Origin: Peltaster fructicola
Lineage: Eukaryota > Ascomycota > Dothideomycetes
DNA length: 64,000 nucleotides
NCBI GenBank assembly: GCA_001592805.2
Contig: CP051139.1
Span: forward strand, 4,826,229-4,890,228
Reading direction: 5' to 3'
The translations under genes were made by a program, and so were the position numbers. The notes under the pieces were generated by a model. That model worked only from the letters and a program-made list of their open reading frames with translations, ran no database searches and was not told where the DNA came from. Shown piece after piece: positions 1-64,000 of this stretch. Numbering within the stretch: the first letter of the stretch is position 1; each line of letters starts with the position of its first letter.

Positions 1-784
1 CCGGCTGATCTTTAGACTGCGCAACAACGGAGAGTATTCTGACTTGACAGTCCACTGTGAACAGGAGCAATTCAACGTCCACAAGGACATAGTCTGCCCC
101 AAATCTTCCTTCATTCGTGCAGCCTGCGCAATGGGACGCTGGGAGATATGGTCAAGAGATCGTTGAGATGACAAGCTGATAGATCTTAAGAAGGAGAAGG
201 AGGCGTCGTCACACTTCTTGCCGAGGACGATGATGAGGACGGCAGTCGTAGTAAGGTCGCAGACGGTCCAATTGCCATCAAACTCATGTTCCAATTCATC
301 TACACCTGTGATCACAACATCAACAGCCTCCATGCCTCGGAGCAGCGCGCGAACAACCTCGCCCTTCATGTCCAGATGTACGCACCAGGCGACAAGTATG
401 ACGTCCAAGGCTTGGGAACGGAGGCACTGAGCAAACTCAGAGACGAGATCGGTACTAATTGGGACGACAAAGGCATCTATGAGATGCTATCCATCGTGTC
501 GGCGCGAGCTACACCTTCAGGGGATCCACCTCAGAGACGCTCTTGCGAAAGCCATGCTGCGTCGGGCTTCGCGATATGGTCTCACACCTGCGGTTGAGAA
601 GAAGATCTGTACCAGCACTGGGCTGATGCGTAAGGTCTGGAAGATCACTGCTGTCAAAGGGCCGTACTGCAACATTTGTGGTGAGCTGGAGATCATGAAG
701 TGGTGCTATACCGCATGGGCAGTCTGCGGTTGCGACACAACTACGTACGCTATGACAGGACCACGTACGTACCAGTCGTACTGA
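1..784 (+). pseudogene. BTB/POZ domain protein, decayed and cut by the window edge
   Basis: BTB/POZ domains mediate dimerisation and often recruit cullin-3 ubiquitin ligases. Reading from base 2, the first stretch contains SDLTVHCEQEQFNVHKDIVC, the usual start of a fungal BTB domain, followed by a KSSFIRAAC segment. An in-frame TGA lies at 164-166 and the homologous reading then jumps frame. GQEIVEMTS is recovered in a second frame. From about 205 a third frame gives the second half of the domain (FQFIYTCDHNI, then LHVQMYAPGDKYDVQGLG, the conserved helix around LYxLADKYD). A further shift near 480 leads into RDALAKAMLRRASRYG and a cysteine-bearing tail (CNICGELE). Several frame changes plus a stop make an intact product very unlikely; introns alone would not explain the one-base offset near 150. 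The true 5' end lies outside the window. Confidence 0.72.
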
Positions 785-1323
785 AGTCTCACGAAAGGCA
801 GCAGCATCCACACTGTCGCGGTTGAGGTATGATCACTTGTCCGGTCGCAGACCATCATGCGAAACATGCATCTGCATTGCATATCATGCTGTCAGTGCGC
901 CGGTACGACGGTATCTAAGAAACGATCGACTACCTCTGCTCACAACCGTCGTAGCAGCATAGTCGCCAGCATGAGATAGAGCTTGAGAGGTAATCTGATA
1001 TGACCTCTCACGCTTGCCTCCTAAGAACGAAGGGCAATATGCCTGTGCCCGTGCGCTGGCAAGTAGATGTGACCAGCTGTCTGCCTCATTCACTCCGGAG
1101 TTGTGAATCAGCCTGGGGACTGACGTTGAGTGACAGTGCTTGTGAAGCGGAGAGCAGCAGGACTAACGCTCTGCGCGATGTGAGATGCTCATACTTAAGA
1201 GGTCTTGCTCTGCTGATCTTAACGATCTTCGATCCGGCCAATGGAGAGCTTATCTTGCGTGTCTCGCTATCTGTTGAGCTCGATCGAGACAGGTCGTGAC
1301 GTAGCTTAGCTCTGAGTTTCGGC
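785..1323. other. intergenic, no gene seen
   Basis: No recognisable coding sequence, RNA or repeat was found on either strand. Open frames here are short and lack family motifs. The 3' part presumably holds the promoter of the MFS gene that follows; I see no convincing TATA box. Confidence 0.5.
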
Positions 1324-2951
1324 ATGCAGATGTTCTCGACCGTCGTGGAAAACACAGACAACTTGAGCAGTGTCCAAAGAGTTATGGCTGAACGAGAGCC
1401 ATTGTTGCGACAGAGGAAGAATGTGGTGCAGTTTGAGGAGGATGACAAAGACAATCCGCGGAATTGGTGAGCTCCACTTCAGACCGCATTCCTCCTTCTA
1501 ACAACAACCAGGCCACGATGGCGAAAGCTCATGGCATGGATTCCAATCGTACCAGTCGATCTCGCAGTCAGCTTCGGCGCATCTGGATACTCTCCTGTCA
1601 CCGAGAAGTTCGCTGATGCCTTCGAGATCTCAACGCAGACCGCCGTGCTCGGTTTGAGTCTCTACACGTTGGCGCTGGCCTTTGGTCCTATGATCAATGC
1701 GCCGATGTCTGAGTATTATGGACGCCTGCCTGTCTACATGATTCTGTACGGCCTATCACTGCCGTTCTTCGTTGGTAGTGCAATGGCACCAAACTTCACG
1801 GTCTTCCTGGTCACGCGCTTCTTCTGTGGGCTCTTGCAAAGCGTCACAATTGCTAACCTAGGAGGTACGATCGCTGACCTGTACGATATTCAACATACGG
1901 GCAAGCCAATGTCAGTCTTCATCTGGGCAGCAACATGCGGATCGAGTTTGGGATACTTCCTGATGTCCTTTGTCGCACAGGATCGACCATGGCAAGATGT
2001 GTTTTGGGTATTGCTTGCAGTGTGTGGTGGAGTATGGTTTGTGATGTGCTGCTTCATCGGATACGCCGGTGAGACGAGATCGAGCGTCCTGCTCAGGAGA
2101 ATTGCCGCGGCGAGGCAGAAAGAGACGGGAGAGACAATGGAAGTGCCAGAGGAGTACAAGGCGAAGGGAATGAAGCAGCTGGTTGTCAGCATACAGGCAC
2201 GACCATTCCGCTTCTTGACGACTGAAAGCATCATCGTCAGTGCGGCTGCGTACAATGGCTCGCTCTATGGCATCAGCTTCCTGCTCAATGGTGCCTTCGC
2301 ACTTGTCTTTGCACAAGGCCATGGCTATAATACCATGGAGACAGGATTGTGCTTCGCCGGAATCATACTAGGCGTCTCGCTGGGTCCTTTCACTAACCTT
2401 CTGCAGGAGAAGTTGTATGTCCGCGACTCGAAAGGCGGTAACGTCCCAGAAGCTAGATTGCAGCTGTCGAAAGTCGCTGCTGTGGCGTTTCCAGTATCGC
2501 TCTTCTGGTTCGCATGGACTTCCTACTCATGGATGCCTGCTATCGTACCGATCTTGGCATCAGCTCTCTGGGGGTGGTCGTTCTTCACCCTGATCCTCAT
2601 GACTTACATGTACACGGAGGACTCGTATGGCGAGTACAGCTCGTCTGCTCTGGCTGGACTGGGTGCGTTCGAGCAGGTTCTCGTTGTCCTTGCTGACCTT
2701 AGCAGGTTTTGTACGCAATGCTGCAGGTGCAGGCTTCCCGTTGTTTGGAAGACAGATGTGAGTTACGAACGGTGTACGGTGTTGCTGACCTGTGCAGGTT
2801 TGATGGCCTTGGATACCAGTGGGCGGCCACTATACTGGCCTTCTTGGCTGTGGTACTCGCTCCAATACCCTTCGTTCTGGCAGACTTTGGCAAGCGACTA
2901 CGCAAGAGAAGTCCATATGCATCGGAGCAGTTTGAGGAGCTCCAGGATTGA
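1324..2951 (+). CDS. MFS transporter, DHA1-type, four exons
   Basis: A major facilitator superfamily drug/polyamine-type proton antiporter of about 499 residues in a cell membrane. I infer exons 1324-1466, 1512-2662, 2706-2757 and 2798-2951; the joined length is 1500 bases, exactly 500 codons with the stop. All introns are GT...AG (45, 43 and 40 bp) with CTAAC or CTGAC branch sites. The joined protein shows the DHA1 hallmarks in order: DDKDNPRNW before TM1, SFGASGYSPV at TM1, LGLSLYTLALAFGPM at TM2, SEYYGRLPVY (motif A region) between TM2 and TM3, and a C-terminal GLGYQWAATILAFLAVVLAP helix followed by a basic tail. An in-frame TGA at 1297 bounds the start; ATG 1330 is an alternative. Without splicing the frame would run on as non-homologous sequence to 3081. 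The substrate cannot be told. The gene looks intact although both neighbours are decayed. Confidence 0.9.
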
Positions 2952-3444
2952 TCGAACGAGGACTCGGTGCTTTTGCCATCACATTATCTCTTTCGCACAT
3001 ACGGACTCTATCATCACAGCAGCAGCGTCATGTATCAAGGAGAGCGTGCTCTTACTATACACAAGTTCCAGCTCAGGGTGAGTTACAAAGTGTCGCTGCT
3101 AGCAGTCCGTGCAGTTTATTGAGGTCAAACCTCGCCCTGCTCTATGATCACCTGTACTCGTATGGCATGCAAGCGTCAAGCTGTCACCACACTCTATTGT
3201 GATTGGTCACCTTGCACATGGTACATGCAGGGTGGGACCTCGCAGCCTTGCGAGTACTGTCAACTTCTTCCTCCTCTTCTTCCCTCTCCTGCTCCAACCA
3301 CTCTTGTTGCTGATTAGCGGCACATCTGCATTTGTCGATCGACGAGTATCCGACTCACCAAGCTCGAACTCAAGCTAGGCAGCTTTCCACCAAGAACCTA
3401 CGACAACAATAACATCGGCGCTTTACTCCCACCTTTGAACGACC
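2952..3444. other. intergenic, pyrimidine-rich promoter region of the HET gene
   Basis: No gene is seen. A CT-rich run at about 3265-3312 lies 130-180 bases upstream of the HET start codon; pyrimidine-rich tracts are common just upstream of transcription starts in filamentous fungi. The promoter role is inferred. Confidence 0.4.
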
Positions 3445-4368
3445 ATGCGCCTGCTGTATCTCGACCGTGGACAGCTCCGACTTACAGAGTACCTGCACAG
3501 AGACATACCGCCATACGCCATCCTGTCCCACCGCTGGGGCACGACACAAGATGAAGTCAGCTACCTGGATATCAGAGAAGGTGCCGGAGATAGGAAATCC
3601 GGCTGGGCGAAGCTCAGGTTTTGTGGTGAACAAGCACGAAAGGATGACCTGAAGTACTTCTGGGTGGACACTTGCTGCATCGACAAGGGAAACCCACGAG
3701 AAGTCTCGAGGGCTATCGCCTCCATGTTCGAATGGTACGCCGACGCTCAGCAGTGCTACGTATACCTGGCAGATGTGACCGTCGATCCCATCAGTTCGCG
3801 TGCGGTACACAATGTAGCTTATCGGCCCTGGGAACGAGCGTTCCGCCGAAGCCAATGGTTCACACGAGGATGGACATTGCAGGAATTACTTGCACCAGCA
3901 AGAGTCACATTCTTCTCCTCCCAAGGGCTATACCTTGGCAGTCGAACAGAGCTCAGTGAGCTGATACAACAAATCACTGGCATCGACCGACAAGCACTTC
4001 ATGGCAAAGCACTCTCCGAATATAGTGAAGCTGATCGATTCAGATGGGCAGTAAATCGACAGACTTTGGAGCCGGAGGATCATGCATACTCTCTGCTTGG
4101 CATATTCGGAGTGTCTATGCTTCCATATTATGGCGAAGGCGAAGATGAAGCTTACAATCGATTGAAAGAGGCGATTATTAGGAAGAGACTCTACGATCTT
4201 ATCAAGCTCGATGTCAAGCAAGGTCGCCGCAATACCGAGGACTCTGAGCACACTACTCTTGAGGCTACAACATTGGCCAATGACGAATCTGTCAATAGAC
4301 ATCTCAATAGACATAGAGCTCGATCGCACGCTCGGCGCCTACATCAACACGGTCTGCATCCTTTTTGA
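3445..4368 (+). CDS. HET domain (heterokaryon incompatibility) open frame, N-terminal part of a broken HET-NACHT-ANK gene
   Basis: An open frame of 307 residues holding a complete HET domain, a TIR-related module that triggers cell death when incompatible fungal strains fuse. The three classical blocks are present: AILSHRWG (about residues 26-33), WVDTCCIDKGNPREVSRAI (about 73-91) and RGWTLQELLAP (about 142-152). The usual follow-on segment (DHAYSLLGIFGVSMLPYYGEG) ends near residue 235. The last residues are not conserved, and the stop codon is made by the first copy of a 17-bp tandem repeat. Downstream sequence continues with NACHT and ankyrin segments of the same expected protein, so this is probably the front end of one inactivated NLR-like gene. 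HET-only proteins are common in fungi, so a shortened product could still be made. CDS is used because the frame and domain are intact. Confidence 0.75.
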   Translation: MRLLYLDRGQLRLTEYLHRDIPPYAILSHRWGTTQDEVSYLDIREGAGDRKSGWAKLRFCGEQARKDDLKYFWVDTCCIDKGNPREVSRAIASMFEWYADAQQCYVYLADVTVDPISSRAVHNVAYRPWERAFRRSQWFTRGWTLQELLAPARVTFFSSQGLYLGSRTELSELIQQITGIDRQALHGKALSEYSEADRFRWAVNRQTLEPEDHAYSLLGIFGVSMLPYYGEGEDEAYNRLKEAIIRKRLYDLIKLDVKQGRRNTEDSEHTTLEATTLANDESVNRHLNRHRARSHARRLHQHGLHPF

Positions 4369-4417
4369 TCGCCAAATCACGATGATCGCCAAATCACGAT
4401 GATCGCCAAATCACGAC
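4367..4417 (+). repeat. three copies of a 17-bp tandem repeat at the HET-NACHT junction
   Basis: The unit GATCGCCAAATCACGAT starts at 4367, 4384 and 4401, with one base changed at the end of the third copy. It supplies the TGA that ends the HET frame. Its position between the HET segment and the NACHT segment suggests that the duplication contributed to breaking the gene. Confidence 0.9.
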
Positions 4418-6555
4418 AATCGTTTGCTGAGAGTCTTGGAGTGACAGATCTACCGAGAACAGCGATGTCCCGGGTTCGACGAGCAGCTATCACTAGGCTC
4501 ATAAGATTTGACACGATGAACGCACGAAGGCTGCCAATCAAGCTCCCGTCTGCTAACACCTGCCCGTGATTGCTCGACACGAGGCGTACAAAGCATGGAA
4601 TACGCCGCAGCAATTACGGGACAACTGCCTCTGGATCAAAGGTCATCCCAGGGCCGGGAAGTCGACACTGATGAAGTTCCTAGGCTATCATCTAGCCAAT
4701 GCTACCAGTGGCACTACCAAGACAGTCATGTCGCTCTACTCTAATGCTCGTGGTGACCACCTCGAGAAGACTGTGACTGGTGCCTATCGCTCTCTGGTTG
4801 CACAACTGCTAGAGATGGTACCTGACCTCGATAATGTCTTGGATCGACTTCGCTTTGGGCGCACAACTCTACCTGACTCTGCGTTCTTCGAGCATGCACC
4901 AATTGCAGTCCTACAAGAACTGTTCGCTGGCGCCGTCTCACAGCTCGGTGATCGACAGATCTATTGTCTACTTGATGCTCTCGATGAGACTGACGAAGAT
5001 GACGTCCTTGAGATGGTCGACTTTCCTCAAAGTCTACGACAAGGCTCAACGATTATGACATGCTTCGCAAGTCATCATTATCCGACTCTTGGGATAGATA
5101 GCCTTCAAGTGGTCATGGATCATGAGATTGGGCACGCAAATGACATACGCCGCTACATCGATGCGCATCTGCATGTTGGCACATCCACGAATAATCAGAT
5201 CAAGACAGATCTGCAAGCACGGGCTAATGGCATCTTCCTTTGGGCAGTGATGGCTATCGCTAGCCTGAACAAGGAGTATCGCCATGGCAGCGCGAAATCT
5301 ATACAACAGCAGATCCACCAAACAGCTCTTTTCCCTTCCACAGCAGCTCTCTTCACTATTCCGAGAGATATGTGGCCGAGGAGACATCCCGCCCGACGAC
5401 TTCGCTCTTTGTCTCTAGTGGCTACTGTTTGCAGCCAGACCTCTCTGCCTTGAGGAGTTCTACTTTGCTTTGCAAAGCGGCCTCTCAACCAACAACGATC
5501 TCTACCTGAGCTGACACAAGGGCGTTCTTACGTGCAAGGAGATGGAGAACACCGTGGTCAACTACTCGAAGGGACTTGCAGAGGTCACAAAAGTGGCGCC
5601 ATACACAGTACAACTCATCCATGAGTCGGTTCGTCAGTTCCTTCTCAGTACCGAAGGCTTGCTCTCCATGTACATGGAAGATCTGACCGTCATGACAGCA
5701 CTCGCCCACGAGCGATTGAAGCTCTGCTGTGCAGCCGGCGTGCTGTTCGGCGTACACAGCGGCTGGCTCAGCAAGCATGACATATGGCACTCTAGAACGG
5801 TTACAGAGCGCCATGCTCGGGGGGACAATGAAAGACTACCATTCACAAGCTATGCTGTGGAGTTTGAGTTGTACCATGCTGAGGAAGCCTCTACGGACGG
5901 CTCTCAGTATTGGTTTCTCGATTACTTTCTCGTAACAGATTGGCGTGATATGGCCAGGGCTATACCAGCTTAGGACAACCTTTGGTCCACTACCATGATT
6001 CCACTGCTGGCCGAGCTTAACCACTTCTCACTTCTGCAAACTCTACTTGAGTTCCAGCCTTTCAAGAAGACTAAAGAGTCGATAAGAGCTGCAGATGAAG
6101 CTTTGAGCGTTGCGGTCACAAGTGGCTGTGCAGATGTAATCATGCTATTGCTACACCACGGTGAGGTAACGTATTATGTGCAGGACTTGGAGCGAGACAA
6201 CCTTGTGCTTGTACCGTGCCACACAAGCAAGCGAGGATACAGCCCATGGATCACATGCTATGGAGTGTCTGATGACATTCGAGATGTTCTTCGAGCCTGT
6301 GCACAAGATCGCGATGGGCCGAGCGATACCTTCCATCGTGTACCTGTCGAGGATTTCGAACAGCGAGTTCAGTCAATAGCCTCGACTGCTGCTCAGAATC
6401 GACGCAATTCTCGCTCCCGCATGCCTCACATATATGAGCGCAACCTCAATCGAAGATCGCCAGAAATGAGCCTCTACAACAAGCTCTCTGAGCAGGTCCG
6501 AGTGCTCAATGTCAGGCTTGGCAATGGGCATACGAGCACCAGTACCCAGACATGA
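4418..6555 (+). pseudogene. NACHT NTPase and ankyrin remainder of a HET-NACHT-ANK (fungal NLR) gene
   Basis: This continues the HET gene. The NACHT module is readable at 4566-5330: Walker A GHPRAGKST, then SLYSNARGDHLEKT and YRSLVAQLLE, a Walker-B-like YCLLDALDETDEDDV, then FASHHYPTLGI and ANGIFLWAVMAIASLNKEY. A winged-helix-like part follows in another frame (WLLFAARPLCLEEFYFALQS), then TVQLIHESVRQFLLS, and an ankyrin-like stretch (LLQTLLEF, then SGCADVIMLLLHHGE). The homologous reading is broken by TGA at 4567, a frame shift near 4580, another near 5400, TAG at 5416, TGA at 5512 and TAG at 5971; the last three are in one frame. The TAGs sit where Q is expected, so CAG-to-TAG changes are likely. 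Full NLRs of this type oligomerise and signal through the HET domain; this copy cannot do so as one protein. The 3' end is taken as the stop at 6553-6555. Confidence 0.85.
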
Positions 6556-7857
6556 TCTAACTGACAAGTGCCTGGTGAGACTGAGAGACAGATCATCCAT
6601 TGTCTAGCGCTCTGTCGCTCAGGATGAAGCTCGAGCGCTTCAGGTGTGCAAGTATGTACCGATTCAGCGATCGTGCAGCGACTACAACAGCACTCCAGCT
6701 ACCAGTGGTCAGCATTTGGCACAGCTGGCACTTCCTAGTCATCTCTGATGCGGCAGCATCTTACCTCGAGGATCTTGAGGCTTGATGTTAGACCCTACGA
6801 GCGAGGCTTGACATCAATGGTCGCTTGAGATATGTTATATAGAGACACACTGACGGCAGTTCCTCAAAGATGAGCATAAGACAATCACCTCACGCACAGC
6901 AGACGCCTGAGCAAGGACAATCCGAGAGTTCTTGTGAGCTCGCCTAGCTGGCTCAATACAACAGTGTCTAAGCAGAATGCTTCCGCCTCCAGGCACACAC
7001 ATGCTTCAACATGGTCAGTTGTATGCTCAGCTTCCTCTGGGGCAAGCATCCAGGACAAAGCCAGAAGGCTCAGTAGCTCGATCATGCCCGTGGTAACGAC
7101 GAGTGTAACGACCCATTGCTTCATCGCTGATCTCGCTCTGCTCACATCGCATTCCTTGCTTGGGCGGACCATCGCCGTATCATCTCATGCATGAGACGCC
7201 TCGAAATCGTCGATCTGAAGTTTTGGCTGATCACCCAGCATTCAAATGTCTACGTTCTGATCGTGATGTGACTATTGGACCGCCTTTATCACAATATGAG
7301 GCGGTGTAGAACGACCAGAAAGGGGCGGCTGTCCTCCGGGCAGCATATGACGGAGAATAGTCAGATCCGTCTACCTGTGACGCTGACAAACCACACCAGC
7401 TTTGATGTCTCATAACAAGCAGAGTCTGTGTCCAAGAAGCACGCTACCGTGCATTGCTGGCCTTAACGACAGGATACTCTCTCGCATTTAGCTTCCATTT
7501 GTCGTAGATTCGTGTCCAAATGATCCTCTGACGCTCTGAAGAGGCATGGCGAACAGGTTTACGGTATATGCAGCGAGCTGCAGCTCTCGATCCCCAACAG
7601 TAAACGCTCCCGATCCTAGGCAATGCTCCAACCATCGCACCCATTCGATTTGTAAGCTGGCATATTAAGGTGATAGCATTGTTCAGCACAACTGCAAACC
7701 TAGCAATCTTCGTCCACTCAGGACTGCAGAACGGTAGCTGAGTTGTGTAGAAGTTGTGCAAGGGAACTGCAAGCTTGAGCTTCAATGCCAACCTGGGTCA
7801 TCTCGGAAACGGAGCAACCTGAACAGTTTCAAGGTGCATGAGCCTCTTTGCAAGCAG
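6556..7857. other. intergenic, no gene supported
   Basis: No family motif was recognised. Two minus-strand frames (6885-7172 with one possible membrane helix, and 7444-7791) are open but unsupported. No tandem repeat was seen. Confidence 0.4.
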
Positions 7858-7863
7858 TATAAG
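7858..7863 (+). promoter_or_regulatory. TATA-like box of the GST gene
   Basis: TATAAG lies 64 bases before the ATG at 7922. Its position favours that ATG over the upstream in-frame ATG at 7838, which precedes the box and would add 28 non-conserved residues. Confidence 0.45.
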
Positions 7864-7921
7864 TATCTCGATCGATGCCTGGAACACAAAGGCACAACTA
7901 GAACGCCATCCCTTAACCACA

Positions 7922-8557
7922 ATGTCGCCCTCCATCAAGCTATACATGTTCCCAATGAGCTGCAGCATTGCTAGCCATGCATTGCTCAAAGACTCAGGCC
8001 TCAAGTTCGAAGCTATCAAGGCCAACGTTCTTGATCCTGCCTACCGTGCTGAGTATCTCAAGAACGTCAATCCCAAAGGACAGGTCCCTACGTTGGTCAT
8101 CGACAACGAGATCGTCACAGAAGCACCAGCTGTGCTCACTGCTATCGCGCAGCTAGCACCAGAAAAGTTCTATGCTGGCAGGCCAGAGAACACTGTTCGC
8201 TTCCTTGAGTGGATGAACTTCCTCTCCGGTACACTACATACGAAGAACTTCACCGGATTGTTCAGGCCAGCAGCACTGACTACTGATTCTGCGGGAGAAG
8301 AAGGCATCAGGGCGAAGTCGAAGGAGAATGTCCTGGCCAACTTTGAGCTCATCGAGCAGAAGCTGAAAGGTGTACATGCTTTGGAGGATCATCTGACAGG
8401 TGTCGATACTTACCTGGTGTACTTTGTCTTGGCGGCGAAGAAATTCGGTATCTGGGATGAGCAGCGGTTCCCCAAGTATCAGAAGTTGTTCGAGAATATC
8501 ATGCAGATTCCGTCATTCAAGGCGACGTTCAAGGAGCACTCCAAGCCAGTGGCGTGA
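7922..8557 (+). CDS. glutathione S-transferase family protein
   Basis: An intact single-exon gene of 211 residues, the normal length for a cytosolic GST. The N-terminal thioredoxin fold starts immediately (IKLYMFPMSCSIASH). SCS at 13-15 corresponds to the catalytic Ser/Cys region of beta-like, bacterial-type GSTs. NPKGQVPTL with the cis-proline P56 and TEAPAVL with E67 form the glutathione-binding site. The all-helical C-terminal domain covers about residues 90-205, with the N-capping region around DTYLVYFVLAAKKFGIWDE. GSTs of this kind conjugate or reduce electrophiles. The start at ATG 7922 (A at -3) is chosen because the family motif begins a few residues later and a TATA-like box lies 64 bases upstream. 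Its reading frame is clean although pseudogenes lie on both sides. Confidence 0.9.
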   Translation: MSPSIKLYMFPMSCSIASHALLKDSGLKFEAIKANVLDPAYRAEYLKNVNPKGQVPTLVIDNEIVTEAPAVLTAIAQLAPEKFYAGRPENTVRFLEWMNFLSGTLHTKNFTGLFRPAALTTDSAGEEGIRAKSKENVLANFELIEQKLKGVHALEDHLTGVDTYLVYFVLAAKKFGIWDEQRFPKYQKLFENIMQIPSFKATFKEHSKPVA

Positions 8558-11500
8558 AGGACAAGAGAAGAGCTCCAAGAGCTGGATTGTATGCTAGCAA
8601 GGACATGCGTAGCTCGAGAAAGACGTCCCTGCCACATGGTCACAGAGTCTGCCTAATATCAACGAGATGTCGATGTTGCTCGTAATGCGATCATTGGAGG
8701 GATGATCGTCGCCTGTTGCCGGGTCGCTAAGTGCGTGTACCCATCGATGCATTGAAGAAGCAGACCAGGCCATTGTGCTGTGGTAGCATCCCGGACATAC
8801 TTGGCATAGACGCAATCCGGGTAGTCATGAGCTCATGTTAGTCCTCGTGTCGGCTCGTGGCTGCTCTACCGCGTGTTGCACTTCACAAGGCATGCTGAAC
8901 GCAGTCTTGTATGGACAGTGCGAGCATATGTCGGTGAAGGTGTCGCCAGTCTTGCTTGTACGAAGCCGTGGTCACTGTCTCAGAGCTTGACTTCTGTCCC
9001 ACGGACACTACTTTTCACCTGATCTCCGTTATCTCGACACTCTGAATGGCTGTGAAGCATCGACACCGTGCATTCTCCTCTGCTCTTTCGCTTGTCTTGC
9101 TAGTGATAATCGTTTCTGATCGTAGGCTGGTGGTTGTCGTGGTACTATGGAACTGACGGATGGTAATGTTGTCGTGAGTGTGTATTGTAGTGCGCAGTAC
9201 TGGTTCACCTGGTTGTTAGATCAATGGTAGAGAAGGAGGAGGGACAGAGCCAAGGTGCAGTGCAACTGATGTAAGCATTGGAGCTTGATGAGCAGAGGAC
9301 AGGATGAATGCAGCATCGTCGTTGCCGTTGAGAGTCTTTGCGCAATTGTCGAGAGCATTGAGTATGCTAGCAAGCCTTGCATGCAGTCGCAGTCTTACAA
9401 ATGGTCGACAGGCCGCAGTATGGATGCGTACGAACGGCAGCAGTTCGTGGATCGAGTGAGCAAGCACTCATGGCCGAGTGTCGCAATAGTCACGATGGTG
9501 GATGATGTTGAAGGAGAAGAAGATGGATACCTCGTCTCTCGCGCACTAGTTCTTCTACATGGTCCGCTCTTTCTGCCACGGCTTGTGATCTTACACTCCC
9601 AAACCCGCAAGCTGCTAATCATTCCTCCTTTAACGTCCAATCGTCCCAACGGCATGCTACAGCCTCCACCAAATCAGAGACAGCGTGGCCCATCGATGCG
9701 GAATCATCTCACAGGCTGTGGCGTTACTGTCGTGCCCAAGTACGCAGCAGTGCTTACTGATTAATGAGGGCAGGAAGCTGTCTTCTCAATGCGTTTACAG
9801 CCTCGATCACAAAGGCTCAGTGAGCACATGGCAGACTGCGAGTCTTATCCTGATGATTGAAGGATCTCACACGACGTACAGATGAAGCAGACGCTCGCTT
9901 GTGAGTGTTGTCCGCAGCTACCAAGCCATACTGCGATCATTTGCACATTTCGAAGCCATCAACACAGACTATTGTCCAGCGATCTTTCGGCGCCCTACAC
10001 GCTAGGCGCTACAGACTACGCAGGCGTCTTGCTACGTCGAAAGAGCTTGTGATAAGACCGGAACAAGAGTTTGGCGGCATTGCCGTACGATGAACTGTTT
10101 GTCGTGCTCTCACGAGATGGCCAGCAACACAAGACAGAGACGACGAGTCCAACACCCTAATCAAGAGCCATGTGAGAAGCTGCTGCTGCTGCTGCTGCTG
10201 CATTGCTGGGACGCTCGGCTGTGACGATGCTCGTCTAGAGCCAAGAGCATGTTGAAGCATGCATGAATGCTGCCTCTATTGCTTCATGCTCAGCTGGACA
10301 GACCTCATCAACGATGGTCACAGCTGAGTAGCGGGCTCTAACACCTAGGACCAGGCTCACAGATACCTTTCGTCTGCATCACACAGTGGTTGTGTTGTAT
10401 GCTAGCTGACGTTGTGCTTGAGCCTGGCTCACAAACGTTCTCAGGCATATCCACCAACGAGTGGCAGACTGTCCGCCACGTGAACACCGGCGCAACTCCC
10501 AAGGTCCAATGTCTATGGCAGTCTCGATTGTGACAAGCACCATGGGTCGAAGCGTCCTGCTGACAATGCTGTATAGGCAGCCACGATCAGGAGCGCGATG
10601 GGACCACATCCGTTCACCAAAGTATGACGACCGCGAGAAGCTGTACGGCATTTTGTCTGCCGAAAGCGCCATGTCTCTGCGAATAGTCCCGTACATGTAT
10701 ACCACATCATCTTACTGACCTATGCAATGAACGTCGTGCCACGGCATGAGACTGATGCGAAGCAACACGCAGCTCTTTGCGCATCGATCTCCAACAGCAA
10801 TCCACTGCACTGGCAAAGCGCATCGACTGATGGTCTAGCCTACAGATCTCAGAGCTCATCGAGCTTAGAGTGCCTGTATGTCCGTTCAAGAGGTAGCGAC
10901 AACCAGTCCTTCACTCGCTGCACCAGTGCAATGTAGCTAAGTAGGTCTTTCTCTGAGTATCACGTCGTCCCTTGCTACAGCCGACGTGGTTGTTCGATCA
11001 CGAACTGGCTCAATTTGATCCATGCAAGTGTCTCATCTTGCTGACTTCCTCTTCATTGGTTCTTCTTCCACACATACCGATCAACACAAATTCGTTGCTT
11101 CTAACATTAGCTCTGCTCTCTTCTCGTGGACACTGAGCAGCGATACAAGACACCCGTATCTTGATCACATGTACATCGTGTTGATCAAGTTGTGGATCAC
11201 AACATGACCACACAGTCATCGGTACTTGGAAGACGATAGCTATAGCATATCAGTGCTTGTTGTCAGATCGTTGGATTCTCGAGCTTGCCGACCGAAAGGC
11301 TTCATCACAGATTTCCAACATCATTTACACAGTATCCTCTCCAACGATATGGCTAAGCCTACTCTCGATGGAATCACATTGTTCACAAGTACTGCTGATA
11401 TCGATTCCAGGCTTGTTGCAATAAAATTGACAGCGCTGTCTGACTTTGATAAGGCACATGTTCAACACCTCTTCCAATACGGCAAGCCCTTATTCGCAAA

Positions 11501-11623
11501 CTCTATTCGAGCTCAGTATGCCTTTCCGGAAGGTATCACCTAGGCAAGCCACTCACTCGTGTATTGTCTCGTGCATGGTGGCAACAGATGCAATGGTTGC
11601 ATTCCGCATGGCAACCTTGTGGC
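8558..11623. other. 3-kb intergenic stretch, no gene supported
   Basis: No domain or family motif was recognised on either strand. Open frames such as 9285-9764 and 11226-11543 (105 codons, the most protein-like here) have no recognisable features. The only simple repeat is the short GCT run at 10179. Confidence 0.4.
10179..10201. repeat. (GCT)n microsatellite
   Basis: Seven GCT trinucleotides plus a trailing GC. It lies in non-coding sequence. Confidence 0.9.
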
Positions 11624-12865
11624 ATGGCTGAAGTACTTCCCTCAAAGGTCGATGTGATTACATCAGAGCTGCCTCTCAGTACACCAAAGCAGTACCGAAC
11701 GTGGTATCGCACGACACTCTTCAATGCGGTCGTCATTGGAGCTGTGGGCTTTCTTGCCATGGACTTTGGAACGCCATGAATGCACTTGGTGCTGGTGGTG
11801 CTCATTCGTCGTACTTCGTCAACGCTGCCAACGCTCTGGGCTTTGGTTGATAACAGGCTACTGTTGCGCTTGGTTATCCTGAGCCTGAGAAGCGTGGAAA
11901 GTACATGAACATCTAGCTGTGGTTCAGGACTGGTGGCTCGCTGGCTGGAGGTGCGATCGTTCTTGCGCTGAACAATGATGCCGCTACGAAGACGAAAGAC
12001 AAGGTTGACTGTCAAATGTATCTGGTGCTCATTGCTCTGCGGCGTCTAGCTGCGCCGATTGCTCTACTGTCGAGTCCTGACGAGAAGGTGCGAAGAGCAG
12101 ACGATACGAGTGTGACTGCACGAGTAGAGGGCAGCTGCAAAGCCGAGTACGTTGCTCTTGTCAGAGTGCTGGAGCAGGAGGTCTTGCTCCTTCTGCCTGT
12201 CTTCTGGGTCGCCTAGGTCAATTAGCTTATTGGCACCCTCCAGGTGTAGTACTTCGAGGTGAGAGGTTGAGCGTTGGCTGGATCCGTGGGCGACTTTGGT
12301 ACGCTCCTGTTATCGCAGCTCATTAGCCACCTGCTGGAATACAAAGAGTTGTCTATCAAGGCGAGGGACACCCATGGCTTCCGCCAGGTTGTGTCGCTGC
12401 ACATCGTTGCATGGACGTATGAGTGGGTTGTGTAGGACAAGTATACCAGGACGGAGCCTGTGTTTGACTGGACTGACGCTGGGTTCGTCGAAGGATTCTT
12501 TGTGGTCTTGCTATCGTAACTCGCTCAGCAGGCATTTCAGAACCGGTTGTACTATCTCTTATCGACGACTTACAGATAGCGTCTCAGAGTTGGCGAGCTT
12601 TGCTGGTGTGTTGGGAGGGTAGGAAGGCTTCTCTCAAGCTGTAAGTTTATGATTGAACACGAGAGAGTGGTATGCTGGGAAAGTGCCATTGGCTGTGAAT
12701 ACGGTGTTGCTCAATACGTCTACTCTCGCAGTCGTAGGAGAAGCTGGCGTCAGCAGGGCTTGCTGTGGTGCCCGCGTGGTATGTCATGAAGGAGCATGTA
12801 CCAGTGGAGGTGTCATTGGGAACGCAAGAAGATGAAGCATCCTCGACAAAGAATGCTGAAAGGTA
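11624..12865 (+). pseudogene. UNC93-like (DUF895) MFS membrane protein, heavily decayed
   Basis: The reading is recognisable as a fungal UNC93-like membrane transporter. From ATG 11624 a normal N-terminus leads to YRTTLFNAVVIGAVGFLA. After a frame shift near 11760 comes WNAMNALGAGG and YFVNAANALGFG. Then GYPEPEKRGKYMNI, LWFRTGGSLAGGAIVLALNN, SSPDEKVRRAD, SQLISHLLEYKELS, TEPVFDWTDAGFVEGFFVV, NRLYYLLST, VSELASFAGVL and LNTREWYAGKVPLAVNTVLL follow, with a charged tail to TAG 12863. The main frame has stops at 11848, 11851, 11914, 12214, 12223, 12247, 12268, 12433 and 12517, plus later shifts. Between NALGFG and GYPEPEKRG the several membrane helices expected in this family are missing, so an internal deletion is likely. 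No functional protein can be made. The family call is from motif memory. Confidence 0.85.
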
Positions 12866-14787
12866 GTAGACTTGCCTTTATTGTGATGGTCATCCAAGTT
12901 GCTATGCTTCATCTTGCTGGCACTGCCAAGGACGAAGGATGGACAGATCCTTGGAGGGATTACGGAACAGGAGTAAAACAAGTCTGACGAAGTAGATGTC
13001 CTCTCACCCTTTAGCACGAGACTCGTCACCCTCCGTTGTTCTCCGACAAGTTGTCAGACTACAGTCGACACCTGGGTGATGGTCGTATGCTGCACTGTGG
13101 ATGACTTTGACTGTCGCTGCTGGTCCTCTCCATGCACATCTCTGCCCGGGTGTGTCTTCTGTGTGGCCAGTACAGCCTTCCGGCTTATCGTCACTTGTCA
13201 CTTGGTCTCTGGTCGTCATGAGTACCTACTTCGACCGCGATCGGAAGCAAACATGCAGCTGGTAAGCTCAGTCGTGCTTTCGTATCGTCGTTATGCCATC
13301 ACCATGGCTCTGCGATGACTTCTGTACTCAGGGCAGCTTGTGCATGCTATGGCCTCGATGCGACGACGAGGCACTACGACGTGGGCGCTCACGGTGTGCC
13401 CTGTTACGCTGCGTCTTGTGTCGAACTCCTGAAGCAAGTGAACGTGTTGAGATCAGACTCTTTCTGCCCGAAGTGCAGCTCCTACTATTATTCCTGTTGA
13501 GTCTCGAAGACGACTTGGCTGATGTCTTGCCGGCTGATTGCGGTGGAGTGAAGCATGTTGCAATGGTGTCGAAACAGGAGGAGCGTACGCCGATGGTTGT
13601 TGTTCTTGTGATGTGGACAAAAGCTTGGCGGAAGTGATTGCCCGTAGGTCTGTTGAAGTTGAGCTTGCTTCTCAGCTTCAACGTCAACCACAATGCTACC
13701 TTTACGCCTCCTCATTGCTCTCACGCTACAATCACGTCGAATCGCATGCACCGACGAGTGTGTGTATCGAGACTGCGCAAGGGCCCTGCAATCACAGCAA
13801 TACTGCTCAGTCCGACAACAAGCCGACTTCGCCTCGCCTGAATGATCCTCACCACGCTTACCACTACACGCGTTGATGATAGCAAGAGCTGATAATATGG
13901 CGGATGATTGGGCGATGTCAGCCGTCGATGAGGCATGTAGTAAGAGCTTGATCGTGAGGGATTTCCGGAATACAAGACGGAAGTGAGTGTCGGCCTGAGC
14001 ATCAGCACAAGTTGTACAGCAGGTGCCCCTTCTCACACCACGGAGCATTCAACATGGCTTCAGCAGGCTACCATCCGACGACTTCACCAGGTGTGATAGC
14101 TCGAAGTCGATACCCTTGGCTAAGAACGGAGCGAGAGGACCTGGTATCAACCAATTTGACCCTGGTCAATGCCGCTGGCCGAGGTGCGCAGTAAGGAATA
14201 AAGGTACATAGAGCAGGAGTCCACTCTCCACTGATCTCTCGAACGTGCCTTACAACCAAGCGGTCGGCAGGGTCATTGCACCACCAAAGCTCCGCGATTC
14301 AGGTCTCGATATGTCACTCTGCTCGATACTACCCTGGGGGGATGTGTTTCTTCTCATGGGTACTGCTTACGCTGGTACCACTTGTCGAGGGCAGGATACT
14401 CTGGATTACGGTAGGCTGCGGGTGCAACGTACCGCTTGAGGAGACCAGGCTCTACGATTGAGCATCCATGGTCAGCAACGTTCGGTCTCATGCTGAGTCG
14501 TGACCCAGCGATTTAAGACCTGTCAACGATCCACCATCAGAGAAACTGATGGCGATGCCTGGCCTCGCCTTAGCTTGCGAAGGCCGCAGTCAGGGCTGGG
14601 TATCACCGTCCGCATTCATGGTCTCGCAGGCTGTCCAGCTCGATCGGACGGATCGCTAACTCATCTTAGGACTGTACCCACGGAAAGATAGCCACCGTCC
14701 GCAAGGTCAAGGTGCGATGTCGTTCGTAACGGCTGGTCATGGCTATTCTGGCACTACCTATGCATTGCTAAAAGCTAGACAAAGATT
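12866..14787. other. intergenic, no gene supported
   Basis: Nearly 2 kb without recognised coding sequence. The longest open frame (13488-14048, minus) is rich in Cys, Arg and His, shows no domain, and lies opposite other open frames. Confidence 0.4.
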
Positions 14788-15546
14788 TCAAGCTGCTGCT
14801 CCGAGCACCTGCAGCACTCTGGAGTTTCCCTTCTCTCGTGCAAGCTCGTCGACTGTCCTTCCTTTACCGTCCTTGACACCGCGATCCGCGCCAGCCTCGA
14901 GGAGTACCTTGATCAATACAACATCATCTCTCTGCACAGCTTTATGTAGAGCAGTGCCTGCCTTTGGACGGGAGAGCTCGTGGTCTTCGACGATGATGCC
15001 GACCTCATTGATGTCGAAGCCATGGGACAAAAGCAGTTGAACAATCTCGACATGACCTTCGTCTGCTGCAGCTGGCAATGCGCCGCTCTGCTTCCACGGG
15101 TACGGCAGCAACATCTCCACGATGTCAGCTCTGCCAGTGGATGCAGCTCCAGCGAGATTCGTCCAGGCCTCATCGTATCTGTGTAACAGAGGGTCTGCGC
15201 CGTGGTCGAGGAGGAACTTGACATGTTCTGCATTGCCGTCTTGAATCGCGCTGCTGATCATGTCGCCGATCCATGGTACATGATGATTGACATCTACAGC
15301 GTCACATTCGACCAAGTATCGATGTGTATCCCATGAAGAATTGTCTGAGAGTGCCTTCATAGTGCAGTCTGATACTTCACCGCCGCGTGAAATGAGGTAT
15401 CCCATGACCTTGGTAGCATTTGAAGCTGCTGCGAGCTCGATCATTGATGTATTGCTCGTGTGAGTGAGTCTCTGCACTTCCTCGATATTGTCCATCTTGA
15501 TAGCCGCTGTGAGTTCACTGCTGAGCTCTGAGTGAGTGTGTGCCAT
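14788..15546 (-). CDS. ankyrin-repeat protein
   Basis: An intact single-exon gene of 252 residues. Ankyrin repeats are protein-binding helical hairpins. At least four are clear: about residues 96-120 (SSAIQDGNAEHVKFLLDHGA), 129-150 (TNLAGAASTGRADIVEMLL), 155-180 (LPAAADEGHVEIVQLLLSHG) and 197-225 (GTALHKAVQRDDVVLIKVLL). A closing half repeat (DGKGRTVDELAREKGN) ends the protein. The first 90 residues form more diverged repeats (NIEEVQRL, KVMGYLISRGG). No catalytic domain, signal peptide or membrane segment is seen, so it is probably a cytosolic adaptor of unknown partner. It is transcribed away from the secreted-protein gene. It could be a stand-alone gene or a shortened member of the large fungal ankyrin family; no sign of decay is visible. 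Confidence 0.85.
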   Translation of the reverse strand: MAHTHSELSSELTAAIKMDNIEEVQRLTHTSNTSMIELAAASNATKVMGYLISRGGEVSDCTMKALSDNSSWDTHRYLVECDAVDVNHHVPWIGDMISSAIQDGNAEHVKFLLDHGADPLLHRYDEAWTNLAGAASTGRADIVEMLLPYPWKQSGALPAAADEGHVEIVQLLLSHGFDINEVGIIVEDHELSRPKAGTALHKAVQRDDVVLIKVLLEAGADRGVKDGKGRTVDELAREKGNSRVLQVLGAAA

Positions 15547-16046
15547 GATTGTATTTGTAACTCCTGGAATGATGAGGGTAGGAGGCTCTGGTAAGATGTA
15601 GCAAGGCTGTGGCTGTATCGTGGCTGTCTGCGCTGGCAGGCTTGTGCTTCTATATTGGGATAGCCTTGCTGTGTTTCACGTTGGGCATGTAACCTTGTGT
15701 TGACTATTGGAGATGTCCGGTCACAGTCAATGAAAGAATGAGGCTTAACTGCGATCTCTGCGCGATTTACGTGGTACTGAACGAATGAGCCTGTTCGAAT
15801 GCCTGGGCTTCTGCAGTGGTACCTTTCAGCTGGCTTCGAGACCAATTAACGCCCTGTCTGCGAACATATGTGCTCATTCCTGATACATGCGCCTCAATAT
15901 AGCCTCACTACATTCACTCACAGAGATGAAGTCCCGAAAAGGACCATGCAGCAGCTCAGCCGGACCTCAGAGCCTTGCTGTGTATGTGTATAAGAGCCGG
16001 AGTCGCACTGTCTTGCTACCGGCACATCTCGACAATCGTAGCAGCC
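15547..16046. promoter_or_regulatory. divergent promoter region between ankyrin and secreted-protein genes
   Basis: The two start codons face away from each other across 500 bases. A TATAAG box at 15989-15994 is 58 bases before the plus-strand ATG at 16047. A TATA-like TATATT at 15651-15656 lies about 105 bases before the minus-strand ATG. Co-regulation is possible but not shown. Confidence 0.45.
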
Positions 16047-16684
16047 ATGCATTCGTTCAAGCTCCTCCTCTCGTTTCTTGTTCTCCTCTGTGGCTTCTCT
16101 TGGGCCTATCCTATCAACGACACCGCCGTCGAACTGCTCGATCGTCGCTACGTGAAGGACCAGCTCACTCCAGGCGACCCCAAGGCCAAGGATAACTATC
16201 CTACCGATGCCGAGATCATCAAGGACTTCCACGATCCAGGAGAGAACAAATATGTCTTCTACAGCGGTGTTGGGGACAAGAAGGATGCTCCAACCAAGTT
16301 TGCCAAGTCAATTGGTGGTAAGATGTTGAGCGAGTGCTTCTCAGATGAGAAATATCTTGGTTACAATGGTCGTGGCAAGGTGAGTGATGTCTCTGAGTGA
16401 TGCTTTTGCTGACATTGCAGGGCTGGCATGGCAACTTCGTCGATCGTGCCTCTGGTGTCATGGCTGATCATGCTCATGGCGAGGTCTTCTTCCTTGCTGA
16501 CTTTGATAAGAAGCCGAGGGATTGCAGTGTCTGGAATCGTGTTGAGCTGGGATCTCTCAAGGCGAACAAGAAGGTGACGAAGATTACTGAAGTGGATTAC
16601 AAGGACTTCAGCAAGAGGAGGGATCTTCCGAAGGATGAATCAACTCCAGTGCACCCAAAGAAACCTACTTACTGTGAGGATTGA
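16047..16684 (+). CDS. small secreted protein, two exons, function unknown
   Basis: Exons 16047-16379 and 16421-16684 join across a 41-bp GTGAGT...CAG intron with a CTGAC branch site, giving 198 residues. Reading through the intron would stop at 16400 and lose the second half. The start (ATG 16047) gives a clear signal peptide (FKLLLSFLVLLCGFSWA) with likely cleavage after residue 20. A dibasic RR at 33-34 may be a Kex2-type propeptide site. The mature part has three cysteines (97, 146 and near the C-terminus). Conserved-looking blocks are KYVFYSGVG, SIGGKML, WHGNFVDRASGVMADHAHGEV and CSVWNRVELGSL, and the C-terminus is lysine-rich. I do not recognise the family with certainty. The spacing of SG, W, VDRAS and VEL with E153 faintly recalls ADP-ribosyl cyclase/NAD glycohydrolase folds, a speculative link. 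A role as extracellular enzyme or effector is possible. Confidence 0.85.
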
Positions 16685-17095
16685 AGGAGAGAGTGTTGAC
16701 AAGAGACCACAGTCCTTACCATTAATCTAGTTCTGGGCTGCGCTGGTAGACAGTAATGAAGGTTCATCAGGGCATACCCGGCGGACTCTGTCGGCGATTG
16801 AGTCATCTTGATCCGTGTAGGTCAGTTGCTATGACAGGATGTCCTGCCATGTCTTCGAGCAGGAGCCTGCAGTAGTGTGACAGCGCTACAAGCTGAGTCC
16901 GATGGACCATCGAGTGACTGAGAAGCGTCGGGAGCTGATCAGAAGCACAGCATGCGCCGAGGAACAAGCGGCTCTGATACATCTCCCGACAGAGGTTGGC
17001 CTCGTCAATTGCCGAAGTTGTGTGATTAGGACTGCAGCTTGGCTGTTGTCTTTGCTTTCAAGTGGTAGTCCAAGGAACTCGATTCCAATGCGTTG
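16685..17095. other. intergenic between convergent genes, nothing seen
   Basis: A 3'-to-3' spacer between the secreted-protein gene and the minus-strand gene that follows. No repeat or gene was recognised; terminators of both genes presumably lie here. Confidence 0.4.
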
Positions 17096-18232
17096 CTACA
17101 GCTTAGACGGCGCAACGCTCGTTGATGATGCTGTAGCAACAAGCATGTGGCGAGCCCCCAGGACATAGGCAGCAGCTATTCTTGCCTGGTCGCAAAGATA
17201 AGTCCACGCTCCAGTGAACGCAAGTGGCCAGCTGCCAGGCCTACAGTCAGCTTGTATCTTCCGTGCGAAGTCGTCTGTCAGTCTCTGCTGCTGGCGATAC
17301 TGTACATGGTAAAGCTGCTCGATCGTGGTCTGATATTGGCGTTGAGCATTCGCTCGCTGCAGGTCGAAGTTCTGTATGATGGCGTTGCTTCCTGTCAGAT
17401 GTAGTCCTCGGTGGCTACATGCTGAAGTTGTCAAGTGCTGTAGTTGAGAGATGGCTACCTGATGACTCTTCTGACCAAGCACTCTAGCCACCATCTGAGA
17501 TATTGCGAGGTAGCGTTCGATCGTAGGTATTGATACTCGTTCCCTATGCACTGCTGTATGTCTGATGGCGGTTAGTGTAGCCAGTATTTCTTCGATTGGC
17601 GTTTCGATTGTCTTGAGATAAGGTCTGATCCTCGCATCATGCACTTTCATCACACCTGACCAGATGTTGAGCTCCATAGCTGCAACGCAGTCCCACTCTT
17701 TGCTCTCGACGATGTCTGGAAAGACTTTCATAGTGAATTGGTAACATGCGGCTTCGAGAGTAGCCTGTAATCTGACAAGGATCAGGTGTTGTATCGCACA
17801 TGGCAGCTGATCCTTCTCAAAGACTGTCGCTTCTTTCTTACAATCTGGCAATCGAGTCGTAGCCGTTGTCTCACGCACGTTTTCAATCGTGCTACCTCGC
17901 AATTGGGCTGGTGATTGAGCTGGTACAGGCAGAGGAGGATCTGGTGTGCCCACTGAACTTGGTCCGGCTTCTGGAAGTATTGGTGCCTTTTCAGCACGAA
18001 GCTGGCGCTGCTTGGCTGCAAGCTTGCTGTGTTTGGCGTCCACAAACTGCTTCGCTACCTCGACTATGCTAGTAAGATCGTGCTTGTTCATCAGCTTCGT
18101 GAGCTTCTTCGAGCGTGGACATTCCATAATACGCTGAGTGATTGCCATAGTATCGCTCGGGCAGAGAGGGCTGAAGAGTGCATCGTACAACAAGTCGTGG
18201 ACGGATTGAGCGTCAGGTAGTACAGAATCCAT
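17096..18232 (-). CDS. uncharacterised protein with a HEPN-like R-x4-H motif
   Basis: An intact single-exon frame of 378 residues; I do not recognise the family. Residues 1-82 are helical and charged, with a lysine/arginine-rich end (AAKQRQLRAEK). Residues 84-110 are a proline-rich linker (PDPPLPVPAQSPAQ). Residues about 130-260 are predicted by eye to be an all-helical domain: EAACYQFTMKVFPDIV, then KEWDCVAAMELNIWSG, then LATLTAIRHTAVHRERVS. A glutamine-rich helical segment (NAQRQYQTTIEQLYHVQYRQ) and a short hydrophobic tail follow. R224-HTAV-H229 fits the R-x(4-6)-H signature of HEPN domains, many of which are RNases, inside a helical context; this is pattern matching only. Long length, biased composition and absence of stops support a real gene in contrast to the desert beyond it. 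Confidence 0.65.
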   Translation of the reverse strand: MDSVLPDAQSVHDLLYDALFSPLCPSDTMAITQRIMECPRSKKLTKLMNKHDLTSIVEVAKQFVDAKHSKLAAKQRQLRAEKAPILPEAGPSSVGTPDPPLPVPAQSPAQLRGSTIENVRETTATTRLPDCKKEATVFEKDQLPCAIQHLILVRLQATLEAACYQFTMKVFPDIVESKEWDCVAAMELNIWSGVMKVHDARIRPYLKTIETPIEEILATLTAIRHTAVHRERVSIPTIERYLAISQMVARVLGQKSHQVAISQLQHLTTSACSHRGLHLTGSNAIIQNFDLQRANAQRQYQTTIEQLYHVQYRQQQRLTDDFARKIQADCRPGSWPLAFTGAWTYLCDQARIAAAYVLGARHMLVATASSTSVAPSKL

Positions 18233-21200
18233 CTTGCTTGAGAGTCTCCATTCAATGAGGTCTTGCGTACAAGCCTCGACGTGAGGGGGAGTGCTCGACC
18301 TCTATATGTTGCAGCGGCGTGCTTCTGGTATATGCCTAGAGCTGCGTGCAGTCGGAGTCGGCATGGGCGTCGTTGCATCGCTGGTTGCAGCAGCCTGCAC
18401 CACCGCATGCGTTGGTGACACCACTGACGCGGTCGCATGTCCGGAGAGATGGATCGAGAATGTTGCAGCCATCAGACGCGGCTGCACGCCCTTCGGATGA
18501 GTCTTTTGGCGCCATAGCGTTCATGGGTCGCCATAGGCCCTACACAATAGGATGGCGATGCGATCAGCAGGCTAGGTTATGTCCTTGTTGAAGGGACGTG
18601 GTCAAAGAAGAAGGTAGCAGTTGACGTCTGGAAGTGAGCTTGTCACGGGAGTGCCCGTCTGCGTTGCGCTTTTCTGCTGAGCTCGGAGCTATTCTCTTGC
18701 ATCATCCTTCCTCATCGTGCATTCGAGCATATCGTCAGTGTTGCTGCTCATCGAGTGTTTAAAGAAGCATGCCACAGGTCGAAGAGATGAATTAGCTCAG
18801 TCTGCGTAAGCTGCAGTGAGCTCTACTCACCTCAATGCGCACGATCAAGACTCATGATCGCATGGCTCTTTATGCAGGCCTCAACGCTTTGCTAGTAGGA
18901 TCGACCATGAGCGGCGAAGACACCATACGCTTGGCCATCAACATAGGTCAAGCAGCGTTGCTGATCTCAGCGTCAGGCGTAGACTGAGCTGACACCGGTT
19001 TTGCCCTGATGCCAACGACTTGGTGATCATTACAACGAACACGAGCGCGCTGATGCGGTAGGACGATTACACATCCACATGTCTCGTCATGTCGCCTTTT
19101 TCGCAACTCGAACTCCTTCCATCGACCTTCCACAGGAAGCTGAACGAGCGTTGAGGTTTTGGATCAGGGACTATGTACACAAGATATCATGACGAAGAGC
19201 TGCGACTATTGGAGTACACCATTGTCAAGAGCTGTGGCTATGAGAGTATACCTTTGTCAAGAGCGCAAGAGGAGTCACTCGCGAGGAGCTGGTGAACAAG
19301 CCGGTCTCTCGTCGTGCTTGCACACATGATTGGAGATGCATTGCCTTGTACAGCAGCATTGGCGTGTACTTCATGCTGAAATGGCGCAGCAGACAAGCCA
19401 CCGTGCACCTGCGGCACTGCTGAGAGATCTTCTACTGCATTGAGGTGAATTATGAGACTGACATTTGCTGACGGTGTTCTATAGGTCTTGCGAGTGCTCT
19501 GGGCAAGACTGTACTTGCTCAGCTTGACAACCTCTACAAAGCCTGACGGCTGCACGACGCAGCTCAAGGTATGGAACATCTGCAAGTACTCGCCTTCTGA
19601 GCACGTACCCATGCACATTCGATGTTTGCATGCCATTTGGACCGCTCGAATCCTTCACGTCCTGTTCAGAGCACATCTACAGTACGTGCAGCACAGCATA
19701 TCGCGAATCGCGCGATATTTGCATCTGTCTGATCAGACTCGTCGCTCTGCATCATAGCTTTCGCTGTCTCAGTGCTCCCGTCGCCTTCGAAGGCAGCTGG
19801 TGTGCTTGCTTGCAGGACACTTGCGCTGTTTTTCGATCACTACCATCTTGCAGCCACTGCGCGGCTCGGATCACACCACCTGACGAGTCTACCGTCTTCG
19901 GGACCCCAGCGCTACCATCATGCTCCTTTTCGTATGTTGCAGGTCTCCAAATGTCGTTTAGACTACCCAAACTTAGCCTGCGACAACGAGCTCACCATGC
20001 TCTGAGAGCATCAGCCGCTAGTTCTGCGTCTCTGCAACCTCGAGCGAATGACTGGACTACTGCTTGCTCTGGAGGTCTGCTGAATACACCATATGTCAGG
20101 AGGCTTGAATTCATCTCGCAGACATGCTGCCAGCATCCATGGTCACAAGCCCTAGTCAAACGAAACGATCTGCGAACCGTACTTGAAGAGTCAGGGAGCA
20201 CACCACATACCGCATACGAAGATTGTAGGCAGCTATGAAGGTCGTTCTGAAGGCAATGGATGGATGGCCATTGCACACTACAGGGCCGACTCTGAACTCT
20301 ATGGATCTCTGCTTGCACTCGGCAATGCCCAGACGTGGTGCACTAGAGTTGCGGGCCTTCATTACTACTCGCAGTAGTATTGACGAACATCGTCGAAACT
20401 ATCGAAGCTCCTCAAAGCATGTCACATCGATCAGTCAGGTACCTTGCCGTCGATACGCCTCGTCGAGCAGTGGACACCTTGGCGAACTCAATACTCTTGA
20501 CCTGGGCACCATTATCATGGTCTCTGCTTCGCAGCGAATTCTACTCTGCAAGACTGATGGACCACTTTACTGTCTTGTAACTCTCTTCTGGGCTTACCAC
20601 CACGCCGACGGGCGTCTACACAGCTTCATCGACGTAAAGAGGCCTCTCCTCATTCGGACTGTCCAACCCACTCACGATCTGTACCCAGTGTGCTTTGGAC
20701 ACAGCAGAACGATCAGCAATGACCGTAGCGCAAGTTCGGCATGCAACGAGGCTTCGAAGCCATCTAACATCAGCGAAGTACTCTCCTACGATGTACCTCT
20801 GGACATTATGGAGACCTGCGCGGCTGGTCCTGAAGCATATGAGGACGCACTTCAAGAGCTATAGGACTTCCTCGATCGTCCGCACCCACTTTCGATTTGA
20901 GATTCATGATCGGATACGCATCTATCAGTCTGCAAGACAGGCCATCTAAGGTCGATAAGGCGATCGTGTCGTCTCATCGTACCGTATGGTCATGCCATAT
21001 TGTTGTCTATACAAAAAGCCTGCGACCACTCTTCGCTATCAGGCTTGCTGCCTCGTTCCAAATGAAGGTGAGAACCGCTTGTTGGGCTCCTGGGCAACGA
21101 GCATCCATTGAGCTTCGAAGCCCGCAATGCAGGAGCTTGGCAAACATCCAGGACAAACTCAAAGCAGACAGAGCCACGGCGCAATATATCGAGCTCGATT

Positions 21201-23025
21201 CAACACATTCAGAAGGCGAGAAAGCCTAAGAAACTGCTCTACTTCTTATGGCAGCAGTGTCCCAGCTCTGGCTAGCGAATCAGTCCTGGACTCTGTCGCA
21301 AGCAGTATGAAAGCTCTGGAACTATGCTGGCCACCTGATCCTGCAATGGGATCATATCGTCGAGGTCCCAGCATTCTGTGCTGTTGCGTACAAGCATATG
21401 CATACACAGTCTGTCCCAGCAGCGCTACAGTCATAGTGTTGTACTGTAGTCAATGCCTGCGTCCACGAGCCACACACCCCATCGCACCGTCCTACACACG
21501 GCACACCTACAGATATTCAGTCTGAGGGTTCCTCGCTACATCCCACTAGGCGTACTGAGAGGACATGCACTGCTGCGACGTATTGCTCGTCGTCTATGGA
21601 GACGCCTTGAGCGTCGACCACCTAGTGAGGCTTGCCGGTGTGGGTTCGAGCTCCATGAATTCCTTACGTTCGGTGTCTCAGCTGTGCTCCCTATCACAGG
21701 CAGCACTCAAGGTGCGCTCGTCAAAGTGCAGAGCATGTTGGCAGTCTCCCAGCTTCTTCAGCCGGCAGAGCTCAATCTGTTCACTACCGATTCAGGCCAC
21801 AGACCAACGACCGGAGTATTCTCAGACTCGACAATCATCGCCCGATACGAGGCGACCTCGGCGTTACTCGACATATAGCCTCAGATGACCAGAAGATCTC
21901 CAGCCAGTCTTACAAACTCGTCAACCATTGCTTGAGCTCTGCTTTGCTCAACGCTTCGTCTAAGGACATGTGAGCCTCATTCGAGGTTCATCAACGAACT
22001 CGTGTGAGGTCTGCTTTGGCTCTGTTGCTCAAGCGACGTTCAATCAATAGACGCTGCTGTCAGTGCCATCTCCTGAGCCATGACCAACGAGTCGCAAAGC
22101 AGTCCTGTCTGCTCTTGCAGGTCCGTGTCTGAGGTCGTCGCGATGGTGCTGCGACTACCAGCTGTGCAATACCCCTGGAACACAACACAGAACCTGCAAC
22201 TGCATGAGCTCTGTGCCAAAAGACTCTCCAATACACAATCGTAAGACCAGCCCAGTGTCGTATTATGTGCCTGCTTGCACAGATCTGCGACCATTCACAG
22301 CCTGCTGCGCTTACGGCCACAAATCACAGATATTGCTGATGGATTGTATGGGTAGCAAGCAGCCCTCATGTGTGCTCGACCTTTCGAGGTCAACACATGA
22401 GCTCTCGATATATGCAACACTCCAGGCATCAGCAGCTCGAAGAATCAAGCATGGCGAGTTGCCCATGTGTGACAGAGCCAGCTATCGACCCGCCAGCCTG
22501 GTCGCTGTTGCACGATCAGCTCCATCCTCGATCTCACTGTGGTTGAGCGCAGCGGTGTTGGAGTATCATCCTTGGCGGGTTGCACTCGAAGCACAGCTCA
22601 CGTTCATCATTCAGAGATGTAGGTCTCACTGCCATCAGTGGCAGATAAGCTTGAACACCTCACGCTGTCGTGAGAACAAATGCACTACCAGGGGCTCTCT
22701 GGCTGTTGTCGATACGAGAATTCCACACTCGATGGGCTCTAACTGTCATCCCTGCATGTCGCAGTCGTCAAATGCTGCAACTCATCCATGTTGTTCTGCC
22801 CAGCAATGCAGCAACCGTCAGCATATCCATCTTCAGCCTACTGGTTGGCTGCACTCCGGCTGCGTCTTGAAGCTCTTCACGGCAGAGTACAACATCGTCT
22901 AGAGCAATGTCAATAAGATCGTTGCAAGTGAGCTGTGCTCCGGCTGCAGAAGTACGGTTGAGCTCTTGCTCTGTCATGCCATGACTACTTCTGCTCGCAC
23001 ATCGCGAGTAAGCTCTAGCGACTTC
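18233..23025. other. start of gene desert, no gene supported
   Basis: Only the first bases (upstream of the minus-strand gene at 18232) are likely to have a function, as promoter. Open frames such as 19630-20238 and 22204-22902 are long by chance levels only, overlap frames on the other strand and lack any motif. No transposase, reverse transcriptase or terminal repeats were recognised. Confidence 0.4.
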
Positions 23026-23061
23026 GTTTAGTCATGGACGAAAGCTCGTCCATGACTAAAC
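23026..23061. repeat. perfect inverted repeat (hairpin), 16-bp arms, 4-nt loop
   Basis: GTTTAGTCATGGACGA at 23026-23041 is followed by AAGC and then its exact reverse complement at 23046-23061. A further imperfect CTTCG/CGAAG pairing flanks the arms. It is not next to a recognised gene. It could be a remnant of a short palindromic mobile element or a scar of a fold-back event. Confidence 0.9.
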
Positions 23062-26000
23062 ACGAAGATATCAGAGTCATCTTTCCCCCAGATTGTTCTC
23101 TCATCACGATCAGCACCTTGATCACCATTGAGTACGTACGTCCAGATCAACACGACGCCTGACAGCATAGAGCATAGTCATTGATACAATCGACAGCATC
23201 GTAGCAACATCTACGTTCAAGCGATCGTCTACTCCACAACGCAACCATAATAGTGTTAGTCACCATGAGGACAGTGCTGGTTGCTGAAGCTGTAATGGCC
23301 GTCACAATGCCTACCGTTGTTGATCTCACTCCTGTATCACCTAGGACCGCCTATCACGACTCCACGAGCACCATTCACTCATACCTACAATTGAGGTGCA
23401 CATACGACACTGCTGGCCGTGACAGCATCGAGAGGGACATTCGGCAGGACATCCTGCAGGACAGCCTGGCAACGTAGCCGCTCCATCTCGACCTTGGGTC
23501 AGGCATACACCTCGTCCGTGATGAGCACAACGACCGTGACGGGCACAACAGTCAAGGTGACACATACTGCGTATGCTGCTTGTAAACCGAATAGCCTTAC
23601 ACCGACGTTGTCTGACGATAGATCGATGGACTTCGTGGATCTAGTCGCTGATGCCAATGGTCGACATCCGTCGCTGCCATAGAGTGCGCTTGCTGTTGAT
23701 GCAGTGAGTTGTCGTGAGCATTGTCAGGCGATCCTGGGTTGTACAGGCAGTTCGTACAGCAGTCTTGCGGAGATCCTGAACGTAAGCTGGATTTGAATGT
23801 CTGAGGAACTTGCGGCGAGACATCTGGAGGAGTATATATCGACATACTGGTGGAAGCGTTGCGATGTCTAGAAGTGAGTATGGTCAGTGCAAAGCAGCGT
23901 AGAGATGTTAATGAGTACAATAGATCTACCGTGCCTTGCTGCTTCCCACCCACCATTCTGCGTTGACATCTGCGTTCATGATCGTCTTGCTGCTGTATGA
24001 GGCTCGAAGCCGGCAGGCGGCCAGCAAGACGAAGGTCTCGAGTGTCCAGTTTGGTCAAGGTATTGCAGTCGGTAGCCATAGCACTGGTCGTATGCGTTGC
24101 ACACAAAACATGACCATCGACCCAGAGCATTGATGCACATTGATCAGCTCATGGCCGGCGAGGCTTTCTTCTGCGACGTCGATGCCTGACCGTCGCAGAC
24201 TGGCTCGTTGGCATCCGACTGCTGACAGTATCGTAGCAGGCCCAGCTGCATTGACAGCTCGCACATTCATGCTGCTGTTTTACTCCTTCGTCCTTGTCTG
24301 CTACCTCATATGCAAAGCTCACAACGGGTGCTGTATGCACGTACAGTGCAGCCCATGACTTCCGGCTTCGGATAGCATAGTCGTGGCTCTGCTGATGTCT
24401 TCTCGCTGTGTCTATGCTATTGCCCTGTGTTGCAGGCTGTCTGTATGGTCGAGTGAAGATTGAGGAGTTGTAGCGATCACTGATTAACCACGCAGTCGGC
24501 TGATAGTGTATGGACGTTCATCTAGACTGTGTATACTTACGCCGTGGATGACATGAGGTCTTGAGTGCTTCTGGAGAGTTCGTGAAGCATGCTGGTGTGC
24601 TCAAGGATGGTAATGGTGGTGCTGAATTGAACCGGAACTGCTGTATAGGTTTGTTTCGATCGTGCTGTCTGTGATATCAGCCTACTGAGGAGACGAAGTG
24701 TGTGTCAGTCTCTATCGATGCACGACGAGTGTGCATATCGCCGTTCTCCTGCTTCTCATTCAGCCTGCTCTTACGTTGAGTCCTCGATGTGTGATGGTGA
24801 GGCCTTGTTCTTATACTGACTCTAGTCTGCTGATCCCATATCGCTCTGACGGCTGCACTTGCAGCACTACGAAGAAGATGTCTTGCTGGCGGACTCGGAT
24901 CAGTTCTCGTGTGCCAGCAGAACCAATCATCGGAGAGGACTCCATGATGTTGATGCCGTGGCTTTTGGTGCTTTCGTTCTACACCGGCTGTCTGAAGGAG
25001 CATACAGATCAGAGCAGACCTGCAGTCCAATCTCGTGCTGGCAGCAGCGTTGGTGCTGACCCATGCACTTATACCGTCGATATCATGGCTTATGCTGTGC
25101 TAATCGCTTCGACGGCTGTTGTGAAGCGAGCTCTGGAAGAGATGAGCCTGGCTCATGTGATCAGACTAACCTCTTGAACTCTCAGGCCATCTTGCGCGCT
25201 GCTACGTTCAGATATTGATAGGGATCGTGTGCCTTTGGCACGATCGAGAGCAGATCTCGTGAGCTGTAAGATATTGGTCGCGCAGTATACCTGGAAGGCA
25301 TTGACATCGTTCGTCCATGGTGGAATATGACCCTGTCGGGCGATCAGAGCACTCTTGTAAGCCTCAGCACGTGTCGCAACACTGTACATTTGTGGTTTAT
25401 GTCATTATCGTTGGTAAAGCGTTACTGTTGCGAGAGCTTGAGAGTAGAGTCCACGGCCGGTGCAAGGACTGGTGAGTACGCAGCTGATATTATGGAACCA
25501 CTAGGCTCAGGGAGCGGCTCATCACGGTGCAGTATTGACCGACCACTGAGGTCATGCTCGTAGTGGTAGTGTTATGAGGTGTCTGGAAGTTGTCATGATA
25601 TGAGGTTGACCTCCGCTTCGTGCGACGACTTTCCTCCTACAACAACCATCACAACCTGACCACCATCAATTTCATTAATAGTCATCGTCACCTGCTCACC
25701 ACGCTTGCTACGATGATCAATAATGCTTTTTACGATGTGTTCCGATGGATCACGATGCCCGATACCTTCGAAAGCTGCACGATGGATTCGATGGCTTCAA
25801 CAGCCTGAAATGCATCGACGTCTACGAAAAGCACGTTAGCGATGGTCGCTGTGGTCAGGCTGGCGGGTGACAGCGTCTGCAAGCAGGTTGCGCCATCGAC
25901 AACGTGATCTGCTACCTCACCGCGGTTTCCCTCCTCCAGACCAACTCCTTCGCGCCAGTCTCATCACGCTTCTACCAGTAGCATGAGCAGTGAATCCGTC

Positions 26001-29000
26001 TGAAGCACTCATACAATGAGCAACAAAGCTTCTCCAGTACACCGTTCTTCATGTTGTACAGAGCGCCCGGTCTTCCCGATGATTGGCAACTATACAATGG
26101 CCGACACATCTCAGTAAGCCCACAGGATCCCTTCGGCAGTAGTGGTCCGACGATGAACGCCTCGACTAAGAACGAGTAGCTTGAGGTGAGCACCACTAAC
26201 GACTACGCTGATCACAAGCAACTTCTGTGTATTGTGAACATCAGCACAACTTGATGAAGACAGCACAGCTTCCTCTAGCCAGCTCGTACTATGGCATTTT
26301 AGCGTATCCTTCTGCCGCTCCTGCTTGCACATAGCATCTTAGAGCTTCAGTTCTAGTGCCGAGCACGGATTTCGACTGTCCTTGATGACGAACGAGCACC
26401 AGATTGATTGACTTGCTGTCATCGACTGCACTCGAGCCCTCGACCGCCTTTACCACCGCCGTTTGCCACAGATTCGTGCTGAAGCGACTTCTTTGCCATG
26501 AACGATCGTCATGGCTCGTCAGGAGGACCTCCTTGTCCTAGACGAACACGACCAGTCCACAGACCACCAAAAGCGAACACCGACAACACCTTCTTCCTCA
26601 CCTTCTCCATCCTCAGTGCCAATGCACGAAAGAGAAATGGCAACTCACCAGCTGCCGAGCTACCAGCATCTCGCAAGAGAGGGGCAGCGGGCAGGATGGC
26701 GTAGAAGAGCAGGAGACCTCGACATCAAGCATAAGAGCATCGGCGGCGCTCGGAAGTGTCGTGCTGTTGCAGAGTGCCCAATCGACCTTATTGCACCGAG
26801 CAGAACAAACAGCGCTACCCTTGTTCAGGGCTGGTAAGGTATGAACGGCTGCATCATGCTGAAAGGCTCAGACAGAAGACCCATCGTGTGGGACGTTCTC
26901 ATTCTATAAGCTACACTTCGCAACGGCTGCGTTAGACAATGCAGGTCTGCCACTGTCCTGCCTGATGCCGGTCGCCGTGTTGCACAAGTTGTCAATGCAC
27001 ACGATGGTTGTGAAGCCAGCCTGTCACAACCCAGATCAGAACGCTCTTGCCCCCAGGAAAGCACTGGACGAATCCGACTTGGAGTCTTACAACTACCCGC
27101 GTGCTTCAATCTCGACCCAAGAGTGTTGCGCAAGGTGCTCTCGAGGCTGTCGTTGACAGCGCCGTTGTCGTCGGCAAGTCTGCACTCTGGAAGGAGAAAA
27201 TCAGTTGCAACCCACAACCAAGTGACTGCGAGGCTGGATACACTGCAACCATCATTCCATATTCAGAGCAGTCTAATACGCATACACTGTAAGGCAGGGT
27301 TGCCTCTCTGGCATCTGTCGCACTCCCTGCGCAGAATGCTAGGTCGTACGACACAATGTAAACATGGTATGCGCCACGCTGAGCGCTACCAGGCATACTC
27401 GTCGAGTTAGCAGCTTAGCTGGAGCACCTTCAACATCCTTGCCCTGACCGTGGGCTGCATGAAAGAAGCGACATCTTAGGACATTCGTGGTCCTGCTCTG
27501 TCGATGTTCCGACGCACCGAACGTGATCACATCACAGCTTCTCACCGTAGACCAACATCAATCGGAAGACGGGTTGCGAGCACACGACGTCAGGAGCGCA
27601 GCAGAGTCTCTCTCCCGGCGTCAGCGTCTCACCATCAATCGTCACTGTCCCAAAGTATCAGTCTTGCATTGCGTACTGCCGGCGCCTGTGTGCTCTACAG
27701 TGCGACAGCGCGACTCGACGAGCTCACTCTTTCAATGGCACACCTACTGCATGGACGCCGGATGCGACGTTGAGCTCCGTAGCAGCCATCTCGAGCGTAA
27801 ACCGGCCTCGAGATGTACTCGCGATCGAGGCATTGACTACGATCGACATACACAAGGACTGTGTTATAGCGAATGCATAAAGCTCGATCCTTGCAAGCCT
27901 GTGCCTATAAAGCTCACAGGGCTATGTCTCCCACTGGCACTGCTATACTTGCAGGAATCTCGAGATACCACAGCAGAGCGACAATAGCACGACACCTGTT
28001 GTATCTCACATGCCAGGGCTCAACGTGTGCCATGGTCTCAAGCCTCATAACATCCAGCGATCTCAGTCTTCTCTCACCAGAGCTTGTCCACACAGATTCT
28101 GGTCCACAACAGAGACGACAAGAGAGATCACCTGCACTGTTCGGTGGGTTTCCTGATCGCATCATCATGTCATCTCTAATCTCGTGAAGCATCTGTTCAC
28201 CTGGACTTCTTGTGTTCGTGCGGATAAGACTCTGAGATGTCTTCAACAACACCCAACCTCTGCCAACGCACCGCGCATCGTCATGGTCAGAACCAGCATA
28301 AGATGGCGATGCACTGGCGCCTCCTCAGTGTGCACTTAGACGCTTGTCGCAGATTGGGCCATCAATGACCCACATATCGACAGCATGGGATCTCGTTTCC
28401 AGCTCATTGACGAGCAACGACTAGCAGCATGCTTGAGTGTTCCTATTACCGGAAATGCAGCCAACCAAGCTGTGAGTTTAACAGAGCATCCACTGGAACT
28501 CCCCAGAACTGGCCACTACTTCCTCGCATGACGACTGCATCTATAGACGCAGGATGTCTGCTGTCGACCATGGATACAATGCCGCTCCAAGCTCCGTACA
28601 ATCGATTTGAACCCAGACCTGGACCTACCCTACCTGGAAGATGGATGCGCTCGTGTCGTCAGTGTGTCCTCCCTTGAGCGTGTAGGTGACAGCCCTCATC
28701 TATGGAATCTGTCATGGACGTTCGACCACAGCCTTACAGACAGACGACAGCCACGATAGCCACAGCCTCTGCTTGAACGCAGAAGCAGACTATAGACATG
28801 ACGATACATCCGGCTTCACTAGACAGGTTAACGAGCTACAGATGACCATGAGCGCTATCCACGAAGGTTCGTCGATGTTTATCGCTACGCGTGGATACTG
28901 CGTAGCGATCGCATCGTCACCTGGAGACACCAAGATCACCAGACTAAGTCCATCATCAACCGCGCACTGTCCTGTCGCATTGAGCGACTGTACCCTCGAC

Positions 29001-32000
29001 AAGAGATTTGCGCTCGATCATACTTGGTAGTCACCTAAGCAGTACCGATGAGATATAGTGCTGGCGAGGTTCTGTATGACCCAACAGTGCTATCTCAGGA
29101 CTCCCTGGTATACTGGTGATCAAACAGGCGGTCAATAGTCCTGCTGCCATCTAAGTAAGATGGAGCTCTGCTTGCGCGACTGGCTTGGAATAACTCTCGA
29201 AGACGATCTACTGTGTGTCAACGACCATGATGATGGTACGGCAGCAACGACCAAGCACTCTGAGAGCTTCACAAAACATTGACAAAGTCACCCAGGATGT
29301 TCTGACGACAAATGCTGGTGCTGACGATGCAAGCTATACTCAACGTCCATGAGCTCAGCCGGCATGCTCTGGTGACGACTGCTGGTGCTAATGGCGCATG
29401 ATCTCCGCTGCTGCCAGCACGTCGGATGAGCCCTGCATTCGGCCTCCTCAACGACGTCTCGCACGCTCGAACGCCGCAGTGATAGCTGTCTGTGCTCTTA
29501 GGACTGTCCTGCATAGCAGGCGACCTGAGCGATTCGGCAGAGCATTCCTGATGTTGTTTGAAAATCCTGGAACCTCAATCACATCGACAGAGCGCTGTGA
29601 TGCTTTGAGACTTCTTGTTCGAAGCGATGCTCAGCCATACAATGGATTTCAACAACAACAGCGCATCCCTACTTCGCGCAGCGGCAAGACAACACATCAA
29701 GAGGCATCCTGGCCACTACTCGCTCGTCGCAGAAGCCAGATGGCTTTTCTCACGTCGCATTAAGAACGACCATGTTCTCAAATGCGCCATCTTCGATCGT
29801 CGGCACCACGAAATTACTGTAAAACCGGTCATTATGACAATTGATAGCGCATGCACTCACTGTTGTACTCGACAACTTTGAGCTCTTTCTTCGGAGTGGT
29901 TCGTTCTTGTTCAGCTCTCGAAGCGGCCTGCAATCGCACTTTATGATCAGGGCTCCAACGATGTCAACACTATTGACAGACTAGATCGTCGTCGGACTTG
30001 CATGTACGCTCGCGAAACGACAGTCTGGGTCAACATATCGACTGTAGAAGCCGAGTGAAACTCTACAGACTGTGTGTTACACGATATAGAGGTCCTAGAG
30101 TTCTGGCTCAGCCCAGATCCATGTCCAGCTAGCAGCAACTCATCATCGACAAGGCGGCAGCGATCCGTCCATGCATGGGTATGGTCCACGCATCGATGTG
30201 TGTCCTGTCTTGTACGACCAGCAGACTGTGTCCAGTTCAGTGGCCTTGTCAGGCCTACCAAGCGGCATGACGCGAGCAGAGCAAACTGAAGCACCCAGTA
30301 CAGGCCCAGACGTGTTGTCCAAGTCGTCAACCTTCCCATTGGACAATCCTCACCTCGGATGCAATCCGCCAGCAGTCGGGGTGGCACCGAAGGCCTGCTC
30401 GCCTGCATGGTCATGCAACATCTCTACTCCGATGGGGTCTGACTAAGTAAGTGTCGGGATTATGCCGGGCAGATCTCGAGTACTGGTCCGTAAGATATGC
30501 TTCTATATACCAAGATCCAGGATGCACGTTTGAGGGTCGTTGTCACTGCGCTACAATCAAACCGCTGTCTCCATGCTCCATGGCGGCCTTCCGAAGCACA
30601 TTTATTCTCGCCGTGAACGACATTGTCAAGGATGCCATAGATATCGCTGTGGTCATGATGCACCATTCAGCCTTTCATACATGCTGCCCTTCATCCCTGA
30701 GCAACCGATAACGATTGTGTACTAGCATTTTCAAGCATGCGACTCGAGTACAGCGCTTGCTCTCGAGAGGACTGCTGCTGTCTCAACCGTCTGAGCCAGT
30801 GGCACAGTGAGCCTCCACGAAATCGCCTCTAGGCATGCGTGCACTGCTCTTCGAGCCCTGCGGAAGCGCTCAAAAAACGGTCGGCGACGGCAAGCTCGTC
30901 ATGCTCGTCGTGCAGGAGCTCGAGAGTGGGATCTCCATACAGTAGACATGGCACGAATGCCAGAGCACTGTGCGCATGACGAGGCTTAATTCCGACCGAC
31001 AGTGCAGAAGTTCAGCCAGAGCCTCAAGCTCGATGTGGTGTTCTTCAAGTTCGACTCTCCAGCATGAATGAAGCTTCTTACAACAACTTCCTCGATCGCC
31101 AAACCATCATTCCGATACACAACGACTGCGCATTTATCGAACCGCAGTTTGCAGCCGTCTCCCGACACTGTCTGCTATACAACGACATCACATAGAGGTT
31201 GTGAAATCGCTGGCCGATGGGTAGCACATGTCGACGACGTGCTGCAGTGTCGTGCAACATCGATAACGCATTTCATCATACACCCAACTGACGAAACGTT
31301 ACGCACACACTCCCTGAGCCTCTTACCCTCTGTCAGCACATCATGAACGACTCCTCGGCTACCGATCGCACTCGAGAAGCATTAGCGACGACTCAACTTC
31401 CTCGCCATCCACGACCGAGCCCGCCTCTCGCACCGGCCGCAGTGTCCAATGCAACTGCCCTGCCCTGGGAACCCGCATGCTGCAATCACGGCGAAGCGCT
31501 ACAAGAGATGGACACTGTACTGGATGTGTTCAATAACACGATCTGCCAGGACACGACTCTGAGCTGTAAGGGCCGCGCACGTTTGCGACGAAAACCATGT
31601 GACTGGTACAGCCATGAGAAGAGATGCAGGCGTGGCTGTTGAACATACGATTGCCTCTGAATGGCATTGATACAAGAGCCAGGGAAGACTGCACGCACAA
31701 CGGACAAGGGAGGTTATTGATGTTGTGATGCAAATCTCATGCTCGATCGAGCCCTGCTGTCCACGAGCGGTGATCAACACACCTAGCTCTTCACGTAGCA
31801 TAGCTACAGCTCGGCTGCAAAGAGTGGCTCTTCAACAGACCATTCAGCTCAGCCATGCATATGCGGTATCGACAATTAGAAGCGACTGCGATGCTGTCCT
31901 TGCGAGCACGATTTGCTCTCAGTCCTGGAGAAAGCGTCGCTGTGTGGTAAGTACTGGCTGACAATGCAGACTTGCAATCGATGCGTTACAGCCGTCCACC

Positions 32001-32994
32001 ACGCGAGTATCGAACGTGCTCGAAGCACAACATGCAGGAATGCCGTCTTAGCAGCTCATGTGTAGCATTGATGCTCGCATATGGCATTGTACAGTCGACT
32101 TGTTTCAGTTGGACACGCCACATGCTGTGAGAGCTTTCGAAGACCATGAATCTGCGCAACAACGATTCTACTGTCCAGGCAGGCCGCCGTGATCGCCATG
32201 GACCGAGATGATATCAAACAAGTAGGTTGACGTCGACTGCATCACACACGGGTGCCCATTCATCACAGCCTACGCTTGAGGTCGACCAAGCCCGAACGAT
32301 CTTGAGTCTGTACACAATCCTACGACGGGACATTGGAATAATATATCAATAACGAATGTGCAGTACATGTGCTATACTGGCCGCTGATGCTGGATGCAAG
32401 ATTCCTCTGTCTGTCTTTGCAATGGCTAGAAAGTAGGCAGTGGCTGTGCTCGTTGACAGCAGGTCACGAAGGGATTGCTGTCGTTCGATATTGCCAATCG
32501 CTGTCGACTCGCGGTCTCGATGTCGTCGTTGCTCTCACCGACTCTGCTACACCTCGCCCAGCCTTAACGATGGCGAGTCCCTGCGGCTACTACGACCCTG
32601 TCTTCTCCGTAATCTCCTGCTACGGTCAGATCAAGGCAATCCTGACGAACGAACGAACCTTGTTTCGATGAATTCATCATAATCGTAATGTCGGACTTGG
32701 CGTAGCTGCAAGTAGGCGATCATTAAGCTTCCTGCTGCAAAAGCTATTGCGAGTCCGCCGAAGATGATCGTTAAGTTGTCGGACGCTGAACTCATGGTTT
32801 GTCTTGTCAAAGCATCGGCTGATCTTGAGTCGAGACCTGCTCAAATCAGGCCGTAGTCCGAGCCAGCTTTATGCTGTCCTGCTGGGACACTGGGACATTG
32901 GGGCATTGTGCCCATACCATAACGATGTCCCAGCGGAGAACCTCTTCTGCATGATACACGCCGCTCACAACCAATTGACGACATGGCCAAGCAT
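23062..32994. other. gene desert, about 10 kb
   Basis: No coding sequence was recognised on either strand. Open frames are under about 180 codons and carry no family motif. A 10-base duplicated motif (TGCTGGTGCT at 29313 and 29380) hints at a decayed tandem repeat of about 67 bp. Nothing else could be supported. Confidence 0.35.
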
Positions 32995-33068
32995 GGGGCA
33001 GATGGACCAGGCCAATCAGGGCTCCTCATGCTTGTATCGAGGTACTGGGGCAGATGGACCACGCCAAT
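32995..33068. repeat. two copies of a 52-bp tandem unit
   Basis: The segment GGGGCAGATGGACCA starts at 32995 and 33047, 52 bases apart, and the match continues for about 22 bases with one mismatch. Just downstream, a 9-bp inverted pair (GAGGATAAC / GTTATCCTC) lies near 33140-33190. Confidence 0.7.
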
Positions 33069-35010
33069 GAGAGTGACGAAACCTCGCCTACGTACATCAT
33101 CAGCCTGGTCCAGGCTGCGTCTACCAATTGAAGCAGTTGAGGATAACATTCGGCACTTACCAAGTGGAGCAGTTGAATGTATCAACGTTATCCTCTTCTG
33201 CCCTCGAGGAAAGACGATCGACATGCACTGCGGATTCCAATTTGGCGCTACGTCCATCATCGTTCACTGCTATGGCTGTTCAATCGCTTCTATCCACAAA
33301 ATCTTGGATGAGACTTCCACGCTGGCGATCAGCATTACTCCGTAAGGGTGACCACACGTTCGATACACCAGCTCAAGAGAGGCGCTGCATGCACGCTTCC
33401 TGCTCTCATACAGCAGCATCCGGACCATGTAAGACGACATTGGCTTTCCACAGATGCTAGGATGATCCCGGGCATCTAGCTACCACGAACGTTGGTTGTT
33501 CCGCCGGGACCGGCGCCTTGCAGGCTCCCCATAACAACATAAAACTGTACCTTCGTCATTGAGCATAGGCGCAAAACCTAACAGTTGAGTCAAAGATTGC
33601 GGTGTAACGAGTGGCTTCCCGGAGCACGACTGCCGCGTATGGCCTATCGTCGCCCTTGTCGGTCCGACAGTCTAAGATTCATACGACGTCCTCAGATACG
33701 ACCTTCACATACGGATTTGCTCCAAGGAGGTCACCCAACAAGATATGCAACAGCGAATGAACGACGGCGCCAGACGATCAGCCTTGAGAGTGCATTGACA
33801 GTGTCGCTTTCCACAGGAAAGCAGAAGAGTCCAAGCGCGGCCACCATCCTTGGAGTTCTCAAGGTGGTAGTTTGCCAGGCTCAACCTACAATTGCTATCC
33901 ACTGGGTCGCCTGGACTAGTCACAGCGATCTTACTGACAGCCCTTTTAGACACACTCAGGGTTTAATGTTGTCCGAAGTCAGGTTCGTCATAGGCTCAGC
34001 TCATGTTCCGTCAGTCGGCATACCCTCCAGCTTCGACGCCTTTTGGCCATGCGACTACAGCCCTGGTAGGCAAGGGGCACCCTGCCTCGAGGTCTCCTGA
34101 GCCGGCTCGGTTACGAGTGTTATTGCCCGCTGAATGGCCACAGGAGCAGCTCTTCTCGCCAAACTGAGCAGTATACGGGTAACGAGCTCGCTCTTCTGAC
34201 AAGATAGTGCTCGACAAGCTCATCTTTGTGTCGATCGAACGGGAAGTCAGCCGTGCTGCGAGTGTACCATACCCGGACTCAGGATGAGAGCAGTGCTACC
34301 GCAGCAGTCTCTTACAGGCTGCCGATCGGCAAATCCTCCACTGCTTAGAGCCATAGCATTGAGAAGCACCACCACAAGCGGTACGCATCAGCGCTTCGTC
34401 TAGCAAGATTCCTGGCAGCATGGAGATGTCAGCTTCACCCTATCATGCACTGAAGCATCGAGGGGAGCTGTGAGAGTGCTCGGCCGAGGATTTACTTGAC
34501 TTGTCACAACACAACTTGGAAGCAGAAGAGAAGCATTGTACACGGCGCTATGAGCGTCACGCCCTACTCGGCCCACCACTAGCGAGCCCTACGCGATCAA
34601 GACAAAGCTGCTGCTGCTTCGCTTGCCTACAGAGGCGGTATACGTCGTGTAATGCTAAGCGGCAGTGTGCGTTGCAGTCAGCACGAGCTTGTCACGCTCA
34701 CCTGCCCACGTCGTCCGTCATCGGAAGTGCTACATTATTGCCGCGAGCACCAAAATGCCCTCAATCGATAGAGCATAGCGAGTTACGGACAAGCTGAGAG
34801 TCTGGTACAATTCGTTGGAGCCGTTCGTTGCAGATTTGCATTTGAATATGATTGCGATTGTCGTCATCGTCGGGCGCAATTCTCGAGGTCCCATTTCCAG
34901 CAAGTCAATTTACTCAATATAGCAACCACTTCCACCAACACAAGAACGTTGTTTTCACTGGAACGACGACGAGAGCTGCTCCATCGATACAGGCTCGTTG
35001 TACGCAACCC
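33069..35010. other. gene desert, nothing supported
   Basis: No recognised gene or repeat apart from the short inverted pair near 33140-33190. Open frame 33585-34100 has no recognisable features. Confidence 0.35.
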
Positions 35011-35175
35011 TGGCGGGCGATACATCACTTCGAGCTCTACTCATCAACTGAGTATCGCCTTGAGTATTTCTCATCAATGGATCGTCAGCAGGCCTTCTAC
35101 TCATCGAAAGAAGCATCAAGATGACCTTCATTCATCATCACAGTATCAGTATGAACTGACATCGTCAGCAAAGCG
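35011..35175. repeat. 30-bp-period tandem repeat, decayed
   Basis: The core CTAC/TTTC-TCATCA recurs at 35041, 35071, 35101, about 35132 and about 35162, so the period is 30. A weaker copy precedes it near 35018. Because 30 is a multiple of three, it keeps a frame open around 34949-35482, which may explain that long but featureless reading. Confidence 0.65.
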
Positions 35176-36127
35176 TTGCTTCGTGCAGCCGCCGTCGCCA
35201 GTGCTAAAGTACGAAATGACAGCAATCCCAGAACACTCGAGCGAACCTTTCTCTTCCGCAGAGCCTGATCCTCATGCTGTCCGCCCTCAGAGTATCAGCA
35301 CGGAATGCTACGAGCGCCAGAACACGCGTACGAGCCGCTCTCGTCCGTGGAGCATCGAGATCACCACCACAGCGCCAGTACGACCCGTCTTCAAGTACGC
35401 CGCCGAGGCGGCACTCTTCGTTACATTGTTCGTTGATAAGGAGGTCTTAAGAGCTGTTTCCATCCTTGAAACATCCGTATAAACTACAGAGGTCATCTGA
35501 GCATCGGTATACTCGGTCCTAGTTGGTGTAGCGTTAATCTCACAATCTCACCACTTGGCACTTGCAGAGTCTCGACTGATTGTTTTGCTTCAGCAGAGCA
35601 TTGAAGCGAACTCACATCACTTATTGAGTACAGTACTCGCGACAGACCTCCGCCGTCATACACAGATCGTCGGCGGCATTAACCGATGTATTCTCATCGG
35701 CAAGAACATTGTTTCAGCATTTGCACCAGCATAGCACCACCGCCACCTTCCTCCATCGACCAAACCGCCCTACCGCAGTGCCAGACTCCGGTGCATAGCT
35801 CGAGACATACCATTCAGCCAGCGCAACACGCTGAGTTCTCATGTGAGCCCTCTCGAAGTCAACACGTCAGTTCAAGCTGTCATCACCGACTCATCGTCAG
35901 CAAGCCCGTCAGATTGGCAGAGCGTCGCCCTCGCACCGTACACTCACCGAAGCGCTGATAGAGGACATGACACCTCAGAACACCCACCAGCAGCCTTGAT
36001 CACTGCGGGACACCAAGAGGTACCCACTGTCAGTGCAATACAACAAGTTAGGACATACCACCAAGACGGTGTGAAGAGAAGGACACATCAGCAGTGCAGC
36101 ACTACGAGCAGGTCTCCGTCAGAGTAA

Positions 36128-36253
36128 GAGCAGGGCATGACCGACATGGAAGCGGTAGTGCAGGTCGTTCGAGCTGTGATATAAGAGCAAGAGCAGGGCA
36201 ATACTCAACATGAGAGCGGCGGTGCGTATCGTTCGAGCTATCGACCTGAGTCG
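36128..36253. repeat. two copies of a 63-bp unit
   Basis: GAGCAGGGCA at 36128 recurs at 36191, and the shared pattern continues through GCGGTAGTGC/GCGGCGGTGC to TCGTTCGAGCT near the end of each unit. Confidence 0.8.
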
Positions 36254-39137
36254 AATCTCAGAGCAGTAGCAAGAGCGGTATGCATTGCGGCAGACTTCTC
36301 AGAAGCATGCTCATTACGGCTCAGCCTGGTCATCGAAACGTCTGCAGGAGTCAAATAATCAGTCCAACATACATGGGAGGACTGTATGTCGTCGAGCCAT
36401 CCTGAGGAGCATGAGCTTGGTCAGCATAAGCGCTGAGCATCGTCGCATTGCTATCATAGGTGTCTCAGTTCCCAGCTCGACAGCGGAATCGATTGGTACA
36501 CACGTGAGGGATATCAATGAGCGGGCAGCTTGCTTTGCGTCCTTGCACTAGATCAACCCATCAAGAGCTGGAAAAGGAGTGCAGATATCCACCACTCAAG
36601 ACAACGAGCGACGAAGCACGAGGATGTGGACAGTATCCTGCGAGCATGTCTGGATTGATGTAGCAGGAGGAGGAAACTGATAACCTGAAGCTGCACAATC
36701 CCGACAGTGCATGTGATCGATCTGCAGCTGCTCATCAACCACGATCAGAGCATGCTGTTTCGAACGTCGTGGACCATGCTGTGGACCATATCGAGCCTGT
36801 TGAACACGATTCTGGACATGCTGAAGCACCAAGTCAACTCACATGAAGCTATTCAAGCTCATCTGTCATACGATACAAGCTACGAGTGGACAGCCTCGTT
36901 CCGAAAGTCCTAGCAATGGCTTGATCAGGCTGAAGCACCACGGGTAATACAATACCAGGGCGATACCGTGCAGGTACGATTGCCATACACGAGCACGACG
37001 TCCTGTCGCAACGTTGAAGCAGATCATCCGCAAGTACAGTGCTCTTGCTGCAGACATATACCATGATCGTCATCGGCGCTGCTGCTTTCGGAGGACGAAC
37101 ACTTCTGGAGGATGCGAAACTGCTTTTGCAGCGCTACTGGGCCTGGACAACGACTACACTTTGCTGAAAACCGATGAGCCTTAACGTCTGACTGCTCTTC
37201 GACAAAGTTGACAGCTTCTCTGGCTCAGCATACTCTCCTGTAGCAGCGCTGACACTATGATGGCGCCACTATACGACTTTGGCCATGACATCGCTCTTGA
37301 CGTTGTGCGGACACGAATGTCTTCGCGGATGCTACTATACTGTTGCAGCCTTGCGAGTGCTGGACGTCCTTACTCGCTGCTATGGCAATGACACCGCCAT
37401 CGAACGCTGTTGATTTACAGCTGCTCCGATCTTTGAACGATAGCTTGTGAATGCTCACACCTCTGACTACAGAGATACGAGTGCTCTGCAACCATCACCT
37501 GGAGTCTGGACTACTACTGTGGCTCCATCGATGGCGTGGATGCTATCGCAGGTCGCCACTGTGCTGCAGGACTCGTCCGAACGCTGGTCGGGCACAGGCA
37601 CTCAAGTCTGAACGTCAGGCCCTCTCACCACTCGGCACGACGCACCCGACCAAGCCATTTACTCGCCAGCTTCCACAACGAGCAACGTAGGAATGGCGGC
37701 TGGCTCAGAACAAGACCTTTTCTGTACAACTGAGGGAGCCTGGAAGAGCTCATTGCTATACTCAACTGGCACATCTACGCCCAAGTATTGCAGCTCGCCG
37801 AGTATCGCTCTGCCGATACCATCTCTGCACCATTGCGAATCCGGATTGCTCGCCACCAATAGTACGACTCTGGATGATCACTAGAGCTCTTCTATGTTCA
37901 TGACGATGCTGTCTGGCGACGAGAGCTGCTCGAAAACGCAGCAACCACACTGGACAGTATCGACCTGCACGAGCAACTGTCCGCTCTGATGACCCTGTTT
38001 GAGGTTCGTCCACCGTTCGATGACCTTGCGTACTACCCTCGAAGTTCGATTCGCCACAGCGTCGAGGAAGCACCACGTGTATGCCGAAGGGGGCAGTGAT
38101 TACGACGGTAGTCGCAATGCTGTCAGGGTAGTCCGTTGCCAGCAACATGCAATGAGCGGCAGCATAACGCCTTCTGATGCGATCGGTGGACATCGCAAAG
38201 AGTACTGAAGTCCCACGAGAAGTTGATGCTCTCCACCAGTGAGCATCTCAACACTGGACTATCACGGCACTTCGGTTCGATGCCACTGCCTCTTGTGGCG
38301 ACCGCTATATTGACAGAAGGCTAGAAGCGCCGCTCCGTGGCACTGGTGTGATGGTCGAACGACCATCGTTGCTCGCTGTCAAGCATCACTTCGCTCTGCC
38401 TTGGGATGAAGTACAACAATCCTGCGACCTCTGCTAGCCTTCAGGGTATGCCACAGTTGACTATGAATCGCTAACAGTCACTCGAGCTTTCCTGGCCATG
38501 ATCATAGCTTTCTATCAGTGTCACTACGACTCTAGGACCTCAGTTGTACCCTAGAAGTAGGTGATTCTTCTCTACTTGTGCGATCGGATGAACTCTGGAC
38601 GAGCACGGCTTCATAAACCGCAGGCTGTCCTGTCCTAGTCGTGCGATCCTCGCTTGACTGCGGCAGCTCTTCTCGACGTCGTGCTGTAAGGATGCAACGA
38701 AAGGGCTCTCAACAGTCACAGCCGCTTCATTGCCCTCCTGCACTGTTCTGCGGCGTCCAGGAAAGCATCGAACAAGCACAGCGACCTCGGTCTTAACGCT
38801 ACTTGCTGTAAGTCGTACGACAATACATCTCGATCAACATAGCGCTCATCATCGGTGCTGCGCGCTGCTGATTTGTGTGGCAGGACAGAACAATGAATAC
38901 ACAGAGCTACATGGAAGATCTTCTTTGGTGCTACGCTACCCATGTGCGGGTGATCCATGGGCAGATGTCACAGACGAAATCTGCCAGTACCAGGTAGCTT
39001 CGGGCAACGTATACGACGATCAAGCGTCCTGAAAAGCACCCAAGGCTGCAGATGATGGAACCCGCAGCGCTTGGCCATGTGATATTGTAGAAGCGAGTCT
39101 ACGACTTCGAGGGTCCCTCGGCGGGCTATATCGTCCC
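36254..39137. other. gene desert, nothing supported
   Basis: No family motif on either strand, no clear repeat. Open frames are short and overlap each other on both strands. Confidence 0.35.
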
Positions 39138-39610
39138 TCAGATACCGCCAAAGACTGTGTACCGCTGTCAGATACTGCTAGCAAGATTCTACGACCATGC
39201 GCTATCGATGCGTGGAGCGAGTTCTCTGCTGTTACTGCCTGCAGCACTGTGTGATCGACAGATGCTGCGAGAAGAGCTACTAGTGTGGCAGATGCTGCGA
39301 GGAAATCATCTCCAGGTGTATCAGAGGCTGGAACAGCGACCGTATCAGTATCGACTGCTGCCGAACGATACCTACGTCTCCAAGAGGCGGTCCCATCAGT
39401 TGTATCATCACCTCGCGCTCCTGGATACAGTCGGTAAGTGTCAGATACAGCACGAGGGCTCACTTGACTGTCAGATGTTACGATCCGCTTCCAGAGAACT
39501 ATGAAAGGAAGCAGCCCACTGTCACATACCACGATAGGACCATCAGGTGCTTCAGACCTAGGTCTTTGACTGTCAGACGTTGCAGTACGGCACTCAGACG
39601 CTCTGCGAGA
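39138..39610. repeat. about 30-bp minisatellite, decayed
   Basis: The core TCAGAT(A/G)CTGC(G/T)A recurs at about 39138, 39167, 39259, 39289, 39320, 39440, 39470, 39543 and 39572. Many gaps are 29-31 bases and the remainder are mostly near multiples of 30. Some units are too degraded to see. Confidence 0.6.
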
Positions 39611-39992
39611 GATCGTCGACTGTCCTGTGTTGTAGAACGATTAGCCGGTCATATCAATGGACGAATTGAGCTGGTTCGATGTCTCACGAAGACTTTATTG
39701 CACTCACCTTCAGCTGTCAGATCGCATGGCAGGATACCTATCATCGTCGACTGTTGCATCACGAACGTCCAAGGCGAAGCGTATCAGTGGATCAGAGAGT
39801 ATGATTGAGACGTGCTATGGATCGTGCTCAACGATCAGACCCTGTCGAACGAGGAGACCATCCCTACCACCATGCGCAGATCACTCACAGGCGCCTCCCG
39901 TTTTGTATCGCTCGATCTGATGCTTCAACTGCTCAGACTGCTGATGCCCACTCCACGACAGCTCAGACCGTGCCTCGTTCAGCAGCTGGAGC

Positions 39993-41069
39993 TCATAGCA
40001 CCAATGGCCCTGATGCTTTGATCATTGTGCCTGCTTTTCCTGTCACATGGAAGTCCTGGCCTGTGAAGTTTGCAGGGAATCCTGGATCAAACTCTCCTTC
40101 TAGCTCTGCAATCTCTTCTGCTGTGAGAACAACCTCGAGAGCCTTGATGTTGGCTTCAAGGTGTTCTACCTTGCGTCCACCGATCAGAGGGATGACCAAT
40201 GATGACTTCCCACGAAGGTAAGCTATGCAGATCGACTGAATCGTCGTGGAGTGTGCGTCTGCGATCTTGCTGAGCTTCTTTGAGATTGCCGCTTCCTCTT
40301 CTGTCTGGTCTGCTGTACGAGGTGAGTCTGATTCTGTTGTACGGAATCGTCCTCCTCCTAGCACGTTCCATGGAGCGATAGCCATACCGAAGTGAGTTGC
40401 CATTGGGAGAAGCTCTCTTTCGAAGTCACGGTCTGCTACGTTCCACTTTCCTTGAACGATCGAGAACGGTGTCTTGCCGTGGTCGCTTGCGTATGTGTTT
40501 GCAGCTGCTATGACCCATGCTGGTGTGTCGGAGATTCCTAGGTACAAGACCTTGTCTTGGAGGACCAGAAGGTGTAGAGCGTCCATTACTTCAGGAATCG
40601 AGCATGTGAAGTCCCACCAGTGGACGTAGAAGATGTCAACAAAGTCGGTGTTGAGTTTGACAAGTGAGTCTCGCAGGGAGGTGATCATACTGCGTTTGCT
40701 GTTTCCCCATGCGTTGTTCTTTGCAGGTGTCTTGTCCTCGTTCGTTGGTGCTTTGTAATGGAAGGAGTACTTCGTTGCTAGGATTATGTCGTCTCGTTTG
40801 TCCTGGAGCCATTCTCCAATCCATTCTTCTGATTGTCCGTCGTGGTATGCATTTGCTGTGTCTATGAAGTTACCTCCTGCTTTGTAGAATGCATCGAGGA
40901 GTGCGAAAGCCTGTTGCTTGGTGAGATCTCCCATGAACGGCCATTTGTTGCCCAGAGACATTCCGCCGAGGATGAGTGGTGAGACATGAATGCCTGCAGT
41001 AGAAGAGAGGATCTTGTGAAGGCCGAGAGGTGTGGAAGGTGTTGGTGCTGGTGTCATAAACGAGGCCAT
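39993..41069 (-). CDS. aldo/keto reductase, NorB/aryl-alcohol dehydrogenase type
   Basis: An intact single-exon gene of 358 residues, normal for fungal AKR enzymes of the AAD/norsolorinic-acid-reductase group. These use NADPH to reduce aldehydes or ketones. The TIM-barrel landmarks appear in order: LILGGMSLG, FIDTANAYHDGQSEEWIG, IILATKYS, SLVKLNTDFVDIFYVHWWD, LYLGISDTPAWV, FSIVQGKWNVADRDFEREL, IAPWNVLGGGRF and a C-terminal VIPLIGGRKVEHLEANI with the cofactor-binding loop. The catalytic tetrad is complete: D70, Y75, K100 and H150. The ATG at 41069 has A at -3. No polyketide synthase or other pathway gene is nearby, so the substrate is unknown. It is the only convincing gene between 18.2 kb and the telomere. 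Its open frame amid decayed sequence suggests selection or recent arrival. Confidence 0.95.
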   Translation of the reverse strand: MASFMTPAPTPSTPLGLHKILSSTAGIHVSPLILGGMSLGNKWPFMGDLTKQQAFALLDAFYKAGGNFIDTANAYHDGQSEEWIGEWLQDKRDDIILATKYSFHYKAPTNEDKTPAKNNAWGNSKRSMITSLRDSLVKLNTDFVDIFYVHWWDFTCSIPEVMDALHLLVLQDKVLYLGISDTPAWVIAAANTYASDHGKTPFSIVQGKWNVADRDFERELLPMATHFGMAIAPWNVLGGGRFRTTESDSPRTADQTEEEAAISKKLSKIADAHSTTIQSICIAYLRGKSSLVIPLIGGRKVEHLEANIKALEVVLTAEEIAELEGEFDPGFPANFTGQDFHVTGKAGTMIKASGPLVL

Positions 41070-43580
41070 GATTGAGGGAAGTAATTCTAGGAGTATGCTG
41101 TATTGACTATGAGGTGGATGTGTGATACTAACGATGTGCGATGATGATGCTGCAGCGACATTGCGACCATATTTGCCTATATATTCGTTGTACGATGTTG
41201 TCGTACGTGTTGAAGATGAAATTCTTAATTCCTTCTCCGAAATCCTAGCTTCCTACATCATCGATCGCATCACAGCACCATACGAAACCATCACTTTTCC
41301 ATCGATTTGCGCTTCAGTACGACTTGCTAGGCCGATCGGGAGTCTTCTCGTTGCTCTGTAAGTGTCCCGGCGATGCCGCAAGCCTTGTAACGATGTATGA
41401 AGCTTGCGACATTCGATGAGCCTGGGACGAGTCTAGGAAGAGTGACAACGACCGATCATCGACGTGCTCGATCCCGGGGACCTTCCATTGATGGATAGAT
41501 GCTCTACTTGATGCGCAACGACGACTGAGGGACGATATCGATGTCTGAAGGATGACAACCTGAGGACGATCATTCCTCCGGGCGATGCAATGTCGAACGA
41601 GCTTCTGACGAACAACCAACTAACGCTGAGCCTTCCACACTCACCTTCCGCGGACGAGAAGCAAGCTGTGCTTGGTTGCTTGACGATGAAGCGCCATTTG
41701 ATCTGAACTTTCAACCACGCATGTCTTGCAACAGTCACAAGCTGCTCAACTCAGCCTGATGATGCAATGCGCAAGGGATCATTCACGAGTGATGAGTAGG
41801 CTGCATAACGGGTTTTTAACGAGAACAGCAGGCAGTCAACACATCTCGACACTCGAAGCACGATCTTCACCACGCTCTCACCGTTCTTCCTCATACTTAC
41901 ACGCCTGCATGCGCTGCCGCATGATCGACAATCGATGAGTCTGTCACGCTTTATGCTGGTCAAGCTCTTCTTACTCAACGTCCGCCATGGCCATGAGTCC
42001 TAGGCTTCCTCGATGTCATCGTCGTCCTCTATCACTCTCCACCGAACACCGACGAGGGCGCTCCTTCTACTGGCGACCATTCTACCACCATCTACCTTCG
42101 CGTCGTCACGCCCTGACTCTCACGATGCGCTCCTCCATCTCGAATCGATCGTCATGCCCGTCACTCGCCTTCGACAGTCGATGGGCGCAATCGACCAATA
42201 CCCACCTACTGTTGAGTAGACTCGAGGCGCGTCCTCCTCCTTCAACGATCGTCACTCCTATGCCTCGAAGACGAAGGCAGGGCTCGGTGCTGTCGATGGA
42301 CGATTGAAAGAGCAGTATTGGGAAACATAGTACAACAATTCAACCACGACGTGGACAACGGTAGCGTCTTTGCAGACTGCGATCTTCACAACGCATGAAC
42401 GACCTACCGAGCACCAATGCAACCCTCATCTTCAGTTCTTCACCTCCACCACAAGCATGATCTGTCCAGTTGAAGCAACACAACTGCTCAGTCGATTGTG
42501 GCTACGATGACGATGCCTGATCTCAATCAACCCTCCGTATCATGCCTCTTTCCAAGCAACCCTCGATGGTAAGCTCCTTCTAACGAAGCAGCCGTTCTCG
42601 ATGAGCGCAGGCGACCGCAGACTAACATCAACGAAACCGACCTCGAGACTCTCTGACCTATATCTCGATCATGTATCACATCGACGAAGCCAAAGTCAGT
42701 CTGCTACCACCATTATCTCGATCCCGGATCCTCTACATCTCGATCCTCGCTACAATTTCGACTGCTCAAGAGGAGGACTGATGATATTGCAGCTTGAAAG
42801 GGGCCTTGACGTGGTGGGCAGGCCTCACAATCGAATGATGCTATGGACACTTGAGACCCTGTGGCACACCTCTCTATTCACGACGCACCTCCGTCCTTCC
42901 GTTCCCTGGTGCCCTGGATACGCACTCTCCAATCATATATACCTCCATCTCCGCGACGGCACGCTGTTGGACCTCTTCTACCTTCATCATCGCTATGGAT
43001 ACGCTGTCTGTCGCTGACGAGCGCCGTCTTCCTCACGACGTACAGACCTTCGCTATCGACGTAGACGACCATGCTGTTGGTGAACGATCCAGAGAGCAGC
43101 GTGTCAGGTAGATCTCGACTGTGCGACTACGACGTGCGAGGTCCATACCTCACCGTGTGGCTCACTGCCTGCCACCATGCGGCCCCCTTCGACACCGATC
43201 CGAGATCAATCTCACACTATTGATCGAGCCTCTTCTTGGTCCCGCATCCTCTACGACGCCTGATGATCAGGTCAATAGCCACGCAAGAATACGATGTCGT
43301 CCATCATAACGAAACAGCAAGTTGTACTCCACCAATCTCGGTCATGCGGCACGATCTCCATGTCCTTCGCAGGTGGCCTATACCTCGAGCTGTCACTGCC
43401 AGGCGTCGCGATCAGTTGACGAGCAGAGACTAACAAACAACGAGCATCGGTCTATGTGGATGCATACCCTCAATCAAGTCTACTGTTTGACCCGCCTGCC
43501 TCCTTTCCCACAACGCAGACGCAACTCCTGCTAATCATCAATGATCTCTAGCTGTCACCTCCCCTACGCTGAGCACGCTG
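41070..43580. other. gene desert, nothing supported
   Basis: The first 100-200 bases are presumably the promoter of the aldo/keto reductase. Further right I recognise no gene; short Ser/Arg/His-rich open frames overlap on both strands. Confidence 0.35.
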
Positions 43581-43800
43581 CTTCTGTCAACTATTGGTAC
43601 GCTCTCGCTACTTCACACATAACGACAGGCGCACACCTCCTGCTGACCGCCGGACACCTCTCGCTGCTTCGCACATCACTTCTCGCACCGCTTCTGCTGA
43701 CTGTCGATCACCTACTGGCTCTCGTACCCGACGACGATCGCGCTTCTCCTGTCGACTATCATTCGCCTCTTGCTGTCTCACACCTCATGACAAGCTCGCC
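43581..43800. repeat. about 55-bp tandem repeat, four units
   Basis: The core CTTCTGCTGACTGTC recurs in variant form with anchors at 43584, 43642, 43697 and 43749 (spacings 58, 55, 52). Each is followed by a variable stretch and a CTC-GCT-CAC-rich tail. The open frame 43541-43885 lies in it and looks like translated repeat, not a gene. Confidence 0.65.
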
Positions 43801-46800
43801 GCTCTTGTTAGAGCTCGTACCTCGTAATCGCGCCGAGCATGTCGTCAACATGCATACGGCGATATCGCCGCCTGTTTGCTTCTGAACCAGACTCAGATTG
43901 ATGATCGCATATCTTCCATCAGCTTCAACCTATCCGATAAGCACGAGCAACGGCCTGGTCTGTTGGTGGAAGAGCAGAACCTTGATCAGGGAGATCACGC
44001 CTGGTCGCAAGAGTTGGATGTCACACATGGGAGATGGTCATACTGCACACGATGAAAGAGCTGGATTGCACACAATGGAAGAACGATACTACGCACCGTT
44101 GACCGAGCACGCTGCTGCATGCGATCTTCATCCAGCCTATCTTTTGCCGCACCTGTTCGCACAGATGCCATTCGACCTCCACTGACGATACACAAGTCTG
44201 TTCCGATACCAGTTCCTGCATGAAATGCCTCTCCAGCTCTCGGCGCGCCATCTTCGGTCGCAAAAGTGAACTTGAAACGCTGTTCTGTTCACACTGAAAG
44301 CGCGAGATAATACGCCATCCGATGACAGAACATCGCACCACAAGGTTCTGCATCACAGCCCGAGATCATTCCTGCTCTCAATGAGCATTACCTGCTTTCT
44401 CGTTGTTGCAGTTTTCCTGGGAAAGATCACTACCGTCTCGAGCTTGATGAGAAGAACTTGAGCTGTACCGAACGACCTTCGACCGGTAGACCCACACGAT
44501 GACACAACTTGTCGACTGCGCTGGTGCTATCAATGAGGTAGCATCCCTGGAGGCTGATGGAGATGCAGGCTCGTCACTACACAAGTCTGAATGATCTCAC
44601 CTTGTCTTTGTACTCTCTCGATCGGCCGCCAACCACGGACGTCACAATAGCTTCCCAGCTTACCATCTGCTCAGCATGAGGTTGCGGCACTTCGTTCTTG
44701 TCAAACAATTGGTGTAGACCCTCTTGAGCACGATCACTACAGTATATTTGTCCTCTCTCCGCATCTGGAGGAGCACAACGCATTGTGTTGATTAGACACA
44801 ACCATTTCCGTTCCGTCACCACTGTGGACTCACAACCTACGATGGAGGTCCAAACAATCGCGGCTTTTGGTCGCTATTGCAGCCTATGCTTGGAACAGCA
44901 ATCAGACGGCGGTACTTCTTCTATTGTGCACCGCCGAGGAGCGACGTTTTCCCTTGCTGTCAAGATACTCCACGCAGCCTGCGATCCTCCTTGCTGTGGA
45001 ACTTGTCAAGGCATGCGACACTCAAGCTCGACTAGGCTTTGATTGAGTGTACAATGCTGAATCTCGATGTCGCCACCAACAGTGCCAGCGTTTTGCGCAC
45101 ACAGCACTCACCATTGACCGTCGCTTGGCTTGGACTGACTGACTTGAGTACTGCACTCCACGAGATAGACTACATTCCTTGGGTGGATGTCTTCTAAAGC
45201 GCCACACCGTCGCTGGAGATCCTTCGCAGCCTCGATGAGTGCTTTACACCGCAGCCTGGGCTATTTTGACGCAAAGCCACAATGCTGGAGACGAGCGTTC
45301 GCAAGCAGGACTATGTTGATAGAGCATTGGGTCACCAGATTGTCGTCTCGGTCCCTCCTGGCATCTCACATGCTTTTCAGCGTTGACGATACAAGACTGT
45401 ATTGCTGTCAGAGGTACTGTGAGCAAGGACAAGTCGCAGATCGTTTGACGGAATCACACAATGTCTTTGCGATGGTGCTTGTCAACAGGATCCTGCCGGT
45501 CATCAGGTTCCCCGCCGGTCTGCTAGCATGTGCTCCTTGCCCCTGCGCAGGCATAGATGGAACACAATCGATGCCTGCAAGGCTCTACATGATATACAGA
45601 CCATCGCGAACTGCTCTCTCACTGTCTTATGGTCTTCGGCTCCTTCTGCTGTCATTGATGCTGGAGCACGATGTCGATGAAGTTACCAGGTTCAGGCAGG
45701 TTTGGACACTTCGTTCTCTCCTTATGATGTTGCGCCGCCGCCTTCGCTATTCTCTCCATCGACTGCTTGTTGCGAGGTCTCTACAGCTACTACGCCGACA
45801 GTAGCGCTTGCGCTTCTGTTACTGTCGTAGCTGCTGCGAGCACTGGCAGCTTGCTGCCTCTGCTGGAGAGGCCTGGATCATGTGCCCACAGTACATGGAC
45901 ACCTGCTTAAAGAGGTCCAATGCAGTCGGATCATGATAGCAACGTCTCGCCAGCAAACGAGTCGCCTACGACGCTGCTCCACGACGGTCAGTGTAACATC
46001 GATGTCCACTATTCTGGACCCTCAGCTCTTTCCAACATGCAGGGTACCATACTATCAATCAGAGAGTCTTCGAGCAGTGTAGCCTTATGAGGCAGCATCG
46101 TTGTCCCTCCACGACGCAGTATCTCAGCCATCGAGCTCAACAACACACAGCGCCATCGCTGTTTCATTGTGGAGTGCTTCGTGGCTACCGAGCCTCACCT
46201 TCGTCAGCGTCTGGTCCTTCGGCATCATACTGCTTGTCATTCATAACTACATACGATGTCTGCGGCGTCGCGAGTACCGCGTTCATCCCCGACTCAGCCA
46301 TATGCAATCCCCTTCCTGCATCAGCGACGGTTGGCTGTACGCTCGGCGTCCTCCTTGATGGCACAGCCATCAACTCCTAGGGATCGAACGAGCAGAGTAG
46401 AGAGGTTTTGTATGCACAGCCAGTGCTGTCAGCCCTCAATGATCAACACAGATCCATGCGCCATCTTCACACTACAGCGCTCTACGGAGCTTGATGCTTG
46501 CCACAGGAAGCTGACCATCTGCTGTGTTGCACAGCTCATCTATCGACAAGTCTTCGCATGGAGCACAACTTTGATAGACTGATGAGTACGTCGAGGTTGC
46601 CTTGCGATATGCCTTCAACCTCTGTGCTTTTGTCAGTCGGCTCTAGAGCAGAGCAGAAACACTACATCGGTAATCCGTCGAGGAAGTGAAGGACGAATGC
46701 ATTCCAGCAGCCTATGGCATGGATCGTTCACTTCAAACGAAGTCCTTGTCCCGTCATAATGGCCTCCACTTGTCAACGATGATCATCATTTGTATATGCA

Positions 46801-48702
46801 GAGGCTGAGGGCTGTCATACCAAGAGCAAGATCATACACGATACAACAACAGGCTTCTTCCTTTCACAACTCGCGTACTAGGACACAGCAGCAGAGACCA
46901 TGTCCCAACTTGACCTCATCATCTTACAGCAACCGGCTCATCTTGCACTTCTCAACAGTCCGTCAAGCAACTAGGTGCGTACAGCTTTGTAGGACACTGA
47001 TGCATGAGGACTCACTTGAAGGAATAACAATCTCGTTCCCAGCTGCAGCTACGAGACCTACCTTGAGCATTGCAGCATGTTTTCTACCATACGCTGCATC
47101 GATGATGTGAGCTCTGACTTTCGCGCAACCACCAGACATGAAAGGCATGGTGTCTTCGACCAGCGAATGCATAAGAGTGCTCTTTTCGAGCCTCACCACG
47201 ACACGCATAATTACGGTCGACCTGCAGTCAACAGTACGTGACTCGTCGACAGGCTTCGCATGCGATGTGCTGGTTGTCAACCGGATCTACCACGGCTCGA
47301 GCCTATTCGACCGTAATCACTGCTGCGACTGATCACCAGGCCTACTGGCAAGCCTACGAACGGTGCTTCCACATGGTCTCATAGTCAGGTCCTGGCTGCG
47401 ATGAGTGCCTTCTGGCTTCCACGATGATACTCTCAACGATGAAGGTTTCGACCATTGATGGCGACAGTCGAGCGAGCACAATCCAGGCATTCTTCTCATC
47501 GCCCATCCTGAACCCGACGATGTCCTGTCGTCAGTGATGTGGAATGCTCGCCATGTGCTTCGACCCAGACTTGCCATTGGTAAAGCTCTGCTTGTGCAAC
47601 ATCAGACAGTGTTTGGGGACCATGACAGGAAGATGTGCACTTACCGAGCCTCATTTTGTATAGCTATCTGTGCAGCTAGACGAAGCATGTCAGGTCGATG
47701 CCGCTCCGTCTTCGGTCATGAGCCTGCTCTTGATTGACCTTGAGCTGCACTGTCGACGTATGGAGCTTGTTGAAGTGAGCATGCTCGCTACTTTGCACGG
47801 GCGCCTGTGACTGGACTGATGGCGTTCATCAGCTCAAGCGACGATCAATCAGTGATGATTGCGAGGAACAATCGTGGCAACAGAAGCAGAGCCTGAGCTG
47901 CAGTCTGTGCCAGTATACTGCAGCCTTGATTGGAGTCCTTGTCGCTTCTGCCACTCGTCCATGAGTGTATCGATGCTCCATCCAGTCGCTATGTCTCGGA
48001 TCTACGAAGTCATCCTCACGATCGTCGCTCTTACGGTGCAAAGGGACTCTGCGCTCGTCTTGTACGGCTCTAGCAGCGTTTACATTGTCGATCGCATCAG
48101 ATGTGTCTTGCACGCAGCTATCGATGCCTTACTGTCCCAATCCGTGGATTGAGCAGTGTCGCCAGCGACCGACTCCTGTACGCTTCTGGACAGCAGTCGT
48201 GAGGCCGATCCGCAGTTCACATCGCCCTGCGCCTCAGTCTTGGCCTGGAGGCTGCAGCTCGACCACTGTTGCCATGAGTCGAAGCAGAAGATGGCATGCA
48301 AGAGAGAGTTCTTGAGCAGGACTGCTTGACCATCTACATCTAGACGAGTTGCTCCACCGTCGAAGACCACAAAGCAAGCAGAGGCGTACTCGTCGTTGGC
48401 ATGATCCTACTGATCGCCCACAGTCGACGGAATGCCCGTCCATCAATGCAAGCATCACCCTTGAGCTGGTCGCCTCCAGCAGCCTTGGACGCTGGTCAGC
48501 GATCCTGTGGCTCACAGAACTTCCGGATGCCTGTGAGCTCATACGCCGGCATAACGTCCAGCTGCAGGACTTCGTCTTCCTCGTCGGTGGATGCAGCCCG
48601 CCCTGGTCTGATCGAGCGATCATCAGCTATTCTCGCTGCTTGTGAGACACTCATGCGGCATTAGAGCTGGCGATTCTCTGCTGATGAGTGGACGACGGTG
48701 AG
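43801..48702. other. gene desert, nothing supported
   Basis: About 4.9 kb with no recognised gene. Frame 45187-45804 (205 codons) is the longest and has no domain, signal peptide or homologous motif I can name. Confidence 0.35.
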
Positions 48703-48814
48703 TCTGCCGATGTTGAGATCTTGTCATTCAAGCTCCATCGTTGATCATAGATCACAGCCTGCCGATGATGAAGTCTTGTCGCTCAAGCTTCAGCGTCATG
48801 GTGTTGAGCATCCC
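48703..48814. repeat. two copies of a 56-bp unit
   Basis: CTGCCGATG at 48703 and 48759 starts two units that agree closely over about 35 bases (TCTTGTC, then CAAGCT) and then diverge. Confidence 0.75.
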
Positions 48815-50589
48815 TTGATTGCTTGCGTTGGCATGCCGCAGGCCATTACTATAAGACAGCGGTCCTCTAGCCGTTTGTATGCTTCTCGACCTGTTTCCAG
48901 CCCTGAAACGACGTCTCGCTCCAACGATCAGTCTGCACAGCAGTTCACTCGACAGCAACTCTTCGTGCGGCCCTGTGCTACTGTCCAGCAGTCCGCCTGA
49001 AGGCTCTCGCTGACGATCGTTTGAGCAGTCACTGAGCTGCTCGATCATCTGGAAACAACGCAGTCCCTGTCAAGTCTCATACTACGTCGTTCTGTTCAGC
49101 TTCAGCACGCCACACTACTTCCCTTACTTCCCTACCTGATCGGGTTCATGCATTGCGACGGATAGTGCACGCACGTTTCGACGCAGTGACCTTGGAGCGA
49201 AAGACTCGAAGCAATGGGCGATGATGCTCTGGCCTCGATGCCACGATCAAGATCAATCGCGCAACCGTTGGAGCTTTCCCAACAGCGATACGATGACTGA
49301 GAGATGCGACGCTGTCTGGACAAGGTGCTACGCCGGAGATTTAATGACAGTCGTCCACCATACGATAGCAGTGCCATTTGCATTACAAGTCGATGCGGTT
49401 TCGTAGCCACAGTCATAGCAGATCGCTCATGGTCAATGATCCGCATCCTACGCTCCTCATGCTGTCGTAGCGACGGCACTGATGCAATGGCTCTTCCGAT
49501 TGACGAGTTCCTGCTGTCGGTGGGTGCGATGGGCGTCAGTTGATGAGCGTGAGTCTTCCATGGTCGAGCCAGAGCGGTCGCTGCCTGTGTTCCGTAGCAG
49601 CGGTGATGTGTCAGAGTATGGAATCGCTATAGCACCTAAGATTGCTTGTCAGCTGTCCTGAGGCTGCGCACAATCTGTGTGCAGTGAGGCGTGAGAGGAG
49701 TGTAGTTGTGTTGAAATTTCCGACAACAAAACACCACCATCAGCGCCTGCTACGATATCAGCTCAGCCATGTATGTTTCAGAGCTCGTTATTGGCTCTAT
49801 CGAGAGCGCCGAGCTTGTCCGTCGAGATTTAATGCGATTCGGGGGTCTTGAAGCACTATCGAGGGCCGTAGAATGGTAAGACTGCAGGTGGTTTAGACGA
49901 GAGGTGCAAATTTTGCGACGTCCGAACAATGAAGTCGATATGGACGCGAGTTGAACCACTGCGAACGCCGTCGTTGGAACAATAGACTGACTGGACGAGA
50001 GCCAACCATATAATGTAACATGCGACGAGATTACAAGCCATTCGAGTGCGTGGTGGTCTCACAGACTTGTCATCGTCGTTGAGCTGTTGCCAGCCACTGA
50101 GAGTCGCCAGGCACCCCGTTCAAGCTGAATTGAAGAGCCGAGGGCGAAGAAGAGAAGTCGAGGGCATCCATGAAGCGTATTGGTGTTGTCTATAGTGCTA
50201 CAAAGGTGGCAAGACGATTGTCGTTTGTCGATCTTTACTGCTGCTAGGCATGAGTGTTTCTCAACGACCATATATGCTGTCGAGTTCGTTCGAGTTTCTA
50301 TCGAGATTGCATGAGTAGCACAGCAGACCTGACTATGTTTCACGAGCCTGGCGCTGCTATCGACGATGCATAAACTGGTGATGGTGTCGCGGGTGAGGCT
50401 CAAGTTCCGCCAAGACCAAAGCCATGCACTACAGCAGCATAACACCTACAACAACGTAGTGAGCATCAAGGACATGCCTACAGTCGTCGTTTCGTCCATC
50501 ATCGAGGTCGCATCGACATTGACATCAGAATAGGTGTTATCCACGATTGTTGCAGATATAGAGAGCTGGCGCATTGAGATGTGATGTAG
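48815..50589. other. gene desert, nothing supported
   Basis: No gene, RNA or repeat was recognised in this stretch. Confidence 0.35.
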
Positions 50590-50667
50590 GTGAGCGCTGC
50601 AATTCTGCTAACTTCACACAGCCCAACACAACAACTTCCTTCATCAATAGCGAGTGCCACAAGATAC
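50590..50667 (+). repeat. dispersed duplicate, copy 1 (intron-like block)
   Basis: This block shares GTGAG, AATTCTGCTAA, a CAC(A/G)CAG and CAACACAA in the same order with 53597-53680. It resembles a very short intron (donor, CTAAC branch, CAG acceptor) followed by a frame open to 50837. The frame is unrecognised, so a decayed duplicated gene fragment is only one explanation. Confidence 0.45.
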
Positions 50668-51881
50668 GTGCATCGTCGATTTATGTATCAATCAAGAGCT
50701 GGGAGTATGATATACCGTTCGAAGGTAGTTTTAAGGAGGCGCCGGACGCTGCAGAAGCTGTCATGCTGCTCGAAGAGATGGATCTCGCACAACACAAACA
50801 GCGCGTATCTCGATACACAGAACTGTTGCGGAGCTGAATGAGGATTCATATGGTACTGTAGAGCGTGTGCGTGCGTGAAGGATGCGTATCGGGAGTCTTG
50901 CGATCGCTCAGCGTCCCTGCAAGCTGAGTGAAGTTGCACTGACATGGCGCAGCGTGAGCGCCATCACAATATCATCTGAAGAGCTGCAGTGTTGAGGAGG
51001 GTGTACTAGACAAGCTGCTATGCTATTTCATCCTCTGCGGGTAGTATGAGGAGTTCATGAGCCTCTTGTGCTCTGCGCTGGTCAGCTAACTTTTACCTAA
51101 CTTAACAGCACGATCACGTCTACACCAACGCCCAGATCAGTCAGCATGATGGTTCGACTATCGACAGAGACTCAAAACCCTGCGCTACCTCCTGATGGTG
51201 CCGTCGAGTATGCAGAGCGCGAGTGACAGATCAGCGCGCCATTCACCTACGAACGAAACTGACGAACACGGCCGACGAATCCGATCGACAATAGCAGTCA
51301 GCGAGCTTGTACTTGTGTGCCATAAGAGCTTAGAGCTAGAAGAAAGAGCTGAGTGGTCATACGAAGGCATGTGAGCGTTGTGGTGGTGTGTAAGTGCCAG
51401 GGAGATCAGGACATCAACGACAGCAGAACAGCCATATCTTGACCGTCATAGAAGGAAGACAGCTTATTCTTGCGCATGCGAGGACCTCTGTGGATACACT
51501 ACATGGTATGGGGAGTGTGAGAGCCTCAGAGCATGATTGAGTAGTTGGACATTCTGATGCACGACTTCTGCTGACTTGTCACTATGTTGTACCACCACTT
51601 TCGAGCACTAACGACGATTACCCTGCCACTGCTATCACAGGGAAGAAGAAAGGCAGAGAAGCATCATACGAGGAGGACACACTCATAAGAGTGGCATCGT
51701 ATCGTTGAAGAGCACGACAGCAGCAGAGCAAGTCGAAGCACAACAGCGTCGACATCGATCATTTGGGCAGCCACCGTAACGGCTTACACATCCTCGAGAT
51801 CCTATAAACCTACGCTAAACGAATACGAACGCCGAACGACCACCACATCACTGCTAGATACGTTATTGCCAGAGAATGGTG
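50668..51881. other. desert sequence with one small open frame
   Basis: The frame 50574-50837 has a plausible helical, acidic C-terminal part (AAEAVMLLEEMDLAQHK) but no known motif. Degenerate 158-bp-like units may extend left to about 51720. Confidence 0.3.
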
Positions 51882-53450
51882 GAAAGAGCTAGGGAGAAGA
51901 GACGATTGGATTGTAAGACGATTAGACCAGTGCAGCACTGTCAACCATAACGGATGAGAGTTGAGAGGTCGTACTATCAGCGCGGAGCGACGACAGGCTG
52001 TAAAGCAGTCCACAATGCTACCACACCAGCGCAGAAACACCTGGAACGAGCAACGGCGAACAATGCGATGAGAAGAGAAGTTACAGCGATGCATGCCACC
52101 TTACGCGAGAGCTGGGAGACGGTATTCTGCCTGCGGAAGTTCGAGGGTAACCAGAGCAGTCCAGTCGTTGTCGCCGCGACACAGCAGAAAGAGTTGGGAG
52201 AACAAATGTGGATAACATGACGATGAGAGCCGCTGGAACAGTGTTGAGCATATCGGACAAGAGCTACGGGTTAGTCCTACAAGCACAGAAGGTCGACAGA
52301 GTCAGCAGAGCAGATTCGAAGCCGCAGTCGTCGCATACCAGTAGAAAGAGCTTGGAGAGTTTAATCGCCGATAGGAAGACGATGAGAGCTGTTGGAGCAG
52401 CGTCGATCATATAATTCAAGAGCTAAGAGATGGCGCTACAAGTATAGCTGGATGACTGACTTTCCAGAGCAGGTTTGAGCTCGACGTCGCCGCTTGACGA
52501 CAGAAAGAGGCGGAAACTGTTCGCCGCCAACTCCAAGGCAATGGGAGCAGCTGTAGCATTTTCGACCATACCAGGGAAGAGCTGAGAGACGGCGCTATCA
52601 GTAGGATTGGACGACTGAGCCATCAGTGCAGGTTCGACATCGACATCGCCGCATGACCGCAGAAAGAATTGGCAATTTCAGCCGCAATTGCTAGTTGACC
52701 AGAGCAGCTGGCGGAGTTTCGACCGTACCAGAGCAGAGCTAAGACAAGGCGCTATCAGCAGGGGTGGACACTTGAGCCAGCAGAGCAGCCTTAAGACCGA
52801 CGTTATCGCCCAACGACGAAAGAGCTGGGGAACGTCGACAGCGGATACCACGACGACCATAGTGCCGGAAGGGAAAGCGTGCGTATCAGGATGGAGCGCC
52901 AACTGTGTGCTACGTGCAGGAGAGTAGGACAGGTGTATCAGAGCCGTCTGAAGACTATGTTCGTCGCAGAACGACAGAAAGAGCTGGGTAATGAAATTAG
53001 CGGATAACACAACGATCACAGCACTCAGAAACAAGGCGTATACCTTAGGATGGAGCTATGAGCGTACACTATCCATTTGCGAGTACGATACGAGTGCCAG
53101 AGCTGTCTCCAGCTCGCCGTCGTCGCCGAGCAGTAAAAAGAGCTGGGAAAGGATATCAGCGTATAACACAACAGCCACAGCACTCAAACACTGAACGCAT
53201 ACCTATGGGAGTAGCTACGAGCGACCGCTACCGGCAGAGGGGTATCGTCGCTGTATCAGAGTCGCCTGAAGCTCACCGTCGTCGTGTAGCTGTAGAAAGA
53301 GCTAGGAAGTCAAGAGCTTGGAACGTGATGATCTGAGAGGTCAAGGACCAGACGTATACATTCAAAGGGAGCTGAGACAGCGCGTTACATGCTGAAGCCC
53401 GATCACATGAATCAGATGAGCATGGTGGTCGTTGACGCTGTCTTTGGAGA
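51882..53450 (+). repeat. 158-bp tandem array, ten diverged units
   Basis: The anchor CAGAAAGAGCTGGG recurs, with changes, at about 51882, 52033, 52186, 52343, 52502, 52661, 52817, 52976, 53135 and 53293. Spacings are 151-160 and mostly 155-160. Several units also share AGAGCTGAGAGA(C/T)GGCGCTA in mid-unit and TCGACGTCGCCGC before the next anchor. All units point the same way. They differ enough that the array is old. No frame stays open across units, so it is not a repetitive protein. Confidence 0.85.
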
Positions 53451-53596
53451 GCAGGATGATGCACTGCATATGAGCCTAGAAGGACGATCCCAACAGCAGT
53501 GGCGACGAGAGATGCATCAGAGAGTTCAGCAAGAGTAGGAGAGGAAGTCGGGAGGTCTATCGGGAGTGTTCTGACACGTTGGAATTTGTGTTGCAA

Positions 53597-53680
53597 GTGA
53601 GTGAATGTTGGAATTCTGCTAAGTCCACGCAGTGCAACACAAGATCAGCAGTCACAAACGCCACGAGCAAGATATACAGC
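53597..53680 (+). repeat. dispersed duplicate, copy 2 (intron-like block)
   Basis: This is the counterpart of the block at 50590-50667, about 3 kb away on the other side of the 158-bp array and in the same orientation. It is followed by open frames to 53773 and 54002 that I do not recognise. Confidence 0.45.
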
Positions 53681-54790
53681 CGCCCCGTGCAGCTGCATAG
53701 AGTATACTCTGTCTACTATCGACTGATGGGAGAATCGCAAGGTTTGCTGCTGCGATCATCGGTTGGAAATTGAAAATGCTTACCAAGAAGCAGTCCATCT
53801 CGACCACGATAGCATAACGACGAAGGCAGTTGAGGGCTTGAGTCTAGTCTCTGGAGCCAGCTACGCATGTCGACTGTCATCTCGCGAGTCAAGCTGCGTG
53901 TACAGAGTGGCGTTACCATCGCAGACGGGCCACGAAGTGAGCGACTTCTTCCGCTTCGACCATGAAATTCAAGGCCAGTACCACCACTACTTGTTTGCAT
54001 AGTGTCTCGAGTACGATACCAGGAGGGACACTAGACTATGTCCACTGCTTCAGACACTCGTCCAGTGCGTATTGAGCAGTTCTGTTGTCGCATCGGTGGT
54101 CGAAGTTTCTGCAGCTTCCAGCACTCACTATTCACCACACAGGGCAGGTAAAGTGCTAATCAGGGCAACAGTGGAGTAGCTAGAGGCGCCGTTCACGACA
54201 CAGTGGCCAGTAGGATGCTACGACAACATCTCCTTGTCGTCAGTCGACGCAGTGAGTCGACCTCAGCTGACTTCAATAGTGATCTCTTGACGATTAAACA
54301 TCGTTGCAAGCTCCTTCATGCAGCCACAGAGAGCATAGAGCTATGACAATCAGCCGAGGAGTGCAGCTAGTGTGCACAGAGACTATACACTATTGACGGC
54401 CGGAAGAACGTACCCAGAGATGTGTCGCTCATTGCGCAGCCATCAGAACAATCTCTCGAAGATCTGCACAGCACCTGTCTCACGAAGCTACTGCAGAGCG
54501 TCGTTTCATGGAACATTCAAGAGCAGAGTAGCATCGGACGCCGAATACTAGTCGTTCGACGACCTCGCCGAGCACAAGAAGCACTCTCAGATGTCCACTG
54601 TACCCAACAGCGCACCAGAAGAGTCACCACAGGCACAGACGAGCTGAATGAGCATGCATGAGTGCATAGTGAGTGTCTGAGCGCCTGGTCAACTGCTGTC
54701 TCTTGACAGCGCACGGAATCGATCATGCAGCAGTTTTCCTTCTCCACCGCAATGTCAGGACGATCGCCGAAGCCACTTGCAGCCTTCGGA
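53681..54790. other. gene desert, nothing supported
   Basis: The short frame 53763-54002 (79 codons) is protein-like by eye but has no motif. No repeat was recognised. Confidence 0.3.
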
Positions 54791-55115
54791 GCGTGCGCAG
54801 AGGCATACATCAAGCATGTGTGAGTTGCAGATCACTAGGGTGCTGACGATAGCGCAGAGATGGTGCATATAGAGTCCATCGCTCGTTGTCGAAAGGTCGC
54901 ATAGCCACTGGCGGTCGCACTGGCGTGCACGCAGAGACATACGGCAAGCATTTGAGAGCCATGGACCATTCGGTATCGCTGTTGACAACTCACAGGAAGC
55001 ACTTCCGGGTGTTCATCGCACGGTCATCGCAGCCACCATAGATCACTGAGACCACTGGCCACCCACAGAGCGTGTACGTAGAGATGCAGCGAGTACACAC
55101 GCCTTCCGCATCGTC
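54791..55115. repeat. about 140-bp repeat, three partial copies
   Basis: GCGTGCGCAGAGGCAT-like cores occur at 54791, 54923 and 55070 (spacings 132 and 147), each preceded by CCACT(T/G)G.C within 20-30 bases and followed by CAAGCA or AGCGAG. Confidence 0.55.
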
Positions 55116-56766
55116 TGGCACGCTGACCGCAGCGACTGGATCCAATATCCCATCACTCGACCTACCTGAACCACCATAGGAGCAACAGTCACATGCGCAC
55201 AGCGCTCGTCGTCCGCAGCAACTGGCTACGAGGTGCTGTACGTTCTATGCTGCTGTCGATCGCGGACAAGAAGCGCATCTTCAGATGGCCATGACGGACT
55301 CGGATCGATTGACGAAGCTGCATGTCAGCCTGAAGAGCATACACTGTCCACAGAGGACCACTCCAAGGTCGAGAAGCCCAGACATCGTCTATCGCCGTAC
55401 GTACGACTGTCATCACAACGGCAATGAACCTCGTCGACCACATCACTCAGAGCGCTCGATCAACAGGAGAGCGACAACACAACGGCTCTGCAGTCGATAC
55501 GGAGCAGCGAAGGAGCACCGCTGTAGACATCGATGTCCTACTGACGATAGTGCCCACATGGACACTCAGCCATTCGTTCCTCAACTCATACACAAGTTGT
55601 AGAGCTATTTGATGCGCCAACGCACCATACGAGTACAGATGCTGCCGAGAACTTCGCGAAGTGTCTTGCGCATGCAGCTATCGCTCACAGAAGAAGCTCG
55701 ATTGTCATGAAGAACCCTTGGAGAGCTCGTTGAAGCTCAATGCAAGCTTGGATGAGCGCAGAAGGTGTCGAGCGCTGGGAGAAGTGCTGCGAAGCAGGTG
55801 TCATTACAGGTGAGTCGTGGATGTCGTCCACCTTCGAGAACGCCTTAAGATCTACATATGATGAGCTGATCGTCGTAGATATGCCAGCGCATCGACACAC
55901 AACAAGCTACGAAGACAGTTGACGTTCTGCCAAGCTGAGTGCGCAGACGTCATAGGCGAAAACACTTTCAGAAAGCAATCCTCAACCACTACACATCTGC
56001 ACATCACAACACCATCAGTCTGTTCAAAAGCCGTCACAGTATCCGATATCAATGATGATTCATACGTCAGAGCGATGATCAACAATGCGCGTTTGGCTAC
56101 ACGCCGTTCTCAACTGCCATCAGTGCTGCAAAGGTGACAATTGCTTTAGAACAACGAGGATACATCACAGACCGTGCTACAACGTGCTGCGCAGCAGCGA
56201 TTCGTCCATCAGGGCCAGCTTACAGGTGAGCAATTGTGAGCGCTGACTGTCTACAATTACTCGATCACGCTACACTCTGAAGAGCTGACACCGCAGCGTC
56301 GGCGATGTACAACAAGTTATGCTGCAGTCTGACAAGCATGAGCGATGCTTCACACATCAGAAAGGACGTTAGAGGCGACGCCTGTCTACGAGCATTCCTT
56401 CACCATACACTCAACGCAAATTGACGGATGCTGTAGAGCATTTAGCCCATCAACGAGCTGTCCTGCAGAAAGTCGAACACCACAACGATGCAGACACTGT
56501 GATGCACAACCATAGCACTCCTTGTCAGTTGCGGCATGTTGCGCACTACTGTCAACGACTCCATACACCAGTGATACCCATCGAGGCGGTTCCGATCAGC
56601 GTTGCGCTTCGAATTGACCAGTATCGACGGCCATTCCTCCTCGAGCACCCACGACCTACCTGAGAGCACCTGCATCGTTTCGTAGACCACAGAAGCCTCC
56701 GATAGCGACTACCTTCCACCACACATGTCCTTCGAGCGTACAGCAACCACCAAGAAACCTGGGAGC
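55116..56766. other. gene desert, nothing supported
   Basis: No gene or clear repeat was seen in this stretch. Confidence 0.35.
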
Positions 56767-56855
56767 AAGAGCAGGATCATGTATACCAGTCGCAAGAGCA
56801 GACAAGGCATAAGAGCAGGGATATCTATACCAATCGCAGTAGCGGAAAGAGCGAG
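56767..56855. repeat. two copies of a 44-bp unit
   Basis: AAGAGCAGG at 56767 and 56811 begins two units that both continue with TATACCA(G/A)TCGCA and end in a second AAGAGC-type motif. Confidence 0.75.
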
Positions 56856-57303
56856 GACTGTGAATGCAGCAAGAAGAGCAGAGACAGTGTCGTCTATCCT
56901 TGGATTGTCTAAGACGGGCATACCGTACAAGTGCTGTCGATGGTGATGAACAACGACCGCAACAAGGCTTGACGTGCTCCTGTCGACGTCGACAGTCTCG
57001 AACAGGCATAGGACGACTGGTCATGCTGCCACATGCTGTTGCTCCTGTCCACAACGCACAGCGAGCGAAAGACAGCACGAGATGCCTCTATCAACAGCTC
57101 AGCACAATTGCATGACAGGTAGCCATGCACCGACCTGCCGTTGCTCCTGTTGGTGGCGCGAACGGAGCGCAGGACAAGCATACATGCCTCACTGTCTTGT
57201 TGTTCATATCGACAGGTCAAGATCAGCTGTAGACGGGCGCTATGCGGCAGGCTGCCGTCCTCCTATCGACAGTGCAGGACGATGACTTACGATACACAGT
57301 ACG

Positions 57304-57860
57304 CTGTTGCTTCTTTCGACACGGGCCTATGTCGCGCAGTCCACTGTTGCTACTGTCGACAGCGCAGGCCATCCTCTTGAGCCTCCGAAAGCTGTCTTCG
57401 CTGCTACCGACTGCACAGGTCGATCTCTTGAGCCTGATAGTCTGCCGTTGTTGTAACTGACGGCGAAGGACAACCTCTTGAGCGTCGGTGACCACTGTTC
57501 TCGCTTCGGTCGACACAGCGTAGGCATGCTATACAATCCTCGTCATTGATCTATACACTGCAGAACGACCCACATCTCAGAGGTCGCAGAGATTGCGATC
57601 ATCTTTGTCGACGACACAGGGCAGCCTCTCGAGCCTCAATCTCCACTACCATCGGTTTCGCCAGCGAAGAGTGATCACACATGCTGCGCAGTCCACCCTC
57701 GTCGGTATCCACAGTCCAGGAAGATTTCTCGAGCTTGAGGGTCTACTGACATGGCTGTCACCAGCGCAGAGTGAGCGCATATGCTGCTTGTACTCCTTAG
57801 CATTGCGGTTGAGCCTCTTGGCACGAAGACCATTGTCGTTGTCGTCGCTGCAACACAAGC
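57304..57860. repeat. 50-51-bp minisatellite, about eleven units
   Basis: The core TCGACAGCGCAGG recurs in variant form with anchors near 57358, 57408, 57458, 57511, 57556, 57609, 57661, 57709, 57759 and 57850 (mostly 45-53 apart). Several units continue with CTCTTGAGCCT. Weaker copies extend left to about 56960. A 259-codon open frame starting at 57593 is contained partly in this array and is probably spurious. Confidence 0.75.
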
Positions 57861-58942
57861 ATTCACCCTGCAGCCAGTCGTCACTGCTACCGACGTCGCT
57901 GACCGAAGGCGAAGAGTGTATGGTGTCGACAGCACTGGCCGCTGATCTTGAGCGACTGATCGCCGTCGATGGCCGAGCTTCAAGGGCACCTTCAGCATGT
58001 CAGAGCTTCTGGGCTGATCCTTCCCGCTATCAAGAGCACGAAGAGAATGATGTGTGCAGGACAGCTACAAGATGCGCTTTGAGATTGAGGGATCTCCAAG
58101 GACACTTCATGTGCCGTACGATGGGTGCAGCAGTGGAAGTCGCACTGCAGAGCATACGACCGTTACGCTGCAGATATCACCAATCAACGAGTGCTACAAG
58201 CAGTCACCTACATCCGCAGCGAACGAGTAGGCACAACGACTGGTCATTGAGGACTTCTGCCTATGATCGAGCTTCAAAGACACACCTTCGATCATGCAGG
58301 AGTGGACGAACAGGACTTCAGAAGTTACACATGATGAGCCAAGAGCCGGAGGACAAGGGCGAGCATCACTGAGAAGCACTGCAGCAGCCTAAGAACTGAA
58401 CAACGCCTACGCTCGTCATTGAGGACTACCGAAGAACTCTAGGAGCACCACGTCATCGACAGTCACAGATAAGGACTCCTCCAAGAACGCAGGAGCAGAA
58501 GGCTCGCAGAAGTTACTCTCAGAGTGTGCTACAATGGAAGACTCGAGAACTTCTTCAGGAGTCTGCAGTGAGCGGCAGAATATACGAAGAGCAGGAGGGC
58601 ATCAACAGTCTACGATCAGGAGTGCTGCAACAGCGAAAGAGCAGGACTATGTGCTCGGAGCCGGCGAGGAGCATGACAGCACAGCAATGGCCATGACAAC
58701 TAGCGAAGAGCTAACGAGCACGACGTTGATGGGGGTCAACAACGAGGACTGCAACAGCACTGCAAGAGCAGGAGGACAAGGGCATAAAGATACCGTGGAC
58801 ATCGCCGAGGGGGACTGCAGCATCGAGAGCCCTGGAGCATGCAAGAGCGTAAGGACGTCAGTGAATGTCAGTGGTACCGTGGCGGAGGAGACCGAGAGCA
58901 GGAGAACGCTCGTGACCGCGGACAGCTGGACGTCCGGGAGGA
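57861..58942. other. repeat-like desert sequence
   Basis: AAGAGCAGGA and CTGCAACAGC/CTGCAGCATC motifs recur at irregular intervals (58590, 58636, 58762 and others). This suggests a further decayed minisatellite that I could not resolve into a fixed unit. No gene is supported. Confidence 0.35.
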
Positions 58943-59065
58943 GTGCTGCAGGGACCTGGACACTTATCCGGACACCAGTGAGAAGTGCTACAGAGGGATG
59001 AGCATATCTACAGACCAGCGAAGGATGCTACAGGCGGATGAGCACATCAATCGACGCCTGTCAGG
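58943..59065. repeat. about 41-bp tandem repeat, three units
   Basis: (G/A)TGCT(G/A)CAG anchors at 58943, 58985 and 59025 are each followed by a GGATGAGCA-type or related segment. Confidence 0.7.
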
Positions 59066-59921
59066 AAGTTGTCGGCTACACAGATGAACACTGTCGACGA
59101 CCCTCGAGGGAATGAGCGTCAGCCAGCAGTGGGCAGCCAAGTCCTGCAGCAAGACAACAATCAACAGTATCACGCGTGCTACAGTACGACTGCATCAGTG
59201 GGCAGCAGAGAAGCGCTGGAGGAACACATCGATGCACTGCAAGAGTGCGTTAAAGGACACTGCCAAATCTCGTCGTCGACAGCTGCAGGATCACGAGCAT
59301 TCAAGCATCAGTGGACAGTGACCAAGTGCTGCAGGAGTGCGTCACTGATGCCACCACTATCGGTGATACACAGGAGCTGCCGATGTCGTGCTCGGTCGAG
59401 GAGGCCGTGTTTAAACCGCACCATCGTCAGAGAGCACAGCGTCTTCCGCAATCATCCAGCCTTGCTCAGCAGAGCATATTGAGCTTCACAGAGTGCTTCA
59501 CGATCACCAAAGCTGCTGAAGAGCTGCCACCAGAGCCTTTCGTGCGGCGAAGACCAGCTCACATAGGTGGAAATTGGTGGGAAGTAGGGTGCTTGAACAT
59601 GGTCCTATAGAGTCCATACTTATATCAGTGTGTAGCTACAGAGCCACTGAGCACGCCTATGAGGTCTATATATCTATATATCCTTCCTAGAGCTCACTGT
59701 CGCTGTCGCCAATCTGAGCGCACAGACCACCTACAGCTGCGCACAGACCACCTGAATTAATGATTACATTAGGGCAGTAATCAAAAATGATCTCAACACT
59801 CAGAGCTCGTAGAGCTTAGATAGACGTATAGGTGTGTAGAGCTGCTCATTCTGATGAGAATCTATATGGTTAGGAGTCTGTAGAGTGAGAATTGAGCTCA
59901 GGGCAAAGGATCATCGAAGTA
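59066..59921. other. transition from desert to subtelomere
   Basis: CAGTGGGCAGC-type motifs at 59127, 59195 and 59308 are the last minisatellite-like traces. From about 59600 the composition changes to the AG-rich subtelomeric type. No gene is seen. Confidence 0.4.
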
Positions 59922-62900
59922 GAGTAGAGTTGGGTGAGAAACCCTAACAAATTTCCTCCACACACATGCAGAACTTCTCTCCCTTGCAGACAGAGCTATA
60001 GGCGTGTGAGGAAGCTGATAAATGGATGGATTGAGAGCTCTGATTCGGCTCTAGAAGTCACTCATACAGAGTGAGTCGATCAGAGCCATATTGGTGAAGT
60101 TGGAGATGGAATGAAGTGAAGATGAGATGAAAATCAGGGTCCAGAGGAAGTTTGTTAGTGATTTGCACCAAGCAGTTCTCCACCCTGTAGAATGAGCTAC
60201 AGGCAAGTTATCACAGTGATACATGGCTCAATCGACAGCTCAGAGTCGTAGCTACAAGTCGCTCATACAAAGTGAAGCCATCAGGGCCATATTGACGAAG
60301 TTGAAGGGGGGTACAGGCAGGTATGAGGAATACACACAAGCGTGTATTTCTGAGCATGGAGGAATGTTGTATGAGAATCACACCAGGCACTTCTCTACCA
60401 CCTACACACAGCTACAGAGCAGCTATCAGCCTGGGGGAAGCACCACTGCGTAGAGCTCGTCGAGCGCGTGAGAAGCCTTACTTTCACAGTCCCCCAGCGT
60501 CAGAAATGACTGCCCAGCTCACTGACACAAAGATGGAGAAAGAATGTATGAGAAACACTAATAAATTTCCTCTAACTCGATGTCAGTAGGTCAGGGAGTC
60601 ACTTTTCTCGCCACACACACGTCAACACAGGAAACCACGCACACGAGGGGAGTATTCAGAGCGAGGAGAGCAATTCACTCATACAGAGTGAAGCCATAGG
60701 AGTGATATTGAAGGAGTTGATAGCTGCATGCAGAAAGAGGAAGTTTGGGTGAGAATTACTAACAAATTTCCTCCACCTGAGTGTGTGAAGCACTTCACTT
60801 TGCGCAAACAGCTACAGACGTGCTATGAAGCTGATATGTGGATGGATTGAGAGCTCTCACTCGGCTCTATCACTTCCTCATACAGTGTGAAGTCATAGGA
60901 GCTATATTCGCAGAGTTGTAGGGGGATACAGGCAGGTATGAGATATACACTGTGGGGCGTATTTCTGAGCATGGAGGAATTTTGTATGAGAATCACACCA
61001 ACCGCTTCTCCACCCTGTAGATTCATCAATAATGGTGCTGCACACCTGATTCTAGTGCTAGTGGAGAGCTCAGAGCGTGCGCTTTCCAGAGGCACAGAAA
61101 TCACTTCGATAGCACCATTTTCCGTGAGTGCGCATGGTGAGGTAGAAGCGCATCACACCTGGACAATTTAGTATGGGGAACACTAACAAATTCGTCTGAC
61201 ACATGTGCGCAGCCTTCCCACCATCTAGAAGCAGCTGTAGGTGAGCTATCAGAGTGATATATGGATGGATCGAGAGCTCCGAGTCGCAGCTACAACTCGC
61301 TCATAGAAGTCATCTCAATCAGAGCTGTATTGAGAGAGTTGAGGGGGGATACAGGCAGGTATGAGAAATACACAGCACTGTGTACATGTGGGGATGGAGG
61401 AATTTTGTATGAGAATCACACCAACGACTTCTCCATCACTTTCTCGCAGCTACAGAAGAGTTATCAAGCTGATACATGGCTCAATCGACAGCTATCACTC
61501 GGCGCTAGAAGGCGCTCATAGAGCTCATCTCAATCAGAGCTATATTGGTGAAGTTGAAGATGGGATGAAGTGAAGATGAGATGAAAATAAGGGTCCAGAG
61601 AAGCTTTATATGAGAAACACACCCACCACTTCTCCACCTGATAGAATGAGTTACAGGCTAGCTACGAAGCTGATATATAGATGGATTGAGAGCTCAGAAT
61701 GAGAGCTAGAAGTCGCTCATACAGAGTGAAGCCATAGGACCTATATTGAGAGAGTTGGAGGGGGATACAGGCAGGTATGAGAAGTACTGTAGGGTGAGTA
61801 TATGTCAGAATGGAGGAAGTTTGTATGGCATTTACACCAACGACTTCTCCATCGTCTACACGCAGCTACAAGACAGCTAGCTCATATCTGACATCTGATC
61901 TGAGATGAGACGGTCGAGGAGCTCCTAGAAATCACTGTTTCGAAGCTCCTGTGCGAAAACTCAGAAAGCTCAAAATCAGGCACCAAGGCAGAAAGGGTCT
62001 TGGAGGAGCTTTACTAGCAAAACACACCAACGACTTCTCCACATCCTACAGACAGCTACAGGCCACGTAGAGACATGATATATGGCTTAATCGACAGCCT
62101 AGACTCAGAGCTACGAAGCTGTCATAGAAAGTGAGTCCATTGGGTCAAAACCTGACAAGCTGAATGGCCTGTTGCAGGCGGGTATGAGATGTACGCAGCA
62201 TGTGTATATCTCAGAATGGAGGAAATTTGTATGAGAATCACACCAAGCACTTCTCCATCGTCTACAGACAGCTACAGGCCATATAACTCACTTCTGACAG
62301 CTGATCTGATATGAGACGAGTGAGAAGCTTCTATATATGAGTGTTATGAGCGTAAGGGGTCAATATTGAGAAAGTGAAAAATCAGGCAGTAAGGCATCAA
62401 GGGTCCAAGAGGAACTTTGTATGAGGATTACACCAAGCAGTTCTCCACCTCCTAGAATGAGCTACAGGCCACATAGGAAGCTGATACATGGCTTAATCGA
62501 CAGCTCTCACTCAGAGCTATCACTCTTGTACCAAGTGTGAGACGATTCACTCAGAAATGGACCAGCTGATTGGCCTGTTGCAGGCAGGTATGAGATGTAC
62601 TGTGGGGTGTATTCTTCAGAATGGAGGAAATTTGTATGAGAAATGCACCAAGCAGTTCTCCACCACTTCTGCAGCAGCTACAAGACCACCTATCGCGAAT
62701 CCGAGCTCATATATGAAGTCAGCTCGACGAGGAGCTCCTGGAAAAGCTCGAAAACAGCATAAAAGACGAAAAGTGAAAAAACAGAAAATGGTGATTTTCA
62801 CACGCCAAGACTTTCGAATTTCAGGGTCCATGGAGGAAATTTGTATGGCAAACACACCAAGCACTTCTCCACCCTGTAGAATCACGAGTAATGGTGCTGC

Positions 62901-63060
62901 ATAGCTGATATCAGCGTCAGTGAAGAGCGCAGAAGGTGGCCGTCGATCAGAGACAACAATCAGCTCGATAGCACCATTATTGGTGAGTGCGCAATGTGAC
63001 ATGTGGTCAGAGAATTTCACTTAGGAAATCACTAACAAATTTACTCCACACTCATGTAGG
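59922..63060 (+). repeat. subtelomeric array of about 205-bp half-units (higher-order unit about 405 bp)
   Basis: The anchor TGGAGGAAATTTGTATGAGA followed by a CAC...TTCTCCACC block recurs at 59922, 60144, 60359, 60536, 60737, 60974, 61161, 61397, 61598, 61813, 62003, 62219, 62409, 62624, 62833 and 63010. Between 61598 and 62624 the spacing alternates strictly (215, 190, 216, 190, 215), so two half-unit types make a unit of about 405. One half-type continues with GAATGAGCTACAGGC, the other with (C/T)GTCTACA(C/G)(A/G)CAGCTACA. Short frames reading MEE.CMRI come from the repeat itself. No gene is seen. Confidence 0.9.
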
Positions 63061-63850
63061 CAGCATATCACCATGTATACTCATGCGCAAGCAGCTATAC
63101 ATATAAGTAAGCGGATAGACTCATAGAGCCGAGTGAGAAGAGCTCATAGAAAGAAGAATGAAGTCATTCGGACGTCTGTAGCTGCAGCAGGAAAGACATG
63201 TGTCAGGACATCCACCCCAGACAAAGTTTGGTGAGAGCGCCATACAAAAGAGTCTGAAGGAAGTGCATACAGCATGTAAGTCTCGACTCAGACCAGATGA
63301 ACAGATTGTAAGCGGATAGGAGGACTCAGGGCGATGAGAAGAGCTCATATTTGATGAGATAAGTGAGAATAGTGGAAGCCTCAGGCAGAGACAAGACGAT
63401 GGTGAGATATGAGCTGTCAGGCCATGTAAACTCATGCGCGAGGGTGATGAGAGATAAGTAAGCGGATAGACTCGTAGAGCAGACCGAGAGCTGTCAATCG
63501 AAGGAAGAATCAAGTCATTCAGACACCTGTAGCTCAGGCAGTCAAGGAACATGTGTGTGAGACAAGTTTGTATGGAGAAGGCTAACAAAAGTGTCAGACA
63601 GCAGTGCACAACAGTTGTAAGTCTGGACACAGACCAGATGAACAGTTGGTAAGCGGATAGAACGAATGAGACGAGTGAGTAGAGCTCGTATATGGAGTCG
63701 AAAGTGAGTATATACAGAAGGTCATCAAGTAACAACACCATGTAGGAGACGAACTGAGAGGCGATGTAGAATGATGCGCAAGACAGTGAGAGAGATTCTG
63801 AGTAAGCCATTTGATAGGCTGAGGCGTGCGCATATCTGGAGAAGAAGAAT
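63061..63850 (+). repeat. telomere-adjacent repeat, period about 345 bp
   Basis: AAGCGGATAG recurs at 63109, 63310, 63460 and 63651, with a decayed copy at 63804. Spacings alternate (201, 150, 191, 153), giving a higher-order unit of about 345. The segment CAGACCAGATGAACAG appears in two copies 341 bases apart just before two of the anchors. The open frame 63121-63810 on the minus strand lies wholly in the repeat and is not supported as a gene. Confidence 0.85.
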
Positions 63851-63920
63851 CAGACGAAAAGAGTAAGTGATCGTGCAAGGAGAGTGGGTGGTAGATTGGT
63901 GGGTACATGGTTGTGTTGTC

Positions 63921-64000
63921 TAGGGTAGGGTAGGGTAGGGTAGGGTAGGGTAGGGTAGGGTAGGGTAGGGTAGGGTAGGGTAGGGTAGGGTAGGGTAGGG
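63921..64000 (+). repeat. telomere, (TAGGG)16
   Basis: Sixteen perfect TAGGG pentamers run to the last base of the window, G-rich strand 5'->3' toward the end, as expected for a true right chromosome end. No TTAGGG hexamer is present in the tract. Confidence 0.97.

Follow-up and report, generated by a model that had tools for sequence, protein, structure and literature searches.

TAGGG telomere arrays at the chromosome ends of the fungus Peltaster fructicola and a proposed alteration of the telomerase RNA template

How does the chromosome of a filamentous ascomycete come to end in a five-base repeat? The relatives of Peltaster fructicola are expected to use the hexamer TTAGGG at their telomeres. 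The window analysed here, a stretch of 64,000 bases that finishes at the right end of contig C1, closes instead with an array of pentamers. The original prediction had read it as the end of a filamentous ascomycete chromosome carrying 16 terminal TAGGG units and no hexamer, and both parts of that reading proved correct: the DNA belongs to P. fructicola (Dothideomycetes), and the final 80 bases (63921..64000, plus strand) consist of 16 exact TAGGG units, with 100% matches, 0 indels and the G-rich strand running 5' to 3' toward the chromosome end, whereas the hexameric sequence TTAGGGTTAGGG has 0 matches in the 64,000-base window. The array stops precisely at the right end of the contig (C1:4890228). 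The window contains 15 occurrences of CCCTACCCTA, all of them in the terminal array, compared with a mean of 0.01 in shuffled sequences (n = 100).

The array is not peculiar to this end. The genome comprises 18,987,130 bases in 5 contigs, designated C1 to C5 (4,890,228, 4,126,644, 3,676,293, 3,523,331 and 2,770,634 bases), and a survey covering 2–10 kb from each of the ten contig ends, a check that had been suggested along with the original prediction, revealed that the nine other ends also finish in TAGGG arrays. The arrays at the 10 ends contain 9–24 units each, namely, counted as complete units from C1 to C5, 15, 17, 21, 19 and 18 on the left and 16, 18, 9, 24 and 18 + 2 on the right, the last figure reflecting the sole irregular unit seen, one TGGG that interrupts the C5 right array. 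The ten arrays thus comprise 177 complete units. TTAGGG is missing from the final 300 bases of every end, and TTAGGGTTAGGG has 0 matches in all five contigs. Genome-wide, (TAGGG)4 is matched 145 times (70 forward and 75 reverse) and all of these matches belong to the terminal arrays, within 400 bases of a contig end, leaving no interstitial (TAGGG)4 array. All ten ends therefore carry a homogeneous G-rich tandem with the G-rich strand oriented endward, but the repeated unit is not the TTAGGG hexamer. The start of the array is preceded directly by GGG at five of the ten ends and by GG at one, which would fit telomerase priming on G-rich ends. Taken together, we regard it as highly probable that the window terminates at a genuine P. 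fructicola chromosome end capped by a TAGGG telomere, most likely the product of an ordinary telomerase with a TAGGG-specifying RNA template.

The TAGGG repeat of P. fructicola is itself already known. It was published in 2020 as the unit at all chromosome ends of the species, and the available portions of that report describe it as not found earlier in any fungus and as common to Giardia, in an 18.99-Mb assembly of five telomere-to-telomere chromosomes of 2.77–4.89 Mb with an N50 of 3.68 Mb (PMC7181583). The TelFinder survey of 2023 also lists TAGGG for P. fructicola (PMC10100673), but this listing is perhaps derived from the same assembly and is therefore not treated as independent. As far as the accessible text of the two reports goes, the published telomere and the one described here come from the same species and almost certainly from the same assembly, with TAGGG at ten ends (PMC7181583; PMC10100673). 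A literature search for TAGGG telomeres in Capnodiales returned the 2020 report alone; it mentions telomerase RNA 0 times (PMC7181583), and literature searches brought up no study of the telomerase RNA, its template or telomere-binding proteins of P. fructicola.

Two known systems offer the closest comparisons. Giardia duodenalis resembles P. fructicola in its TAGGG unit, compact genome and possession of TERT but is an unrelated organism, and excerpts of its description also include TAAGG and TAAGGG variants, neither of which was seen in P. fructicola, as well as a TERT without the T motif (PMC10999387). The TTAGGG telomeres of Aspergillus, an example among other filamentous ascomycetes, are likewise short G-rich arrays accompanied by TERT; however, the P. 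fructicola unit is one T shorter, and telomerase RNA has been found in Aspergillus but not in P. fructicola (PMC3603654). The same source argues that Tbf1-type proteins bind the ends, and P. fructicola likewise has a TRF-family gene.

The Telomerase_RBD domain yielded one match in the genome (E 1.7e-42; C4:518480-518878, minus strand), located in a 926-aa stop-free frame, and the P. fructicola protein record AMS68_005590 (1069 aa) contains RBD, RVT and TERT_C domains; hence, the genome has a TERT gene whose product combines the RNA-binding and the reverse transcriptase domain. The TRF domain was also matched once (E 2.5e-38; C3:2441812-2442396, minus strand), in a 456-aa frame that includes a weak Myb match (C3:2441476-2441643, minus strand; E 5.9e-4), the weakest of 18 Myb matches at 24.6 bits against a cut-off of 24.4. 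The order of the TRF and Myb domains in this frame corresponds to that of TRF1 and Taz1. Two POT1-domain matches were found in the genome, so that both a TRF/Tbf1-type double-strand binder and POT1 are represented, in terms of presence only. According to the original prediction, a changed repeat would also call for compensating changes in proteins of this kind.

Because TERT, the TRF/Myb gene and POT1-type domains are all present, an ordinary telomerase, composed of TERT and a telomerase RNA, whose RNA template has been altered to specify TAGGG is the best explanation for the pentamer; both the template change and the binding of the pentamer by the TRF-type and POT1-type proteins are inferred. 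A template run of approximately 8 bases, 5'-CUACCCUA-3', would probably be sufficient: its 3' part would pair with the terminal ...TAG, five bases would be copied and, following realignment over three bases, the cycle would repeat. The sequence 5'-CUAACCCUAAC-3' is among the filamentous-fungal telomerase RNA templates, according to the parts of the source available (PMC3603654). A template of this kind that had lost one A in its copied half would yield TAGGG, so that one small change could convert every chromosome end. A fungus that has a five-base telomere unit when its relatives are expected to use TTAGGG presents a natural experiment, in which perhaps one lost template base converts every end and tests the slack in the double-strand and single-strand telomere binders.

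The telomerase RNA was not found with template motifs, with 3'-end signals or by cmscan of three loci (L077, L078 and L082), which is a limit of the search rather than evidence of absence. Template-like places number 40 genome-wide (34 for DCTACCCTACD and 6 for CTACCCTAAC), but the reversed control patterns are commoner (123 versus 34 and 46 versus 6, respectively), so that the template motifs are not enriched. The 3' end of filamentous-fungal telomerase RNAs lies close to a splice-like site, AUAAGU, with a branch site after it (PMC3603654; PMC4299874; PMC5199203). The looser form of this signal, ATAAGT...CTAAC, has 29 places genome-wide versus 202 for its control, and it was not encountered on the same strand within 2.5 kb downstream of any of the 40 template-like places, the nearest being 4,463 bases away. 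There are 85 forward and 82 reverse matches to the 11-base run CCCTACCCTAC, of which the end arrays account for 83 and 80, respectively, and four internal places remain. The three of these that were read appear to be coding or intergenic and likewise have no ATAAGT...CTAAC within 2.5 kb downstream on their strand: C2:412394 (14-base run) lies inside a 194-aa stop-to-stop frame and, by eye, in a small frame whose start resembles that of a secreted protein; C3:2555829 (13-base run) lies inside a 162-aa stop-to-stop frame, by eye just upstream of the apparent next gene; and C4:195281 is opposite an open 144-aa frame. The cmscan of the three loci named above gave no telomerase RNA match. The stricter 3'-end pattern, ATAAGT...GCTAACT, is present at 3 places genome-wide, one of which (C3:1158602) is opposite a 1345-aa ABC transporter frame, whereas in L080 and L081, the 8-kb loci that surround the remaining two, the longest template-type run does not exceed 7 bases.

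Could the missing T simply be an error of the assembly? The original prediction had left the choice between a changed template and the loss of a T from each repeat during base calling, and it is the first of these that fits, by inference, with the present results. Under the second, the true repeat would be TTAGGG, with one T of each unit dropped by the nanopore base caller and left uncorrected. The P. fructicola assembly was indeed built on nanopore reads (PMC7181583, in the text available), and telomeres are frequently miscalled from nanopore data (PMC9414165). The miscalls described there, however, are strand-specific (TTAAAA, CTTCTT and CCCTGG, as far as the accessible text shows) and do not include TAGGG, and no such difference between strands is apparent in the TAGGG arrays, which occur at 10 of 10 ends, left and right alike and in both orientations. 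Furthermore, the hexamer tandem is absent throughout the assembly, and the authors polished the assembly with approximately 256x Illumina coverage and recovered all ten telomeres by way of Illumina reads and SPAdes (PMC7181583). Judged at the level of the assembly, a base-calling artefact is accordingly unlikely, even if it retains marginally more credit than the other alternatives.

A second possibility, to which we assign a slightly smaller chance still, is that the RNA template continues to encode the hexamer and that TERT skips or misaligns one base in every cycle, thereby producing the pentamer. In Aspergillus, some telomerases add one T more than their template specifies, which the authors read as slippage or misalignment (PMC3603654), and the P. 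fructicola TERT is highly divergent: in a 20-protein alignment, it carries 21 private changes in columns that are invariant otherwise, compared with 0–7 in the 19 relatives, and three of the 21 are clustered (D323T, Y324S and E328D). Slippage should nevertheless generate mixtures, whereas 0 of the 177 complete units are hexameric and the only irregularity is the single TGGG. Moreover, the neighbouring gene has diverged similarly. In a matched comparison of 15 species, with the adjacent RabGAP as the single control gene, private changes in P. fructicola amount to 29/225 for TERT (0–22 in the other species, the highest being 22/218 in Salinomyces) and 21/180 for RabGAP (0–11 in the others). The end branch of P. 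fructicola measures 1.62 for TERT versus 0.70–0.78 in Acrodontium, Cladosporium and Saxophila, and 0.88 for RabGAP versus 0.60–0.72 in the same three genera, that is, approximately 2.1–2.3 times and 1.2–1.5 times the length of comparable single lineages, respectively. We therefore do not claim a TERT-specific change as the cause, since the RabGAP control shows the excess to be mostly lineage-wide. The many private changes in both TERT (P0001) and RabGAP (P0121) suggest a fast-evolving lineage, and, measured against this one control gene, a residual TERT-specific acceleration beyond the lineage-wide rate is possible. With regard to the altered RNA template, a broader proposal is that the core of the telomerase RNA changed within a single fungal lineage of compact genome, that the pentamer is the mark of this change, and that TERT and the TRF-type protein have become adapted to it; we put it forward tentatively and consider it rather doubtful.

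TERT adjoins the RabGAP/TBC gene (L079 217-7203, minus strand). In Meristemomyces frigidus, one predicted protein (P0103) has both the TERT and the RabGAP/TBC domain sets, reflecting a fusion of the genes or else an erroneous gene model.

Inward of the telomere array, the window contains a subtelomeric repeat region (59558..63919, no strand assigned) shared with the left end of C1 (L031) and the right end of C3 (L037). Alignments among the three subtelomeres extend over stretches of 1.3–2.4 kb at 75–89% identity, and tandem copies of approximately 406 bases are found at 61768-62686 of the window. At C1 right and at C3 right the shared subtelomere runs up to the array; at C1 left it stops approximately 110 bases short. 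For the remaining seven ends, the inter-end matches in the outermost 10 kb are limited to one of 48 bases and one of 137 bases. Maintenance of the ends by recombination or by a transposable element, with TAGGG as merely a satellite repeat, is scarcely credible, as the repeat family common to three ends would be in keeping with it, but the seven remaining ends have next to no sequence in common with each other and yet carry the TAGGG array, there is no interstitial TAGGG array, and a TERT gene is present.

The published analysis, in the portions accessible, states that there are no homologous subtelomeric regions (up to 25 kb; E 1e-3, coverage >10%) (PMC7181583). The three-end subtelomeric family contradicts this statement; the compared lengths differ, and the alignments are long and clear. 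The last 3 kb of the three sharing ends have a G+C content of 0.46 versus 0.51–0.54. At the opposite side of the window, an open frame at 3439-4365 (plus strand) encodes a HET (heterokaryon-incompatibility) domain (E 9e-12).
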